Source: an uncultured Christiangramia sp.
GTDB taxonomy: Bacteria > Bacteroidota > Bacteroidia > Flavobacteriales > Flavobacteriaceae
Direction of reading: 5' to 3'
Length of the DNA stretch: 64,000 nt
NCBI RefSeq assembly: GCF_913046405.1
Contig: NZ_CAJWRQ010000001.1
Location: 1-64,000, forward strand
This document shows positions 1 to 64,000 of the stretch, piece after piece. The translations under genes and the position numbers were made by a program. A model generated the notes under the pieces. The model was not told the DNA's origin and ran no database searches. It saw only the letters and a program-made list of their open reading frames with translations. How positions within the stretch are numbered: position 1 is the first letter of the stretch; every line of letters begins with the position of its first letter.

Positions 1-717
1 TACGTTTCGTGCGTGAGTTTCATTTTCAGTAAGATTTTTAGCAGATTCAAACGACTTTATTTCTTTCTTGGTCAATCCTATTTTTTCAGTTTCAGGGAAT
101 TTTATCCTAATCTTACCTAAGCCAAATGGATAAAATTTTCTATCAACAACACCCATTTTTATCGCTCTGTTGTATATTGTTCTTATAACAACAAGATTAT
201 TAACTATTGACCTTTCAGAGAGATTTAATTTTTTCAAATAAATCTTAAATTTTCTCAAAAAGGCTTCGTCTATTTCTTGAAAGGTCAACTGCTTTGACTT
301 ATTAAAGTTTATTACGTGGTTAACACGGGCCTTATCGGTAGACAGTTGAGAGAGCTTTTTATTGGATTCAAGTTCGGAAAGAAAATCTCTTGCAACTTCA
401 TAAAAAGTATTCGATTTTGACTCTGAATAGAGTGCTTCTTTTATTTGATTTGCAGAGAAATCTTTTTTATCGGACTGTAAATCTATTAGTGTTTTATTGG
501 CCTCTAATAGCTTGGTGGAAATCAAATTATTTAATCTGTTGGCATTAGTATGGGACTTCCTAACACGTAAGTTCTTCTCATCCCAATCTTTTAAATCTAT
601 GTAATGACCAACATAGTGATATGTTGAACGACGGTTCTTGGTTATACGGATTGCCAAAGGATAAAGCCCTTCTTTATTTGGTTTCTTTCTTATAACTACT
701 TTTGCATTTGAGGCCAT
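1..717 (-). CDS. Tyrosine-type site-specific integrase, C-terminus outside window
   Basis: The frame stays open from an ATG at 715-717 to base 1, giving 239 residues with no stop, so the protein is cut by the window edge. The N-terminus (MASNAKVVIRKKPNKEGLYP) matches the arm-type DNA-binding domain of Bacteroidota tyrosine recombinases (about residues 5-70). A core-binding SAM-like domain follows (about 105-205, including NTFYEVARDFL and LSERSIVNNLVVIRTIYNRA). The catalytic domain with its Arg/His/Arg/Tyr residues would start at the truncation, so activity cannot be judged. The gene starts about 150 bases from the tRNA-Leu fragment, as expected for an integrase beside its att site. Confidence 0.85.
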   Translation of the reverse strand, partial: MASNAKVVIRKKPNKEGLYPLAIRITKNRRSTYHYVGHYIDLKDWDEKNLRVRKSHTNANRLNNLISTKLLEANKTLIDLQSDKKDFSANQIKEALYSESKSNTFYEVARDFLSELESNKKLSQLSTDKARVNHVINFNKSKQLTFQEIDEAFLRKFKIYLKKLNLSERSIVNNLVVIRTIYNRAIKMGVVDRKFYPFGLGKIRIKFPETEKIGLTKKEIKSFESAKNLTENETHARNV

Positions 718-752
718 ACCATTGAATTTTAGATTATAAAGATGATCAATTT

Positions 753-774
753 TGGTACAACATAGGTACAACAT
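753..774. repeat. Two tandem 11-bp repeats upstream of the integrase
   Basis: The unit (T/A)GGTACAACAT occurs twice head to tail at 753-763 and 764-774, between the integrase start and the tRNA fragment. Short direct repeats here are typical of arm-type integrase binding sites. That role is inference; only the repeat is seen. Confidence 0.5.
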
Positions 775-870
775 TTGTTGATTTTAAACCATATTAAATG
801 AAATCAATTAAAATTAAATATTTATTAATCAGTTGATTATAAGTATATTTAATCAAATTTACCATCAAAT

Positions 871-930
871 ACGCTGGATTCAAAATCCAGTTCTTTCGGG
901 AGTGCGGGTTCGATTCCCGCCTCGAGTACT
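871..930 (+). tRNA. 3' fragment of tRNA-Leu(CAA), attachment-site remnant
   Basis: The anticodon stem-loop (CTGGA 874-878, loop TTCAAAA with anticodon CAA at 881-883, TCCAG 886-890), a leucine-type long variable arm, the T arm (GCGGG 904-908, TTCGATT, CCCGC 916-920) and the 3' acceptor strand CTCGAGT (921-927) are all present. The matching 5' acceptor strand ACTCGAG and the D arm are absent from the AT-rich sequence upstream, so this is not a functional tRNA gene. Identity to a tRNA-Leu begins at about 871, which is the likely att core edge. Confidence 0.8.
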
Positions 931-937
931 TAAAGTG

Positions 938-965
938 AAAACCCCTGATAACACAGGGGTTTTTT
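938..965 (+). terminator. Rho-independent terminator after the tRNA-Leu fragment
   Basis: Stem ACCCCTG (941-947) pairs with CAGGGGT (954-960), followed by a T run. It is probably the original terminator of the tRNA-Leu gene, left on the chromosome side of the insertion. Confidence 0.75.
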
Positions 966-967
966 AG

Positions 968-1294
968 TTTTTCAGCGTCACTTTTAAAACTGAAAAGCAT
1001 TATAAAATCGAAACCGAGCCACTTACCGGGCCAATTGAAATTAACTTAGTTCTGGGAAAATAGCAATTTACTGAACCGAAACTCTACATTGCCATAGAAA
1101 ACAATGAACGGTAAGAAATGGTGATAAGCTGTACAAAAATACTTCCTGATTTTGATAATTCAAATTTATCTTACGATCCCGAAGAAGCTTACGCCTTCGT
1201 CAAAGGATTGGCAGATCATGTTAGAAACCTAATTGACAACAATCCAAATCTTACATCAGGTCAAATCGCTGATCTTATAACATGTTCAAATTAA
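968..1294 (+). pseudogene. Decayed small gene with two in-frame stops
   Basis: One reading frame from 968 to the TAA at 1292-1294 reads like protein throughout, but a TAG at 1061-1063 and a TAA at 1112-1114 interrupt it. Segments include TEPLTGPIEINLVLGK, then FTEPKLYIAIENNER, then SYDPEEAYAFVKGLADHVRN. The last piece could still be made as a 58-residue protein from the ATG at 1118. Its stop overlaps the next start (TAATG at 1292-1296), an arrangement suggesting the two were once translationally coupled. The family is not recognised. It may be a toxin or immunity remnant given its neighbour, but that is inference. Confidence 0.4.
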
Positions 1295-1942
1295 TGAAAG
1301 CTTATTACAAATTAAGACATAGTGCAGAACGAAAACAAGTTGGCTGTTTTCCTCAATCCCAAACTGGATCACTAGGAGGAATCCAGGATGGTAGAATAAA
1401 TTGGAGAGGTTAATTTTGAGCTACCAGAAATATACCTGGAAAAACCAGCAAAATATTCATCTATTTTAAGTTGCCCTTATATTCCACCCTTATTCATCGT
1501 AGTAAATGACGAATTTGTAGATTTTCTGATCAATGAAACTGATGGTCCCTACCAAAGCTGGTCTGTAATAGAACATCACAAAAAACAAATTCTGTCGAAT
1601 TATAATCTATTTGTTTTAAATGATACTAAAGAGGATCAATTTGTAGATTTTTCAAAATCTATTTTCTATTCTAGAAAATTGGATGATTGGGGTGCCACCG
1701 GGATTGTAGAAGAATTTACCTTTAATAATTATGCTGAATACTCAGAAAAACAAAAAAGTTGCATGAGTAATGATCAAATGATATTAGCAAAGAAAATGGT
1801 TCATAATTTTACAAATATGAATGAAGATTTTTTCAGAGTAGTAGGAGTTCCAAATGGAGGTTATTTTGTTTCAGAAGAATTGAAACATAAGATTGAACAA
1901 CGTCATTTTACCGGAATGAGTTTCGAGCATGTTGACCAGTAA
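1294..1942 (+). pseudogene. Frameshifted immunity-type protein (Imm11/Imm43-like)
   Basis: The N-terminal part starts at the ATG at 1294 (MKAYYKLRHSAERKQVGC) and runs to a TAA at 1411-1413. The same protein continues in the frame one base over (from about 1412, NFELPEIYLEKPAKYSSI) to the TAA at 1940-1942. A single-base change near 1410 explains the break. The joined product is about 216 residues. The SIFYSRKLDDWG segment and the end (PNGGYFVSEELKHKIEQ, then FTGMSFE) resemble immunity proteins of the DUF1629/Imm11 and Imm43 families found beside polymorphic toxins. Family assignment is from recalled motifs. A shortened product could start inside the second frame. Confidence 0.5.
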
Positions 1943-1954
1943 AGGAAATTTGCG

Positions 1955-1983
1955 AAAGCTGTTGCATCGCAATGGCTTTTTTA
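1955..1983 (+). terminator. Likely terminator after the immunity-like pseudogene
   Basis: AAGC-TG-TTGC (1956-1964) pairs with GCAA-TG-GCTT around an ATC loop, with one two-base internal mismatch, followed by a T run at 1978-1982. Confidence 0.5.
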
Positions 1984-2500
1984 GAAAAAAGGCGTGGCGA
2001 TTTAACGATCACTATAGAACCTTTCAATTCTATAATTTGTAGGATAACTTTTATCCTCCATCCTGCAAAATAGAACTCTTACAAATATTTGAATTTTAGA
2101 TCTGAAGGCGGTATTTTATTATACCTGTTTTTGTACGTAAGTTGTCGTAATAAGAGTGGCAACACTTCTACAAAGAGGAGCGCTCAACTGAAGGTAAAGG
2201 ATAAAAAGAAATGTGATTTTTCCTCTTGTTTGCAATCATCCGGCGGTATATGGCAAAATTCAGATCACTTCCTGCTTTCAGTATTCTAAACAAGAGAGTT
2301 GAGGATACACTTAAAATGCACTTCTTATCATACCTATAATCCAGATTCTTTCTCTACAACATTCTGCTTTAAGTTAAAAGCTGCATTTTTCACTTCAGAA
2401 GATCTGCACTGATTCTTTCAAGTTTGATCACTGTAAGGTTTTGGATAGAGTTGAGACGAAATCCCGGCCTGAAGAGATGCAGGCTTCAAATTTTAAATTT
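1984..2500. other. Noncoding stretch, no supported gene
   Basis: About 500 bases without a convincing reading frame. The only distinct element is a perfect 7-3-7 inverted repeat AGGATAA-CTT-TTATCCT at 2041-2057. The longest open frame (2089-2289) lacks a normal start and protein-like composition. The stretch may be decayed accessory DNA next to the att site. Confidence 0.4.
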
Positions 2501-3505
2501 ATGACCAAACATAAAAATTACTCTATTCTGGATCTTGCAGTAGTCGGCCAGGATATTTCACATTCTCAGGTTTTTAAAAATACCGTAGACCTTGCTCAGC
2601 AGGGAGAAAAACTCGGGTATAAAAGACTCTGGCTCGCTGAGCATCACAATATGGTGAGCATCGCGAGTTCTGCAACAACCGTCCTAATGAGTCATGTCGC
2701 TGCCAAAACAGATAGTATTCGTATTGGAAGTGGAGGGATTATGTTACCAAATCACTCTCCGTTAATTGTTGCTGAACAGTTTGGGACTTTAGGGTCGCTA
2801 TATCCAGACAGGATCGATATGGGACTTGGCCGGGCTCCGGGAACAGATCAGGTAACTGCGCACGCGATTCGAAGTGATCGAATGAATTCTGTTTTTAAAT
2901 TCCCTCATGAGATCGATGAAATTCAGCGTTACTTTAAGAATAGCTCAAAATCTACAAAAGTGAGAGCTACGGTTGCCGAAGGGGTTAATGTACCCATATA
3001 TATTTTAGGCTCGAGCACAGATAGTGCGCATGTAGCGGCGGAAAAAGGACTGCCTTATGTTTTCGCTAGCCATTTTGCTCCAGGACAGCTATTTGAGGCA
3101 ATGGAAATTTATTACAGGGAATTCCAGCCTTCAGCATATCTTGATAAACCTTATACTATTGCAGGGATCAATGTGACCGCCGCAGAAACCAACGAGGAAG
3201 CTGAGAAACTTTCTACCAGTTCGCTTAGAATGATGGTAGGTGTACTTACAGGGAATCTGGATTATTTGCAAAAACCGGTTGAAATGGATGCTGAATTACG
3301 TGAAGTTCGCGATAATCCCGCTTTACAGCGAATGCTGAAATATTCGTTCGTAGGAGACAAACAGCACATCAAAAACAAAGCTGAAGAATTTCTGAAGGAT
3401 ACCGGTGTTGATGAAGTTATTGTTGCTTCTCATATCTACCATCAGGAAGATAGACTTAGGTCGTACCGCATTTTTTCAGAAGTGATGCAAGAGATCAATT
3501 CCTAA
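2501..3505 (+). CDS. LLM-class flavin-dependent oxidoreductase (luciferase-like)
   Basis: The 334-residue product is a luciferase-like monooxygenase family protein of the single-chain type, predicted cytosolic and flavin-dependent. Seen: an N-terminal strand LDLAVVGQ, the KRLWLAEHHN segment, RIGSGGIMLPNHSPLIVAEQFGTL, PDRIDMGLGRAPGTD, then PIYILGSSTDSAHVAAEKGL, all hallmarks of this family. The start is placed at the ATG at 2501 because family members begin just before this strand. An in-frame ATG at 2477 would add eight residues. The substrate cannot be told from sequence. It stands alone, 112 bases before a flavin-reductase-like gene on the same strand, and the two could work together (inference). 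Confidence 0.88.
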   Translation: MTKHKNYSILDLAVVGQDISHSQVFKNTVDLAQQGEKLGYKRLWLAEHHNMVSIASSATTVLMSHVAAKTDSIRIGSGGIMLPNHSPLIVAEQFGTLGSLYPDRIDMGLGRAPGTDQVTAHAIRSDRMNSVFKFPHEIDEIQRYFKNSSKSTKVRATVAEGVNVPIYILGSSTDSAHVAAEKGLPYVFASHFAPGQLFEAMEIYYREFQPSAYLDKPYTIAGINVTAAETNEEAEKLSTSSLRMMVGVLTGNLDYLQKPVEMDAELREVRDNPALQRMLKYSFVGDKQHIKNKAEEFLKDTGVDEVIVASHIYHQEDRLRSYRIFSEVMQEINS

Positions 3506-3617
3506 ACTTCCTTAAATGCAGAAGCACAGGCGTTAAGTAAGGTTAAAATACTTCTTACAGTACTTGTCGTATTTGACTTATGCACTCAATTCCATTATCT
3601 TGAAAATAAAAAAGATT

Positions 3618-4286
3618 ATGGAAAAGGTAGTAAAGATCAAATCGATTGGTCAGGTAACGCACGATGTAAAGCAATTCATTGTTGAAAGACCCGAAGGCTA
3701 TGAGTTTACGCCGGGACATGCCACAGAAATTTCGATCAACCAGGAAGAGTGGAAAGATGAAAAAAGACCTTTTACTTTCACCAGTTTAAACGAAGACGAG
3801 CATCTCGAGTTTACTATCAAGATCTATCCAGATCATGACGGAGTCACGGAGCAATTATCTAAACTGAAGGAAGGTGATGAACTGATTGTAAGAGATACCT
3901 GGGGTGCCATCGAATATAAAGGTCCCGGATATATCATTGCCGGAGGAGCCGGGATCACACCATATATTTCTATGCTTCGGGATCTTAAGAAGAAAGATAA
4001 ACTGGCCGGCATGAATTTATTTTTCAGTAATAAGACCGATAAGGATATTATTCTGAAAGAGGAGCTGGATAGTATGTTAGGCGAGAATGCTACTTACGTA
4101 ATTACAGATCAGGAAGACACTAAGCATACAAATGCTTATTTGAACGAGGAATTTCTGAAAAGCAATATATCTGATCTTAGTAAACAATTCTATGTGTGCG
4201 GACCGCCTGAAATGACGGAAGAGATCAATAAAACTTTGAAAAACATGGGAGCAGATAACGATGCTGTTCAGTTGGATGATCAATAG
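3618..4286 (+). CDS. FAD/NAD-binding flavodoxin-reductase-like protein
   Basis: A 222-residue ferredoxin-NADP reductase superfamily protein that moves electrons between a nicotinamide cofactor and an acceptor through FAD. Seen: the flavin-binding motif KRPFTFTS, the nucleotide-binding motif GGAGITPYISMLRDL, and the C-terminal FYVCGPPEMTEEI. There is no cysteine-rich 2Fe-2S domain, so it is a stand-alone reductase module. The start is the ATG at 3618, since the upstream in-frame stretch is low-complexity and unlike the family. The electron acceptor is unknown. Confidence 0.85.
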   Translation: MEKVVKIKSIGQVTHDVKQFIVERPEGYEFTPGHATEISINQEEWKDEKRPFTFTSLNEDEHLEFTIKIYPDHDGVTEQLSKLKEGDELIVRDTWGAIEYKGPGYIIAGGAGITPYISMLRDLKKKDKLAGMNLFFSNKTDKDIILKEELDSMLGENATYVITDQEDTKHTNAYLNEEFLKSNISDLSKQFYVCGPPEMTEEINKTLKNMGADNDAVQLDDQ

Positions 4287-4309
4287 TTAGAAGTATCGAA
4301 TAAAAATAA

Positions 4310-4340
4310 AAAAAGGCCGGAATTTTTTCCGGCCTTTTTT
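4310..4340. terminator. Bidirectional terminator between convergent genes
   Basis: The arms AAAAAGGCCGGAA and TTCCGGCCTTTTT form a strong stem with T or A runs on both sides. It serves the reductase gene on the plus strand and the SRPBCC gene on the minus strand. Confidence 0.85.
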
Positions 4341-4342
4341 CG

Positions 4343-4765
4343 TTATGATTGCTCTTCAGTATAAGTCTTGAAACTTTCAAGGATCGATTTCCAGCTTTGT
4401 TCTTGCTGATCCACCGGATTTTCATCTTCTGTATCCAAAGTCTCTTTGATCATTACGCTCCCATCTTCTTCTGAAAAAGTTACTTCAGCATTCCTACCAT
4501 CCTCAAGTTCATAAGTGAGTTTCTCTTTTTCCTTGACCACCTTGTAAGTTCCGGCGAAATCGAAACCTACTTTTCCATCTTCAGATTCCATCCTGTATTT
4601 GAACTTGCCGCCCTCCTTAAGATCATTTTCAGCATTGGGACATAACCAGTCTTCGCTGGCTTTGTTCCATTTGGTAATATGTTCGGGTTTAGTCCAGTAT
4701 TCCCAAACCTGGTCTAGTTTTGCATTAATCTTACTCTCAATTTCGATCTTTCCTTCTGAAGCCAT
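4343..4765 (-). CDS. SRPBCC / AHSA1-family protein
   Basis: The 140-residue protein has the START-like fold signature of the activator of Hsp90 ATPase homolog 1-like family. Seen: an N-terminal segment with VWEYWTKPEHITKWNKAS, GGKFKYRMESEDGKVGFDFAGTY, and a C-terminal helix with QQEQSWKSILESFKTY. Members bind small hydrophobic ligands, and the ligand here is unknown. It is a single-gene unit convergent with the flavodoxin-reductase-like gene. Confidence 0.85.
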   Translation of the reverse strand: MASEGKIEIESKINAKLDQVWEYWTKPEHITKWNKASEDWLCPNAENDLKEGGKFKYRMESEDGKVGFDFAGTYKVVKEKEKLTYELEDGRNAEVTFSEEDGSVMIKETLDTEDENPVDQQEQSWKSILESFKTYTEEQS

Positions 4766-4813
4766 AATTGTTCTTTTTATTTAAATATATCAAAAATTGA
4801 AAGCGCAGTGTGC

Positions 4814-4924
4814 TCATTTAGCAGACTTATCGGTTTTGTTTAACATTTTGATTCTAGAATCTCCGTAAAATGTAAATAGGAAACATCCGAAGATCAGGTA
4901 CATCATTTCCACGGAATATCTCAT
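4814..4924 (-). other. Possible 36-residue hydrophobic peptide or gene remnant
   Basis: The minus strand encodes MRYSVEMMYLIFGCFLFTFYG and a short polar tail. The DNA before it also reads as protein-like pieces in other frames (METGLFLVGFRKIKDEFAEI, and FGISITKIAIDLIFYEI), which looks like a small membrane-protein gene broken by frameshifts. The rest of 4785-5070 holds nothing else recognisable. Confidence 0.2.
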
Positions 4925-5070
4925 AGAAAATCAGGTCTATTGCAATTTTAGTGATCGAGATACCAAACTAAAAGAATAAATCAGTTATGCGTTCGTGAGA
5001 AATTTCCGCAAATTCATCCTTTATTTTTCTGAATCCAACTAGAAAAAGGCCAGTTTCCATGATCAACAAG

Positions 5071-5514
5071 TTACTGTGTAGTAAGTACAGCTGCTACAAT
5101 AAGTGGTACAGTAATTAAAGCCGAAACTATCGCTGGTTTGGTCCAACTTTTCCGGATAAATTCTCTTTCCATCCCTATATACCTGTTCCAGAAATATTCT
5201 GTCAGGAACAAAGCGCCGCCTAAATTCAGCATTAAGCCAATGTAAGTAGTAGAAAAATTAAAAACGGTATAAGCATGACCAGCAGTATATAAAAGTGCAA
5301 AAAGCAATACCTGCCATTTTCCTTTATTCTCTTTAAGGCTGTTCAGGTTGCTCATAAGAATAACTGCTCCAAAGATCGTGGAGAAGAGCAGGCAGAACAT
5401 GAAAATAACTCTTTTCGAATATAGTGCGGGAATAAGTTCTGTTATGTTATTGTCTTCAAATTCATCGTGGTTATGATCTGTTTCAGAATTGGGGTTTTCA
5501 GACCTGTGTGTCAT
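5071..5514 (-). CDS. Four-helix membrane protein of unknown function
   Basis: A 147-residue protein with a His/Asp/Glu/Asn-rich N-terminal tail (about residues 1-30, including DHNHDEFEDNN) followed by about four transmembrane segments: VIFMFCLLFSTIFGAVILM, WQVLLFALLYTAGHAYTVF, YIGLMLNLGGALFLTEYFW and the C-terminal IVSALITVPLIVAAVL. No family is recognised. The acidic tail could bind metal, but this is speculation. Confidence 0.65.
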   Translation of the reverse strand: MTHRSENPNSETDHNHDEFEDNNITELIPALYSKRVIFMFCLLFSTIFGAVILMSNLNSLKENKGKWQVLLFALLYTAGHAYTVFNFSTTYIGLMLNLGGALFLTEYFWNRYIGMEREFIRKSWTKPAIVSALITVPLIVAAVLTTQ

Positions 5515-5576
5515 ATAGGTTCGGCAAAATTTTTATAATTCAAAATCGAATTTCAGAAAAAGCAATCTATCAAAAA

Positions 5577-5702
5577 TTAAATGATGTCATGACAAAAATC
5601 TACAATAGAATTCCATTCAGAAATAATAACACTCGCAATAATAGCAAGTACGATTAAAAACAGGATCAGGAGCCAGTCTATAGATTTGAGCAACTTCATC
5701 AT
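5577..5702 (-). CDS. Small single-pass membrane protein (41 residues)
   Basis: The reading frame starts with two consecutive ATG codons (5700-5702 and 5697-5699). It has a basic N-terminus (MMKLLKS), one transmembrane helix (WLLILFLIVLAIIASVIIS) and a short polar end with DFCHDII. This charge and hydrophobicity layout fits a genuine small membrane protein. It lies between the four-helix membrane protein and katG on the strand opposite katG. Function unknown. Confidence 0.4.
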   Translation of the reverse strand: MMKLLKSIDWLLILFLIVLAIIASVIISEWNSIVDFCHDII

Positions 5703-5803
5703 TATCTTTATATAAGATACAGTGCAGTGTAGGGACTCTAAGTATTCAATTTTTTATTAAATTAAGGCTTAAAATTAATATTAAAAACTAAACTTTTCAC
5801 GGT

Positions 5804-5837
5804 TAGGTTTGAAAACTTTAATTGTAAAAATTACAAT
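5804..5837 (+). promoter_or_regulatory. Candidate katG promoter and operator
   Basis: TAGGTTTG at 5804-5811 matches the Bacteroidota -7 box TAnnTTTG exactly. Ten bases downstream sits the inverted repeat ATTGTAA-AAA-TTACAAT (5821-5837), which would fall just after the transcription start. Such a site could bind a peroxide-responsive repressor or activator controlling the catalase. The regulator's identity is unknown, and the long leader (about 120 bases) leaves room for other starts. Confidence 0.4.
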
Positions 5838-5915
5838 AATTAGGTATTGAGCTATTTGATATACCTATCATTATATAAAAACTATAGATAAAAATTATCG
5901 AATACCTTTTCGTAA

Positions 5916-8210
<2,295 letters not shown>

Positions 8211-8229
8211 TATTTATCTAATAAATTAG

Positions 8230-8256
8230 AAAAGGGTGGCAATTTGCCGCCCTTTC
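8230..8256 (+). terminator. katG terminator
   Basis: AAAGGGTGGCA pairs with TGCCGCCCTTT (one G-T wobble) around an ATT loop, followed by a weak TCTC tail. It lies 20 bases after the katG stop. Confidence 0.6.
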
Positions 8257-8266
8257 TCATTTCAGA

Positions 8267-8509
8267 TCATGAAACGAAATGCTGTACAGTTTTAAGGAGG
8301 AAGCTTACTATAAAAATTACAAACACAGCAAGAATTAATAAACTAACCAGGTTCAGCACTATACGGCTACCAGCAAGATCATACCTGTTATTGAACTTTT
8401 CACTCAATAGTGATTTGGCTGTTTTTTCTGAATGCAGGGCGTGTAGATACAGCCATCCTATAGGTTTGTAGATTAAATTATGTCCAAATGGCCGTTCTTG
8501 TGTATTCAA
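8267..8509 (-). CDS. Small C-terminally anchored membrane protein
   Basis: An 80-residue frame with a polar N-terminal half (YKPIGWLYLHALHSEKTAKS) and a C-terminal transmembrane helix (IVLNLVSLLILAVFVIFIVSF). The only start available is TTG at 8507-8509. An ATG slightly upstream reads MKIADSFEYTR in another frame, so a one-base frameshift near 8505 is possible. It follows the ABC module on the same strand by 78 bases and could be part of it. Family not recognised. Confidence 0.45.
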   Translation of the reverse strand: MNTQERPFGHNLIYKPIGWLYLHALHSEKTAKSLLSEKFNNRYDLAGSRIVLNLVSLLILAVFVIFIVSFLLKTVQHFVS

Positions 8510-8587
8510 AACTGTCTGCGATTTTCATGTAGAAGAAACCTCTTCTTTTACGTTTAAGTCTGCAAAATATAAAAAGTCAGGATGTTT

Positions 8588-9247
8588 TTATGTTTTCAGG
8601 TAGCCTTCAGCATGCAAATCGGCTTCAGAAGAAATACTGACTAAATTCCCATTTTTCAGAAGAAAATATTTAGAGGCAACTTTTAGTACATCCTGGTAAT
8701 AATGGTCTGTGATGACAACACCTTTTCTAGCTTTCAACTCCGTAATTAACTCAATAATATACTCCTTATACAGTGGTTCTACCATAGAAAAAGGTTCGTC
8801 CAGTAACAAAAATGGATGGTCAAGGTTACCCACAAGAAGTAATTCCAGATACCTTCGCTGGCCAATGGCTAGTTCTTTAATCTTTCTGGAAGCAAAATTT
8901 CCTACTCCTTTAGCGTAAAAAATGCGATCCTGAGCCTCTCCGTCTGGATGAAAAAACGGAATAATATCCTGCACAGTTGTATTCTTCGGAAGAAAACTAT
9001 CCTGCGGTAAATAAGCGATCAATTTTTCTGAAATGATGGAGGATGATGTCAATTCCCGGTCATTGAGGTGAATACTGCCCTGGTCAGGTTTTATTTTTCC
9101 GAAGAGAATTTTTAGAAGTGTAGATTTTCCAGTACCATTTCTACCGAAGATTCCGATAATTTCACCTGTTTTACATTGAAAGTTCAGATCATTCAGAATA
9201 TTAACTGCGTAGCTCTTGTGAATATTTCGGACATGAAGAATTCTCAA
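8588..9247 (-). CDS. ABC transporter ATP-binding protein with variant signature
   Basis: This 219-residue single nucleotide-binding domain shows Walker A GRNGTGKS (35-42), Q-loop Q82, a degenerate signature LAIGQ (126-130; usual LSGGQ), Walker B FLLLDE (146-151) and the switch H182. The upstream gene overlaps it by four bases and encodes a 93-residue membrane protein, so the two are probably translated together. No full-length permease is nearby. It may power a small exporter or act on a membrane complex encoded elsewhere. Substrate unknown. Confidence 0.85.
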   Translation of the reverse strand: MRILHVRNIHKSYAVNILNDLNFQCKTGEIIGIFGRNGTGKSTLLKILFGKIKPDQGSIHLNDRELTSSSIISEKLIAYLPQDSFLPKNTTVQDIIPFFHPDGEAQDRIFYAKGVGNFASRKIKELAIGQRRYLELLLVGNLDHPFLLLDEPFSMVEPLYKEYIIELITELKARKGVVITDHYYQDVLKVASKYFLLKNGNLVSISSEADLHAEGYLKT

Positions 9248-9525
9248 AATAGCAACAGGATTATTCCGCAGATAACAGAAATCAGAATATTAAGAAGAAA
9301 AACACGACTTAGCAGGAATGATTTGCTAAATCCCAGGTTTTCATACATAAAGTATTGATGCTTTTGAAAATAATCGAATGCCAGCATACCTATAAAAACA
9401 CCAAAACTGCTAAAAATAAGCAGCGCATACAAGGGTCCGGCAGCGATCCCAATAATGATCGCCAGCGGAACATTGTATGTATTGATCTCCTTGAAATACC
9501 TGAAAACAGCCTGACTAAACATCAA
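9244..9525 (-). CDS. Small membrane partner of the ABC protein
   Basis: A 93-residue protein with about two to three transmembrane segments (VPLAIIIGIAAGPLYALLIF, SSFGVFIGMLAF, and the C-terminal LLNILISVICGIILLLF). Its stop overlaps the start of the ABC ATPase. It is far shorter than a normal ABC permease, and neither flank carries the rest of one. It is therefore either a genuinely reduced membrane subunit or a relic. Function unknown. Confidence 0.6.
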   Translation of the reverse strand: MMFSQAVFRYFKEINTYNVPLAIIIGIAAGPLYALLIFSSFGVFIGMLAFDYFQKHQYFMYENLGFSKSFLLSRVFLLNILISVICGIILLLF

Positions 9526-9573
9526 ATTACAACGTTTAAATAGCTCTTAAGGTATAAAATTCAGTTCAGTATT

Positions 9574-10086
9574 CTATTCTGAATAGGCGCCAGATGAATA
9601 AGTGAGTTCGTAACTATGCGTATAAATTTCGAATACAATCCCAAAAGGATCTTCTACATAACACATTTTGAAAGGTTTCTCCTTTGGATAATATTCTCTA
9701 ATGGGCATTCGCTGTTTCCCACCATCGGCCACAATCTTTTCAATTAGACCTTCAATGTTAGGGTCCTGTACGCAAAAGTGAAACAATCCTGTGTTAAATG
9801 GGTTGAATTCCGGAGCTTCGTTTCTGCCCTTAGAAAATGAGAATAACTCGATTCCCACACCGTCTGAAGTAGACATATGTGCGATCTCAAATTCTTCCCA
9901 GTCATTTCCAAATACATCGATACACATTTGTCCAATAGCAGTATCAGGGTCTTTCTCTACCTTCGCTGGCTGCATAATCGTGTACCATCCCATTACTTCA
10001 GCATAAAAATCTACAGCTTTCTGAAGGTCTGGAACGGTGATTCCAATATGTGAAAATGATCTTGGATAAGCGTTTTCTTTTTTCAT
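9574..10086 (-). CDS. VOC-family (glyoxalase-like) protein under HxlR control
   Basis: A 170-residue vicinal oxygen chelate fold protein. The first module starts with RSFSHIGITVPDLQKAVDFY, where H is a likely metal ligand. The second has GLFHFCVQDPNIEGLI and ends CYVEDPFGIVFEIYTH, where E is a likely metal ligand. The start is the ATG at 10086, since the 17 codons upstream overlap the regulatory region. It is divergent from an HxlR-type regulator with a palindrome between them, so it is the likely target of that regulator. Substrate unknown; it may be a detoxification enzyme for reactive aldehydes or electrophiles (inference). Confidence 0.85.
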   Translation of the reverse strand: MKKENAYPRSFSHIGITVPDLQKAVDFYAEVMGWYTIMQPAKVEKDPDTAIGQMCIDVFGNDWEEFEIAHMSTSDGVGIELFSFSKGRNEAPEFNPFNTGLFHFCVQDPNIEGLIEKIVADGGKQRMPIREYYPKEKPFKMCYVEDPFGIVFEIYTHSYELTYSSGAYSE

Positions 10087-10139
10087 AACATTCTTCTTTG
10101 GAACCTCAAAATTAAGGTATATTCGTCTCGTAAACAATA

Positions 10140-10166
10140 AGTTACCTATAAGTGGTATAGGTTACT
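10140..10166. promoter_or_regulatory. Operator palindrome between VOC and HxlR genes
   Basis: AGTTACCTATA and TATAGGTTACT flank the spacer AGTGG as an inverted repeat matching at 10 of 11 positions. It sits between two divergent starts (10086 and 10198). This is the expected place and size for a dimeric winged-helix HxlR regulator that senses a reactive compound and controls itself and the neighbour. Confidence 0.65.
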
Positions 10167-10197
10167 AAAAGAGTAAATAGTAGGTTTCCAGAGCTTT

Positions 10198-10509
10198 ATG
10201 TCTAAAATTATGTCTAAGAATATTTGTCCTTTAAATGCGACCATGAATTTAATTGGTACAAAATGGAAACCTTTGGTGCTCTTTCATTTACTAGATGGTC
10301 CGGAAAGATCTGGTATTCTCAAATCCAGAATTCCTGAGATCAGCAATAAAATGTTCACGCAAACAGTACGTGAACTGGAGAAGGACTTACTCGTTTCCCG
10401 TAAGGTTTACCCGGTGGTTCCTCCCAAAGTTGAATATCAACTTACTGGAAAAGGAAGGTCATTGGAGCATATTCTGCGTGGATTGGATGAATGGGGAAAG
10501 CAGATTTAG
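10198..10509 (+). CDS. HxlR-family winged-helix transcriptional regulator
   Basis: The 103-residue protein fits the DUF24/HxlR family: NICPLNATMNLIGTKWKPLV at the N-terminus with the conserved Cys, GTKW and the following helix, then the helix-turn-helix (LKSRIPEISNKMFTQTVREL), then the wing PPKVEYQLTGKGRSLEHIL. These regulators often use the N-terminal Cys to sense electrophiles. The start at 10198 is used; a second ATG at 10210 is equally possible. Confidence 0.9.
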   Translation: MSKIMSKNICPLNATMNLIGTKWKPLVLFHLLDGPERSGILKSRIPEISNKMFTQTVRELEKDLLVSRKVYPVVPPKVEYQLTGKGRSLEHILRGLDEWGKQI

Positions 10510-10638
10510 TGTTTGATCTGTATCATCAAACAAGGAAACTGTAATTTTTAAAATTCCGTTAGCAAATTATGACCTGTTCGCGCGGAAGTTTTTCTAAATT
10601 TACGGCACAATAACAAACACAACTAAACAACACAACAA

Positions 10639-11574
10639 ATGCCGACTACGGAAGCTAAAATCTTTAACTGTACACAAAGCCAGGCGCTGGCCGAGAAAAT
10701 CGCCGATCATTACGGTACTCATCTTGGGAATGTGATCACTTCCACGTATAGCGATGGTGAATTTCAGCCATCTTTCGAAGAGTCTGTAAGAGGAAGTAGG
10801 GTTTTTATCATTGGCTCTACCCATCCGGGTAGTGACCATCTAATGGAGATGCTTCTAATGCTGGATGCTGCAAAACGCGCTTCAGCAAGACATATCACGG
10901 CTGTAATGCCTTATTTTGGCTGGGCTAGACAGGATCGAAAGGATAAACCTCGTGTGCCTATTGCCGCTAAAATGATTGCAAGTATTCTCGAAACTGCCGG
11001 GGCAACCAGGATCATTACCATGGATCTTCATGCCGACCAGATCCAGGGATTTTTCGAAAAACCTGTGGATCATCTATACGCAAGCACAGTGTTCCTTCCT
11101 TACTTAAAAAATCTTGGTCTAGACAACCTTACCATCGCATCTCCAGATATGGGCGGTTCCAAAAGAGCTTATGCATATTCCAAAGCATTAGAAACCGATG
11201 TGGTAATTTGCTATAAGCAAAGAGCGAAAGCAAATGTGATTTCCCATATGGAGCTCATAGGAGATGTCACCGGGAAGAATGTAGTCCTGGTAGATGATAT
11301 GGTAGACACCGCAGGGACTTTGACCAAAGCTGCAGATCTTATGATGGAACGCGGAGCTTTAAGCGTTCGTGCCATCTGTACGCACCCTGTACTTTCTGGA
11401 GAAGCTTACGAGCGCGTTGAAAAATCTAAACTTGAGGAATTAATTGTGACAGATTCTATTCCATTAAGAAAGGAAAGCAAGAAAATCAAGGTAGTGAGCT
11501 GTGCAAATCTTTTTGCAGATGTGATGAAGAGTGTGAATGATAATCGCTCCATCAGTGAAAAGTTTATCATGTAA
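10639..11574 (+). CDS. prs: Ribose-phosphate pyrophosphokinase
   Basis: The 311-residue enzyme makes PRPP from ribose 5-phosphate and ATP, feeding purine, pyrimidine, histidine and NAD synthesis. Seen: the flexible-loop region ITAVMPYFGWARQDRKDKP, the ITMDLHADQIQGFF segment with the metal-binding His, and the PRPP-binding motif NVVLVDDMVDTAGTLTKAA. Length is normal. In many Bacteroidota prs is followed by rplY and pth. Here the same order is kept, but a ppx gene on the opposite strand lies between prs and rplY. Confidence 0.97.
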   Translation: MPTTEAKIFNCTQSQALAEKIADHYGTHLGNVITSTYSDGEFQPSFEESVRGSRVFIIGSTHPGSDHLMEMLLMLDAAKRASARHITAVMPYFGWARQDRKDKPRVPIAAKMIASILETAGATRIITMDLHADQIQGFFEKPVDHLYASTVFLPYLKNLGLDNLTIASPDMGGSKRAYAYSKALETDVVICYKQRAKANVISHMELIGDVTGKNVVLVDDMVDTAGTLTKAADLMMERGALSVRAICTHPVLSGEAYERVEKSKLEELIVTDSIPLRKESKKIKVVSCANLFADVMKSVNDNRSISEKFIM

Positions 11575-11595
11575 CTTAAGCATTCGATATAATAT

Positions 11596-11625
11596 AAAAA
11601 AGCCGGTTCTATACCGGCTTTTTTT
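11596..11625. terminator. Terminator between convergent prs and ppx
   Basis: AAAAAGCCGGT and ACCGGCTTTTT around a TCTAT loop. The right arm's T run overlaps the last bases of the ppx gene, so it can serve both strands. Confidence 0.85.
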
Positions 11626-13213
11626 ATGCTTGATTCTGGTTCTTTTGACTTTCTATCGTGATGATCTCGATCTCTTTTCCGGTAATATCCTTCAGCAAAT
11701 CTGCTTTGCGTAAACCTCCCCAGACTTCCAGTTCCGGCTCCCCTAATGTTGTTATTTGCAACCTGATCTTTTCTGAAGATTTAATGATCTCCAGTTCCTG
11801 GACGTTCTGATAGTGACTGCGATCCAGGCCGTCGGCAAGTCGGAGTAAAGCGGCTAGTTTCTCGATCCTCTTGCGTAGTTTTTTTGATAACTGTTTATAT
11901 AAATAATGTCTCTTCTTAGGAACAGTTCTTCGGTGATAGCGAGCGGTGTGCGCCATGATATTGATCTCATCCTCGGTGAAACCACGTAGATCTGCATGCC
12001 TAATAATATAAAGTGCATGTTTATGATGTTTGCGATAGTTGATATAATATCCAATATCGTGCATTAATGCTGCATATTCCAGTAGTTCCCGATCTCCTTC
12101 TTCCATTTTCAGATCTTTTTGAAAAGCATCGAATAACTGCAGGCTCATCGCTGCCACATGCCGGGAGTGATCTTCCATCCAGTGGCATTTGCGTAAAAGT
12201 TCATGGACACTTCGCTTACGCGGTTCAGGATAATTAGCGACAAGATCAAGTTTTGGACGTTCCTTTTTAATAAAATCGAGGATCATCCCATCTCTAAGCG
12301 CAGCTTCAGAAATTTTAATTTCTTCGATATTAAATTCCTTGATAAGATATTTTACCAGCACCATTCCCGGGTTAATGATATCTATTCTTTTTTCATCCAG
12401 CTCACTTATATCCTCACGTTCTTTGCGATCAAGCTGAATAAAATCCTTGTAGAATTTTTTAAATTCTGAAACATCAAAAACCAGTTCGTTCAGGCTCATA
12501 TTGGCCGTATGAGAGTTTCTGTTGGCGATCATGGCGCCTATATTCTCCATGGTTCCGGAACTTCCAATAATGGTTCTAACTTTATGTTTTGCTAGTATTT
12601 CTGAAAGTTCACCAAGTTCTTTTTTATAATGTTTTTTTAAAGCTTTGATCTCTTCTTTACTAATAGGGTCATTAGAAACAAATTTTGCCGCCATGCGGGC
12701 AACGCCGAGTTTCAAACTCTGAGAATAGAGAAACTTCTCATTATTACCCAGAATAAATTCCACGCTTCCTCCTCCAATATCCACCATCAATACCAGTTCT
12801 TCGGAAAGTGCTATACTATGCTGAACCGCCAAACCAATCAATGCTGCTTCCTTACTACCCGAAATCGCTCTTACTTTAATGCCAGATTCAGCTTTCATTC
12901 GCTGAATAAAATCTCCTCCATTGGTGGCTTCCCTAATGGCTGAAGTAGCAAAGGCGATAATTTCTTCCACATGCATGCTATCGCATAGAAATTTTATCCT
13001 TTTCATAGCGTCAAGGCCACGTTGCATGGCTTCTTCACTCAATTTATTCTCCATTCCTTTTTCAGCAAGAATGACCATCTCCTTCAGCTTGTCTACTGTT
13101 CTAAAACTTCCGTCAGGATAAATATCTACCAGTACGGCATGAAAAGAATTCGTACCGAGATCGATCGCGGCGATTCGCTTATTGGCATTTACAGTTTCAG
13201 ATAGGTTCTCCAT
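11624..13213 (-). CDS. ppx: Ppx/GppA-type exopolyphosphatase with HD domain
   Basis: The 529-residue product shows the ASKHA fold of polyphosphate/pppGpp phosphohydrolases: phosphate-binding AAIDLGTNSFHAVLVDI (about residues 14-30), IIAFATSAIREATNG and LMVDIGGGSVEFIL, then GSSGTMENI. The C-terminal 200 residues form an HD-type domain with HSRHVAAMSLQLFDA, YAALMHDIGYYINYRKHHKH and MAHTARYHR. It degrades polyphosphate or pppGpp; sequence alone does not separate these roles. Single-gene unit between prs and rplY. Confidence 0.88.
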   Translation of the reverse strand: MENLSETVNANKRIAAIDLGTNSFHAVLVDIYPDGSFRTVDKLKEMVILAEKGMENKLSEEAMQRGLDAMKRIKFLCDSMHVEEIIAFATSAIREATNGGDFIQRMKAESGIKVRAISGSKEAALIGLAVQHSIALSEELVLMVDIGGGSVEFILGNNEKFLYSQSLKLGVARMAAKFVSNDPISKEEIKALKKHYKKELGELSEILAKHKVRTIIGSSGTMENIGAMIANRNSHTANMSLNELVFDVSEFKKFYKDFIQLDRKEREDISELDEKRIDIINPGMVLVKYLIKEFNIEEIKISEAALRDGMILDFIKKERPKLDLVANYPEPRKRSVHELLRKCHWMEDHSRHVAAMSLQLFDAFQKDLKMEEGDRELLEYAALMHDIGYYINYRKHHKHALYIIRHADLRGFTEDEINIMAHTARYHRRTVPKKRHYLYKQLSKKLRKRIEKLAALLRLADGLDRSHYQNVQELEIIKSSEKIRLQITTLGEPELEVWGGLRKADLLKDITGKEIEIITIESQKNQNQA

Positions 13214-13347
13214 GTACTTCAGAATTGATTGAGTTTCAATTTATACAAATAATAGATGAACTTCCAGTGAGAGATCTCAAAATCATGATCTCTGTAATTC
13301 ATCTGAACTTTTTAAGGATCAGTATTTTATAGATTCAGAAAAAGCTT

Positions 13348-13355
13348 TACTTTTG
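13348..13355 (+). promoter_or_regulatory. rplY promoter -7 box
   Basis: TACTTTTG matches the Bacteroidota TAnnTTTG box. It places transcription start near 13360 and gives a leader of about 70 bases. No clear -33 TTTG is seen. Confidence 0.6.
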
Positions 13356-13372
13356 CAACCTCAAAATTTTGG

Positions 13373-13410
13373 CAAATGAAGGCAGTCCAAAGCGGACCCG
13401 ACGACATTTG
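13373..13410 (+). promoter_or_regulatory. Structured 5' leader of rplY
   Basis: Two nested pairings are visible: outer CAAATG (13373-13378) with CATTTG (13405-13410), inner GTCC (13385-13388) with GGAC (13394-13397) around an AAAGC loop, separated by an internal loop (AAGGCA / CCGACGA). It lies in the predicted transcript just ahead of the L25 start at 13432. The shape suits an autoregulatory site where L25, normally a 5S rRNA-loop binder, contacts its own mRNA. That role is inference. Confidence 0.45.
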
Positions 13411-13431
13411 TTATAACTTTAAATTACAATA

Positions 13432-14088
13432 ATGAAATCAATTACGATCAACGGATCTAAAAGAGAAAGCGTAGGCAAGAAGGCAACGAAGGCACTACGT
13501 AATGCTGGACAGGTTCCTTGCGTATTGTACGGCGTAGAAGGTGATCCACTACACTTTGCAGCAGAGGAAATCTCATTCAAAGACCTTGTGTACACTCCAG
13601 ATGTACATACAGTTAAAATTAAATTGAAAGATGGAAAATCTTTTGATGCGATTCTTCAGGATATTCAATTTCACCCAGTGAATGATGCTATCCTTCACAT
13701 CGATTTCTACCAGATCTTCGATGATAAGCCAATTACGATGGAAATTCCTGTTCACACTGAAGGTGTTGCAAGAGGGGTTAAGAACGGTGGTGTACTAAGA
13801 TACAACCTTCGTCGTCTTAAGGTAAGAGGTTTACCTGGAGATCTTCCAGATTACATCGTTGCAGATGTATCTAAACTTAAAATTGGTCAGAAACTTTATG
13901 TAACTGGTGTTGCTAGTGAGGATTATGTGATCCAACATCCAGATAACACAGTAATCTGCCAGGTAAGAACATCCCGTAATATTGTCGCTCTTGATGACGA
14001 TGAGGACGAAGATGAAGTTGCTCCAGATGAAGTGCCAGCTACTGAGACTGATGATGTAGCAGCCGTAAAAGAAGGAGAAGACAACTAG
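13432..14088 (+). CDS. rplY: 50S ribosomal protein L25/general stress protein Ctc
   Basis: This 218-residue L25 of the long (CTC/TL5) type binds 5S rRNA. Seen: the N-terminal RNA-binding domain ([20 protein letters not shown], then GQVPCVLYG), the TL5 C-terminal domain ([20 protein letters not shown], then [20 protein letters not shown]), and a very acidic tail ([15 protein letters not shown]) usual in Bacteroidota. It has its own promoter and leader, and a terminator separates it from pth. Confidence 0.97.
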
Positions 14089-14110
14089 TCTTATTCTTTA
14101 ATTCATATAG

Positions 14111-14140
14111 AAAAGCATTCCACTTCGGAATGCTTTTTTT
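14111..14140 (+). terminator. rplY terminator
   Basis: AAAAGCATTCC and GGAATGCTTTT around an ACTTC loop, followed by a T run. Confidence 0.85.
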
Positions 14141-14223
14141 ATTAGCAGAATTTTATCATTCGGTTTTTAGTAATCTAATTTCAAAGTAGCTGATAAATTT
14201 TATCTTTACGAAAACTAAATTGG

Positions 14224-14850
14224 ATGCTTTCATTCTTCGGAAGGATATTACGTAAGAAAGAGACCGGGAAGCAAATAGATCCCATGAAGAAATTTTTGAT
14301 CGTAGGCCTTGGAAACATTGGCCCGAAATACGAAAATACCAGGCACAATATAGGATTTAAGATCCTTGACGAACTTGCCAGAGAAAAAGAGGTAAGCTTT
14401 GAAACCCAGAAACTGGGCGACGTTGCCAGCTTTAAATTCAAAGGAAGAACTTTCGTGCTTCTCAAGCCCAGTACGTACATGAATCTTAGCGGAAAGGCAG
14501 TGAATTACTGGATGCAGAAGGAAAAGATCAATCTTGAGAATTTACTTGTGGTAACAGATGATCTTAACCTGTCATTTGGCACTTTGAGACTCAAAACCAA
14601 AGGTAGCGATGGTGGTCATAATGGCCTTAAAGATATACAGGCACAATTAAATACAACAAAGTACAATCGTTTTAGATTCGGAATCAGTGATGAGTTCGCC
14701 AAAGGACAACAAATAGATTATGTACTTGGTGAATGGGAAGATGATGAACTTAAGAAGATGCCGGAACGTTTAAAAACTTCCGCAGAATTAATATTGAGCT
14801 TTGGAACAGCTGGAGTTTCCAATACCATGAATTCATATAACGGAAAATAA
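14224..14850 (+). CDS. pth: Peptidyl-tRNA hydrolase
   Basis: The enzyme recycles tRNA from prematurely released peptidyl-tRNA. Seen: [20 protein letters not shown] with the conserved Asn and catalytic His, [29 protein letters not shown] and [12 protein letters not shown]. The 208-residue frame begins 20 residues before the usual MKKFLIVG. A similar basic N-terminal extension ending [13 protein letters not shown] is common in flavobacteria, so 14224 is kept, but the ATG at 14284 is possible. The ribF start lies six bases after its stop. Confidence 0.95.
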
Positions 14851-14856
14851 CAGGAT

Positions 14857-15795
14857 TTGGAAGAGCATAAAGGTGCAAACTCATTTAGTAGTGAACGTCA
14901 AACTGTAGTGACCATAGGGACTTTTGACGGTGTTCATGCAGGACATCGCAAGATTATAGACCGCCTTGTTAATTCTGCCCATGCCAATAACCTCGACTCG
15001 GTAGTGCTTACCTTTTTTCCTCATCCAAGAATGGTGTTGCAGAAGGAAAGCAATATCAAGCTTATTAATACGATCGAGGAGCGCAAGCAATTATTAGATC
15101 AAACCGGAATAGATCACCTTGTAATTCATCCATTTACACGTCAATTTTCCAGGCTTACTGCACTGGAATTTGTACGGGATTTCCTTGTCAATAAACTAAA
15201 AGCGAAAAAGATCATTATTGGCTACGATCATAGATTTGGGCGTAATCGCACCGCAGATATTGATGATCTCAAGCAATTTGGAAAGGATTTTGGTTTTGAG
15301 GTGGAAGAGATCTCCCAGCAGGATGTGGAGCAGGTAGCTGTAAGTTCCACTAAAATTCGGAAAGCGCTTATAGAGGGAAGAGTGGAACAGGCCAATATTT
15401 ACCTTCAAAGTGAATTTACACTGAAGGGTATCATAGTTAGAGGAAGAGGGATTGGCAAAGGCCTTGGCTATCCAACTGCAAATATGGAAATTCCTGAAGA
15501 TTATAAACTAATACCGAAGAATGGCGTTTACGTAGTAAGATCTGTTTTAGATGGACGAACCATTTTTGGAATGATGAATATTGGAACTAATCCTACTGTT
15601 GGAGGAAAGGAGCAAACGATCGAAACGTACTTTTTTGATCTTGATAAGGATCTCTACGGAAAAGAATTTACCATAGAAATGCTGGTAAGGATCCGCGATG
15701 AAAAGAAATTTAATTCAGTAGAAGAATTAAAGATCGCCATGAAGCAGGACCAGGCATTTTCAAGTCAATATATCAAGGATAATTATGCTGAATAG
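14857..15795 (+). CDS. ribF: Bifunctional riboflavin kinase / FAD synthetase
   Basis: The 312-residue enzyme makes FMN and then FAD. The N-terminal nucleotidyltransferase domain (about 1-180) has TIGTFDGVHAGHRKII and IGYDHRFGRNRTADI. The C-terminal riboflavin kinase domain (about 185-312) has GIIVRGRGIGKGLGYPTANM and GVYVV, then MMNIGTNPTVGG. It appears to start at TTG (14857), because no in-frame ATG or GTG lies between the pth stop and the first conserved residues. Tightly coupled to pth, and its end overlaps the HTTM gene. Confidence 0.96.
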   Translation: MEEHKGANSFSSERQTVVTIGTFDGVHAGHRKIIDRLVNSAHANNLDSVVLTFFPHPRMVLQKESNIKLINTIEERKQLLDQTGIDHLVIHPFTRQFSRLTALEFVRDFLVNKLKAKKIIIGYDHRFGRNRTADIDDLKQFGKDFGFEVEEISQQDVEQVAVSSTKIRKALIEGRVEQANIYLQSEFTLKGIIVRGRGIGKGLGYPTANMEIPEDYKLIPKNGVYVVRSVLDGRTIFGMMNIGTNPTVGGKEQTIETYFFDLDKDLYGKEFTIEMLVRIRDEKKFNSVEELKIAMKQDQAFSSQYIKDNYAE

Positions 15796-17104
15796 GTGGT
15801 TGTTCAAAGAAGTCGATAATTCAGCACTCGTTGTATTTCGTGCGTTATTTGGATTATTGATCACCATCGAAGCTTTTGGTGCTATTTTCACTGGTTGGAT
15901 TCGCCGAACCATGATAGAGCCAGAATTCACTTTCAATTTTATAGGATTCGAATTTCTTCAACCGCTACCTGGAAACGGGATGATCTGGTATTACGCGATC
16001 ATGGGTGTTTTCGGGATTTTTGTTATGCTGGGTTTCAAATATCGAATGTCCATAGTGCTCTACGGGATCATGTGGGCAGGCGTTTATTTAATGCAGAAAT
16101 CCTCTTACAACAATCACTATTACCTGCTCATGCTCCTATGTTTTATCATGAGCTTTCTGCCGGCACATCGCTGGTTTTCGATAGATGCGTGGAGAAAACC
16201 GGAAATTAGCAAAATTTCCATGCCCAGATGGGTCTGGGCAGTGATCGTACTTCAGTTATGGATCGTGTATACGTATGCTTCCGTAGCCAAATTTTACCCG
16301 GACTGGCTGGACGGCAGTTTTCCTGCGATGCTTATGGCTTCCAAAAAAGATTACTGGCTGGTTGGAGAATTCCTTCAGCAACCCTGGATTCGCTACGCGA
16401 TCACTTCTTTCGGACTCCTTTTTGATCTGTTAATTATCCCATTACTACTTTGGAAAAGAACAAGATTAATGGCATTTATCGCCGCGATATTCTTTCATCT
16501 TTTTAACAGTTTTATCTTTCATATTGGCATCTTTCCTTACATGTCGCTTGCCTTCTGTATTTTCTTTTTTCCTTCGGAAACTATCAATAAAATATTTCTG
16601 CGTGGAAAGAAGAAAGTCTACACTGGTAATGAGATCAATGTTCCTTCCTGGAACAAGATCTTTGTTGGTGCTCTGGCCGTGTGGTTTGCCATACAGGTTG
16701 CTTTGCCATTACGACACTGGTTTTTTCAGGATGATGTACTCTGGACTGAAGAAGGACATCGCTTAAGCTGGAGAATGATGCTTCGGGGCAAAGGTGGTAG
16801 AATTACTTTCAAGGTAGTAGAAAAAGGAACCAGCGACACCATTATTGTTCAGAAAGAAGATTATCTCTCGCCTAAACAACTAAGAGCCATACCAAGCAAA
16901 CCAGACATGATCTGGCAATTTGCGCAAAGACTCGAGCAGGAATATGCTGAAAAAGGTATGGAAATAGAGGTTTATACTGAAGGGAAAATCAGGGTGAATC
17001 GTGGTCCATATAAAACCCTGATCGATCCAAAGGTAGATCTGGCGGCTGAAGAATGGCAGCATTTTCGTCATCATGACTGGATTTTACCTTCTACCGAAGA
17101 CTAA
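15785..17104 (+). CDS. HTTM-domain membrane protein, vitamin K gamma-carboxylase-like
   Basis: A 439-residue protein with multiple membrane segments and a soluble C-terminal region (about 320-439). It keeps two stretches recognisable from vitamin K-dependent gamma-carboxylase: SSYNNHYYLLML (H111), aligning with the human SWNNHSYLYGL segment, and VAKFYPDWLDGSFPAM (K169), aligning with the KKLDADWVEGYSM segment that holds the catalytic Lys. Bacteria with this family are not known to use the mammalian clotting chemistry, so the substrate is open. The start overlaps ribF by 11 bases, suggesting co-expression. Confidence 0.8.
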   Translation: MLNRWLFKEVDNSALVVFRALFGLLITIEAFGAIFTGWIRRTMIEPEFTFNFIGFEFLQPLPGNGMIWYYAIMGVFGIFVMLGFKYRMSIVLYGIMWAGVYLMQKSSYNNHYYLLMLLCFIMSFLPAHRWFSIDAWRKPEISKISMPRWVWAVIVLQLWIVYTYASVAKFYPDWLDGSFPAMLMASKKDYWLVGEFLQQPWIRYAITSFGLLFDLLIIPLLLWKRTRLMAFIAAIFFHLFNSFIFHIGIFPYMSLAFCIFFFPSETINKIFLRGKKKVYTGNEINVPSWNKIFVGALAVWFAIQVALPLRHWFFQDDVLWTEEGHRLSWRMMLRGKGGRITFKVVEKGTSDTIIVQKEDYLSPKQLRAIPSKPDMIWQFAQRLEQEYAEKGMEIEVYTEGKIRVNRGPYKTLIDPKVDLAAEEWQHFRHHDWILPSTED

Positions 17105-17123
17105 TTTTCTAGCCTGCTTTTGC

Positions 17124-17131
17124 TACATTTG
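17124..17131 (+). promoter_or_regulatory. serS promoter -7 box
   Basis: TACATTTG matches TAnnTTTG, 43 bases ahead of the serS start and 20 bases after the HTTM stop. Confidence 0.5.
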
Positions 17132-17174
17132 CAGCTTATAAAAATTTCAACTTCATTTAAAATTTTCAGGCCTT

Positions 17175-18446
17175 ATGTTACAGGTTTCCAAAATAGCAGA
17201 ACATAAAGACGAATATATACAGGCACTCAAAAAACGAAATTTTGAGGCTGAAGCAGTATTCAATAAGATCCTTGAACTGGATGAGACCAGAAGGTCCACG
17301 CAGGCACAATTAGATGATACCCTGTCAACATCCAATAAGCTTTCGAAAGAAATAGGGCTCATGTTCAAAAATGGGGAACACCAGAAGGCTAATGTTTTAA
17401 AGCAAAAAACCGGGAAGTTAAAAGAAGATTCTAAAGATCTTTCAGAAAAATTAAATAGCACTACAACTCAACTGCAGGAGTTGCTATATACGGTCCCAAA
17501 TATTCCTCATCCATCTGTTCCCGCTGGTAAAAGCGAAGAGGACAATGAAGAGATATTTAAAGATGGTGATGTTCCGGTACTGGCCGAAGGTTCTCAACCA
17601 CACTGGGAACTGGCCAAGAAGTACGATATTATAGATTTTGAGCTAGGGAATAAGATCACTGGTGCAGGATTTCCGGTTTATAAAGGAAAAGGGGCGAGAT
17701 TACAGCGTGCCTTAATCTCCTGGTTCCTGGATAAAGCAACCGAAGCCGGTTATACTGAATATCAATTACCTCTTTTGGTCAATGAAGCTTCAGGTTATGG
17801 AACAGGACAGTTGCCAGATAAAGAAGGGCAAATGTATCATGTTACCGAAGATGATCTTTACCTGATCCCAACGGCTGAGGTTCCTATGACGAACATGTTT
17901 CGTGATAATTTAATGTCCGAAAATGACTTTCCAATTAAATGTACCGGTTATACCCCATGTTTCAGAAGAGAAGCGGGATCATATGGAGCGCATGTAAGAG
18001 GATTGAATCGTTTGCATCAATTTGATAAAGTAGAGATCGTAAGAGTAGAAACTCAGGAAAACTCTTACGCAGCTTTAGATGGGATGGTAGACCATATTAA
18101 AAACCTACTTAAAGAGCTGAAACTGCCATATCGAATTTTGCGTCTTTGTGGTGGTGATCTTGGATTTACGGCAGCGCTTACTTTCGATTTCGAGGTATTC
18201 TCTACTGCTCAGGATAGATGGCTGGAAATAAGCTCGGTTTCAAACTTCGAAACTTTCCAGGCAAACCGACTTAAATTACGTTACAAGAATAAAGAGAATC
18301 AAAAGGAACTGGCTCATACTTTAAACGGTAGCGCCCTGGCTTTACCGAGAGTACTTGCCGGCATCCTTGAAAATTACCAGACTGAAGATGGAATTAAAGT
18401 TCCTGAAGTTCTGGTTCCATATTGCGGTTTCGATTTGATCGATTAA
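17175..18446 (+). CDS. serS: Serine--tRNA ligase
   Basis: A 423-residue class II aminoacyl-tRNA synthetase. The N-terminal coiled-coil arm (about 25-105) contacts the long variable arm of tRNA-Ser. The catalytic core shows motif 2 (CFRREAGSYGAHVRGLNRLH, then QFDKVEIV), the SSVSNFETFQANRLKLRYK segment and motif 3 (NGSALALPRVLAGILENYQ). Length is normal. It is followed by the TPR gene after a hairpin that overlaps the next start. Confidence 0.98.
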   Translation: MLQVSKIAEHKDEYIQALKKRNFEAEAVFNKILELDETRRSTQAQLDDTLSTSNKLSKEIGLMFKNGEHQKANVLKQKTGKLKEDSKDLSEKLNSTTTQLQELLYTVPNIPHPSVPAGKSEEDNEEIFKDGDVPVLAEGSQPHWELAKKYDIIDFELGNKITGAGFPVYKGKGARLQRALISWFLDKATEAGYTEYQLPLLVNEASGYGTGQLPDKEGQMYHVTEDDLYLIPTAEVPMTNMFRDNLMSENDFPIKCTGYTPCFRREAGSYGAHVRGLNRLHQFDKVEIVRVETQENSYAALDGMVDHIKNLLKELKLPYRILRLCGGDLGFTAALTFDFEVFSTAQDRWLEISSVSNFETFQANRLKLRYKNKENQKELAHTLNGSALALPRVLAGILENYQTEDGIKVPEVLVPYCGFDLID

Positions 18447-18466
18447 CCTGAGGTTCACCATACTGA

Positions 18467-18506
18467 AACAGCGCAAATGTTTATATTTACATATGCGCTG
18501 TTTTTT
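18467..18506 (+). terminator. Terminator-like hairpin covering the TPR gene start
   Basis: AACAGCGCA (18467-18475) pairs perfectly with TGCGCTGTT (18494-18502) across an 18-base loop, then a T run. The right arm contains the downstream ATG (18493-18495) and its next codons. As DNA it resembles a serS terminator. As RNA it would hide the TPR start, so it may be an attenuator linking the two genes. Confidence 0.55.
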
Positions 18507-20277
18507 ATTTATGCTGATTTTCCTGCTCACGGGCTCTATAGCGGTTGCACAATCTGAGCAGCTTGCCAGGAATTTCTTCGACCAGGGAGAATACAAAAAA
18601 GCACTTGAGATCTACAAGGATATTTACGAGGATAATCCTTCCAATCCAATCATTTTTAACGGTCTTGTAAGTTCATATCAACAACTGGAAGATTTCAGTG
18701 CTGCGGAAGATCTTTTGCGGGAGCGTATGAATGCTTCGGCAAATAATCCAGCTATCCTTATTGATATTGGTCATAACTACGAACTTCAGCAAAACCTGGA
18801 GCGGGCAGAACAGTTTTACCAGGAAGCTTTGCAGGCTGGAGAATCCCGACCTAATTATGCTTATTCTATTGCCCGAAGTTTTGAGAAATACAGTTTACTC
18901 GACTATGCAGTAAAAGCTTACGAGCGTGCAATGGAGATCAATCCCGCTCAGAACTTTAATTTGCAACTCGCAAGGATCTACGGGGAACAGGGGAATACAG
19001 AAAAGATGTTCTCTAATTATCTCGATCTTATAGAAGATGATACAAAATTTTATAGCCTGGCAAACCGGGAATTTAGTCGTTATATTACGGATGATCCAGC
19101 TTCGGAAGCCAATATGAACTTTAGAAAATTACTACTGAAGCGTTCACAGGAAGATCCTAGATTATTATATAATCAAATGCTAAGCTGGCTTTTCGTGCAG
19201 CAGCAGGAATACGATAAAGCTTTTACCCAGGAACGCGCAATTTATAAAAGAGGAGAAAAGAACTTACAGGGGATTCTTAATCTTGCACTTCTGGCCCGGG
19301 AAGCGAAGCAATTTGAGGAAGCACAGGAAATCCTGACCTATGCGATCGAAGAATCACCATCACCCGCTTTTAATTTACAGGCCAGACATCTATTGCTAAA
19401 ACTCAGAACCGAAACGGTAACTTCAGCAGGCTTGAATGACCATGAATCGGAATTTGAGCAATTGATCGGAGAATACGGAGTAAATAATGAAACGCTGGAA
19501 CTTCAGATCGATCTGGCAAACTTTAAAGCTTTCCGAAGAGATAAAAAAGAAGCAGCGATCGCTTTACTTGATAACGCTCAGGAACTGCAATTATCCAATT
19601 TCGAAAAAGCCAAAGTCAAAATGGCGCTGGCAGATATCCTGGTGATGCAGGAAAAGTTCAACCAGGCTTTGATCTACTATTCACAGGTGCAAAACCTGGT
19701 GAAAAACGATGTTATGGCGCAGGATGCAAGATTCAAGGTTGCTAAGACAAGTTATTATAAAGGTGATTTTGAATGGGCGAAAACTCAGCTTGATATTCTT
19801 AAAAAATCTACTTCGCAATTGATCGCAAACGATGCCATGGAATTGAGCTTGCTCATTAATGACAATAGCCAGGAAGATAGCACTCAAACTGCACTTAAGA
19901 AGTATGCCAGGGCAGACCTGCTGGCATTTCAGAAGCGAAATTCAGAAGCTATTTCCATGCTGGATACGATACTTGAAATGCATAAGGGTGAAAGTATAGA
20001 GGATGAGGCTTTGTATACGCAGGCAAGGCTTTTCGAGGAGCAGGCAAGTTATGATAAGGCAGAGAATAATTATTTACAGATCATCCAGTCCTATGGTGAT
20101 GATATCCTGGCAGATAACGCACATTACTACCTTGCCGAGCTTTACGTAAACAAGCTGGAACATCCAGAGAAGGCAAAGACTCTTTACGAGCAAATTATCT
20201 TTAACTTTGCCAATAGTATTTATTTCACAGATGCCCGTAAAAAGTACCGGCAACTTCGTGGAGATATACTGGAATAA
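18493..20277 (+). CDS. Secreted or periplasmic TPR-repeat protein
   Basis: A 594-residue protein with a signal peptide (MRCFLFMLIFLLTGSIAVAQ) and many tetratricopeptide repeats along its length, e.g. ARNFFDQGEYKKALEIYKDI, then AEQFYQEALQAG and AVKAYERAMEINP, later QALIYYSQVQNL and AENNYLQIIQSYGDD. TPR proteins scaffold protein complexes; the partner is unknown. The first ATG is preferred because it gives the basic residue of the signal peptide, although it sits inside a hairpin. Gene order serS-TPR-DUF4286-rsmA-mgtE recurs in flavobacteria from memory. Confidence 0.85.
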   Translation: MRCFLFMLIFLLTGSIAVAQSEQLARNFFDQGEYKKALEIYKDIYEDNPSNPIIFNGLVSSYQQLEDFSAAEDLLRERMNASANNPAILIDIGHNYELQQNLERAEQFYQEALQAGESRPNYAYSIARSFEKYSLLDYAVKAYERAMEINPAQNFNLQLARIYGEQGNTEKMFSNYLDLIEDDTKFYSLANREFSRYITDDPASEANMNFRKLLLKRSQEDPRLLYNQMLSWLFVQQQEYDKAFTQERAIYKRGEKNLQGILNLALLAREAKQFEEAQEILTYAIEESPSPAFNLQARHLLLKLRTETVTSAGLNDHESEFEQLIGEYGVNNETLELQIDLANFKAFRRDKKEAAIALLDNAQELQLSNFEKAKVKMALADILVMQEKFNQALIYYSQVQNLVKNDVMAQDARFKVAKTSYYKGDFEWAKTQLDILKKSTSQLIANDAMELSLLINDNSQEDSTQTALKKYARADLLAFQKRNSEAISMLDTILEMHKGESIEDEALYTQARLFEEQASYDKAENNYLQIIQSYGDDILADNAHYYLAELYVNKLEHPEKAKTLYEQIIFNFANSIYFTDARKKYRQLRGDILE

Positions 20278-20296
20278 CATCTTTAAAAATTTTCCC

Positions 20297-20617
20297 ATGA
20301 TTATTTATAATGTTACCCTGAACGTACAGGAAGAGATCCACGACCAGTGGATAGAGTGGATGAAAAAAGAACATATTCCGGATATGTTGAAAACCGGAAA
20401 GTTCAGCAAAGCTTTGATGACCAAAGTGATGGTGCAGGAACCTATGGGCGGCATCACATATTCTGTACAATATACTGCGGAAAGTAAGGAGATGCTGGAG
20501 CGATATTACAATGAAGATGCCACTAAAATGCGAGCAAGTTCCAAAGCTTTTGAAGGTAAATTCGTCGCTTTTAGAACCGAACTTGAAATAATTGGAGAAT
20601 ATACTTCCCAGGAATAA
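20297..20617 (+). CDS. DUF4286 family protein
   Basis: A small 106-residue protein beginning MIIYNVTLNVQEEIHDQWIE, with WMKKEHIPDMLKTGKFSKAL and MGGITYSVQYTAESKEMLER, the pattern of DUF4286. The fold is probably ferredoxin-like (dimeric alpha-beta barrel). Function unknown. The start is the ATG at 20297; upstream in-frame codons belong to the TPR gene in another frame. It is followed at seven bases by rsmA. Confidence 0.85.
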   Translation: MIIYNVTLNVQEEIHDQWIEWMKKEHIPDMLKTGKFSKALMTKVMVQEPMGGITYSVQYTAESKEMLERYYNEDATKMRASSKAFEGKFVAFRTELEIIGEYTSQE

Positions 20618-20623
20618 TTGATC

Positions 20624-21445
20624 ATGAAAAATAACAGGCCACCAAGACAAGATTCCAATACAGATGTTCGTGCAAAGAAACATCTTGGTCAGCATTTTTT
20701 AACCGATGAGAATATAGCCAGGAAAATCGCTGACACCTTGGATTATTCCGGATATGAAAAAACTTTGGAGATAGGTCCTGGGATGGGTGTGCTAACCAAG
20801 TATCTTCTTGAGAAAGATACTGAAGTTCACGTGATCGAGATCGATTCAGAAAGTGTGGAATATCTGGAAAGTCATTATCTGCATTTGCGTGGTCGAATTC
20901 ATGAAAAAGATTTTTTAAAACATGACCTTGGGAGTATTTTTAGAGATGAACAGTTCGCCGTAATTGGTAATTTCCCCTATAATATTTCCACACAGATCGT
21001 TTTTAAGGTGTTGCAAATGCGAGACCAGATCCCTGAGTTTTCTGGTATGTTTCAAAAGGAAGTTGCTAAACGAATTTGTGAGAAGGAAGGAAGTAAAGCT
21101 TACGGAATTTTGAGTGTACTTGTCCAGGCATTTTATGAAGCAGAATACCTGTTCACGGTACCTCCAACAGTTTTTAATCCACCGCCTAAAGTGGATAGCG
21201 GAGTTTTGCGCTTAAAACGTAAGGAAAACTATAGTCTTCCCTGTAATGAAAAGCTTTATTTTACCGTGGTGAAAACCTCTTTTAACCAACGTAGAAAAAC
21301 ACTTCGTAATTCTTTAAAAAGTCTTAATCTTCCAGATAATTTAAGGGAAGATACTATATTTGGCTCTCGACCGGAACAACTCGGTTTCCAGCAGTTTATT
21401 GAACTGACGCAAAAAATAGAGCCGTATGCAGTTTCAAATAAGTGA
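20624..21445 (+). CDS. rsmA: 16S rRNA dimethyladenosine transferase
   Basis: The 273-residue methyltransferase (KsgA) dimethylates the two adjacent adenines near the 3' end of 16S rRNA during 30S maturation. Seen: [20 protein letters not shown], the SAM-binding [25 protein letters not shown], and the catalytic motif GNFPYNIST (usual NLPYNIS). [18 protein letters not shown] follows. The start is the ATG at 20624, seven bases after the DUF4286 stop. The end overlaps mgtE by 20 bases. Confidence 0.97.
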
Positions 21446-22778
21446 AGAATTAATTGACAAAATTCAGTACCTCATCGAACAAGGAAACGATGAGGAATTG
21501 TTGTTGCACCTTGAAGACGTGCATCACGCTGATATTGCTGAAATTCTTACCGAAATTAACCTGGAAGAAGCTACGTATATCGTAAGGCTTCTGGATAGTG
21601 AGAAAACTGCTGAAGCTCTTATGGAGCTGGAAGAGAATGTTCGGGAACGCATTCTTGAAAATCTTTCTCCAAGCGAGATCGCTTCAGAGCTGAACGAAAT
21701 GGATACCGATGATGCGGCAGATATTATTTCTGAACTGTCACCGGAACTTCAGCAAAATGTGATCGCTGAGATCGAGGACGAAGAGCACGCAGATCATATT
21801 GTAGAACTGCTTCGTTATGACGAAGATTCTGCCGGTGGTTTGATGGCTAAAGAGCTCGTGAAGGTTAATGAGAACTGGAGCGTTACCGGCTGTATGGCCG
21901 AGATGCGCAAACAGGCTGAGAACGTAACCCGTGTTCATTCCATTTATGTCGTTGATTCCAAAAATAAATTAAAGGGGAGACTGTCCCTTAAGGATCTGCT
22001 TACCGCTCCAAGCGACGCGAACATCAGCGATGTTTATATTCCGCAGGTGGACTACGTAAATGTGCATACTGAAGGTGATGAGGTAGCCAGGATCATGCAA
22101 AAATATGACCTTGAAGCGATTCCCGTGGTGGATGAAATGAATCGCCTCGTAGGTAGAATTACCGTGGATGATATTCTTGATTTTGTAAGGGAAGAAGCTG
22201 AAAAGGATTACCAGATGGCCGCAGGTATCTCTGAAGATGTGGAGGCCGATGATAATATTTTCAAACAAACAAGGGCCAGATTACCCTGGCTAATGATCGG
22301 GATGTTCGGTGGTCTTGGAGCTGCCAGTATAATTTCCGGTTTTGAAACCATACTTACAACATATCCAAACTTACTGGTATTTGTGCCGCTTATCCAGGCG
22401 ACTGCCGGGAACGTTGGAGTACAGTCCAGCGCGATCATCGTACAGGGACTCGCGAATGACAGTTTGAGAGGGAATATTCTGTCCAGATTATTAAAGGAAT
22501 TTGGACTGGCACTTATAAATGGAACTTCTATAGCCCTGATAGTTTTCGCTATTAGTTCCTATTTCTTCGGAACCACTATTCGGGAATCGATCAGTATTGG
22601 GGTGGCCCTGATTTCGGTGATCGTACTAGCCGCACTTATTGGTACTTTTATTCCTATTATTCTAAATAAAAATAACATTGATCCTGCTGTTGCTACCGGA
22701 CCTTTTATCACTACCAGTAACGATGTTTTCGGGATCCTTACTTACTTCCTTATCGCCAAGGCGATACTGGGTTTCTAG
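21426..22778 (+). CDS. mgtE: Magnesium transporter MgtE
   Basis: The 450-residue homodimeric Mg2+ channel has an acidic cytosolic N domain of helical repeats (about 1-130), a CBS pair that senses Mg2+ (about 140-255, including [20 protein letters not shown]), a plug helix, and five transmembrane helices (about 285-450). The pore region shows [20 protein letters not shown], and near the end [20 protein letters not shown] carries the conserved Asp. Start overlaps rsmA. Confidence 0.96.
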
Positions 22779-22879
22779 GACTGTTTTACGGCTTCTGCCA
22801 AATCATTCTTAACTTTGTAGCAGGCATTTTCAGTAGATTACTGAAACTGTGAAAATTGCTAAATTCAAATAAGAAAGAC

Positions 22880-23857
22880 ATGATCATCCTACACGCAGAT
22901 ACGAATCACCCTATATTAATGAAAAAACTGGCAGAAGCTGGCCATCATAATGTGGAAGGCTTCGAACAAAGCCGGGAAGAAACCCTTCAGAATCAACATC
23001 TATACGATGGTATCGTCATAAGAAGCAGGTATAAGATCGATAAAGAATTTATTGATGCTGCGCCAAATTTGAAATTTATCGCCCGGGTTGGCGCCGGACT
23101 CGAAAGCATTGATGTGGAATATACTCAGGAATGCGGAATCAAACTATTTTCTGCGCCGGAAGGAAATGCAAATGCTGTTGGGGAACATGCTCTTGGGATG
23201 CTGTTATCCCTGTTTAACCGACTCAACAAAGCAGATCGTGAGGTTCGTGAAGGATTATGGCATCGTGAAGAAAATCGTGGCGTGGAACTGGACGGTAAAA
23301 CTGTTGGTTTGATAGGCTACGGAAATATGGGGAAGAGTTTTGCTAGAAAGCTCAGAGGTTTTGATGTTGATGTTATTTTCTATGATCTGAAGGAGGGAAT
23401 TGCCGATGAGAATGCAAGACAGGTTTCCTACGATGAATTTTTCGAAAAGGCTGATGTCGTGAGTTTGCATACTCCGTTAACAGAAAAAACCCATCAAATG
23501 ATCAATAAGGAATTTATTGCTAGCTTTAAGAAGCCATTCTGGTTTATCAATACAGCCAGAGGGAAAAGTGCGGTAACAGAGGATCTTGTGGAAGCCTTGA
23601 AAGAAGGGAAAATTCTAGGCGCAGGGCTGGATGTACTGGAATATGAAAAATCCAGTTTTGAAAGTCTTTTTGGCAATAAAAAGAACGTAAGCATAAGTGC
23701 GGCAGATCCTATTCCGGAAGCTTTAAGAGAGCTTATGTTCATGCCACATACACTATTGAGTCCGCATGTAGCAGGGTGGACCCAGGAATCTCACGAGAAA
23801 CTGGCCACAGTGATTGCAGATAAGATCATAGGGAGCTTTGGAGTTGAGAATAAGTAA
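22880..23857 (+). CDS. D-2-hydroxyacid dehydrogenase
   Basis: A 325-residue NAD-dependent dehydrogenase of the phosphoglycerate/formate dehydrogenase family. Seen: RVGAGLESIDVEYTQECGI, the Rossmann motif VGLIGYGNMGKSFA (about 142-155), the catalytic Arg in FINTARGKSAVTEDLVEAL, ILGAGLDVLEYEKSSF and the catalytic His in LLSPHVAGWTQESHEKL. There is no C-terminal ACT domain, so a serine-pathway role is not established. The start is the ATG at 22880, a better fit to family length than the upstream in-frame codon. Confidence 0.9.
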   Translation: MIILHADTNHPILMKKLAEAGHHNVEGFEQSREETLQNQHLYDGIVIRSRYKIDKEFIDAAPNLKFIARVGAGLESIDVEYTQECGIKLFSAPEGNANAVGEHALGMLLSLFNRLNKADREVREGLWHREENRGVELDGKTVGLIGYGNMGKSFARKLRGFDVDVIFYDLKEGIADENARQVSYDEFFEKADVVSLHTPLTEKTHQMINKEFIASFKKPFWFINTARGKSAVTEDLVEALKEGKILGAGLDVLEYEKSSFESLFGNKKNVSISAADPIPEALRELMFMPHTLLSPHVAGWTQESHEKLATVIADKIIGSFGVENK

Positions 23858-23946
23858 ATAGGGCTTCACGTTAGAGCCTTAGATATCTCACTTAACTTTA
23901 AACAAGTAAAGAAATTTAAAATTTACCGGGATAAATTCGATTCATT

Positions 23947-24357
23947 ATGAAAAACAGGGTTACAGGTTTAGGAGGTTTCTTTTTTAAAGCAAAAGATCCG
24001 GATGCTTCAAAAAGCTGGTATAATCAGCATCTAGGTTTGGATACAGATCAATACGGTTGCACTTTCTGGTGGAAGGATAAGCAGGGAAATGATTTCTCAA
24101 CGCAATGGAGTCCGATGGATCAGAAAACTGAATATTTTCAACCTTCGGAAAAACAATTCATGATGAATTTCAGGGTAGAGAACCTGGAAGAATTACTGAA
24201 GGTTTTGAAAGCTGAAGGAGTAGAAGTTGTAGGTGAAATGGAAACCTATGACTACGGTAAATTTGGCTGGATCCTGGATCCTGAAGGAAACAAGATCGAA
24301 TTATGGGAGCCTGTAGACCAGGTTTTCCTGGATCAAAAAGAAAAAGATAAAGAATAA
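23947..24357 (+). CDS. VOC-family (glyoxalase/dioxygenase-like) protein
   Basis: A 136-residue protein with two beta-alpha-beta-beta-beta modules: GGFFFKAKDPDASKSWYNQH with LGL in the first, and MMNFRVENLEELLKVLKAEG followed by GWILDPEGNKIELWEP in the second. The final E is a typical metal ligand. Substrate unknown. Single gene with its own terminator. Confidence 0.85.
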   Translation: MKNRVTGLGGFFFKAKDPDASKSWYNQHLGLDTDQYGCTFWWKDKQGNDFSTQWSPMDQKTEYFQPSEKQFMMNFRVENLEELLKVLKAEGVEVVGEMETYDYGKFGWILDPEGNKIELWEPVDQVFLDQKEKDKE

Positions 24358-24387
24358 AAAAAGCCATGCATCGCATGGCTTTTTTTA
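24358..24387. terminator. Terminator between convergent VOC and SDR genes
   Basis: AAAAAGCCATGC, loop ATC, GCATGGCTTTTTT: a perfect stem with A and T runs on each side. Confidence 0.88.
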
Positions 24388-24407
24388 TTCTTGATTCAAT
24401 ATGTCAT

Positions 24408-25061
24408 TTAAGCTTTAGTCGTAAGATCTAATAAAGCTTCTTTTATAGATTGTGGACCTTCAATTGCCTCAAAAGTCATATTCTTTACTAATGGATCTGC
24501 CAGTGACATTACCAGTAAAAATGCTACATCATCTCTGGAGATCTCTCCTCTTTTTCCAAGTGAACCTTCTGCAACTTCAACTTTGGCTAGGCCAAGATCA
24601 TCTGTCAACGCACCTGGTCTTACGATTGTATAATTCAATCCACTTGCACGAAGATAATCGTCAGCTTCTTTTTTCGCTTCTAGATAATGCTTAAGATCTT
24701 CATTCTTTGATGGCTCATCTGCTGCCATTGCGCTCAACATTACAAATTTCTGAACATTGGAATTTTTCGCTGCATCAATAAGTTTTTTAGCACCTTCCTG
24801 GTCTACAGCAATGGTTTTTTCCTCACTGGTTCCTCCACCAGATCCTGCGGCGAAGATCACCTTATCAATTCCTTTCATGGTGTGACTTACATCGCCTTCA
24901 AGATCTCCCATCACAGCTTCTACATCCATATCTTCAAACTGCTGTCTTTGTTCTTCTTTTCGAATAAGTGCCAGCGGATTAAAACTTTCAGAATTGTTCA
25001 GGATTTCGATTACTCTTTTCCCTGTAGCACCGGTTGCACCGGCTATTAATATATTTTCCAT
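24408..25061 (-). CDS. NAD(P)-binding SDR-family protein (NmrA-like)
   Basis: A 217-residue atypical short-chain dehydrogenase with the dinucleotide motif NILIAGATGATGKRVIEIL at the N-terminus, then VIFAAGSGGGTSEEKT, KFVMLSAMAADEPSKNED and LNYTIVRPGALTDD. Such proteins bind NAD(P)H and act as epimerases, reductases or redox sensors; the role here is unknown. Short for a full extended SDR, matching the SDR5/YwnB-like group. Confidence 0.87.
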   Translation of the reverse strand: MENILIAGATGATGKRVIEILNNSESFNPLALIRKEEQRQQFEDMDVEAVMGDLEGDVSHTMKGIDKVIFAAGSGGGTSEEKTIAVDQEGAKKLIDAAKNSNVQKFVMLSAMAADEPSKNEDLKHYLEAKKEADDYLRASGLNYTIVRPGALTDDLGLAKVEVAEGSLGKRGEISRDDVAFLLVMSLADPLVKNMTFEAIEGPQSIKEALLDLTTKA

Positions 25062-25147
25062 GTTGTTAGCGTTTAGGTTTGCAAGTTAAGAATCAGGCTT
25101 TCCAATGTCCAGTAAAAACATCAGAATAACAGTATCTTAACAGCAGC

Positions 25148-26959
25148 TTATTTATCTTTTGCAATTGCTGCCGCCCGCTCTTCAAGTTCTTTCTGAAACT
25201 CTTCCATCACCGGTTTTACCGTGCTCTCGGGTAGATCAGCGATCTTTATATACATAAGTCCGTCTACCGCATCATTGAACAAAGGGTCCACGTTAAAAGC
25301 AACCACCCTGGCATTTTGCTTAATATATTTTTTTATAAGAACGGGAAGCCTGAGGTTCTCAGGTTCCAGCTCATCAATGATACGATCAAATTTATTGAGA
25401 TCGGCTTCGCTTTCGTCAAATACAAGGTCTTTGTCTGCATCGACAAGTTTTACTTTAAATTCCTTCTTGGGATGAACATACTGTGCAACATAAGGATCGT
25501 AATAATTGGACTTCATGAATTCGATCATCAGCGATTTTGAAAAATTACTGAATTTGTCGCTAATGGTAACTCCGCCAATCAGATACTTATGTTCCGGAAA
25601 CCTCAAGGTACAATGCACAATTCCTTTCCAAAGTAAAAACAAAGGCATTGGCTTTAGCTGGTATTCTTTAATGATAAACGCCCGACCCATTTCGATGCTC
25701 TCGCTCATCATTTTGTAAAGTTCTGGTTCAAAACCAAACAGGTCCTGCAGGTAGAAACCATCGATTCCATGAGCTGCAAAAATCTCATTTCCCATTCCCA
25801 TTCTGTAAGCACCGGCGATCTTTTCAGCTTCTTGATCCCAAAGGAACAAATGGTGATAATGATCATCGAATTTGTCAAGGTCTACACTTTTATTTGTGCC
25901 TTCTCCCACTTCTCGAAATGTGATCTCTCTTAATCTGCCAATTTCATTCAGGATGTTTGGGATCACTTCACGTTTGGCAAGAAAAACCTCGTAATTTTTA
26001 CTTTGCAGCAGTCGTTTATCCATTCTCCTGCAATTCTCCACTTCAAGACTCATTAATTCTGAATTGGTTTCTTCAGCAACGTTTTTCGGAGATCTGGGAA
26101 TCTTTAATGTTCTGGGAAGTTTGGACAGTAAATTTTTCTTCTCAAAAACATTGGCAAGCATATATGTTTTCCGTCGTAAAAATGCGGTATACGCTTCCAG
26201 ATTCGTATGCTCTTTCTGATCTTCTACTGAAATTGGATGACCTATTCTAACCTTGATTTTTCTACGCTTCTGTGAAAGCATCTCACTGGGTAACTTTGCA
26301 GTACGTAACACATCGCTCATACTAGCCAGGCGATAGAAAAATACGCTGTTCTTAGCATGGAAATAGATAGGAAGCACCGGAACTTTCGATTTCTGAATAA
26401 GTTTCATGGCTGAAGGTTCCCAGGGTTTATCCACGATTAAATGTTTGTCTTTGCTGGTAGAAACCTCCCCGGCAGGAAAAATTCCCAGGGCATTCCCGGC
26501 TTTGATGTGTGCGATCGATCTTTTCATTCCTCCCAGGCTGGACTTGGCATCCTTATGGTCTTCAAAAGGATTTACTGGCAGAATGTAAGGTCTAAGAGGA
26601 TCAAGACGGTGCAAAAGAAAGTTTGCAATGACTTTATAATCGGGTCTTTTCTCCAGAACCAGCTTCATCAGGATCATTCCATCAATTCCCCCAAGAGGAT
26701 GATTGGAAACAGTAATAAAAGAACCATCTTTTGGAATTCTTTTCAGGTCTTTTTCCGGAATATCAAAATCAATCTCAAATTCATTCAGAATAGAATCTAT
26801 AAAATCAATCCCATTAAGGTTTTTGCGTTTATCGTATTCTCGATTAATGCGGGAAAGTTTCGTGGTTTTAAGGATCATCCAGCCAATGCTGTCACCAAGA
26901 AAACCAAATTTGCGAAGATTCATCACTTTGGCTACTTCTCTTGCACTTACAATTCCCAT
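25148..26959 (-). CDS. Bifunctional aminolipid acyltransferase, OlsF-like
   Basis: The 603-residue protein fuses two acyltransferases. The N-terminal PlsC-like domain (about 60-290) carries VSNHPLGGIDGMI, with H87 and D93 separated by five residues rather than the usual four, and ALGIFPAGEVST. The C-terminal GNAT/hemolysin-type domain (about 310-520) has EIGRLREITFREVGEGT and KPMPLFLLWKGI. This order matches OlsF proteins described in Serratia and Flavobacterium, which make ornithine lipids by N- then O-acylation. Glycine-lipid synthesis by related GlsB/GlsA pairs is the alternative. Single-gene unit. Confidence 0.82.
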   Translation of the reverse strand: MGIVSAREVAKVMNLRKFGFLGDSIGWMILKTTKLSRINREYDKRKNLNGIDFIDSILNEFEIDFDIPEKDLKRIPKDGSFITVSNHPLGGIDGMILMKLVLEKRPDYKVIANFLLHRLDPLRPYILPVNPFEDHKDAKSSLGGMKRSIAHIKAGNALGIFPAGEVSTSKDKHLIVDKPWEPSAMKLIQKSKVPVLPIYFHAKNSVFFYRLASMSDVLRTAKLPSEMLSQKRRKIKVRIGHPISVEDQKEHTNLEAYTAFLRRKTYMLANVFEKKNLLSKLPRTLKIPRSPKNVAEETNSELMSLEVENCRRMDKRLLQSKNYEVFLAKREVIPNILNEIGRLREITFREVGEGTNKSVDLDKFDDHYHHLFLWDQEAEKIAGAYRMGMGNEIFAAHGIDGFYLQDLFGFEPELYKMMSESIEMGRAFIIKEYQLKPMPLFLLWKGIVHCTLRFPEHKYLIGGVTISDKFSNFSKSLMIEFMKSNYYDPYVAQYVHPKKEFKVKLVDADKDLVFDESEADLNKFDRIIDELEPENLRLPVLIKKYIKQNARVVAFNVDPLFNDAVDGLMYIKIADLPESTVKPVMEEFQKELEERAAAIAKDK

Positions 26960-26992
26960 AGTTACCTGGTTTGGTTAGTTTTTGACCTAAAA

Positions 26993-28246
26993 TCAATCTT
27001 CAGCTACCAGTTGAACGGTGTTTTGGGTCAATTGTTTTAAAAGTACGGTTTTATCCTTTTCCAGGCTAGCGATCGCTTCTGCATTGAAATGCCTGATGGT
27101 ATAGAGAGAAACACCGGTTTTGTAATCCACTTTAAATCGCGCCTTAAGATGCTGGATCAGTTTTTCAAGCTGGTTGAATTTATTATCCACGCAAACCTTG
27201 AAACTAATAGCCGAATTCTGAATAAGATCCACCTTCATCTGATATTTATGGAAAAGTCGGAATATTTCAGAAATATTCTCTTCCACCATAAAGCTGAAAT
27301 CCAGGGAAGACAATGAGATCAATACCTGATTCTTTTTCACGATGAAGCAGGGCACTTCGGGAAAAATAGTCCTACCCTTACTTACAGCAGTGCCTTCTTC
27401 CGCAGGATTAATAAAAGAGCGTACATAAAGCGGAATTTCCTTTCGCTGTAATGGCTGTAGTGTTTTTGGATGTATCACCGAGGCACCATAAAACGCAAGT
27501 TCTATAGCCTCTTCATAGGAGATCTGGTTGAGCAAATGAGTTTCGGTAAAATGCCGCGGATCTGCATTTAAGACACCAGGAACATCTTTCCAGATCGTTA
27601 CATTTTCCGCATTAAGGCAATAGGCCAGGATCGCCGCCGAATAATCTGAGCCTTCTCTACCCAATGTCGTCGTGAAATTGTTCGCATCTGAAGCAATAAA
27701 ACCCTGAGTGATATTGAGCTTTGAGGTATCGATATGACTGAGTACGAGGTCCTGAGTTAACCTCCAGTTTACCTGAGCTTCCCGATTGGTGCTATCGGTT
27801 TTAATGAATTTTCGTGCATCCAGCCATGTTGATTTAATCTGCTGACTATTGAGGTATTCGCTAACTATAGTGGTAGAAATCAACTCACCAAAGCTCACAA
27901 CCTGGTCGTAAACGAAATCGTATTGTAATGATTTATTATGTTCTAAAAAGTTTTCAAGTTCAGTAAAAAGCCTATGAATTTTAGTAAAAACCTGTGCTCT
28001 TGTATCTGGAAAAAGCTCCTGCATGATCTCCAGATGATAAGTTTTCACTTGCTCCAGCGTATTCGAAACTCTGGAATTTTGCAGGTATTCCTGTACAACA
28101 AATTCCAAGGCATTCGTTGTTTTACCCATCGCGGAAATTACGATCAGTTTTTCTGCAGTTCCTGTAACTTCAAGAACCTTTAAAAGGTTGCGAACGCCCT
28201 CAGCATCTTTTACTGAAGCACCACCAAACTTAAATACTTTGATCAC
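26993..28246 (-). CDS. Aspartate kinase (monofunctional)
   Basis: The 417-residue kinase catalyses the first step of the aspartate pathway (Lys, Thr, Met and cell-wall diaminopimelate). Seen: KVFKFGGASVKDAEGVRNLL, IVISAMGKTTNALE, TLGREGSDYSAAILAY, NVTIWKDVPGVLNADPRHF and SYEEAIELAFYGASVIHPKT. The C-terminal region (about 300-417) would hold ACT-type regulatory domains, but it is not well conserved here, so feedback control is uncertain. The start abuts the upstream GNAT gene's stop, one base of overlap. Confidence 0.92.
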   Translation of the reverse strand: MIKVFKFGGASVKDAEGVRNLLKVLEVTGTAEKLIVISAMGKTTNALEFVVQEYLQNSRVSNTLEQVKTYHLEIMQELFPDTRAQVFTKIHRLFTELENFLEHNKSLQYDFVYDQVVSFGELISTTIVSEYLNSQQIKSTWLDARKFIKTDSTNREAQVNWRLTQDLVLSHIDTSKLNITQGFIASDANNFTTTLGREGSDYSAAILAYCLNAENVTIWKDVPGVLNADPRHFTETHLLNQISYEEAIELAFYGASVIHPKTLQPLQRKEIPLYVRSFINPAEEGTAVSKGRTIFPEVPCFIVKKNQVLISLSSLDFSFMVEENISEIFRLFHKYQMKVDLIQNSAISFKVCVDNKFNQLEKLIQHLKARFKVDYKTGVSLYTIRHFNAEAIASLEKDKTVLLKQLTQNTVQLVAED

Positions 28247-28719
28247 TACTTTTTCACATTTTTATGGATACCACTTTCTTCCATATGCACGGTCTTCCAG
28301 CTCTCCTTTATTTGTGCACCTGTGTTTTCATAAAATTCGATCGCATTTCTATTTCCTTCTGAAACGACCCATTCTATACGTTTAACGCCATGCTCGTGAC
28401 CATATTTCACAACTTGCTGGTATAAAGCTCCGCCAAGACCTGTTCCACGCATACTTTCACGAACGATAAGATCTTCAAGGTGTACGGTTCTTCCTTTCCA
28501 GGTAGAAAACCTGAAATATACAAGCGCCATTCCTTCGATCTTACCAGAAACATCGGCTACAAAACATTTAAAGTTTTCATGTTCAAAACCTTCTTTTTCC
28601 AGTGCGGCAACATCTACCTCTACATCATCAAGATGGTTTTCATGTGCGGCAAGTTCTTTTATAAGTTCCAGAACATCCCGCATGTCTTCACGTCTGGCCT
28701 CTCTAATTGTATATTCCAT
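28246..28719 (-). CDS. GNAT acetyltransferase, SSAT-like (copy 2)
   Basis: A 157-residue GNAT protein: EYTIREARREDMRDVLELIK at the N-terminus, VYFRFSTWKGRTVHLEDLIV and the acetyl-CoA loop RESMRGTGLGGALYQQVV, then GVKRIEWVVSEGNRNAIEFY. The STWKGRTVHLEDL stretch is typical of the diamine N-acetyltransferase-like group. Paralogous to the gene just upstream. Coupled to aspartate kinase by a one-base overlap. Confidence 0.87.
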   Translation of the reverse strand: MEYTIREARREDMRDVLELIKELAAHENHLDDVEVDVAALEKEGFEHENFKCFVADVSGKIEGMALVYFRFSTWKGRTVHLEDLIVRESMRGTGLGGALYQQVVKYGHEHGVKRIEWVVSEGNRNAIEFYENTGAQIKESWKTVHMEESGIHKNVKK

Positions 28720-28774
28720 AAGTCAAATTTTAACAAAAATAGGGATTGTAGATGATAAGTCTATTAAAGCCTTA

Positions 28775-29263
28775 TTAAAGCATGTTTTTATTTAGGAGAT
28801 AGGCATGCATTCCATCTGCATCCATTTGTACCGTATCCCAGTCCTGCATGACGTTTGCACCACTTCTGCGATAGAAATCGGCAGCATCTTTATTCCAGTT
28901 TAGAACCACCCATTCTGTTCTTTTTACATTTTCTTTGGAAGCAAATTTGATCACGCGGCTGTAAAGTGCAGATCCCAGACCTTTACCTCTATAGCTCTCC
29001 CTAACTACCAGGTCTTCAAGATGAACAGTTTTTCCTTTCCAGGTGGAATACCTGAAATATATAAGTGCCATTCCGTGAATCTTGCCTTCAATTTCAGCAA
29101 CAAAACAGGTGAAAAGAGGTTGCTCACCAAAACCATCCCTTATAAGATCTTCTTCTGAAATAATGACCGCATCTGGCTCCTTTTCGAAGATTGCGAGTTC
29201 CTTTATGAGATCAAGAACGTCCTGCATGTCCCGGGCTTCCGCCTTTCTAATGTTAATTTCCAT
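28775..29263 (-). CDS. GNAT acetyltransferase, SSAT-like (copy 1)
   Basis: A 162-residue paralog of the next gene, with NIRKAEARDMQDVLDLIKEL, IYFRYSTWKGKTVHLEDLVV, the acetyl-CoA loop RESYRGKGLGSALYSRVI and NVKRTEWVVLNWNKDAADFY. Position and similarity point to tandem duplication. It is probably the first gene of a unit running through the second GNAT and aspartate kinase. Acceptor substrate unknown. Confidence 0.87.
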   Translation of the reverse strand: MEINIRKAEARDMQDVLDLIKELAIFEKEPDAVIISEEDLIRDGFGEQPLFTCFVAEIEGKIHGMALIYFRYSTWKGKTVHLEDLVVRESYRGKGLGSALYSRVIKFASKENVKRTEWVVLNWNKDAADFYRRSGANVMQDWDTVQMDADGMHAYLLNKNML

Positions 29264-29363
29264 ATAAATACTTTTCTACAAATTTAAACAATAGTAGTAT
29301 TGCCAGCGAAATCGTTATAGTGAGATCAAAATTTAATACTTTAGCGGCCAGAAACCCAATTTC

Positions 29364-30410
29364 ATGTCTAAGCCAAATCAAACTCTCGGAGAATTTATCA
29401 TTGAAAACCAGTCAGATTTCCCGGGTTCTTCCGGAGAATTATCCAGACTTATCAATTCCATTCGGCTAGCAGCCAAAGTAGTTAATCATGAGGTGAATAA
29501 AGCCGGACTAGTGGATATCATAGGAGCTTATGGCGAGACCAACATTCAGGGTGAAGATCAGCAAAAGCTGGATGTTTATGCGAATAATAAGTTTATTCAA
29601 ACTTTGACCAATCGCGAGATCGTTTGCGGGATCGCTTCCGAAGAAAATGATGATTTCATCCGGATCGAAGGGCATAAACGCGATCATAAAAACAAATATG
29701 TAGTGTTAATGGATCCGCTGGATGGTAGTTCGAATATAGACGTAAACGTTTCTGTAGGTACTATTTTCTCGATCTATCAGAGAGTGACACCTATTGGAAC
29801 TCCGGTTCAGAAAGAAGATTTTCTTCAGCCCGGTAATATGCAGGTGGCCGCGGGATATATTATTTATGGAACTTCAACCATGTTAGTATATACCACAGGT
29901 CATGGAGTGAATGGATTTACTTTAAATCCTGCTCTGGGATCCTGGTATCTTTCTCATCCAGATATGAAATTTCCTGAAGATGGAAGGATCTATTCTATTA
30001 ATGAAGGGAATTATATTCATTTTCCCCAGGGAGTAAAAGATTATATCAAATACTGCCAGGAGGAACAGGGAGATCGTCCTTATACTAGCAGGTATATTGG
30101 TTCGATGGTATCAGACATTCACCGAAATATGATTAAAGGCGGGATCTTCATATATCCAAAGAGCTCAAAAAACAACAATGGAAAGTTACGACTGCTTTAT
30201 GAGTGCAATCCATTCGCATACTTAACAGAGCAGGCTGGAGGAAAAGCAAGTGATGGTTTCCAGAGAATTATGGACATAAAACCTACCGAGCTTCACGAAC
30301 GTGTGCCCTTCTTCTGCGGAAGCAGGAAAATGGTAGAAAAAGCTGAAGAGTTTATGCAGAAAGCAGAAACTGAAGATCAGTCTCAGTCATTATCTTTTTC
30401 AAGCAAATAA
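29364..30410 (+). CDS. fbp: Fructose-1,6-bisphosphatase class I
   Basis: The 348-residue gluconeogenic phosphatase converts fructose 1,6-bisphosphate to fructose 6-phosphate. Seen: [30 protein letters not shown], the metal-binding [40 protein letters not shown] and [19 protein letters not shown]. Its last 28 bases overlap the 3' end of the convergent TerB-like gene. Confidence 0.97.
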
Positions 30411-30814
30411 CGGTAATCTTCGAAGTTTAAGTGTCCGCTAAAGATCTGGATAGAACGCTCGATAATTCCTTCAGAAGCCTGGCTGGAAAAACCAAGACCA
30501 ATCGCGTAGCGCTTGATAAGTTCAGTTTCTTCTTCGTCGATCTCATTATCTGCAAAGATGATCTTGAAAAGATCGTGTAGCCGCTCTAATCTTCTTTCCA
30601 CACTATTGGATCCGGTAAGAGGAAATGCTTTTGGGTTTTCGATCACCTTGGCATATTCTTCTTCGTTAATATCCAGTTTACGGGCAAATCTTTGAAGTAA
30701 TTTCTCTTCTCTATCATTAATCTCACCGTCTATGGCTGCAAGATTTACGATCGATGCAAAATGACTTAAGTTTCTTAGATGCTCTCCTGAGCCAAATAAA
30801 TCTGAAAAGGACAT
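30383..30814 (-). CDS. TerB-like (tellurite-resistance fold) protein
   Basis: A 143-residue all-helical protein with two TerB-type acidic repeats: [20 protein letters not shown] and [20 protein letters not shown]. The regularly spaced Asp/Glu residues suggest metal binding. It lacks the other ter genes around it, so tellurite resistance is not implied. It overlaps fbp tail to tail. Confidence 0.8.
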
Positions 30815-30964
30815 TTGTAATATAATTTAGTCTTACAAATATAAAGATATCCCGCACTTTAATTACGCAAAGCCAGCATTATTCTTGCTAGTCGTTCGCT
30901 AATCTTTTCTTAATCCTTTCCGTTTGAATCGAGTATTATTTAAATTCAATTTTCTTCAGAATTT

Positions 30965-31987
30965 ATGGAAACACCGCTACTGGCATTTAATGATAAAGGA
31001 ATTTACTGCGCTGCTGCAGATGTATATCTGGACCCGTGGAAACCTGTGGATAAGGCGATCATTTCACATGGTCATGCAGATCATAGCAGGTATGGTCACA
31101 AAAAATATATTACGCATCATAGCAACGTGCCTATCATTAGTCACCGGCTGGGAGAAATAAGTGTCACCGGCAAGAAGTGGAATGAGAGCTTTACGATCAA
31201 CGGAGTGAAATTTTCATTGCATCCGGCAGGTCATATTATTGGTTCTTCCCAGATCAGGGTCGAGTATAAAGGTGAAGTCTGGGTTTTCACCGGAGATTAT
31301 AAGACAGAGGATGATGGTGTTGCGGTCCCTTATGAGCCGGTAAAATGCCACACTTTTATTACTGAATGCACCTTTGGCTTGCCCGCTTTTAAGTGGACTC
31401 CACAGGAGCAGGTCTTTACTGAAATAAATAATTGGTGGGCGCAAAACCAGGCAGATGGCAGAACTTCTGTACTCTTCGGTTATTCCCTCGGAAAAGCCCA
31501 GCGATTATTGAAACATCTGGATCCATCTATTGGAAAAATATATACTCACGGAGCCATTGAGAATATGACTGAAGTTTTACGTTCTCAAATGGATTTTCAT
31601 GAAACAACGAGAGTTACCAGGGAAACTACCAAAGCAGACATGAAAGGAAATATCGTACTAGCCCCGGGAAGTGCCCATGGCAGTACCTGGATCAGGAAAA
31701 TGGTGCCTTATGTAACCGCTTCAGCCAGTGGATGGATGACTTTTCGTGGTGCCAGAAGAAGAAGAGCGATCGATAAAGGCTTTGTGCTCAGTGATCATTG
31801 TGACTGGCAGGGTTTATTATCGTCCATCAAAGAAACTGGTTGCGAAAAAGTGATCTGTACTCATGGATATACCGATATATTTTCGAAATATCTACGCGAA
31901 CAGGGTTACGACGCAAGAACTGAAGAAACTCAATACGAAAGTGAGACCGGGCAACTGGAAAGCGATAAAGAAAAGGATTCGGAATGA
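30965..31987 (+). CDS. Ligase-associated DNA exonuclease (MBL fold)
   Basis: A 340-residue metallo-beta-lactamase/beta-CASP-type nuclease. Metal-binding residues are visible in ISHGHADHSRYGHKKYI (HxHxDH), HPAGHIIGSSQIRV and VFTGDYKTEDDGV, with LSDHCDWQGLLSSIKETG near the end. It is the first gene of a three-gene DNA-repair cassette and overlaps the ligase start by four bases. The family is annotated as ligase-associated DNA exonuclease. No signal peptide; cytosolic. Confidence 0.93.
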   Translation: METPLLAFNDKGIYCAAADVYLDPWKPVDKAIISHGHADHSRYGHKKYITHHSNVPIISHRLGEISVTGKKWNESFTINGVKFSLHPAGHIIGSSQIRVEYKGEVWVFTGDYKTEDDGVAVPYEPVKCHTFITECTFGLPAFKWTPQEQVFTEINNWWAQNQADGRTSVLFGYSLGKAQRLLKHLDPSIGKIYTHGAIENMTEVLRSQMDFHETTRVTRETTKADMKGNIVLAPGSAHGSTWIRKMVPYVTASASGWMTFRGARRRRAIDKGFVLSDHCDWQGLLSSIKETGCEKVICTHGYTDIFSKYLREQGYDARTEETQYESETGQLESDKEKDSE

Positions 31988-33576
31988 GAGCATTTGCAGA
32001 TTTGATCAAAACCCTGGATAGTACCAATAAAACTACTCTGAAAGTAGAAGCTCTTACCGAGTATTTTAAAAATGCTGAAGACAAAGACAAGGTCTGGACC
32101 ATCGCGATCTTGAGTCATCGACGACCACCCCGACCGGTAAACACCACACTCATGCGAGAATGGGCTTCAGAATTGGCGAATATCCCGCTCTGGCTATTTG
32201 AAGAATCTTATCATATTGTTGGAGATCTGGCTGAAACTATTGCACTTGTTATTCCGAAGAGTGACAGTTCTACGGAAAAGAGTCTGAATCAGTTTTTACA
32301 GGAGATCCTTGACCTGAAGAAGAAGCCAGAAGATGTCAAGAAAGAATACCTCTTTGATAATTGGTTGAATCTCAATTATTATGAACGCTTTGTATTTACC
32401 AAACTTATAACCGGAAGTTTTCGAATAGGAGTGAGTCAGAAATTAATGACTCGTGCGCTGGCAAAAGCTACCGAAATTGATGAAGATATCCTCGCTTACA
32501 AATTAATGGGGAATTGGGAACCTTCCAAAATCACCTACAATAAGCTTATTCTCGAGGAAAATGAAGAAGATTTTCTCTCAAAGCCTTATCCATTCTATCT
32601 TGCTTACGCTATTGAAGATGAACCTGATGCACTTGGTGATGTTTCAGAATGGAGCGCCGAACATAAATGGGATGGTATACGTTCGCAGGTAATTATTAGA
32701 AATGACCAGTTATTTGTATGGTCGCGTGGAGAGGAACTGGTAACCGATAAATACCCCGAATTTGAAGCTTTGGTTGGCGTTGTTCCCAATGGAACGGTGA
32801 TCGACGGTGAAATTCTTCCATTTCCAGATGGTGAGATTGGAACTTTTAATGATCTGCAAACGCGTATTGGACGAAAAAATGTTAGTAAGAAACTTCTTGA
32901 AAAAACACCGGTTATTTTAAAAGCCTACGATATTCTGGAATGGGAAGGTGAGGACATCCGGAATACGGCATTTGGAGAGAGACGTGAGATCCTGGAAAAG
33001 CTATATCACGAAGTTCGAAGCGATGAACTGCCCTTGCATCTTTCAGAAAGTATACGATTCAAAACCTGGGAGGAAGCAGCTGTAGAACGCGAAAATTCGA
33101 GAGAAGTAAAGTCGGAAGGATTAATGCTGAAAAGACTAGACTCTCCGTATCTAGTAGGTAGAAAAAAAGGAGACTGGTGGAAATGGAAAGTTGATCCTCT
33201 CACCATAGATGCTGTACTTACCTATGCCATGCGAGGTCATGGAAGGCGAAGTAATTTATTTACAGATTATACATTCGGGCTCTGGGATGAAGAAAAAAAG
33301 GAGCTGGTGACTTTCGCAAAGGCTTACTCTGGTCTTACCGATAAAGAATTCAGAAAGCTGGATGCCTGGATCAAACGAAATACGCTGGACCGCTTTGGCC
33401 CGGTTAGAAGTGTAACTCCACATTACGTATTCGAAATTGCTTTTGAAGGAATTGCAGAATCCAAAAGACATAAAAGTGGTGTTGCTACAAGATTTCCCAG
33501 GATACTTCGCTGGAGATTAGATAAAAAGATCGAGGAAGCCAATACGCTCGAAGATCTAAAAGCGCTCATACCGTAA
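31984..33576 (+). CDS. ATP-dependent DNA ligase of the repair cassette
   Basis: A 530-residue ligase that seals nicks using ATP. It has an N-terminal helical DNA-binding domain (about 1-200), the nucleotidyltransferase core with the adenylated Lys K228 in EHKWDGIRSQV, VIDGEILPF, and KSEGLMLKRLDSPYLVGRKK followed by WWKWKVDP, then a C-terminal OB-fold (from about 400). It is separate from the essential NAD-dependent LigA. It overlaps both neighbours (four bases before, one base after), implying translational coupling. Confidence 0.95.
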   Translation: MRAFADLIKTLDSTNKTTLKVEALTEYFKNAEDKDKVWTIAILSHRRPPRPVNTTLMREWASELANIPLWLFEESYHIVGDLAETIALVIPKSDSSTEKSLNQFLQEILDLKKKPEDVKKEYLFDNWLNLNYYERFVFTKLITGSFRIGVSQKLMTRALAKATEIDEDILAYKLMGNWEPSKITYNKLILEENEEDFLSKPYPFYLAYAIEDEPDALGDVSEWSAEHKWDGIRSQVIIRNDQLFVWSRGEELVTDKYPEFEALVGVVPNGTVIDGEILPFPDGEIGTFNDLQTRIGRKNVSKKLLEKTPVILKAYDILEWEGEDIRNTAFGERREILEKLYHEVRSDELPLHLSESIRFKTWEEAAVERENSREVKSEGLMLKRLDSPYLVGRKKGDWWKWKVDPLTIDAVLTYAMRGHGRRSNLFTDYTFGLWDEEKKELVTFAKAYSGLTDKEFRKLDAWIKRNTLDRFGPVRSVTPHYVFEIAFEGIAESKRHKSGVATRFPRILRWRLDKKIEEANTLEDLKALIP

Positions 33577-36044
33577 TGAAGAGGGCAGAACTCATAGGAC
33601 TGGCAGATGACTGGTTTGCGGGACAAGACTGGAAACCCTTTAAATTTCAGAAGGATACCTGGACAGCCTATCTTCAGAAGAAAAACGGATTGTTAAATGC
33701 GCCTACCGGTAGTGGGAAGACCTATGCCCTATGGGTTCCAATAGTGCTGGATTATATTCGTAAAAACCCGGATTATAAAACGAAGCATAAGAAAGGCTTA
33801 AAGGCGATATGGATCACTCCGCTTAGAGCTTTAAGTGTTGAGATCGAGCAGGCCGCTTCACGCTTTGCTGAAGAAATGGGAACGCAATTTACTGTGGGTA
33901 TCAGGACCGGAGATACTTCCCAGAAGGACCGGGCCGCGCAGAAACGATCAATGCCAGATCTGCTCATTACAACTCCTGAAAGCCTGCAATTACTGCTAGC
34001 TTCTAAAAACTACGATAAAACATTCAAGGATCTGCAGGCGATCGTGATCGATGAGTGGCATGAACTACTGGGGACCAAAAGAGGTGTTCAGGTAGAATTA
34101 GGGCTTTCTCGACTGAAAGCTATCTCCAAAGATTTAAGGATCTGGGGTATTTCTGCTACAATCGGGAATCTTGATCAGGCAAGGGAAGTACTGCTTGGGC
34201 CAGAGTCAAAAGCCTTTGAAAATTCGGTTTTGGTAAGAGCATTCCTGAAAAAGAAGATCGATGTTCGATCCATTATTCCGAAGAAAATGGAGAAATTTCC
34301 CTGGCGAGGGCATTTAGGTCTGCATTTGCTAGATGAGGTGGTGCCTATTATTAAGGAATCCAGAACCACGCTGCTTTTCACCAATACCAGGTCGCAATGT
34401 GAACTCTGGTTTCAGAAATTATTGAGTAAATACCCTGAGTTTGCCGGTGAAGTTGCCATGCATCACGGAAGTATTAATAAAGAAACCAGGCTTTGGGTCG
34501 AGCAGGCGATAAGAAATGAAAGTCTGAAAGCTGTGGTCTGTACTTCAAGTCTTGACCTAGGAGTAGATTTCGCGCCGGTGGAAACGATCGTACAAATTGG
34601 CGGACCTAAAGGTGTAGCGAGATTTTTACAAAGGGCGGGTAGAAGTGGTCACCAGCCGGGAAAAGTAAGTTTGATCTACTTTCTACCAACTCATGCTATA
34701 GAATTGATCGAGGCTTCAGCTTTACAAAAGGCCGTAGTTAAAAAGGCGGTGGAGGATCGAGTGCCTTACCTGATGAGTTTTGACGTTTTAGTTCAATATT
34801 TAAATACGCTGGCAGTCTCCAATGGGTTCTTCCCAAAGGAGATCTTTCCGGAAATTGCCAGTACGTTCTGCTTCCAGGGTATTACTGAAGATCAATGGCG
34901 ATGGATCCTGAATTTTATCACCAAAGGTAGCCAGAGTCTTCAGTCTTACGACGAATATAAAAAAGTGGAGATCGAAGAAGATGGAAAGTTTAAGATCAAT
35001 AACCGGGGAGTTGCCATGCGGCACCGACTTCAAATTGGAACGATTGTTAGCGATGCGGTGCTTAGTGTAAAATATATTAAGGGTGGTTATATAGGAACTA
35101 TGGAAGAGTTCTTCATTTCGAAATTGAAACCTGGTGATGTATTTACCTTTGCCGGTAGAAACCTGGAACTCGTTCGAATTAAGAACATGCAGGTACTGGT
35201 TAGAAAATCGAAAAAGAAAACTGCTAAAGTTCCCAGTTGGTCTGGTGGAAGGATGACTTTCTCTGCTCAAATGAGTGAATTGTTACGCGATGAAATGTAT
35301 GAAGCTTCAGCATTGGAGCAGGATGAAAAGACCAGTCCTGAATTTGAAGCTTTAAAACCTATTTTTAAACGGCAACAGAGAGATTCAATCATTCCAAAGG
35401 CAGATGAGTTTTTAATAGAAACTTTCAAAACCAGGGAAGGTTATCATGCGGTTTTTTATCCTTTTGACGGGAGATTTGTGCATGAAGCTCTGGGTAGTTT
35501 GCTTGCTTACCGTATCAGTTTGCTTGTTCCAATCAGCTTTTCGATCGCATTTAACGATTACGGATTCGAATTACTTTCAGACCAGGAGATCGATATGCAG
35601 CAGGTATTGGATAACAATCTTTTTTCTGCAGAATATCTTATGGATGATCTCTATAAAAGTTTAAATTCTACGGAAATGGCCCGTAGAAAATTCCGCGATA
35701 TAGCGGTAATTGCTGGATTGGTATTTACCGGCTATCCTAATAAGCTGATCAAAAGCAAACACCTTCAGTCGAATTCTCAACTATTGTTCAGTGTTTTCAG
35801 AGATTATGAAGAGGACAATTTACTGTATCAGCAAGCCTTTCGGGAGACTTTTGAGCATCAATTAGAAGAAGGGAGATTGAGAATCTCCCTTGATAGAATT
35901 TCAAAACAAACAATTGTCTGGAAAAAATGTGCGAAACCAACACCTTTCTCTTTTCCTATTATTACAGATAGAATGCGAGAAAAATTATCTTCCGAAAAGC
36001 TAGAAGACAGGATCAAAAAGATGCTGAAGCAATTAGAGGCTTAG
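33576..36044 (+). CDS. Ligase-associated DEXH-box helicase (Lhr type)
   Basis: An 822-residue superfamily 2 helicase. Seen: Walker A LLNAPTGSGKTYALWVPIVL (about 39-58), WITPLRALSVEIEQ, TTPESLQLLLA, the DEXH box IVIDEWHELLGTKRG, WGISATIGNL, and motif VI GVARFLQRAGRSGHQPGKVS. The C-terminal half (about 430-822) matches the winged-helix and beta-barrel Lhr core. It unwinds 3'-tailed DNA during damage response in related cassettes. Its stop overlaps the stop of the convergent gene. Confidence 0.94.
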   Translation: MKRAELIGLADDWFAGQDWKPFKFQKDTWTAYLQKKNGLLNAPTGSGKTYALWVPIVLDYIRKNPDYKTKHKKGLKAIWITPLRALSVEIEQAASRFAEEMGTQFTVGIRTGDTSQKDRAAQKRSMPDLLITTPESLQLLLASKNYDKTFKDLQAIVIDEWHELLGTKRGVQVELGLSRLKAISKDLRIWGISATIGNLDQAREVLLGPESKAFENSVLVRAFLKKKIDVRSIIPKKMEKFPWRGHLGLHLLDEVVPIIKESRTTLLFTNTRSQCELWFQKLLSKYPEFAGEVAMHHGSINKETRLWVEQAIRNESLKAVVCTSSLDLGVDFAPVETIVQIGGPKGVARFLQRAGRSGHQPGKVSLIYFLPTHAIELIEASALQKAVVKKAVEDRVPYLMSFDVLVQYLNTLAVSNGFFPKEIFPEIASTFCFQGITEDQWRWILNFITKGSQSLQSYDEYKKVEIEEDGKFKINNRGVAMRHRLQIGTIVSDAVLSVKYIKGGYIGTMEEFFISKLKPGDVFTFAGRNLELVRIKNMQVLVRKSKKKTAKVPSWSGGRMTFSAQMSELLRDEMYEASALEQDEKTSPEFEALKPIFKRQQRDSIIPKADEFLIETFKTREGYHAVFYPFDGRFVHEALGSLLAYRISLLVPISFSIAFNDYGFELLSDQEIDMQQVLDNNLFSAEYLMDDLYKSLNSTEMARRKFRDIAVIAGLVFTGYPNKLIKSKHLQSNSQLLFSVFRDYEEDNLLYQQAFRETFEHQLEEGRLRISLDRISKQTIVWKKCAKPTPFSFPIITDRMREKLSSEKLEDRIKKMLKQLEA

Positions 36045-36550
36045 TTGCTCTCTCTCATTTGCTTATCGATATAATGTCTTACCAGTTCTGTAGTTACACC
36101 AAAGGCAACATGGGCAAAAAGCTCATTGATCTGCATTCTTATAGGCACATCTGTTGGTTTAGGCTCAAGACCTAAAATAGGTAAAGAAGTTTCGTGAGTA
36201 GAAGCCCAGGTTGTTGCACCAAAAATGATCCCGTCCATAGGTTTAAGACCAAAACGGTTCTTTTTTCCATATCCATAAGCGGCTCCAAGAGAACCACCCA
36301 TTGGGATGTTCACTAACTGTTCTGCCAGTGCTTCATTGTGAGTGCTTACGGGGCTACCTGTGATCTTAGTCGAAAGGTCGTCTACTATCTTCATTTGGGA
36401 GGACTTCTGGTCAATTTCTCTAACCGGAAGAACCTGCTCAATAAGGGTCTTAACAGCAGTCCCTGCAAGACCACCAATAAAACCTGAAATTACGCTACGA
36501 CTTGTATTAGAAACATATGAATCCTTCTGAAAGAAATTTGCTACACTCAT
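36041..36550 (-). CDS. Conserved membrane-associated protein, possibly DUF1440-like
   Basis: A 169-residue protein with a glycine-rich hydrophobic segment (VISGFIGGLAGTAVKTLIEQ), a middle region with IPMGGSLGAAYGYG, MDGIIFGATTWASTHETSLP, and a C-terminal helix ELFAHVAFGVTTELVRHYID. The pattern is vaguely like the YagU/DUF1440 family, but this is uncertain. Its stop codon overlaps the helicase stop. Confidence 0.6.
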   Translation of the reverse strand: MSVANFFQKDSYVSNTSRSVISGFIGGLAGTAVKTLIEQVLPVREIDQKSSQMKIVDDLSTKITGSPVSTHNEALAEQLVNIPMGGSLGAAYGYGKKNRFGLKPMDGIIFGATTWASTHETSLPILGLEPKPTDVPIRMQINELFAHVAFGVTTELVRHYIDKQMRESN

Positions 36551-36642
36551 GATTTTGATTTTTTTGTGGAATAAAACTATTTATAAAGCGGGCGTTGCAC
36601 AATGATTTAACACTGCTTTGGCACAGCTTTACACGAATTTTA

Positions 36643-36650
36643 TATTTTTG
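36643..36650 (+). promoter_or_regulatory. Promoter -7 box directly before the amidase start
   Basis: TATTTTTG fits TAnnTTTG and ends three bases before the ATG at 36654. If real, the transcript would begin at or near the start codon (leaderless). Confidence 0.35.
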
Positions 36651-36653
36651 AGT

Positions 36654-37433
36654 ATGGATGATAAATTACAAGTAGCCATTATTCAGGCTGAGCTGGAATG
36701 GGAAAATTCTGATGCGAATCTGGAGATGTTTTCAGAAAAGATAGAAGCGATCAGCGATAAGACAGAACTTATTGTATTGCCGGAAATGTTTACGACAGGG
36801 TTCAGTATGAATGCTGAAAATCTTGCTGAAGAAACAAATGGAAAGACGCTCAACTGGATGATCCAAACGGCTAAACATAGAAATGCAGCAATTACCGGAA
36901 GTGTGATCATAAAAGATCAGGGTGAATATTATAACCGACTATTTTTCGTATTTCCTGATGGGAATTATGAGATTTATGATAAACGACACACCTTCACTCT
37001 GGCAAAGGAACATCTTACGTATACCGCTGGAAAAGACAGGTTGATCGTAGAATACAAAGGATGGAAGATTTGTCCGCTGGTATGTTATGACCTTAGATTC
37101 CCGGTGTGGGCCAGAAATACCGATGATTATGACCTATTGATCTATGTAGCAAACTGGCCTGAGAAGCGTGTAAACGCGTGGGATGCATTACTGAAAGCTC
37201 GTGCTATTGAAAATATGAGCTACTGCATTGGATTGAATAGAACCGGCGAGGATGGAGATGGCTATATTTACAACGGGCATTCTGCTGCTTACGATGTTTT
37301 GGGTAATACTATAACCGGCCTGAATAGACCTGAAGAATTCGTGGAGGAATTCGAACTATCCAAAAAGAAAATGCTGGAAACCCGTGAGAAATTGAAATTC
37401 CTTCAGGATCGTGATTCTTTTAGTCTAGACTAA
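36654..37433 (+). CDS. Nitrilase-family amidase (omega-amidase/YafV-like)
   Basis: A 259-residue carbon-nitrogen hydrolase. The catalytic triad is visible: E44 (LIVLPEMFTTGF), K110 (EIYDKRHTFTLAKEH) and C144 (ICPLVCYDLRFPVWAR). The HTFTLAKEH and CYDLRFPVWARN segments point to the omega-amidase group, which hydrolyses alpha-ketoglutaramate or ketosuccinamate. The start is the ATG at 36654, because upstream codons need a TTG start and are not family-like. It overlaps the convergent lipoprotein gene by 14 bases. Confidence 0.9.
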   Translation: MDDKLQVAIIQAELEWENSDANLEMFSEKIEAISDKTELIVLPEMFTTGFSMNAENLAEETNGKTLNWMIQTAKHRNAAITGSVIIKDQGEYYNRLFFVFPDGNYEIYDKRHTFTLAKEHLTYTAGKDRLIVEYKGWKICPLVCYDLRFPVWARNTDDYDLLIYVANWPEKRVNAWDALLKARAIENMSYCIGLNRTGEDGDGYIYNGHSAAYDVLGNTITGLNRPEEFVEEFELSKKKMLETREKLKFLQDRDSFSLD

Positions 37434-39024
37434 ATTTGTAAGGTTGATCCCAGTTAGCGCGCACTTCCAAAGTGTCTCTTAAATACTGAATTCTTTCCGG
37501 CTGAATCTTTTTCAGGTAATTGCCTGTATCCCACTTTTGGTTGGCATTGCTGTCAAAAATAACTCGCACCAGGATATCCCCGGGATTGAGATAATTGAAA
37601 GTAAAATTAGACCGGTCTTCGGAGTATTGCTCCGCTAAAATTTCACCTTTAATATTCGTTAACTGCACGATCACTGGAAATTGCTGAATATTCTGAAGAT
37701 CTATGATAATAGTACCAAATGCCGAAAGATCTTTAGTGGTCATGTTTTTGTAAATGGTGTCATTCGTTTCTTCAAAAAGATCTGTGATCGCACCTGGATA
37801 GGCAGTGATATTATAATTATTTGAAGGCTTTTTCTCGAATTTCAGTCTCACTTCATTCAGCAATGGATCAAATTCAGCTTCAAAAGGAACATCAGTAGAA
37901 TCCATATCCATGATTCTGATCTGGTCTGCAGCATATTCAACGATTGGCGTGTTAGCTTTTAACTTAAAATCTTTGATCAAATCGCCATTTTCGGTTGAAA
38001 CCATCAATGAATCACGTTCCAGATTTCCCATTCTCGCGATTAAAGTATCCTGTGTCTCTGGAGAATTCACCGCAAACATGAGGGTGTCCAATCCCGGACT
38101 GGTATTATACCAGTAATACAAAGTGTCTTTTACAGGGTCCTTAATTATTCTCGAGCGATAACCTTCAGGCCTGGCGGATAGCAAATCGATTTTGATACTA
38201 TCGGGATCTGCATATCCTTCGTAACCAAAAATGATCTGGTTCCCTTTAAAATGATTAGGCCTTTTAGGTTCGAATTCGAGCTGTTCCTTGAAAACTGTAA
38301 GCTCAAAGGTTTCTTCAGTAGGAATCGTAATATCACCTTCTACAAAACCAATTTTTTCCTTTTTAGGATTATACAGATAGTTATCATTACTATCCATAAG
38401 CGCGACCATCCTGTAGGTTCCTGCCTTAAGATTTTCAAGACTGAAATTAAAAGTGCTATCCTGGGAGTAGGTGATATACCTTGGAGTTTCCTTGAAAACT
38501 ATGGAATCTGTGTAGGAAGTATCGGCTTCATAAAGCATTACAGAAATTACTTCTGAAGGTTCTTTCAACTTGGCGTCTTTAACAATTCCTGAAACTGCCA
38601 GTGAATCTATATAATCTCCTGTTGAAAATACATATTTGAAATAATCATAGGGATTCCCTTCATTATTGTCGACGATAGATTTTCCGAAGTTAATCGCATA
38701 GGTAGTATTTTCTTCCAAAGTATCCGTGATCTCTATCTTAATATCTTTTCTCGCTGTTCCCAAAGGCATGATGTTCGGCTTTGGGACCATGGGGGGAGAA
38801 ATAATGATTTGCTGGGAAGGTTTGTCCAGCTTAATATATTCATCGAAGTAAATTCGTATTTCTTCTTTGTCGAAATTCGTAGTAAAGTTTTCAGGGTTTG
38901 CTCTTAAGAATTTTGGCGGATCTTCATCTACCGGTCCGCCCTCGGGCATTCCTTTCTTTGCACACTGTACTGTGGTGAACAGAAGTATCAAAACGAGAAT
39001 AAAACCGGGTACTCTTTTCTTCAT
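37420..39024 (-). CDS. Ig-like domain lipoprotein (Big_5 type)
   Basis: A 534-residue surface or periplasmic protein with a lipoprotein signal (MKKRVPGFILVLILLFTTVQ, then C21) and GMPEGGPVDEDPPKFLRANP, the usual start of the bacterial Ig-like family in Bacteroidota. A first Ig-like domain follows (about 30-135, with TTYAINFGKSIVDNNEGNPY), then mixed beta domains and a C-terminal stretch with VRVIFDSNANQKWDTGNYLK. Exact role unknown; probably outer-membrane associated. Confidence 0.82.
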   Translation of the reverse strand: MKKRVPGFILVLILLFTTVQCAKKGMPEGGPVDEDPPKFLRANPENFTTNFDKEEIRIYFDEYIKLDKPSQQIIISPPMVPKPNIMPLGTARKDIKIEITDTLEENTTYAINFGKSIVDNNEGNPYDYFKYVFSTGDYIDSLAVSGIVKDAKLKEPSEVISVMLYEADTSYTDSIVFKETPRYITYSQDSTFNFSLENLKAGTYRMVALMDSNDNYLYNPKKEKIGFVEGDITIPTEETFELTVFKEQLEFEPKRPNHFKGNQIIFGYEGYADPDSIKIDLLSARPEGYRSRIIKDPVKDTLYYWYNTSPGLDTLMFAVNSPETQDTLIARMGNLERDSLMVSTENGDLIKDFKLKANTPIVEYAADQIRIMDMDSTDVPFEAEFDPLLNEVRLKFEKKPSNNYNITAYPGAITDLFEETNDTIYKNMTTKDLSAFGTIIIDLQNIQQFPVIVQLTNIKGEILAEQYSEDRSNFTFNYLNPGDILVRVIFDSNANQKWDTGNYLKKIQPERIQYLRDTLEVRANWDQPYKFSLD

Positions 39025-39081
39025 GAATGAAAGGGAATTCTTTTAGCAAAGAAACAATTATTTTGAATTACAACGCAATGC

Positions 39082-39762
39082 TTAGTGTGTAATTGCCATG
39101 GTGGCGATAGATATGCTGATATTTTCTATTTCAAGTAATTTATGAGCACAGGCTTCCAGAGTCGCTCCGGTCGTAACCAGATCATCAACCAGCAGCACAT
39201 TCTTTCCCTTCAATTCATCGGGCTTCTGAAGTTCGAGCGTTTGTTCAATTTTGCCCCATCTGGAGATCCTGCCTTTCCTCGTTTGTGTTTGCATGGCGTT
39301 TACTTTTAATAGAAAATCAGATCTATATTGAGCATTCAGTTTTTTGGCGATTTCGATTCCGAATGCTTCTACCTGGTTGTAACCACGTTCTTTTAACCTG
39401 GATTTATGCAAAGGAACAGGAAGAACCAGGTCTATTTCTCTGTATTCATCGATCGCTGATAGCTCTTCTCCCAGCCATGCACCAAGATAATTTCCAATTT
39501 CCTGGTGTCCGCGATACTTCAGATCATGGATTAGCTGCTGTACCCCAGATTTTTTTCTGAAATGTAATAATGCGGTTGCTTTGTCTATCTTTACCCTGCC
39601 CTGGAAAATTTTTTTGACCGGATTGTCGTTATCTAAATGATATCTGGTAACCGGAAGATCATGCAGGCAACTGGTGCAAAGTATATGCTCATTTTTCACA
39701 AGTTCTGCCTGGCAAATGTGACAGGAAGCCGGATAAAGAAGATTGATGAAATCGTGAAACAT
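39082..39762 (-). CDS. comF: ComF-family phosphoribosyltransferase-like protein
   Basis: The 226-residue ComF/GntX protein has an N-terminal zinc-finger-like module (LLYPASCHICQAEL with HILCTSCLHDLP, four Cys), LIHDLKYRGHQEIGNYLGAW, PVPLHKSRLKERGYNQVEAF, and a C-terminal PRPP-binding motif KNVLLVDDLVTTGATLEACA. ComF supports DNA uptake in naturally competent bacteria; the biochemical role is not settled. No other competence genes are in the window. Confidence 0.92.
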   Translation of the reverse strand: MFHDFINLLYPASCHICQAELVKNEHILCTSCLHDLPVTRYHLDNDNPVKKIFQGRVKIDKATALLHFRKKSGVQQLIHDLKYRGHQEIGNYLGAWLGEELSAIDEYREIDLVLPVPLHKSRLKERGYNQVEAFGIEIAKKLNAQYRSDFLLKVNAMQTQTRKGRISRWGKIEQTLELQKPDELKGKNVLLVDDLVTTGATLEACAHKLLEIENISISIATMAITH

Positions 39763-39824
39763 TTGTTAATGGCTTGTACCAGACTTGGTTAAACGTATAA
39801 ATTTACAAACTAAATTGATTCATA

Positions 39825-40706
39825 ATGACAGAAAATAAAAGCAATACTGCATTAAAAGTTCTTACAGGTGTACTTGCCGTGGCGCTTATTGCCCTGAGTA
39901 TTTACACCATCAAATTCTATAACGAAGAAAAGGAGAATAAAGAGATCCTTCAGAAGGAAAAAACAGTTATAGAGGATGAATTGAACGAACTTATCATTAA
40001 ATACGATGAGGCAATCGATGAGAATGAGGTGATGGATCAGGACCTGGTAAATGCGCGTGATCGAATTACCAGATTATTAGATTCAGTAAAAGATAATGAA
40101 GCGAATCTGGTTATGATCTCGAGATATAGAAGAGAGATCGGTAATTTAAAAGCTGAGAAAGACAGATTATTCCGCGTGGTAGATAGTTTAAGTGCGCAGA
40201 ATCAACAATTGAGTACTTCTCTGGATAGTACAAGCGTTGCTTTGCAGGAAAGAACAAGATTTTCAGATTCTTTGCGTAATACGAACCAAAGTCTTTCCAC
40301 AAAGGTGGACAAGGCGGCACGTCTTAAGATCACAGGTTTAAAAGGAGAAGGTGTCATCGTTAGGAATAGCGGAAAACTAGTTGAAAATGATAGAACGGGA
40401 CGGATTGACCAGATTAGAACCTGTTTTACTCTAACGGCTAATGATCTTGCAGATACAGGAGAGAAAACTATGTATGTTCAGGTTTATAACCCTGAAAATG
40501 AACTCGTAGGTGACCAGATCGTGGTGCAACATGAAGGTGGAGCCATGGTTTATAGCGCATCTTCGAAAGTATTCTACGAAAAAGATGAACTGGATGTTTG
40601 TATTCTTTCTAATACAGATGAGGATAAACTACTGGAAGGAACTTATAAGGTCTATGTTTATAATGACGCTGTTCTTCTTGCGAATGGAAGTTTCAGCCTG
40701 AGATAG
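39825..40706 (+). CDS. Membrane-anchored coiled-coil protein
   Basis: A 293-residue protein with a short cytosolic tail, one transmembrane helix (LKVLTGVLAVALIALSIYTI), a long coiled coil (about 35-160) and a C-terminal beta-rich domain (about 165-293, including TCFTLTANDLADTGEKTMYV and GTYKVYVYNDAVLLANGSFS). The layout suggests a periplasmic scaffold. Family not recognised. It lies just ahead of glyS, separated by a terminator. Confidence 0.8.
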   Translation: MTENKSNTALKVLTGVLAVALIALSIYTIKFYNEEKENKEILQKEKTVIEDELNELIIKYDEAIDENEVMDQDLVNARDRITRLLDSVKDNEANLVMISRYRREIGNLKAEKDRLFRVVDSLSAQNQQLSTSLDSTSVALQERTRFSDSLRNTNQSLSTKVDKAARLKITGLKGEGVIVRNSGKLVENDRTGRIDQIRTCFTLTANDLADTGEKTMYVQVYNPENELVGDQIVVQHEGGAMVYSASSKVFYEKDELDVCILSNTDEDKLLEGTYKVYVYNDAVLLANGSFSLR

Positions 40707-40728
40707 ATTATTAAAATATAAAATACAG

Positions 40729-40760
40729 ACCGCCTTGAAGCTTATTCAGGGCGGTTTTTT
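40729..40760 (+). terminator. Terminator abutting the glyS promoter
   Basis: ACCGCCTTGAA pairs with TTCAGGGCGGT (one bulged base) and is followed by a T run ending at 40760. The glyS -7 box begins at the next base. Confidence 0.8.
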
Positions 40761-40768
40761 TATTTTTG
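40761..40768 (+). promoter_or_regulatory. glyS -7 box, four bases before the start codon
   Basis: TATTTTTG matches TAnnTTTG and is separated from the ATG at 40773 by TTCC only. Transcription would start at about the A of the ATG, implying a leaderless glyS message. Confidence 0.45.
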
Positions 40769-40772
40769 TTCC

Positions 40773-42317
40773 ATGGCAAAACAAGAAGACCTTTTTAAGA
40801 ACGTGATTTCCCATTCGAAGGAGTATGGGTATATTTTTCAATCCAGTGAGATCTATGATGGCCTGAGTGCTGTATATGACTATGGCCAGAATGGAGCTGA
40901 GCTGAAGAAAAACATTAAGGAATACTGGTGGAGAAGTATGACGCAGTTACACCAGAATATTGTTGGGATAGATGCTTCAATCTTAATGCATCCCACCACC
41001 TGGAAGGCTTCTGGCCACGTCGATGCCTTTAATGATCCTCTTATTGACAATAAAGATTCTAAAAAGAGATATCGCGCAGATGTTCTGGTAGAGGATTATG
41101 CTGAAAAGCTACTTCAGAAGGCAGAAAAGGAAATAGCAAAAGCGAAGAAAAGGTTTGGTGAAGATTTCGATGAAGAAATGTACAGGCAGACTAATCCAAG
41201 AGTGCAAAGATATCTTAGTGATCGCAAAGAGATCCTTGAAAGACTGGCTCGCTCGCTTACCAATGAAGATCTTGCTGATGTCAAAAAGTTGATAGAAGAA
41301 CTTGAAATCGCAGATCCCGATACAGGTTCTAAGAACTGGACTGAAGTTAGACAGTTCAACCTCATGTTTGGAACAAAACTGGGAGCTTCAGCCGATTCTG
41401 CTACAGATTTATACCTGAGACCTGAAACTGCTCAGGGTATCTTTGTAAACTTTCTGAATGTTCAGAAAACAGGGAGAATGAAAATTCCTTTCGGGATAGC
41501 ACAGATCGGTAAAGCCTTCAGAAATGAAATTGTAGCCAGACAGTTCATCTTCAGAATGAGAGAGTTTGAACAAATGGAAATGCAATTTTTTGTACGACCA
41601 GGTGAAGAACTTGAATGGTACGAGAAATGGAAAGAAATAAGATTGAACTGGCATAGATCACTAGGTCTGGGTGAAGAGAATTATAGATTCCATGACCATG
41701 AAAAATTAGCACATTACGCTAACGCAGCTGCAGATATAGAATTTGATTTCCCATTTGGATTTAAGGAACTTGAAGGAATTCATTCAAGAACAGATTTTGA
41801 CCTTAAAGCTCACGAAGAACACTCTGGTAAAAAGCTGAGGTTCTACGATCCTGAGCTCAAAGAGAATTATGTGCCTTACGTGATTGAAACCTCGATAGGT
41901 CTTGATCGTATGTTCCTGGCAGTTCTATCATCTTCGTTAAAAGAAGAACAATTGGAAGACGGGAATACTCGTACAGTATTAAAACTTCCTGCGGTACTGG
42001 CTCCAACAAAAGCAGCAGTATTGCCACTGGTCAAGAAAGACGGCTTGCCGGAACTCGCCCATAAGATCATTGATGAACTACAATGGGATTTCAGAGTGCA
42101 GTATGATGAGAAAGATGCAATAGGACGTAGATATAGAAGACAGGATGCTGCCGGAACTCCGCTTTGTATTACGGTAGATCATGACTCTCTGGAAGATGAT
42201 TCAGTAACTGTAAGATTCCGAGATACCATGGAACAGAAAAGAGTAAAAATCTCTGAACTCGATGCATTGATAAGAAAAGAAACCGACTTTAAAACCTGGA
42301 TGAAAGATTTCGTTTAG
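40773..42317 (+). CDS. glyS: Glycine--tRNA ligase, dimeric type
   Basis: This 514-residue class II synthetase is of the alpha2 type common outside proteobacteria. Seen: the N-terminal SKEYGYIFQSSEIYDGLSAV, YGQNGAELKKNIKEYWWRSM, the ADSATDLYLRPETAQGIFVN segment, FGIAQIGKAFRNEIVARQFI (motif 2), EFEQMEMQFFV, SIGLDRMFLAVLSSS (motif 3), and a C-terminal anticodon-binding domain (about 410-514, with VQYDEKDAIGRRYRRQDAAG). Length is normal. Confidence 0.98.
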   Translation: MAKQEDLFKNVISHSKEYGYIFQSSEIYDGLSAVYDYGQNGAELKKNIKEYWWRSMTQLHQNIVGIDASILMHPTTWKASGHVDAFNDPLIDNKDSKKRYRADVLVEDYAEKLLQKAEKEIAKAKKRFGEDFDEEMYRQTNPRVQRYLSDRKEILERLARSLTNEDLADVKKLIEELEIADPDTGSKNWTEVRQFNLMFGTKLGASADSATDLYLRPETAQGIFVNFLNVQKTGRMKIPFGIAQIGKAFRNEIVARQFIFRMREFEQMEMQFFVRPGEELEWYEKWKEIRLNWHRSLGLGEENYRFHDHEKLAHYANAAADIEFDFPFGFKELEGIHSRTDFDLKAHEEHSGKKLRFYDPELKENYVPYVIETSIGLDRMFLAVLSSSLKEEQLEDGNTRTVLKLPAVLAPTKAAVLPLVKKDGLPELAHKIIDELQWDFRVQYDEKDAIGRRYRRQDAAGTPLCITVDHDSLEDDSVTVRFRDTMEQKRVKISELDALIRKETDFKTWMKDFV

Positions 42318-42347
42318 AAATATTCATTTCTGGTATAGTCCCGATAT

Positions 42348-42379
42348 AAAGGCAATTAAGCGATTAATTGCCTTTTTTA
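42348..42379 (+). terminator. glyS terminator
   Basis: GGCAATTAA, loop GCGA, TTAATTGCC, then a run of six T. Perfect stem. Confidence 0.88.
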
Positions 42380-42437
42380 TATTGATTAAATTTGATAATG
42401 TCTATTTTTAGTCATTATTGAAGTTGATGCATTCGCG

Positions 42438-45434
42438 ATGAAAAAATATATACTATTACTTCCTCTTTTATTTCTTTTTCAGCTGAACGTTTTTTCCCAG
42501 CAGAAAGAAAGAATGGGACCTGCATTCATAGATTCTGCCAGCGTAATTAAATCGGGAGCACTTTCAAAAAAACGATTGATTCCTTCTACCAAAAAGCAAA
42601 AGCTTTATAATCCGAGAAACAGGGGGATCAACAAGATCGTTCCAGGAAAAGGCCTGCCAAAAAGAGATGATCCTACTGTTCAAAAGAAAAAAGGTGATAT
42701 CCCGGCGAAAGCGCCAATATTTACTTTTGATGGAGCAGATACGAGATCAACTCCCTCAGATCCTACCGGTGCCGTAGGCCGAAATCATTACGTGAATGCA
42801 TGGAATTCTGAATTTGCGATCTGGGATAAGCAGGGAAATGTTTTAATTCCTGGTTCTTCGCTCGCTAGTATCGGTGGAGCTTTCAATGATGAAACCGATG
42901 GGGATCCTATCGTTTTCTACGATGAGTCGGCAGATAGGTTCGTGGTAATGCAATTTAGCGATGACCTTGCACCAAGAGGTACGAGTAATTCTCCGGCAGC
43001 ACTGCTTTTTGCAGTTTCTCAGGGTCCCGACCCCGTAAATAGTGGATGGTATACCTATAGATTTGACCTGGAATCACTGCCAGATTACCCGAAAATTTCA
43101 CTTTGGAGCGATGGTTATTATATCACTACCAACAAGGATGCTTTAGAACCACAGGGTAAAGAAATAGTTTATGTACTGGAGCGTGATAAAATGCTGGCTG
43201 GTGCAAATGATGTTAGAATACTGGGCTTTCCTTTACCGGGAATTCAGAATAACGGTTTCTACAGTCCGGCAGGTTTTAGTGTGATGGGATCAGATCTTCC
43301 GCCTGCGGGAGATGCACCAATAATTTATTTACAGGACGATCAATGGGCCGGGGTAAATGAAGATCATTTAAAGATCTGGCTTATGGATGTAAACTGGGAG
43401 GACCTTTCTTCTTCCAGCATAAGGTTAAGTCAGGAACTTACTGATGGTGTTTCACCATTTATAGCGACTTTTGATGGTGGTAGCTTTAAGAATCTTGCTC
43501 AGCCGGGAAGTGATACAGATATTGATGCCCTGCAAGGTGCCATGATGTATATGACGCAGTATCGCAGGTTCGAAGACCACAATTCGGTCGTAATGAACTT
43601 TGTGGTAGATGTGGATGCTAGTCCTGCGGAACATGCAGGCATTCGCTGGTATGAACTAAGACAGGCGAACGATGGCGCAGCCTGGAGCGTTTACCAGGAA
43701 GGTACTTACGCCCCGGATCCGAGTGATAGATTTAGCGGAAGCATAGGGATAGATGCCCGGGGAAATATAGCTCTTGGTTTTACAATTCTGGATGATAATC
43801 CTGTGGATCCAATTTTCCCATCCATTCGTTATACCGGGCGATATGTGAACGACGCATTGGGAGTCATGAGCATCGAAGAGCAGAGCATTGTGGAGGGATT
43901 GAGTCCGCAGCCCAGTCCTTTTGGTCGCTATGGAGACTATGCGCATCTAAGCATAGACCCGGTAGATGACCTTACCTTCTGGCATAATGCGGAATATTTT
44001 GAAGGAACAAGACGTCTTAATAAAGTGGGAGTTTTTAGATTTTCTGCAACAGAACTCAACGATATTGGAGTGATTAGCCTGGAAAGTCCCGAAGATGCAA
44101 GTTTAACCGCTTCAGAACAAATTAGCATCAGACTTAGAAACTTCGGACTTAATCCTCAATCTAATTTTGAGATCAGCTATACCATAAATGGTGGTGAAAC
44201 GGTAACTCAGACCTATACTGAAACCATTCCTGCGGAAAGTGTTGCTGAATTTAATTTTTCTGAACTCGCAGATCTTTCCGAAGTAGGCCAGATCTATACA
44301 CTGGTGATCTCTACCAGTCTTGAGGGCGATGTCAATCCTGGAAACGATAGTATTGAAGCTGAGGTAAAGAATTTACCACCTAATGATGTTGGAGTTACTT
44401 CCATCGACGCGCCGGAATCTGGAGAGAACCTGAGTGCTTCTGAGCAGGTGACGGTCACGATCGAAAACTTTGGTGGAGAGCCACAAAGCAATATCCCGGT
44501 TTCTTATCAGGTTGGAAATAATGCTACCGTTTCTGAAGTTTTTAATGGTACCCTTGAAGTAGGAGGTCTTGAAGTTTATACTTTTAATCAGACTTCTAAT
44601 TTTTCAAGTTCCGGGCGATATACGATTACGGCCAGAACCAGGCTGGCAAACGACTTTGATCCATCGAACGATTCAGAAAGAACGTCGGTTGCTAATTTAG
44701 ATTGTATTCCTGAAGGTTCAGATTGCTCTCAGGGAGATGGCATATTTTATTTCGAGATCAATGATTTTGTAAATGAAAGGATTCCATGTACTACAGGATA
44801 TCTTGATTTTATTGGAGGTACTACGAATCTTGATCGATCAATCAACGATTACAGCGTAACTGTTCAAACCAATTTTGCAGATGATGATGTTGAGAAGTTT
44901 TCCATGTGGATCGATCTAAACGATAACGCGGTTTTTGAAGATTCTGAAAGACTGATCACTTCAGAAGTGATTCCGGAAATCAATACACCTTTTACCTATA
45001 ATTTCAGTTTACCTGAAAATGCTACATTGGGACAACACTTACTTAGAATAAGAGCTGGTGATACCAGTTTTGATGGAGATCTAAATGATCCATGTTCAGT
45101 AATAGCCTATGGAACAACACATGATTATTCAGTAAATATCATTGACAGTACTTTAGATATTGAAGACTTCATCCTGAATGAAGCTGAATTGATCGTGGTT
45201 TCAGATCCAACAGTAGAAGGACTTTACAGGGTAGTAATGGAAACAAGCTTTAATGAACCTCTACGCCTCACTGTTCATGATATTAGCGGCCAATTGCTCC
45301 TGGAAAACCTGATCCTTAATGAAGGAGATGGTTATGTCTACGATCTGGATATGTCATACGCTGCGAGGGGAGTTTACCTGGTTCGCGTAGGTACCCGAAA
45401 AGTTGGAAAAGTAAAACGCTTTATCGTAAAATAA
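42438..45434 (+). CDS. T9SS-exported protein with CARDB and GEVED domains
   Basis: A 998-residue secreted protein with a signal peptide (MKKYILLLPLLFLFQLNVFS), a large N-terminal region (about 80-530) that looks like a propeller-type fold (repeated short Asp/Gly-rich strands; no catalytic motif seen), two CARDB-like Ig repeats (about 535-640 and 650-752; both start with the pattern GV-S-ESPE/DAPE and contain SEQ then NFG), a GEVED domain (about 760-910, DLNDNAVFEDSERL and GTTHDYSV), and a type IX sorting domain (about 915-998, ending ARGVYLVRV, then VGKVKRFIVK). It is predicted to be surface attached or released through type IX secretion. Ligand unknown. Confidence 0.85.
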   Translation: MKKYILLLPLLFLFQLNVFSQQKERMGPAFIDSASVIKSGALSKKRLIPSTKKQKLYNPRNRGINKIVPGKGLPKRDDPTVQKKKGDIPAKAPIFTFDGADTRSTPSDPTGAVGRNHYVNAWNSEFAIWDKQGNVLIPGSSLASIGGAFNDETDGDPIVFYDESADRFVVMQFSDDLAPRGTSNSPAALLFAVSQGPDPVNSGWYTYRFDLESLPDYPKISLWSDGYYITTNKDALEPQGKEIVYVLERDKMLAGANDVRILGFPLPGIQNNGFYSPAGFSVMGSDLPPAGDAPIIYLQDDQWAGVNEDHLKIWLMDVNWEDLSSSSIRLSQELTDGVSPFIATFDGGSFKNLAQPGSDTDIDALQGAMMYMTQYRRFEDHNSVVMNFVVDVDASPAEHAGIRWYELRQANDGAAWSVYQEGTYAPDPSDRFSGSIGIDARGNIALGFTILDDNPVDPIFPSIRYTGRYVNDALGVMSIEEQSIVEGLSPQPSPFGRYGDYAHLSIDPVDDLTFWHNAEYFEGTRRLNKVGVFRFSATELNDIGVISLESPEDASLTASEQISIRLRNFGLNPQSNFEISYTINGGETVTQTYTETIPAESVAEFNFSELADLSEVGQIYTLVISTSLEGDVNPGNDSIEAEVKNLPPNDVGVTSIDAPESGENLSASEQVTVTIENFGGEPQSNIPVSYQVGNNATVSEVFNGTLEVGGLEVYTFNQTSNFSSSGRYTITARTRLANDFDPSNDSERTSVANLDCIPEGSDCSQGDGIFYFEINDFVNERIPCTTGYLDFIGGTTNLDRSINDYSVTVQTNFADDDVEKFSMWIDLNDNAVFEDSERLITSEVIPEINTPFTYNFSLPENATLGQHLLRIRAGDTSFDGDLNDPCSVIAYGTTHDYSVNIIDSTLDIEDFILNEAELIVVSDPTVEGLYRVVMETSFNEPLRLTVHDISGQLLLENLILNEGDGYVYDLDMSYAARGVYLVRVGTRKVGKVKRFIVK

Positions 45435-45454
45435 CGATCATTTTAAATAAATCA

Positions 45455-45499
45455 TAACGCTATCCGGGACGACGAAAAGTTCAGATAGCGTTATTTTTG
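45455..45499 (+). terminator. Terminator fused to the xth promoter
   Basis: TAACGCTATC (45455-45464) pairs perfectly with GATAGCGTTA (45484-45493) across a 19-base loop, followed by TTTTTG. The same bases spell TATTTTTG (45492-45499), a TAnnTTTG -7 box 16 bases ahead of the xth ATG. One element seems to end the upstream gene and start xth. Confidence 0.65.
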
Positions 45500-45515
45500 C
45501 GCAAATTCGACTCCT

Positions 45516-46280
45516 ATGACTATAATATCATATAATGTAAACGGCATCAGGGCTGCCATCAGGAAAGGTTTTCTTGACTGGTTGCAACAGGCAAATCCAG
45601 ATGTAGTTCTTATTCAGGAAATAAAAGCTACTCCAGAACAACTTGATCTGGAAGTCTTCGAAAAAGCTGGCTATCCATATCAATACTGGTATCCGGCAAC
45701 TAAGAAAGGATATAGTGGCGTGGCAATTTTGAGTAAAACTAAACCAGATCATGTAGAATATGGCACCGGGATCGATTATATGGATTATGAAGGGCGTGTG
45801 ATTCGAGCAGATTTTGGAGAACTTTCAGTCATGAGTCTTTATCTGCCATCGGGTACCAATACCGCAAGGCTCGATTTTAAGTTCAAATTCATGGAAGACT
45901 TCCAGTATTATATAGATGAACTTAAAAATTCCAGACCTAATTTGATCATTGGAGGGGATTATAACATTTGTCACGAAGCCATCGATATTCATGATCCTGT
46001 GCGGTTGAAAAACACTTCCGGATTTCTTCCTGAAGAACGACAATGGATCGACAGGTTGATGCAAAGTGGCTTTATAGATAGCTTCCGTCATTTTAATGAG
46101 GAACCAGATCAATATTCCTGGTGGAGTTACAGAGCCAATGCACGAAATAATAATAAAGGATGGAGAATCGATTATAACCTGGTAGCAGCACCCTTGAAAG
46201 ATCGCCTGAAAAGAGCAGTTATTCTGCCTGAAGCATACCATAGCGACCATTGTCCCGTTTTAGTAGAAATCGAAAAATAA
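45516..46280 (+). CDS. xth: Exodeoxyribonuclease III
   Basis: The 254-residue AP endonuclease/exonuclease works in base-excision repair. Seen: ISYNVNGIRAAIRKGFLDWL, VVLIQEIKATPEQ with the metal-binding Glu, YSGVAILSKTKP, IIGGDYNICHEAIDIHDP, and the catalytic YHSDHCPVLVEI at the end. All key EEP-family residues are present. It is followed by the OmpA gene at seven bases. Confidence 0.97.
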   Translation: MTIISYNVNGIRAAIRKGFLDWLQQANPDVVLIQEIKATPEQLDLEVFEKAGYPYQYWYPATKKGYSGVAILSKTKPDHVEYGTGIDYMDYEGRVIRADFGELSVMSLYLPSGTNTARLDFKFKFMEDFQYYIDELKNSRPNLIIGGDYNICHEAIDIHDPVRLKNTSGFLPEERQWIDRLMQSGFIDSFRHFNEEPDQYSWWSYRANARNNNKGWRIDYNLVAAPLKDRLKRAVILPEAYHSDHCPVLVEIEK

Positions 46281-46287
46281 AGAAATT

Positions 46288-47250
46288 ATGAAACTTAGAA
46301 TCCTTACAATATCAACACTTCTGGCATTGGGAACTTCCTGTGTCTCATCGAAAAAATACAATGATCTGGAAGGTAGAAATGCAGACCTTCAGCGTGAGAA
46401 CAGAAGCATGAATGAAGACCTCAATTCCTTCCGAAGTAATTCGGAAAAGCTTGGGAATGATCTTGCCAGCTTGCAAAAGGAGTACGATGCTGCAACGACA
46501 GAGCGAAATGATCTCATGCAGAAATATGCTACGTTGCAGAAGAACTATTCCAGCCTGGAAGAATCTTATGATGCCCTTGAGCAAAACAGTTCAGCAGCGA
46601 TACTGGAGAATTCCCGTCAAAACAGGGAGCTATTGGCGCAATTAGACGAAAAGGAAGCTGACCTGCTTACTGAAAAGAACCGACTGGAAAAACTTCAAAA
46701 AGACCTTAGTCTCCGTTCGCAAAGAATCGATGAACTGGAGTCTGTGATTGCAGCTAAAGACGCTAAGATGAACGCTCTTAAGAATGCTGTTTCCAATGCG
46801 CTTACAAATTTTGAAGGTAAAGGATTAAGCGTTGAGCAAAAAGATGGGAAAGTATATGTTTCCATGGAAAACAAATTGCTGTTCGATTCCGGTAGCTGGG
46901 CAGTAAATCAGGAAGGAAGAAAAGCTGTAAAACAGCTGGGGAGCGTACTTGCGCAAAATCCCGATATCGCAGTTCTAATTGAAGGACATACAGATAATGT
47001 GCCTTATGGTGGAAGCGGACAGTTAAAAGACAACTGGGATCTTTCTACCAAAAGAGCGACGTCTATAGTGCAGATCTTACGCGAAAACAACCAGATTGAC
47101 CCTCAAAATCTTACCGCTGCTGGTAGAGGTGAATATGCACCAATCGCCAAAAATGATTCTGAAGCTGGAAAAGCCAAAAACCGTAGAATTGAAGTGATTC
47201 TTACTCCAAAACTGGATGAAATCACTCGTGTTTTGAATGAAATTGAGTAA
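46288..47250 (+). CDS. OmpA-family lipoprotein with coiled coil
   Basis: A 320-residue cell-envelope protein. Lipoprotein signal with C18 (MKLRILTISTLLALGTS, then C), a long coiled coil (about 25-170), then an OmpA C-terminal peptidoglycan-binding domain (about 195-310) with LLFDSGSWAVNQEGRKAVKQ, VLIEGHTDNVPYGG, LSTKRATSIVQILREN and NRRIEVILTP. Anchored in the outer membrane, it probably ties it to the wall. It is probably co-transcribed with xth and the aldo/keto reductase. Confidence 0.92.
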   Translation: MKLRILTISTLLALGTSCVSSKKYNDLEGRNADLQRENRSMNEDLNSFRSNSEKLGNDLASLQKEYDAATTERNDLMQKYATLQKNYSSLEESYDALEQNSSAAILENSRQNRELLAQLDEKEADLLTEKNRLEKLQKDLSLRSQRIDELESVIAAKDAKMNALKNAVSNALTNFEGKGLSVEQKDGKVYVSMENKLLFDSGSWAVNQEGRKAVKQLGSVLAQNPDIAVLIEGHTDNVPYGGSGQLKDNWDLSTKRATSIVQILRENNQIDPQNLTAAGRGEYAPIAKNDSEAGKAKNRRIEVILTPKLDEITRVLNEIE

Positions 47251-47254
47251 ATAG

Positions 47255-48289
47255 ATGAAATATAGCAATCTATCGAATACCAGTATAAAAGTTAGTAAGA
47301 TCTGTCTAGGTTCCATGACCTGGGGTGAGCAGAATACAGAGGCTGAAGGTCACGAGCAGATAAATTACGCCCTGGATAAAGGTGTGAACTTTATAGATAC
47401 TGCTGAAATGTATTCGACCCCAACGAAGGCAGAAACTCAGGGAAGTACAGAAAAAGTGATTGGATCCTGGTTAAAGAAAACCGGAAGAAGAGACGATGTG
47501 GTGATCGCCAGTAAAGTAGCTGGTCCCGGAGATATGGTTTCGCATATTCGCGAAAATCTTGGGTTTCACAAGGAAGCTATCCAGGATGCATTACATAACT
47601 CTTTAAAGAGATTACAAACAGATCATATCGATCTTTACCAATTGCACTGGCCGGAACGTAATACCAATTTCTTCGGAAAACTGGATTATAAGCATGATGA
47701 ATCTGAAGAATGGGAAGAAAACTTTCAGGAGATCCTGGAATCTTTGCAGGAGTTTGTTCAACAGGGAAAAATTGGTCATATAGGTTTGAGTAATGAAACT
47801 CCCTACGGACTCATGAAATTCCTTCAGGCAGCGGGAGATAAACTGCCTAGAGTAGTGACCGTTCAAAACCCATACAGTCTGTTGAATCGAAAGGATGAAG
47901 TTGGATTGACAGAAATACTTCATCGGGAGAATGTAGGCTTATTTCCGTACTCACCGCTCGGAATGGGAACGCTTAGTGGAAAGCATTTAAATGGTATTCA
48001 AAAGAATTCCCGTTTGGATCTGTTTCCGCAGTATAAGAGATATTCAAATGATCTGGCAGTCGAGGCAACCAGGAAATACAAAGATCTAGCAGATAAGCAT
48101 GAGCTTAGTTTAACCCATCTGGCATTGGCTTTCGTGAACCAGCAGGAATTCGTGACCAGCAATATTATTGGAGCTACCACCATGGAGCAATTAAAGGAAA
48201 ATATCGAGAGTATTGATATCGTTCTTAGCGATGAAATCCTGAAAGAGATCGATGAGATCCATCATCTAATCCCAAATCCTGCACCCTAA
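47255..48289 (+). CDS. Aldo/keto reductase (Tas-like)
   Basis: A 344-residue NADP-dependent AKR barrel. Seen: ISKICLGSMTWGEQN-type start (VSKICLGSMTWGEQN), VNFIDTAEMYSTPTKAETQG with the catalytic Asp and Tyr, VVIASKVAG with the Lys, HIDLYQLHWPERNTNFFGKL with the His, GHIGLSNETPYGLMKF, and a cofactor-binding end IIGATTMEQLKENI. Closest to the Tas/YajO type of aldo/keto reductases. It starts four bases after the OmpA gene, and its last four bases overlap the M23 peptidase gene tail to tail. Confidence 0.93.
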   Translation: MKYSNLSNTSIKVSKICLGSMTWGEQNTEAEGHEQINYALDKGVNFIDTAEMYSTPTKAETQGSTEKVIGSWLKKTGRRDDVVIASKVAGPGDMVSHIRENLGFHKEAIQDALHNSLKRLQTDHIDLYQLHWPERNTNFFGKLDYKHDESEEWEENFQEILESLQEFVQQGKIGHIGLSNETPYGLMKFLQAAGDKLPRVVTVQNPYSLLNRKDEVGLTEILHRENVGLFPYSPLGMGTLSGKHLNGIQKNSRLDLFPQYKRYSNDLAVEATRKYKDLADKHELSLTHLALAFVNQQEFVTSNIIGATTMEQLKENIESIDIVLSDEILKEIDEIHHLIPNPAP

Positions 48290-49419
48290 ATATTTGGGCT
48301 TACCAGGCTTTCATGTACATACATAGAACGGTCGAGGCTATCACGAACATGGTACCAGTCGGCCGTTTTTCCCTGCACAAACAACAATTCACCATTTCTG
48401 GCAGTTTTCATTATTTTAGAATTACTGGCAGCTGCTTTATTCCGCAGGTTTGCTTTCGTTGAAATTACTCTAAGTTGCTGCGCTATTTCATTTTCCTGCG
48501 GAATAGCACTTTCCAGGGTTTCAGTTTTATAAACAAATCCCAGCGGATCGATTGCTCCGGTGTTCCTGCGATATATTCCGAAGTGTAAATGCGGAGGTGT
48601 TGTTTTAGCGTTTCCAGTGTTGCCAACAAATCCAAGGGTATCACCGGTTTTGACCGAATTTAAATTTGGAACTATACTATCCAGGTGAGCGTAATAAATA
48701 GATTGAGACCGTTTTGAATCACGCAGCCAGACTTGCTTTCCGCCAAGGCCTTTCTCTCCGGAATAACCTATCCTTCCAGAAGTCGTTGCAATCACCGGTG
48801 TTCCCCGATCTGCAAAAATATCTATACCCTCATGATCCCGGCTACCACCGTCCCGTATGTCTCCCCAGTAACTCCCAATATCTGCATTGTTCCTGCCAGA
48901 AACCGGAAATTCATAGGCAGGTTGAATAGAAAGTTGAACGGTAAATGCCGTATGAGCTTCAATTTCTGGCTGAAAGATCACTTTATAGAGTCCGTTTTCT
49001 TCCACTTCGTAAGAAACAGAACCTTCAGATTTAGGTTTTAGAACCTGTTCAAATTTCTTAGTTTGTTTGTTACGACGGTAGATTTCAGTAAAAATAAGGG
49101 TAGAGGAGGTGTCGGTTTTAAAATTGGTGTTCAGGATTTCTCCAGGTTTAAGATAAGCCTGGTAAGAGTAAACAGCGAAGCTTTTCGGTTTTAATTTTCC
49201 AGCTTCGGTATACGGCATTTCAACTTCGATACTATCATTTAAAGCTTTCTGGATTCTTGATTCCCAAAGGCTGAATAGTTCATCAGAAATATTCTGTTCG
49301 CGCTGATACTTCTCTTTTTCAGAAAGACCTGAAATAAGATCTTCAGCTTTTTCCAGCTGAGAACAGCCAGAAATAAGCAATAAAATAAGAATATACCAAA
49401 GGTTGCATATTTGCTTCAT
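48286..49419 (-). CDS. M23-family peptidase lipoprotein with SH3 domain
   Basis: A 377-residue envelope protein with a lipoprotein signal (YILILLLISG then C19). The M23 metallopeptidase domain (about 180-300) has SRDHEGIDIFADRGTPVIAT with zinc ligands H and D, SIYYAHLDSI, and PPHLHFGIYRRNTGAIDPLG with the HLH pair. A bacterial SH3-like domain ends the protein (about 315-377, STKANLRNKAAASNSKIMKT). It is predicted to cleave cell-wall crosslinks. Last gene of the leftward panC unit. Confidence 0.9.
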   Translation of the reverse strand: MKQICNLWYILILLLISGCSQLEKAEDLISGLSEKEKYQREQNISDELFSLWESRIQKALNDSIEVEMPYTEAGKLKPKSFAVYSYQAYLKPGEILNTNFKTDTSSTLIFTEIYRRNKQTKKFEQVLKPKSEGSVSYEVEENGLYKVIFQPEIEAHTAFTVQLSIQPAYEFPVSGRNNADIGSYWGDIRDGGSRDHEGIDIFADRGTPVIATTSGRIGYSGEKGLGGKQVWLRDSKRSQSIYYAHLDSIVPNLNSVKTGDTLGFVGNTGNAKTTPPHLHFGIYRRNTGAIDPLGFVYKTETLESAIPQENEIAQQLRVISTKANLRNKAAASNSKIMKTARNGELLFVQGKTADWYHVRDSLDRSMYVHESLVSPNI

Positions 49420-49452
49420 ATCGAGCTAAATATACGCAGCAATTGTGCCAGT

Positions 49453-50817
49453 CTATTCAAAAAGATGACTTACAACATCTTCAATTTTGGAAACTTTAAC
49501 GATCCTGATATGATATTCAGATTTGGGGAATTTATTTTGCCTGGAAACCATAATGCTGGCAAAACCAAGTTTTTCAGCCTCAAGAATTCTTTGCTCGACC
49601 CTTGTCACAGGTCTCACCTCACCGGCAAGGCCAATTTCAGCAGCAAAACAGATATCTTTTGGAAGTGCAATATCTTCGTTTGAAGACAGAATTGCAGCAA
49701 CAACTGCGAGATCTATCGCCGGGTCATCCACACTAATACCGCCGGTGACATTTAAGAACACATCTTTCGCTCCCAGCCTGAAGCCAGCTCTTTTCTCCAG
49801 AACTGCCAGCAGCATATTCAATCTTTTAGCATTATAACCCGTGGTAGAGCGTTGTGGAGTCCCATATACAGCGGTACTTACCAAAGCCTGAATTTCGATC
49901 ATTAGCGGTCGCATTCCTTCCAGTGTAGAAGCGATGGCTGTTCCACTTAGATCTTCATCATTCTTGGAAATAAGTATTTCTGAAGGGTTATTGACTTCCC
50001 GTAGTCCGCTGCCCTGCATCTCGTAAATGCCGAGTTCATGAGTGCTTCCGAAGCGGTTTTTATGCGCTCTAAGGATCCTGTATACATGATTTCGATCTCC
50101 TTCAAACTGCAAAACAGTATCTACCATATGCTCCAGAACCTTCGGGCCAGCAATACTTCCTTCCTTCGTGATATGTCCAATCAAAATGACCGGAGTGTTG
50201 CTCTCCTTAGCAAATTTTATTAGCTCTGCGGTGCATTCCCTTATCTGCGAAATACTTCCCGGTGCGCTTTCAATATAGTCACTATGTAAGGTCTGGATCG
50301 AATCGATAATAACTACTTCAGGCTCGATCTCTTCTACCTGACGGAAGATATTCTGAGTTTTAGTTTCGGTAAGGATAAAACAATTGGCAGGATTAGGATC
50401 GATACGTTCAGCACGCATCTTGATTTGCTGCTGACTTTCTTCTCCGGAAACGTATAAAACCTTGTATTTTAATTGCAGACTTATCTGAAGTAGTAGCGTA
50501 CTTTTTCCAATTCCCGGTTCACCACCAAGCAAAGTAAGCGATCCCGGAACGAGCCCACCTCCAAGCACACGATTTAGTTCATTATTACCAGTGTTAAGGC
50601 GATCATGTGGGGTGGTTTCAATATCTGCGATGAGTAAAGGTTTGGCTAGTTTTTTAGCTTCCTTGCTGGCACTCGTTTTCCAGTCCTTTTTTTCAGGTTT
50701 TGCAACAAGCTCTTCTACTATCGTATTCCAATCGCCGCAACTGTTGCATTTCCCCTGCCATTTTGCGTATTGTGCACCACATTTCTGACAATAGAATGTT
50801 GTCTTTACCTTCGCCAT
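49453..50817 (-). CDS. radA: DNA repair protein RadA
   Basis: The 454-residue RecA-like ATPase helps branch migration of recombination intermediates. Seen: an N-terminal zinc finger with Cys 10/13/24/27 (FYCQKCGAQYAKWQGKCNSC), Walker A LLGGEPGIGKSTLLLQIS (about 97-114), VIIDSIQTLHSDYIESAPGS, the RadA signature HKNRFGSTHELGIYEM, and a C-terminal Lon-like domain (about 270-454, with LNVTGGISVDDPAIDLAVVA). Spacing to its neighbours is under 40 bases on both sides. Confidence 0.97.
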   Translation of the reverse strand: MAKVKTTFYCQKCGAQYAKWQGKCNSCGDWNTIVEELVAKPEKKDWKTSASKEAKKLAKPLLIADIETTPHDRLNTGNNELNRVLGGGLVPGSLTLLGGEPGIGKSTLLLQISLQLKYKVLYVSGEESQQQIKMRAERIDPNPANCFILTETKTQNIFRQVEEIEPEVVIIDSIQTLHSDYIESAPGSISQIRECTAELIKFAKESNTPVILIGHITKEGSIAGPKVLEHMVDTVLQFEGDRNHVYRILRAHKNRFGSTHELGIYEMQGSGLREVNNPSEILISKNDEDLSGTAIASTLEGMRPLMIEIQALVSTAVYGTPQRSTTGYNAKRLNMLLAVLEKRAGFRLGAKDVFLNVTGGISVDDPAIDLAVVAAILSSNEDIALPKDICFAAEIGLAGEVRPVTRVEQRILEAEKLGFASIMVSRQNKFPKSEYHIRIVKVSKIEDVVSHLFE

Positions 50818-50835
50818 TTCCTAAATTATATTCTG

Positions 50836-51981
50836 CTAATAACCGAAATCTTTTTTGATTGCATCTGCCTTCTCCAGCATATAATCTGCATCCAGAAAAG
50901 CGATACTTTTTTGTCCGTAGGCATTTTGATACATACGCATTGCCTTTTTAGGATTACCGGTTTCTTCTTCATGTCTAGCTTCGAAGAATGTTCCTAACAT
51001 GGTTCCCGGATAATGATCAAATGCAAGTTTGTAAAGACCCTTATAGGCTTCCCAGTTACGTGTCTTTTCTATGGCATTATGAATAGCCATAAAATCATTA
51101 ATGCTTATTTGTCTTTTAAGACCATAAAGCTCTTCTATAGATTCATATTTCTCGGTCAGATATTGGGTAGGAGAAATAGAAGTTTGCAGAAGGATTTCAT
51201 TATAATCTTTGGTTGATATAGGGCGGTAGATCTCAAACATGCTTGAGATTGCCGAAGGTATGGCCTTGCCAACCAGTGAGTAATGAGATTCCCCGGTAAA
51301 TTCTTCAAATTTATAAGAAACCAACTTGTTGTTGATATTTTTGAGTTGATTATCGAAAGTTGCAATGCCAGATTTTAGTGCAGGTATATCCTCGTTAGAT
51401 GTAGCCAGATAGAACCATTTTTTGGATTCTGAAGATTCTAATGCATCCGTAACCCAGTTCGCTACTTCTGGAGCCAGATCAGGACTAAGATTAATATAAC
51501 CTTTGAAAATGGGCTCTTGTTTAAGGAGATAATAATTGATAAAATTGGCGGTGAAATCATGTCCCACGATCATACGGAAATTTGAAGTTCTGTATTTTTG
51601 ATCGAGACTGGCGAGTAATTCCATACCTATAAATTCAAAAAACTTAGCGCCTTTATCTGCAGGAAGAGAATTTTCTCCATAGGAAGTATCTTCCATACGA
51701 ATTCCATCCTGGTTGATTCCAACAACGATCATTTCAGGAACGTCTTTCCAGTATGAATAATAATCTACCATACCAGCTACGGGTTCAAACAGGTAGTCTC
51801 CATCCAGAACGACCACAACCGGGTATCTTTTTTCTGAATTCTGTTCGTAATTTCTGGGAAGTTGGATTTTGATTTCTCTTTTCTCTCCTAACTTTTGAGA
51901 ATTGACGGTCTCATGCAGGATCTGAGACCAGCTTACTATAGGCAGAATGAGTGCCAATAGCATGGTTGATAAACGGTTCAT
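50836..51981 (-). CDS. Esterase-like alpha/beta hydrolase with Asp in place of Ser
   Basis: A 381-residue exported protein: signal peptide (MNRLSTMLLALILPIVSWSQ), a putative-esterase alpha/beta fold (about 30-260) with YPVVVVLDGDYLFEP and PEMIVVGINQDGIRMEDTSY, and a C-terminal helical extension (about 300-381; GNPKKAMRMYQNAYGQKSIA is TPR-like). Where related esterases have GHSxGG, this one has IVGHDFTANF, so the nucleophile is D142. A likely catalytic His is in TGESHYSLV. It may be inactive as a serine esterase or use Asp chemistry. Located between radA and the flippase-like gene. Confidence 0.8.
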   Translation of the reverse strand: MNRLSTMLLALILPIVSWSQILHETVNSQKLGEKREIKIQLPRNYEQNSEKRYPVVVVLDGDYLFEPVAGMVDYYSYWKDVPEMIVVGINQDGIRMEDTSYGENSLPADKGAKFFEFIGMELLASLDQKYRTSNFRMIVGHDFTANFINYYLLKQEPIFKGYINLSPDLAPEVANWVTDALESSESKKWFYLATSNEDIPALKSGIATFDNQLKNINNKLVSYKFEEFTGESHYSLVGKAIPSAISSMFEIYRPISTKDYNEILLQTSISPTQYLTEKYESIEELYGLKRQISINDFMAIHNAIEKTRNWEAYKGLYKLAFDHYPGTMLGTFFEARHEEETGNPKKAMRMYQNAYGQKSIAFLDADYMLEKADAIKKDFGY

Positions 51982-52016
51982 AGGTGTAGTATTGATTCGG
52001 ACAGGAAAGGTAAGTA

Positions 52017-52982
52017 TTATTTCCTGTTATTAAAAAGCGGTAACAGGATAAATGATAGTCCGCCAAATAACAGAACCACAGCGGTTTGAGTTGCCCAGGA
52101 GATCCAGCCAAGCGCTTCAGCAGCATGTGATTCGATACCAAAGAACATCAGGATTCCGCCTACGGCTAGTGGATAAACGCCTATGCCGCCATTAGTCGCT
52201 GATACGGCAAAACTTCCCACAACGAAGGCAGCCAGAATGGTGCCTGGCGTAGCATCTGCAGTCTCAGGAACGCTTAGTTTTATCACGAAGAACATGCATA
52301 GATACATTGACCAGATGAAGATGGTATGTGCTATAAAAGCCCATTTCTGGCGCATGTTCAGGATACTTCGCATCCCTTCCAGCAGTCCTTTTGCGAGTTT
52401 TTTTATTTTTTTAAAAGGTCCCCAGTTCGATCTTTTAATAACTGTAAGGCCTAAAACCCCGAGTCCTACCAATCCTAGAAAAATGAGTAGGGTGTTCATG
52501 GGTTTAATATTCTGGTCATGCAGGTAGCCCAGAAGATCGTCGGTTTGTAAAATAAGCGCAACGCCAATAATGAGCATTAAAATAAGTAGATCAGCAACTC
52601 TTTCAGAAATAATGGTTCCGAAACCTTTTTCAAAAGGAACCTTTTCATAAGTAGTTAGCGTGGCAGCACGCAAAACTTCACCAGATCTTGGAATTCCGAA
52701 ATTGGCAAGATAGGCGACCATAACCGACATGAATCGGTTTGGAAGCCGGGTGGTATAACCCATTGGCTCCAGCATAAACTTCCAGCGATAAGCCCTGGAA
52801 AGATGTGAAAGCGTTCCAAGAACAAAAGATACTGCAATCCAGAGTTTGTTGGCATCAACAATACTTTTCCACAGGCTTGAACGTTCTTGAGCAGTAGAAC
52901 TCTGTAATGAGTACCATACCAAAAAAATCCCCAGAAATAAGGGGATACCAATCTTTAAAAACTTTTTGAATTTTTTGCTCAA
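52017..52982 (-). CDS. Lysylphosphatidylglycerol synthase TM-domain (YbhN-type) protein
   Basis: A 321-residue integral membrane protein with about eight helices: GIPLFLGIFLVWYSL, LWIAVSFVLGTLSHLSRAYR, FMSVMVAYLANFGIPRSGEV with the family's conserved GIPRSGEVLRA stretch, VADLLILMLIIGVALILQ, and ATNGGIGVYPLAVGGILMFF near the end. The family contains flippase-like and lipid-translocase proteins; the MprF catalytic half is absent. Four bases separate it from panD. Confidence 0.85.
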   Translation of the reverse strand: MSKKFKKFLKIGIPLFLGIFLVWYSLQSSTAQERSSLWKSIVDANKLWIAVSFVLGTLSHLSRAYRWKFMLEPMGYTTRLPNRFMSVMVAYLANFGIPRSGEVLRAATLTTYEKVPFEKGFGTIISERVADLLILMLIIGVALILQTDDLLGYLHDQNIKPMNTLLIFLGLVGLGVLGLTVIKRSNWGPFKKIKKLAKGLLEGMRSILNMRQKWAFIAHTIFIWSMYLCMFFVIKLSVPETADATPGTILAAFVVGSFAVSATNGGIGVYPLAVGGILMFFGIESHAAEALGWISWATQTAVVLLFGGLSFILLPLFNNRK

Positions 52983-52986
52983 TGAC

Positions 52987-53340
52987 TTATTTCAAAAGAT
53001 TGGTTTCTTCATCAGGAAATACCAATGAGGGCTTGAAGTTTTTAGCTTCTTCCATTTCCATAATTCCGTAGGCGATAATGATAAGAATATCTCCTTTAGC
53101 CACTTTTCTGGCTGCAGCTCCATTAAGCGTGATCTCTCCTGAATTTCTAGGACCTGGAATTACATAAGTTTCAAGACGTTCACCGTTGTTATTATTAACG
53201 ATTTGTACTTTTTCACCTTCAATAATATTCGCCGCTTCCATTAGATCTTCATCGATAGTGATACTACCAATATAATTTAGATCTGCACCGGTTACTTTAA
53301 CTCTGTGAATTTTGGATTTTACTAAGTGAATCTGCATCAT
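52987..53340 (-). CDS. panD: Aspartate 1-decarboxylase
   Basis: This 117-residue proenzyme makes beta-alanine for pantothenate and self-cleaves at Gly-Ser to form a pyruvoyl group. The site is visible in [14 protein letters not shown] (G25-S26, counting from the first of two consecutive Met). Other signatures: [37 protein letters not shown] and [13 protein letters not shown]. Adjacent to panC, three bases apart. Confidence 0.97.
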
Positions 53341-53343
53341 GAA

Positions 53344-54195
53344 TTAATTATTCAGAGCGATGTTATCGATGAGACGAATATCGTCTGCATATACTGCGAT
53401 GAACGCCCTGTATTGTTTTTCTTTTTCTTTGGTTTTAATTTTTTGAAGACTATTAGCTTCAGCAATCATAAAATATTCCAGTTCCAGAACATCCTGATCT
53501 AGAAATGCCGCCTCAACCCAGTCTGTCACTTCTTTAGCACTTTTTGTGCCAAATAGCTCGCTGGCAGTTTGTAGCGTTTTATAAATAAAAGCTGCTTTCT
53601 GCCTGTTTACATCACTTAGACGTTCATTTCGTGACGACCTTGCAAGTCCGCTATCCTCTCTTAATATTGGACAGCCAATGATTTCTACCGGTAATTTTGT
53701 GAGATCTGTAAGTTTGCGTATAATCTGCAATTGCTGGAAATCCTTTTCACCGAAAAAAGCCTTGTCAGGTTCAGTGGCTTCGAACAATTTTTTCACCACG
53801 GTACCAACACCATTAAAGTGTCCATTTCTAAATTTTCCTTCCATGACGGTCTCCAAACCACCAAAGTCAAATTGTTGGGAAACGATCTTACCATCATAAA
53901 GTTCAGTCGCATTAGGACTAAAAATCCACAAATCTTCGAATTTTGTCTTTAATAGTGCGATATCCTGTTCGAGATTTCTGGGGTATTTTTCCAGATCATC
54001 CGGATCGTCAAATTGAGTTGGATTTACAAATATGGATACAACAACCTGGTCTGTCTGTTGCGTGGCGAATTGAACCAGGGATAGATGACCTTCGTGTAAA
54101 GCACCCATGGTTGGCACCAGTCCGATGCTCTTTTCTTCAGATTTCTTCTCGCGAATAGCCTCAAGTAAACGTCCTTTCTCCCTAAAAACCTGCAT
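53344..54195 (-). CDS. panC: Pantothenate synthetase
   Basis: The 283-residue ligase joins pantoate and beta-alanine using ATP. Seen: the HIGH-type motif LVPTMGALHEGHLSLVQFAT, VVSIFVNPTQFDDPDDLEKY, GHFNGVGTVVKKLF, AFFGEKDFQQLQIIRKL and LARSSRNERLS. Co-located with panD; panB is not in the window. First gene of a leftward unit that ends with the M23 peptidase. Confidence 0.97.
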   Translation of the reverse strand: MQVFREKGRLLEAIREKKSEEKSIGLVPTMGALHEGHLSLVQFATQQTDQVVVSIFVNPTQFDDPDDLEKYPRNLEQDIALLKTKFEDLWIFSPNATELYDGKIVSQQFDFGGLETVMEGKFRNGHFNGVGTVVKKLFEATEPDKAFFGEKDFQQLQIIRKLTDLTKLPVEIIGCPILREDSGLARSSRNERLSDVNRQKAAFIYKTLQTASELFGTKSAKEVTDWVEAAFLDQDVLELEYFMIAEANSLQKIKTKEKEKQYRAFIAVYADDIRLIDNIALNN

Positions 54196-54218
54196 TTTAT
54201 TTTAAAATTAACAGCGTG

Positions 54219-54226
54219 CAAACTTA
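54219..54226 (-). promoter_or_regulatory. panC promoter -7 box
   Basis: On the minus strand the sequence is TAAGTTTG, matching TAnnTTTG, 23 bases before the panC start. Confidence 0.45.
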
Positions 54227-54257
54227 ATATATCTGTGGCAATCTGCATAAAATTTTG

Positions 54258-54265
54258 TAATTTTG
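54258..54265 (+). promoter_or_regulatory. Promoter -7 box for the GT5-like gene
   Basis: TAATTTTG matches TAnnTTTG, 40 bases ahead of the ATG at 54306. Together with the panC box on the other strand it defines a compact divergent promoter region. Confidence 0.5.
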
Positions 54266-54305
54266 CGTGTTTTTTATTCGGAAACGTAACTAAAGCAAAG
54301 AATAT

Positions 54306-55121
54306 ATGAAAGATAAGAGAGTGTTATACGTCTCGTCTGAAGTTATACCGTACTTACCTGAAACCGATATCTCATCTACTTCCTTCGAAGCTGCAAAAAT
54401 GGTTAATAACCTGGGCGGACAGATAAGGATCTTTATGCCAAGATTCGGAAATATCAATGAAAGAAGGCACCAATTACATGAAGTGATTCGATTATCCGGG
54501 ATGAACCTGGTGATCAATGATCTTGATATGCCTCTAATCATTAAAGTGGCTTCCATTCCAAAGGAAAGAATGCAGGTTTACTTTATTGATAACGAAGATT
54601 ATTTTAAAAGGAAAGCAACCTTAACAGATGAAGATGGAAATCTCTTTTCTGACAATGACGAAAGAGCAATTTTCTTTGCAAAAGGCGTGATCGAAACAGT
54701 GAAAAAGCTGAACTGGTCTCCAGATATCATTCATGTACATGGATGGTTATCTTCTCTTCTACCACTTTATTTAAGAAATTATTACGGGAATGAGCCGTTA
54801 TTCCGTGACGCAAAAATTGTGACCTCTGTTTACAATCAAAGTTTCGATGGAACGTTAGATGAAGAACTACGTGAGAAAATTTTGTTTGATGGTTTTGAAA
54901 ATGCTAACGTAAAACATCTAAAAACTCCAAACTTCGTAAATATTTTGAAGACGGCAGTAGATAATTCAGATGCTGTAGTAATGGGTGGTGATGATGTGCC
55001 TGAAGAGTTGCAGGATTACATTAAGAAGCTTAATAAACCGGTTCTTCCTTATACCGAAAAAGAAAATTTCTCTCATGCGTATCAGGAATTTTATGACACT
55101 AAAGTATTGTCAGAATCGTAA
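54306..55121 (+). CDS. Glycogen/starch synthase-like GT5 N-terminal domain protein
   Basis: The 271-residue product matches only the N-terminal half of bacterial glycogen synthase: RVLYVSSEVIPYLPETD, VNNLGGQIRIFMPRFGNINE, DERAIFFAKGVIETVKKLNW and PDIIHVHGWLSSLLPLYLRN. The usual KTGGLAD nucleotide-sugar loop is replaced (PETDISSTS), and the C-terminal half, which normally completes the ADP-glucose site, is absent. A stop follows directly, and the next gene is unrelated. Glycosyl transfer is therefore doubtful. From memory, flavobacteria often keep this short form next to panC, arguing for a different conserved role rather than recent decay. Confidence 0.75.
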   Translation: MKDKRVLYVSSEVIPYLPETDISSTSFEAAKMVNNLGGQIRIFMPRFGNINERRHQLHEVIRLSGMNLVINDLDMPLIIKVASIPKERMQVYFIDNEDYFKRKATLTDEDGNLFSDNDERAIFFAKGVIETVKKLNWSPDIIHVHGWLSSLLPLYLRNYYGNEPLFRDAKIVTSVYNQSFDGTLDEELREKILFDGFENANVKHLKTPNFVNILKTAVDNSDAVVMGGDDVPEELQDYIKKLNKPVLPYTEKENFSHAYQEFYDTKVLSES

Positions 55122-55133
55122 GAAAATTTTTAA

Positions 55134-56705
55134 ATGAGATTAAATAATTTATACAGAATAACAGTCTTTATGGCTGTTATTTCCGCTTTTGTAGGGTGTG
55201 ACGAAGACTTTTCAGAAATAGGTGGAGAGATCATAACAAATCCTTCCAATGTAGAAGTTCGGGAGTTCAATGTGAATGCCTACACTAAAAAGCTTAATTC
55301 AGTACAAACCAATAACTCGTCCAACTTATTTCTGGGCGTCACCAATCACGATCTTTACGGTAAATCTGTCGCTAGTATAGTTAGCGAGTTGAGATTATCT
55401 ACATTAGATCCGGATTTTGGAGACAATGTAGAACTTGATAGTGTAGTTCTTAAAATCCCTTATTATTCTTCGGAAGCAGCCACTTCAGATGATGATGAGG
55501 TAACATATGAACTGGATTCTATTTATGGAAATGGGTCTTTTAAATTATCCATTTTCGAGACGGACTTTTTACTGAATGACCTCGATCCTGATGCTGGTTT
55601 CGAATCGGCTCAGAGATATTATTCAGATCAAAAGCAAGTATTCGAGCAGAATATTGTAGGGCCAGCGATCTATGAAGAAGAGAATTTCATTCCTTCGCCT
55701 TTAGCTTTCGATTCTTACGAAGTTGGGGAAGATGGAACCGATACTATCGCCAATACACCGTCTTTCAGGATAAAACTTCCTGTGGATTACTTCGAGACGA
55801 AGATCATTAATAAGGAAGGTTCTTCGGAATTATCCTCGAATACCGATTTCAGAAACTACTTCAGAAATTTATACATTAAAGCTGAAGAGAATGGAACTGA
55901 AGGATCACAAATATTCTTTAATCTGAATAATCAGGATGCAAAAATTACCTTGTATTACCGCAGTGATCGTGAGGTAGATGATGAAATTGAAGAAAATGTT
56001 CGTGGTAGTTATACCTTGAATTTTGCTTCTGGAAACAGAGTGAATCTATTGGAAGGAGCATATCCATCTAACGTTTTGCAGGAAATCCAGTCTCAATCTT
56101 CAGAAACCGGTGCTGAAAATCTTTATATTAAAGGACAGCAGGGAAGTATGGCTATTATTGAACTATTTCCAGATACATTGGTGCTTCAGGATCTAAGATC
56201 AGAAGATTTATTGATCAATGAAGCTACTCTGGAATTCTTTGTAAATCGTGATGTATATGAAGGTGAAAATCCAGAAAGACTATATTTGTATGATTTTACA
56301 AATAATGCTTTTCTTGGCGATTACGCGATAGATCTTACGCTAAATGCTGCAGATCCTTCAACTAGTTTGACGACTTTTTCAAGTCCGTTGCAGGTCGAAG
56401 AAGGAGAAGACGGTTATTATTATACTTTAAGAATCACTAACCATTTATCCAACATTCTGAATAATGATGGAGATAATGTAAAACTAGGACTTGTAGCAGT
56501 ACCTAATATTAATACGGTAGTTTCAAGGTCAAGTCAGGGAGTAATTGCAGGTTCCTTAAATTCTGCAGTAAGAAATTCAGAAGAGCTTACCAGAATTCCT
56601 ACGGGTTCTGTATTAACTCCGGAAGGAACCGTGTTGCACGGTAGCAATTCCTCAGATGAAAATAAGAGATTGAAATTGAGAATATATTATACCAACTATA
56701 ATTAA
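55134..56705 (+). CDS. DUF4270-family lipoprotein
   Basis: A 523-residue surface lipoprotein with a signal ending AVISAFVG then C22. The product matches DUF4270: VEVREFNVNAYTKKLNSVQT, LFLGVTNHDLYGKSVASIVS, ELDSVVLKIPYYS, a middle beta-rich section, and a C-terminal stretch LKLRIYYTNYN. Function unknown; in Bacteroidota such genes often lie beside the GT5-like gene and glmS. The GT5-like stop lies 12 bases upstream, and glmS follows at five bases. Confidence 0.85.
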   Translation: MRLNNLYRITVFMAVISAFVGCDEDFSEIGGEIITNPSNVEVREFNVNAYTKKLNSVQTNNSSNLFLGVTNHDLYGKSVASIVSELRLSTLDPDFGDNVELDSVVLKIPYYSSEAATSDDDEVTYELDSIYGNGSFKLSIFETDFLLNDLDPDAGFESAQRYYSDQKQVFEQNIVGPAIYEEENFIPSPLAFDSYEVGEDGTDTIANTPSFRIKLPVDYFETKIINKEGSSELSSNTDFRNYFRNLYIKAEENGTEGSQIFFNLNNQDAKITLYYRSDREVDDEIEENVRGSYTLNFASGNRVNLLEGAYPSNVLQEIQSQSSETGAENLYIKGQQGSMAIIELFPDTLVLQDLRSEDLLINEATLEFFVNRDVYEGENPERLYLYDFTNNAFLGDYAIDLTLNAADPSTSLTTFSSPLQVEEGEDGYYYTLRITNHLSNILNNDGDNVKLGLVAVPNINTVVSRSSQGVIAGSLNSAVRNSEELTRIPTGSVLTPEGTVLHGSNSSDENKRLKLRIYYTNYN

Positions 56706-56710
56706 GAAAT

Positions 56711-58558
56711 ATGTGTGGAATTGTTGGATACATAGGGCATAGAGAAGCTTACCCTATTGTTTTAAAAGGATTACAAAGACTGGAATATCGTGGGTACGAT
56801 AGCGCCGGTATCGCTCTATACGATGGTGAGGAGCTGAAGATGTGTAAAACGAAAGGTAAAGTAGCCGATCTAAAGAATAAATTCGAGGAGGAAGTTACTA
56901 CAAATGGAACTGTTGGAATTGGTCATACAAGATGGGCAACACACGGAGAGCCAAATGATGTAAACTCTCACCCTCACTATTCAAATTCTGGTGACCTTGT
57001 TATTATCCATAATGGGATCATTGAGAATTATGATTCTTTGAAGAAGGAATTGAAAAAACGTGGTTATACTTTTAAAAGTGATACCGATACTGAAGTATTG
57101 GTAAATCTTATAGAAGATGTGATTATAAATGAAAAGGTGAAATTAGGTAAAGCAGTTCAGATTGCTTTAAACCAAACTATAGGCGCTTATGCGATCGCTG
57201 TTTTCAACAAGACGAAGCCAGACGAAATTGTAGTAGCAAGACTGGGAAGTCCGTTGGCTATTGGAGTTGGTGAAGATGAATTCTTCGTAGCGTCAGATGC
57301 ATCACCATTTCTGGAATTTACTAATAATGCGATCTACCTGGAAGACGGAGAGATGGCAGTAATTCGTAGAGACAAGGATGTGAAAGTGAGAAAGATTCAT
57401 GATGATTCACTAGTAGATCCTTATGTGCAGGAACTGCAAATGAACCTGGAGCAGATCGAAAAAGGTGGATACGAGCACTTTATGCTTAAGGAAATTCATG
57501 AGCAGCCAAATGCAATTAGCGATACCTATAGAGGTAGAATGCTAGTAGATCAAGGCATCATTAGAATGGCAGGGGTAGACGATAATATGGAGCGTATCGC
57601 GAATGCAAAACGTATCATAATTGTTGCTTGTGGTACTTCATGGCATGCTGGACTTGTAGCTGAATATATATTTGAAGATATTGCCAGAATTCCTGTGGAA
57701 GTCGAATATGCTTCAGAATTTAGATATAGGAACCCGGTGATCTCAGAAAACGATGTGGTTATTTCCATATCGCAGAGTGGTGAGACTGCAGATACTATGG
57801 CGGCGATTAAGCTTGCTAAAGAAAAAGGAGCTTTCACGTTTGGAGTATGTAACGTTGTAGGATCTTCAATTTCAAGAGAAACTCATGCAGGAGCTTATAC
57901 ACATGCGGGACCAGAAATTGGTGTTGCTTCCACAAAAGCATTTACAACTCAAATAACAGTGCTTACATTAATGGCTCTTAAGCTTGGAAAGTTTAAAGGG
58001 ACCATTTCTCATAGCGATTTCCAATTCCATTTACAGGAGTTAGAGCGAATTCCGGAGAAAGTTAAAGAGGCGCTTAAGTCTGATGAGCTTATCCAGGAAA
58101 TTGCTGCTAAATATAAAGATGCTCCAAATTGCCTTTATTTAGGTAGAGGGTATAACTTCCCTGTAGCTCTTGAAGGAGCTTTGAAACTAAAAGAAATTTC
58201 TTACATCCACGCTGAAGGTTATCCTGCAGCAGAGATGAAGCATGGACCAATTGCTTTGATAGATGAGCAGATGCCAGTTGTAGTGATCGCTACTAAGAAA
58301 GGACATTACGAGAAAGTAGTGAGTAACATACAGGAGATCAAATCCAGAAAAGGAAAGATCATTGGTATCGTTACTAAAGGAGATGAAGAAGTTAGAGATC
58401 TTGCAGATTATGTAATCGAAGTTCCAGAAACGTTAGAATCACTTACTCCGTTGCTTACAACGATCCCATTACAGTTATTATCTTATCATATTGCAGTATT
58501 GCTTGGAAAAAATGTGGATCAACCGCGTAACCTTGCAAAGTCTGTTACTGTAGAATAG
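56711..58558 (+). CDS. glmS: Glucosamine--fructose-6-phosphate aminotransferase
   Basis: The 615-residue enzyme makes glucosamine 6-phosphate, the entry to peptidoglycan and LPS amino sugars. The N-terminal Ntn amidotransferase domain has the C2 nucleophile (MCGIVGYIGHREAYPIVLKG) and GHTRWATHGEPNDVNSHPH. Two SIS domains follow (about 295-430 and 465-605) with CGTSWHAGLVAEY, SQSGETADTMAAI and YAEMKHGPIALI-type end (AEMKHGPIALIDEQMP). No glmS ribozyme is evident in the short gap upstream. Confidence 0.98.
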   Translation: MCGIVGYIGHREAYPIVLKGLQRLEYRGYDSAGIALYDGEELKMCKTKGKVADLKNKFEEEVTTNGTVGIGHTRWATHGEPNDVNSHPHYSNSGDLVIIHNGIIENYDSLKKELKKRGYTFKSDTDTEVLVNLIEDVIINEKVKLGKAVQIALNQTIGAYAIAVFNKTKPDEIVVARLGSPLAIGVGEDEFFVASDASPFLEFTNNAIYLEDGEMAVIRRDKDVKVRKIHDDSLVDPYVQELQMNLEQIEKGGYEHFMLKEIHEQPNAISDTYRGRMLVDQGIIRMAGVDDNMERIANAKRIIIVACGTSWHAGLVAEYIFEDIARIPVEVEYASEFRYRNPVISENDVVISISQSGETADTMAAIKLAKEKGAFTFGVCNVVGSSISRETHAGAYTHAGPEIGVASTKAFTTQITVLTLMALKLGKFKGTISHSDFQFHLQELERIPEKVKEALKSDELIQEIAAKYKDAPNCLYLGRGYNFPVALEGALKLKEISYIHAEGYPAAEMKHGPIALIDEQMPVVVIATKKGHYEKVVSNIQEIKSRKGKIIGIVTKGDEEVRDLADYVIEVPETLESLTPLLTTIPLQLLSYHIAVLLGKNVDQPRNLAKSVTVE

Positions 58559-58578
58559 TAATAATTGGCATATTTGAT

Positions 58579-58609
58579 AAAAAAGCCTCTTCGATCGAAG
58601 AGGCTTTTT
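58579..58609 (+). terminator. glmS terminator
   Basis: GCCTCTTCGATCGAAGAGGC is a full palindrome flanked by an A run and a T run. Confidence 0.88.
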
Positions 58610-58712
58610 CGTTTTTATAAGAATTTTAGCACGGTTCAACGTTGAAAATTCAGGCATTTTTAAATCATTAAAAACTTCTCTTTATTTCAATCTGTTTTTT
58701 CAGAGAAAAATT

Positions 58713-58720
58713 TATCTTTG
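58713..58720 (+). promoter_or_regulatory. atpD promoter -7 box
   Basis: TATCTTTG matches TAnnTTTG, 94 bases ahead of the atpD ATG, giving a leader of about 90 bases. No -33 TTTG at the expected distance is obvious. Confidence 0.5.
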
Positions 58721-58814
58721 CACCCTGAAAATGACCTATTTCTGATTTATCAATTTTGAAATCAAGCGAGTAGGTATTTGAATTTTACGTAATAAAATTA
58801 AAAGAATTAGATAA

Positions 58815-60326
<1,512 letters not shown>

Positions 60327-60336
60327 AATTAGTTAA

Positions 60337-60633
60337 ATGTATTTAGAGATAGTTACTCCAGAGGCGGTAGTATTCAGAGCTAAAGTAGATGCTGTGAAAG
60401 TTCCAGGTCATGATGGTGAATTCCAGATGCTGAACAATCACGCACCTATCGTATCTGTTCTTACTGAAGGCGATGTAAAGATCGACCTTGCAGCCGGAAG
60501 CTCGAACGAGATCAAAGCTAAGGATCAGTCGGCTTTTAGAACAGAAGGAAATAATACTGAAGTTTTATTCTACACCATCAAAGGTGGAGTTCTTGAGATG
60601 AAGGATAATAAAGCGATCATTTTGGCCGACTAA
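60337..60633 (+). CDS. atpC: ATP synthase F1 epsilon subunit, short form
   Basis: The 98-residue subunit matches the beta-sandwich domain only: MYLEIVTPEAVVFRAKVDAV, VPGHDGEFQMLNNHAPIVSV and LEMKDNKAIILAD. The C-terminal two-helix domain that inhibits ATP hydrolysis in other bacteria (about 40 residues) is absent, as is usual in this group. Ten bases after atpD. Confidence 0.95.
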   Translation: MYLEIVTPEAVVFRAKVDAVKVPGHDGEFQMLNNHAPIVSVLTEGDVKIDLAAGSSNEIKAKDQSAFRTEGNNTEVLFYTIKGGVLEMKDNKAIILAD

Positions 60634-60655
60634 TATTCTCATTCTTATATAAATT

Positions 60656-60686
60656 AAAAGCCTTTCATTTCTGAAAGGCTTTTTTT
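60656..60686. terminator. Terminator between convergent atpC and M61 peptidase
   Basis: GCCTTTCA and TGAAAGGC around a TTTC loop, with an A run before and a T run after. Confidence 0.87.
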
Positions 60687-60708
60687 ATGAGTATTTCTGA
60701 ACTTGTAG

Positions 60709-62484
60709 TTATTTGGATTCCAGCCAGTTCTTTCGGTTCTTAAATTGTTCTTTCGAAGCATTTTCAGATAACGTGATCTTGTATTCAGGGTCTGTTGAGA
60801 GTTCTACGGAAGTAGTTTCAGTCTTTCCAAATCTCTGGTACTCGAGCTTTATCTTTTTACCTTCAGCAGTTCCGGCTATCACTTTTTTCATTGCCTCTGA
60901 AGTATGTACTGGAGTTCCATTTACTGAGGTGATCAAATCTCCTTCGTCCAGGCCAGCTTTATAGGCAGGACTTCCTATTACGGTATTCCGACTAATTTCC
61001 AGGCCATTCTCCGTTTCCCGGAAACTAGCTCCAAAATGATTCTTTTTGCTGTCCTGGGTGATGCTCGCACCTACATGATCGAACAATTTTCTATAATCTG
61101 GTTTTTCAGCAGATCGTATATGTTTTGCGAAGAAATTATCTGAGAATTCTTTGCCCGCATATGCTGTAAGTGTATTTTCGATATCCTCTGTATCGTAAGC
61201 AACTTCATTTTTGCCATATTTCTGCCACATCATTTTCATAAACTCATCGAGATTCAGACCTTTTTCTCTTAAAGAAAGATCAAGTGCAATACCAAGGATA
61301 CTTCCGTAGGAATAATAAGAGATAAAAGTGTTTTCACGATTTACAGGATCTACAGATTTTGCGGCATCTACAAAAGGTGCCTGCATGCTCATCTCCATAG
61401 GATTAAAATAGCGGGTGGCAGGAGAATTCCAGACATAATTAAAAGTTCCGGAAAGCCCTTCGATATATTCTTTTTCTGAAGTGATGCCTGCACGATGCAG
61501 GATCAATCCGGTATAATAACTTGTAAAACCTTCAGCAAACCATAAGTTTCGACTCATATTTACTTCAGAAAAACTGAAGGGTTCCAGATCCGCCGGGCGA
61601 ATACGTTCCACATTCCATCCATGAAAAAATTCATGAGCAACGGTGCCAATATTGCCTTTCATTCCACCATCTGTCAGAGCATCAGTTTTTGTGAGAATCG
61701 TACTGTTACGATGTTCCATTCCGTCGCCACTGGCGTTTGGCATATAGCAAGCCAGGAAAGTATATCTCCCATAATCATAATCTGGTAATTCGCCGAAAAC
61801 GGCTGCTTCCTGTTCTACGATCGCTTTGACCTGCTCAAAATATTGATCAAGTTCAGCTTCAGTTCCCTGGTGATGCAGAACAAATTCGATCTTCTGACCA
61901 TCATGCTCGAAACTTCTGATTTGATGATCGCTGATCTCTATCGGGCTATCCATAAAATAATACAGATCTGGCGCCCTAAAAGTATTTTCATTGATCTTTT
62001 CAAGCTGTGTAGCGATCTTCCAGTCTGGTTGATCCCGAAGATCGATCTGTAATTCAATATCACGATCTTTTAATTCTTCAGAATACATAAAGGATGCTGG
62101 GATATTTAAATGAGCATGGCTGGCATCAACCTGTGAATAGGTGCCATCTCCGCGATTCGCGTAAAGTATATATTTTATGGTAACAGTGCCATCTGTATTC
62201 TTGATCGTCCAGGAATAAGGATCTTCTCTAGTAATTTCTAATTCATTTCCCGCACCATTGAGAGCTTTGAAGCCGTACACATTTTTAGCAAATTCATGCA
62301 GGGCGTATCTACCAGGAGAAGTACGGCTCATTCGTACGGTGAGTTCCTGTGATTTTATCTTCGGAAATGTTACTTCTATTTTTGCTTCATGATGAACAGC
62401 ATTGTTAAATGTAATTTTATAAGTGTTTACCTGTGAAGTCGCTGCCATGGAAGTTAACAGCAGTAACAATAATAATGATCGCAT
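60709..62484 (-). CDS. M61-family glycyl aminopeptidase with PDZ domain
   Basis: A 591-residue exported protease. Signal peptide (MRSLLLLLLLTSMAATSQ), an N-terminal beta domain (about 20-190), the gluzincin catalytic domain with zinc motif H284-E285-x-x-H288 in TVAHEFFHGWNVERIRP, and GMEHRNSTIL plus LWFAEGFTSYYTGLIL supplying the third ligand. A PDZ domain ends the protein (about 485-570, with GSPAYKAGLDEGDLITSVNG). The start is the ATG at 62484, since the longer in-frame extension runs through the neighbour's regulatory region. Predicted periplasmic. Confidence 0.93.
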   Translation of the reverse strand: MRSLLLLLLLTSMAATSQVNTYKITFNNAVHHEAKIEVTFPKIKSQELTVRMSRTSPGRYALHEFAKNVYGFKALNGAGNELEITREDPYSWTIKNTDGTVTIKYILYANRGDGTYSQVDASHAHLNIPASFMYSEELKDRDIELQIDLRDQPDWKIATQLEKINENTFRAPDLYYFMDSPIEISDHQIRSFEHDGQKIEFVLHHQGTEAELDQYFEQVKAIVEQEAAVFGELPDYDYGRYTFLACYMPNASGDGMEHRNSTILTKTDALTDGGMKGNIGTVAHEFFHGWNVERIRPADLEPFSFSEVNMSRNLWFAEGFTSYYTGLILHRAGITSEKEYIEGLSGTFNYVWNSPATRYFNPMEMSMQAPFVDAAKSVDPVNRENTFISYYSYGSILGIALDLSLREKGLNLDEFMKMMWQKYGKNEVAYDTEDIENTLTAYAGKEFSDNFFAKHIRSAEKPDYRKLFDHVGASITQDSKKNHFGASFRETENGLEISRNTVIGSPAYKAGLDEGDLITSVNGTPVHTSEAMKKVIAGTAEGKKIKLEYQRFGKTETTSVELSTDPEYKITLSENASKEQFKNRKNWLESK

Positions 62485-62533
62485 AAATTGAAATTTTAGG
62501 TAGCTAAATTTAAGAGAATAAGTCGGAAGTTTT

Positions 62534-62740
62534 CTAATCTGGCAAATATTCGAGAATATCCCCGGGTTGGCAATCCAGAGCCTGGCAAATAGCTTCAAGT
62601 GTGGAAAACCGAACAGCTTTGGCTTTACCAGTTTTAAGGATAGACAGGTTTGCAGTGGTGATGCCAACCATTTCAGCCAGTTCATTGCTTTTCATGTCTC
62701 TTTCTTCCAGAATCCGATCCAGATTTATGATAATGGCCAT
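62534..62740 (-). CDS. XRE-family (YozG-type) small HTH regulator
   Basis: A 68-residue protein made of one Cro/CI-type helix-turn-helix: IINLDRILEERDMKSNELAE, VGITTANLSILKTGKAKAVR, FSTLEAICQALDCQPGDILE. These minimal regulators are commonly found next to DUF2975 membrane proteins. It follows the DUF2975 gene by two bases and is probably the repressor of the three-gene unit. Confidence 0.92.
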   Translation of the reverse strand: MAIIINLDRILEERDMKSNELAEMVGITTANLSILKTGKAKAVRFSTLEAICQALDCQPGDILEYLPD

Positions 62741-62742
62741 TC

Positions 62743-63294
62743 TTAAACGGTTAGTTTGTTCTCTTCCATCAATTGATTTCCCTCTTTAAAAATTTCAGCA
62801 AAGATAAAAGCCAATAGAGCAATGATTAGAAAATCAAAATCAATATGAAAACCACTTACGTGATAATCGCCAAAAACCCACATGGTAATCCATGATAGTC
62901 CGGAAATAATAAGACAATAAATTCCTATCCTATGGAATGCCTGCACATTGGTGGTTTTAAAAGTTTCCAGATTTAAAACATCTTGAAATTGTTTTATTGC
63001 CAGATACATGAGAAGAATTATTCCTGCAAATCTTAGATAATTGAAGTATAGCGATGAAGTGTTCCAATCGGTCATATAGATAACATCCTCTTCTGAAAGT
63101 TCTTCTCCTATTACTTTCTGGAATTTTATAGAATTGCCTTTTATCGGTTTGTCTGCATGCCAGCCATTATAAAAATCGCGATCAACTTGAAAGTGGATAA
63201 AAACAATCGTGAGAATAACTAAGACAAGAATGAAAGCTCCGTTAATTAACTGACAGAGAAAAGCTGCGGTTTTAAGTAGGCTATTTTTACTCAT
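62743..63294 (-). CDS. DUF2975 membrane protein (second copy)
   Basis: A 183-residue protein with about four transmembrane helices (GAFILVLVILTIVFIHF, LRFAGIILLMYLAIKQF, IGIYCLIISGLSWITMWVFG, FDFLIIALLAFIFAEIF) and the typical family end AFIFAEIFKEGNQLMEENKL. Function unknown; it may sense or respond to membrane state together with the XRE regulator. Paralogous to the next upstream gene. Confidence 0.87.
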   Translation of the reverse strand: MSKNSLLKTAAFLCQLINGAFILVLVILTIVFIHFQVDRDFYNGWHADKPIKGNSIKFQKVIGEELSEEDVIYMTDWNTSSLYFNYLRFAGIILLMYLAIKQFQDVLNLETFKTTNVQAFHRIGIYCLIISGLSWITMWVFGDYHVSGFHIDFDFLIIALLAFIFAEIFKEGNQLMEENKLTV

Positions 63295-63305
63295 GATATT
63301 TATAA

Positions 63306-63815
63306 TTAGATAGTAAGGTCACTGTCATTTTTAAGTTGGTAGGCTTTTTCAAATATCTTACTTAGCACAATAAAGAATGCTCCAATGGCAATGAAGAGCC
63401 AGAAAGTAGATATTTCGAGTTTTAGTTCGAGTCTTGATCGAAAGATGATTCTCATAAAAAAGGAGCCAAAGCTATCGATAATGCTGAGCCAGATAATTAA
63501 TTTTCCTAATAAGTTGAACCCGGCGATCTGGTATTTAGTGAAGAATTTATTGTTCTGAAAACTGGCTACAATTTTCAATAATAACCAGACGATCAGGCTT
63601 ATTCCCAAATACAGCAGCATACTGTATAGAAACTGAACTACAGCAGTAGTGTTCGATGTAATCGGGAAGAGCAATTCAATGTCTGTATTGAGATCGTACG
63701 TATTGAAGAAACCGTAAGTAATCGCAAATCCCAGTGAAACTAATGCTGTAAATAGAGATAGTGCTAGGCTAACGTAAAGTAAGCCTTTAAGAATTTTAAT
63801 CGAATCATTCTTCAT
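63306..63815 (-). CDS. DUF2975 membrane protein (first copy)
   Basis: A 169-residue paralog with about four helices (LKGLLYVSLALSLFTALVSL, FLYSMLLYLGISLIVWLLLK, LLGKLIIWLSIIDSFGSFFM, FWLFIAIGAFFIVLSKIFEK) and the same family end pattern with KIFEKAYQLKNDSDLTI. The start is the ATG at 63815, because the upstream codons run through a palindrome. Probable first gene of the three-gene unit. Confidence 0.85.
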   Translation of the reverse strand: MKNDSIKILKGLLYVSLALSLFTALVSLGFAITYGFFNTYDLNTDIELLFPITSNTTAVVQFLYSMLLYLGISLIVWLLLKIVASFQNNKFFTKYQIAGFNLLGKLIIWLSIIDSFGSFFMRIIFRSRLELKLEISTFWLFIAIGAFFIVLSKIFEKAYQLKNDSDLTI

Positions 63816-63817
63816 AA

Positions 63818-63834
63818 TTATCGTTTTACGATAA
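63818..63834. promoter_or_regulatory. Palindrome at the start of the DUF2975/XRE unit
   Basis: TTATCG-TTTTA-CGATAA (63818-63823, 63829-63834) is a perfect inverted repeat starting two bases before the first start codon. A further TTATCG half-site occurs at 63850-63855. It is a likely operator for the small XRE protein. Confidence 0.55.
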
Positions 63835-63863
63835 CAAACATATACTAAATTATCGAATATCAA

Positions 63864-64000
63864 TAAATTAATTCGTAAATATTTCTAAGGGCTTGCTGTT
63901 ATTGATAGAAAATTGAGAGTGAATTAAATAGAGCGTAATTAATGTAGAAATCACGTTTATCTCCAGGATTATTGATTGCGCTAAAACTATTCTTCAATAA
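63864..64000. other. Upstream AT-rich region, no gene seen
   Basis: The remaining bases are AT-rich and hold no supported reading frame. They probably carry the promoter of the DUF2975/XRE unit and the start of an unseen neighbour. Confidence 0.3.

Follow-up and report, generated by a model that had tools for sequence, protein, structure and literature searches.

A covarying hairpin in the predicted 5′ leader of rplY in the marine genus Christiangramia, a candidate autoregulatory site for ribosomal protein bL25

A translational operator of the enterobacterial rplY gene, which encodes ribosomal protein bL25, was reportedly described by Aseev et al. in 2015. The bL25 of Escherichia coli acts on a hairpin located before a weak Shine–Dalgarno sequence to repress its own translation, and the known features of bL25 control are found only in species with a short bL25 (PMC10931766). 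Excerpts of Eckert and Weinberg 2020 (PMC7247131) list 20 r-protein leaders, including those for S4, S15 and S16 in Flavobacteria and none for bL25; the same excerpts also deal with S4 and L13 in Bacteroidia and with L19 homologs, and mention an L25 leader for Enterobacteria only. Among the matches listed, our search of the open-access literature returned no bL25 leader outside Enterobacteria.

Here, we analysed a stretch of 64,000 nucleotides (hereafter, the window) from an uncultured Christiangramia sp., in which a preliminary description had noted a promoter box, two nested pairings and a start codon in the order expected for an L25 autoregulatory leader. All of these elements are present in that order, namely the box at 13348-13355, CAAATG (13373-13378) with CATTTG (13405-13410), GTCC (13385-13388) with GGAC (13394-13397), and the ATG at 13432. 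The flavobacterial sigma-A box TAnnTTTG is placed at -12 to -5 in excerpts of PMC9723704, and the transcription start is therefore predicted at 13360. The features of the locus are as follows.

13348..13355, + strand: sigma-A-type box TACTTTTG, which fits the flavobacterial TAnnTTTG
13360..13431, + strand: predicted 5′ untranslated leader of rplY, 72 nt (from the box-to-start distance and the sequence)
13371..13378, + strand: outer stem, 5′ arm GGCAAATG, containing an ATG at 13376-13378 (fold, alignment)
13376..13432, + strand: possible upstream open reading frame (uORF) with a stop overlapping the rplY start by one base; length and frame not conserved
13379..13383, + strand: invariant internal-loop strand AAGGC, with 0 changes on the tree in 23 leaders
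13384, + strand: base covarying with position 13398 (A-C in the window, G-U in others); possible wobble pair
13385..13388, + strand: inner stem, 5′ arm GTCC (fold, covariation)
13394..13397, + strand: inner stem, 3′ arm GGAC (fold, covariation)
13400..13404, + strand: opposite internal-loop strand GAC[G/A]A, varying at the fourth base (R) only
13405..13412, + strand: outer stem, 3′ arm CATTTGTT (fold, alignment)
13432..14088, + strand: rplY, encoding a two-domain bL25 of 218 aa (Ribosomal_L25p + Ribosomal_TL5_C; domain match)
14109..14139, + strand: predicted intrinsic terminator hairpin 3′ of rplY with a T run at its end (fold)

The box was not listed by the promoter scan, which uses E. coli-type hexamers, and the hairpin at 14109-14139 was not listed by the pattern scan; the fold of the latter in the window is far from chance (z -5.47, 0 of 200 shuffles). 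The opposite strand between prs and rplY (11624-13213) carries what we take to be a ppx/gppA-like gene. In 23 of the 24 genus genomes, this ppx gene stands upstream of rplY in opposite orientation and separates it from prs. Thus, rplY appears to be the sole gene of its predicted transcription unit, as judged from the terminator read in the window. A further hairpin, flanked by T runs on both strands, is located between the convergent prs and ppx genes (11590-11630). It is likely to be a bidirectional terminator, and several sub-threshold Rfam matches fall on it.

The nested hairpin spans 13371-13412 and ends 19 nt before rplY (21 nt when counted from its core). Beyond CAAATG/CATTTG, its outer stem in the window has two further outward pairs (13371-13372 with 13411-13412), both of which are G-U. 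The 72-nt leader folds into this hairpin at -13.6 kcal/mol, but with a z of only -2.05 and 9 of 200 shuffles folding as well; when 19 coding bases are added, z becomes -1.10 and 34 of 200 shuffles are as good. The single-sequence fold of the window leader is therefore little better than chance, and the hairpin is accepted as real because of the comparison of genomes described below, that is, its presence in 23 of 24 genomes and its compensatory changes.

The leader shares several features with the enterobacterial bL25 operator: a 5′ UTR hairpin of irregular shape that ends some 20 nt ahead of the start codon (21 nt before the ATG for the predicted rplY hairpin of E. coli K-12) and the lack of a strong Shine–Dalgarno sequence. 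However, the E. coli hairpin, compared by eye, has a different fold without AAGGC/GACRA; the bL25 of the enterobacterial system is of the short single-domain type, whereas that of the window has two domains (Ribosomal_L25p and Ribosomal_TL5_C); and the hosts belong to Gammaproteobacteria and Flavobacteriia, respectively. In addition, no GAGA element was seen before the rplY gene of the window. On these tested features, the leader falls outside the enterobacterial bL25 leader family. It resembles the leaders of Eckert and Weinberg in being a lineage-restricted covarying 5′ UTR structure upstream of an r-protein gene, but none of those leaders is for bL25, and no Rfam 15 family matches the present one.

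rplY was located in all 24 genomes of the genus of the window, and the hairpin was found in 23 of them, the exception being locus L171. The 23 leaders share a core of the form C-NNN-TGAAGGC ... GACRACA-NN-TG, 36-39 nt in length, which begins 16-20 nt after the box and ends 19-24 nt before the rplY ATG. The sequence TACTTTTGC is present in all 23 of these leaders, in L171 and in nine short leaders of neighbour loci. A named species, C. sediminis (L196), has the same leader as locus L157 of the genus set, and the set is assigned to Christiangramia on this basis.

As a check, the preliminary description had proposed a covariation analysis of aligned rplY leaders, and among the genus leaders compensatory changes were indeed found in both stems. 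Covariation was computed on the 16 distinct sequences, with 500 shuffles and slid alignments as controls. Paired cells amounted to 90.1% in the 16 distinct rows versus 83.5% in the shuffled alignments. Five of the 12 pairs changed on both sides, compared with 2.2 in shuffled alignments (3 of 500 shuffles), and the number of both-sided cells was 14, compared with 4.3 ± 1.8 (0 of 500) and at most 5 in the slid controls. Another measure, the number of further pair types, was no better than in shuffles (265 of 500). Pairs 1/43 and 18/25 (alignment columns) are broken in 12 and 6 of the 16 rows, respectively; RNAalifold recovered both helices without these two pairs and added a pair, 11/33, inside the loop, between the first G of AAGGC (13381) and the C at 13402.

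In the outer stem, CAAATG/CATTTG is replaced by CAGATG/CATCTG in L164, by CAGGTG/CACCTG in L165 and by CAGTTG/CAGCTG in L166. Pair 5/39 has changed from A-U to G-C in all three of these leaders, which requires three changes on the tree, and pair 6/38 has changed from A-U to G-C in L165 and to U-G in L166; invariant pairs stand on either side of these compensating pairs. In the inner stem, pair 17/26 is C-G in 12 of the 23 leaders, U-A in 10 and C-C in one (L165), in which the other three inner pairs hold. Columns 14/29 read G-U in 11 leaders, A-C in 10, and G-A and U-C in one each; G-U and A-C wobbles can share one shape. What is found is a conserved, covarying RNA structure in the predicted 5′ UTR of an r-protein gene, the general mark of an r-leader. 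By architecture and covariation, it would be placed among the r-leaders, with bL25 as the putative ligand.

CAAATG/CATTTG is also an inverted repeat that adjoins the promoter, as would be expected if it were an operator bound by a transcription factor at the DNA level, downstream of the start site. This is very unlikely. The sequence of the repeat itself changes in a compensatory manner, the length of the core varies from 36 to 39 nt, and pair 2/42 is G-U in 14 of the 23 leaders (G-C in five and A-U in four), a combination that pairs in RNA but breaks a DNA repeat. Selection maintains the hairpin as an RNA structure in almost every sampled species of a single marine genus.

In the internal loop, no change on the tree was found in AAGGC, GAC and A, whereas the variable position R (column 34) changed five times. 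For scale, we used codons 2-165 of rplY, in which no length change was seen: third positions show a mean of 2.9 changes, with 24% unchanged, and first positions a mean of 0.47 changes, with 77% unchanged. One unchanged column is thus unremarkable, but seven consecutive ones (columns 7-13), facing GAC-A-CA in untranslated sequence, are remarkable.

The 5′ arm of the outer stem contains a start codon in all 23 leaders (ATG in 21, GTG in one and TTG in one). Control by a uORF, in which this start codon is translated and the ribosome traffic opens the hairpin or couples to rplY, the hairpin tuning the use of the uORF start instead of binding bL25, would explain why the codon is followed by K-A-V in 22 leaders and K-A-F in one, and why third-codon columns 14, 17 and 20 changed 5, 5 and 8 times on the tree while the first- and second-position columns 12, 13, 15, 16, 18 and 19 changed 0, 0, 1, 0, 2 and 1 times. 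Ahead of the codon stands the 5′ sequence after which rplY begins immediately in Salinimicrobium and Salegentibacter, and the stop of the uORF in the window overlaps the ATG of rplY. However, the uORF varies in length from 4 to 28 codons and stops in all three frames relative to rplY; in L153, it is in frame with rplY with no stop between them. (A 19-residue N-terminal extension of bL25 is possible in L153.) Furthermore, the AAG codon is constant even at its third position, and GAC-A-CA on the 3′ side of the loop is kept in any frame, also past stop codons. The stem that contains the uORF start is predicted to be closed, with a mean pair probability above 0.6 in 21 of the 23 leaders (0.60 in L165 and 0.39 in L164). 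The uORF start has C at -3 in all 23 leaders, although A at this position favours initiation according to excerpts of PMC6847099; this counts little, because the start of rplY itself has A at -3 in only 8 of the 23. RNA constraint accounts for more of the pattern than uORF coding, and we regard uORF control without bL25 as rather doubtful, although the start codon may function.

We consider it somewhat probable that the hairpin is a genus-specific bL25 leader, with bL25 as its ligand and autogenous translational repression as its action. bL25 is the likeliest ligand because rplY is predicted to be monocistronic in the window, and autoregulation is preferred because rplY appears to stand alone in its unit and because the E. 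coli hairpin lies at a similar distance from the start codon; we infer both the ligand and the mode of action. The rplY mRNA would begin near 13360. While ribosome assembly consumes bL25, the start region, which is A/U-rich and mostly unpaired, would be free, and the 30S subunit would load. Once free bL25 exceeds its 5S rRNA sites, it would bind the irregular hairpin; the likeliest site is the invariant internal loop AAGGC/GAC-A between the two helices. Bound at the upstream edge of the 30S footprint, the protein would block or slow initiation. Across the 23 leaders, the mean predicted unpaired fraction from -15 to +12 ranges from 0.54 to 0.82. Genes of F. johnsoniae have low structure from -20 to +20, according to the excerpted text of PMC6847099, and the end of the hairpin falls at the edge of this region.

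Loop E of 5S rRNA is the binding site of bL25. Structural imitation of the rRNA site is common among r-leaders, though they do not require it. The mimicry of 5S rRNA that the preliminary description had thought plausible is weakly supported. When the leader loop was compared with the 5S rRNA of its own species, the loop-E similarity score was 7.75 against a shuffled mean of 4.25; 0.94% of shuffles did as well with the register fixed at the chosen one, and 8.2% with the register left free. GAUGGUA/GAGAGUA of loop E lies under a 4-bp helix, as does GAAGGCR/GACRA of the leader, but about half of the letters differ between the two loops. Sequence mimicry of 16S, 23S or 5S rRNA at large was rejected: the best match of the bipartite motif in the rRNA operon of genome G265 was 13/17, and 199 of 200 shuffled motifs did equally well.

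Direct pairing of the leader with 5S rRNA in trans, by which free 5S rRNA would be sensed, was suggested by the window species, in which GAAGGC and GACGACA are together complementary to a run of 13 bases close to the 5S rRNA 3′ terminus (L275). This is extremely unlikely, because the complementarity does not extend to the genus. Among the 20 genomes with a 5S match (4 of the 24 gave none), 17 have GUCGCC, not GUCGUC, in every copy read, although one of these 17 (G263) has no leader; G270 has GUCGCC in one of the two copies read. The 5S base opposite the variable position is C both for leaders with A there (seven genomes with a 5S sequence) and for those with G, and no covariation in trans between leader and 5S rRNA was found.

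The distribution of the hairpin is narrow. A covariance model (R1) built from the genus leaders themselves gave a single strong match, always at rplY (48-66 bits), in each genus genome except one of the 24 (23 in all), together with seven weak secondary matches (17.6-22.8 bits). Three overlapping samples, drawn from the family (397 genomes), the order (395) and the phylum (395), each include the genome of the window; in them, no strong match was found outside the genus, the strong in-genus matches being in 2, 1 and 1 genomes, respectively; R1 searches over more than 40 genomes used stricter filters, by which weak relatives could be missed. Seven non-genus genomes of the 397-genome sample gave weak matches (E 0.0026 to 0.05). 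The best of these (L335) was discarded as repetitive DNA, coding-looking by eye, on a contig other than that of its rplY, and the sole non-genus match of the second sample (L344, E 8.4e-4, 27 bits) falls within an open reading frame. The core pattern TGAAGGC..GACRACA was found in none of 150 family-sample loci and none of 19 further family loci (0/169), and in 1 of 80 named loci, namely the Christiangramia locus L196. A search of a 9-kb stretch against Rfam 15 at E 5 gave no match at the leader, and a search of 13340-13450 gave no leader family, the one match being a chance match on the other strand (8.2 bits versus a cut-off of 100). In these samples, strong matches were confined to one genus, and a family-wide flavobacterial leader was rejected. 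Of the flavobacteria-wide covarying rplY leader initially envisaged, the covariation holds in both stems, but its range shrinks to this genus.

The hairpin might also bind a regulator other than bL25 (a small molecule, a small RNA or some RNA-binding protein), or its role might be confined to stabilising the 5′ end of the mRNA. A general stabilising role fits the finding that 25 of 26 own-promoter rplY leaders of at least 40 nt outside the genus have an unrelated hairpin near the predicted transcript start. However, a stabiliser would need no invariant internal loop, and a general regulator should have further targets, whereas the model gives one strong site per genome. These alternatives are unlikely, if the most credible of those considered here.

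To place the origin of the hairpin, we used a tree of the rplY region with 31 rows, in which 16 of the 28 inner branches are well supported. The hairpin-bearing L166 is basal in the genus (the other 23 group together with support values of 92/90), L171 is nested inside (91/87), and the presence of the hairpin requires two changes on the tree. Judging from these sequences, the hairpin was probably present in the ancestor of the 24 sampled genus genomes and lost once, in L171; it is absent from the neighbour genera examined. That L171 represents an early branch that never had the hairpin was rejected, since the hairpin carriers as one clade gave a p-AU of 0.0019, this clade having been named after the first tree was seen. 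Gene order also speaks against it, as L171 has ppx upstream of rplY, whereas the basal L166 does not; L166 and four tested neighbour loci keep prs upstream of rplY.

In Salinimicrobium (L201, L202) and Salegentibacter (L195, L197, L198), the stretch from box to start reads CAGCCTAAAATTTTT-(C)AACA, and rplY starts at once. The stretch of L171 is nearly the same, and that of L199 ends in GAATA. The box-to-start length is 75-81 nt in the hairpin leaders and 20 nt in L171, so that the hairpin appears to have been inserted, as 55-61 nt, between rplY and the old start region. The upstream ATG and the rplY ATG are surrounded by the same 7 to 9 bases in 13 of the 23 leaders, a repeat by which the clean loss in L171 could be explained. 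The fact that L171 lives without the hairpin also makes the hairpin dispensable. In a further scenario, the leader would have been born within the genus by such an insertion after the ancestral start (~55-61 nt), the old start codon would now lie in the stem, and the binding of bL25, with a loop that is only partly loop-E-like, would close both the uORF and the rplY start, so that the uORF would act as a protein-gated switch. We consider this combination improbable.

Leader types are not always distributed according to the gene tree. Placing L152, L157, L161, L164, L167 and L168 in one clade, in contrast to L159, L169 and L170, gave a p-AU of 1.15e-16, and L157, L167 and L168 have an identical spacer. 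These sequence data suggest that leaders may have been exchanged between species, in which case some of the changes would not be new mutations. Because of this conflict between leader types and the gene tree, the five to six tree changes at 14/29 and 17/26 are not counted as independent.

Should bL25 be the ligand, the leader described here would be, within the sources searched, the first one for bL25 from outside Gammaproteobacteria, and it would mean that two-domain bL25, too, can be autoregulated, contrary to the statement in PMC10931766. With its placeable origin and one loss, the leader may provide a compact system for watching an autoregulatory RNA arise and disappear.

The 26 leaders outside the genus were drawn from 249 loci, of which those with no recognised start or box, with a tail of >110 nt or that were repeats of others were skipped; some of the rows are near-duplicates, and the hairpin of L194 has only three pairs. 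The non-genus loci include L016, L018, L036, L091, L110, L116, L188, L189, L192, L218, L225, L232 and L273. An example of the unrelated leader hairpins is CAGCCCTCAAAATGAGGG, found in Winogradskyella loci.
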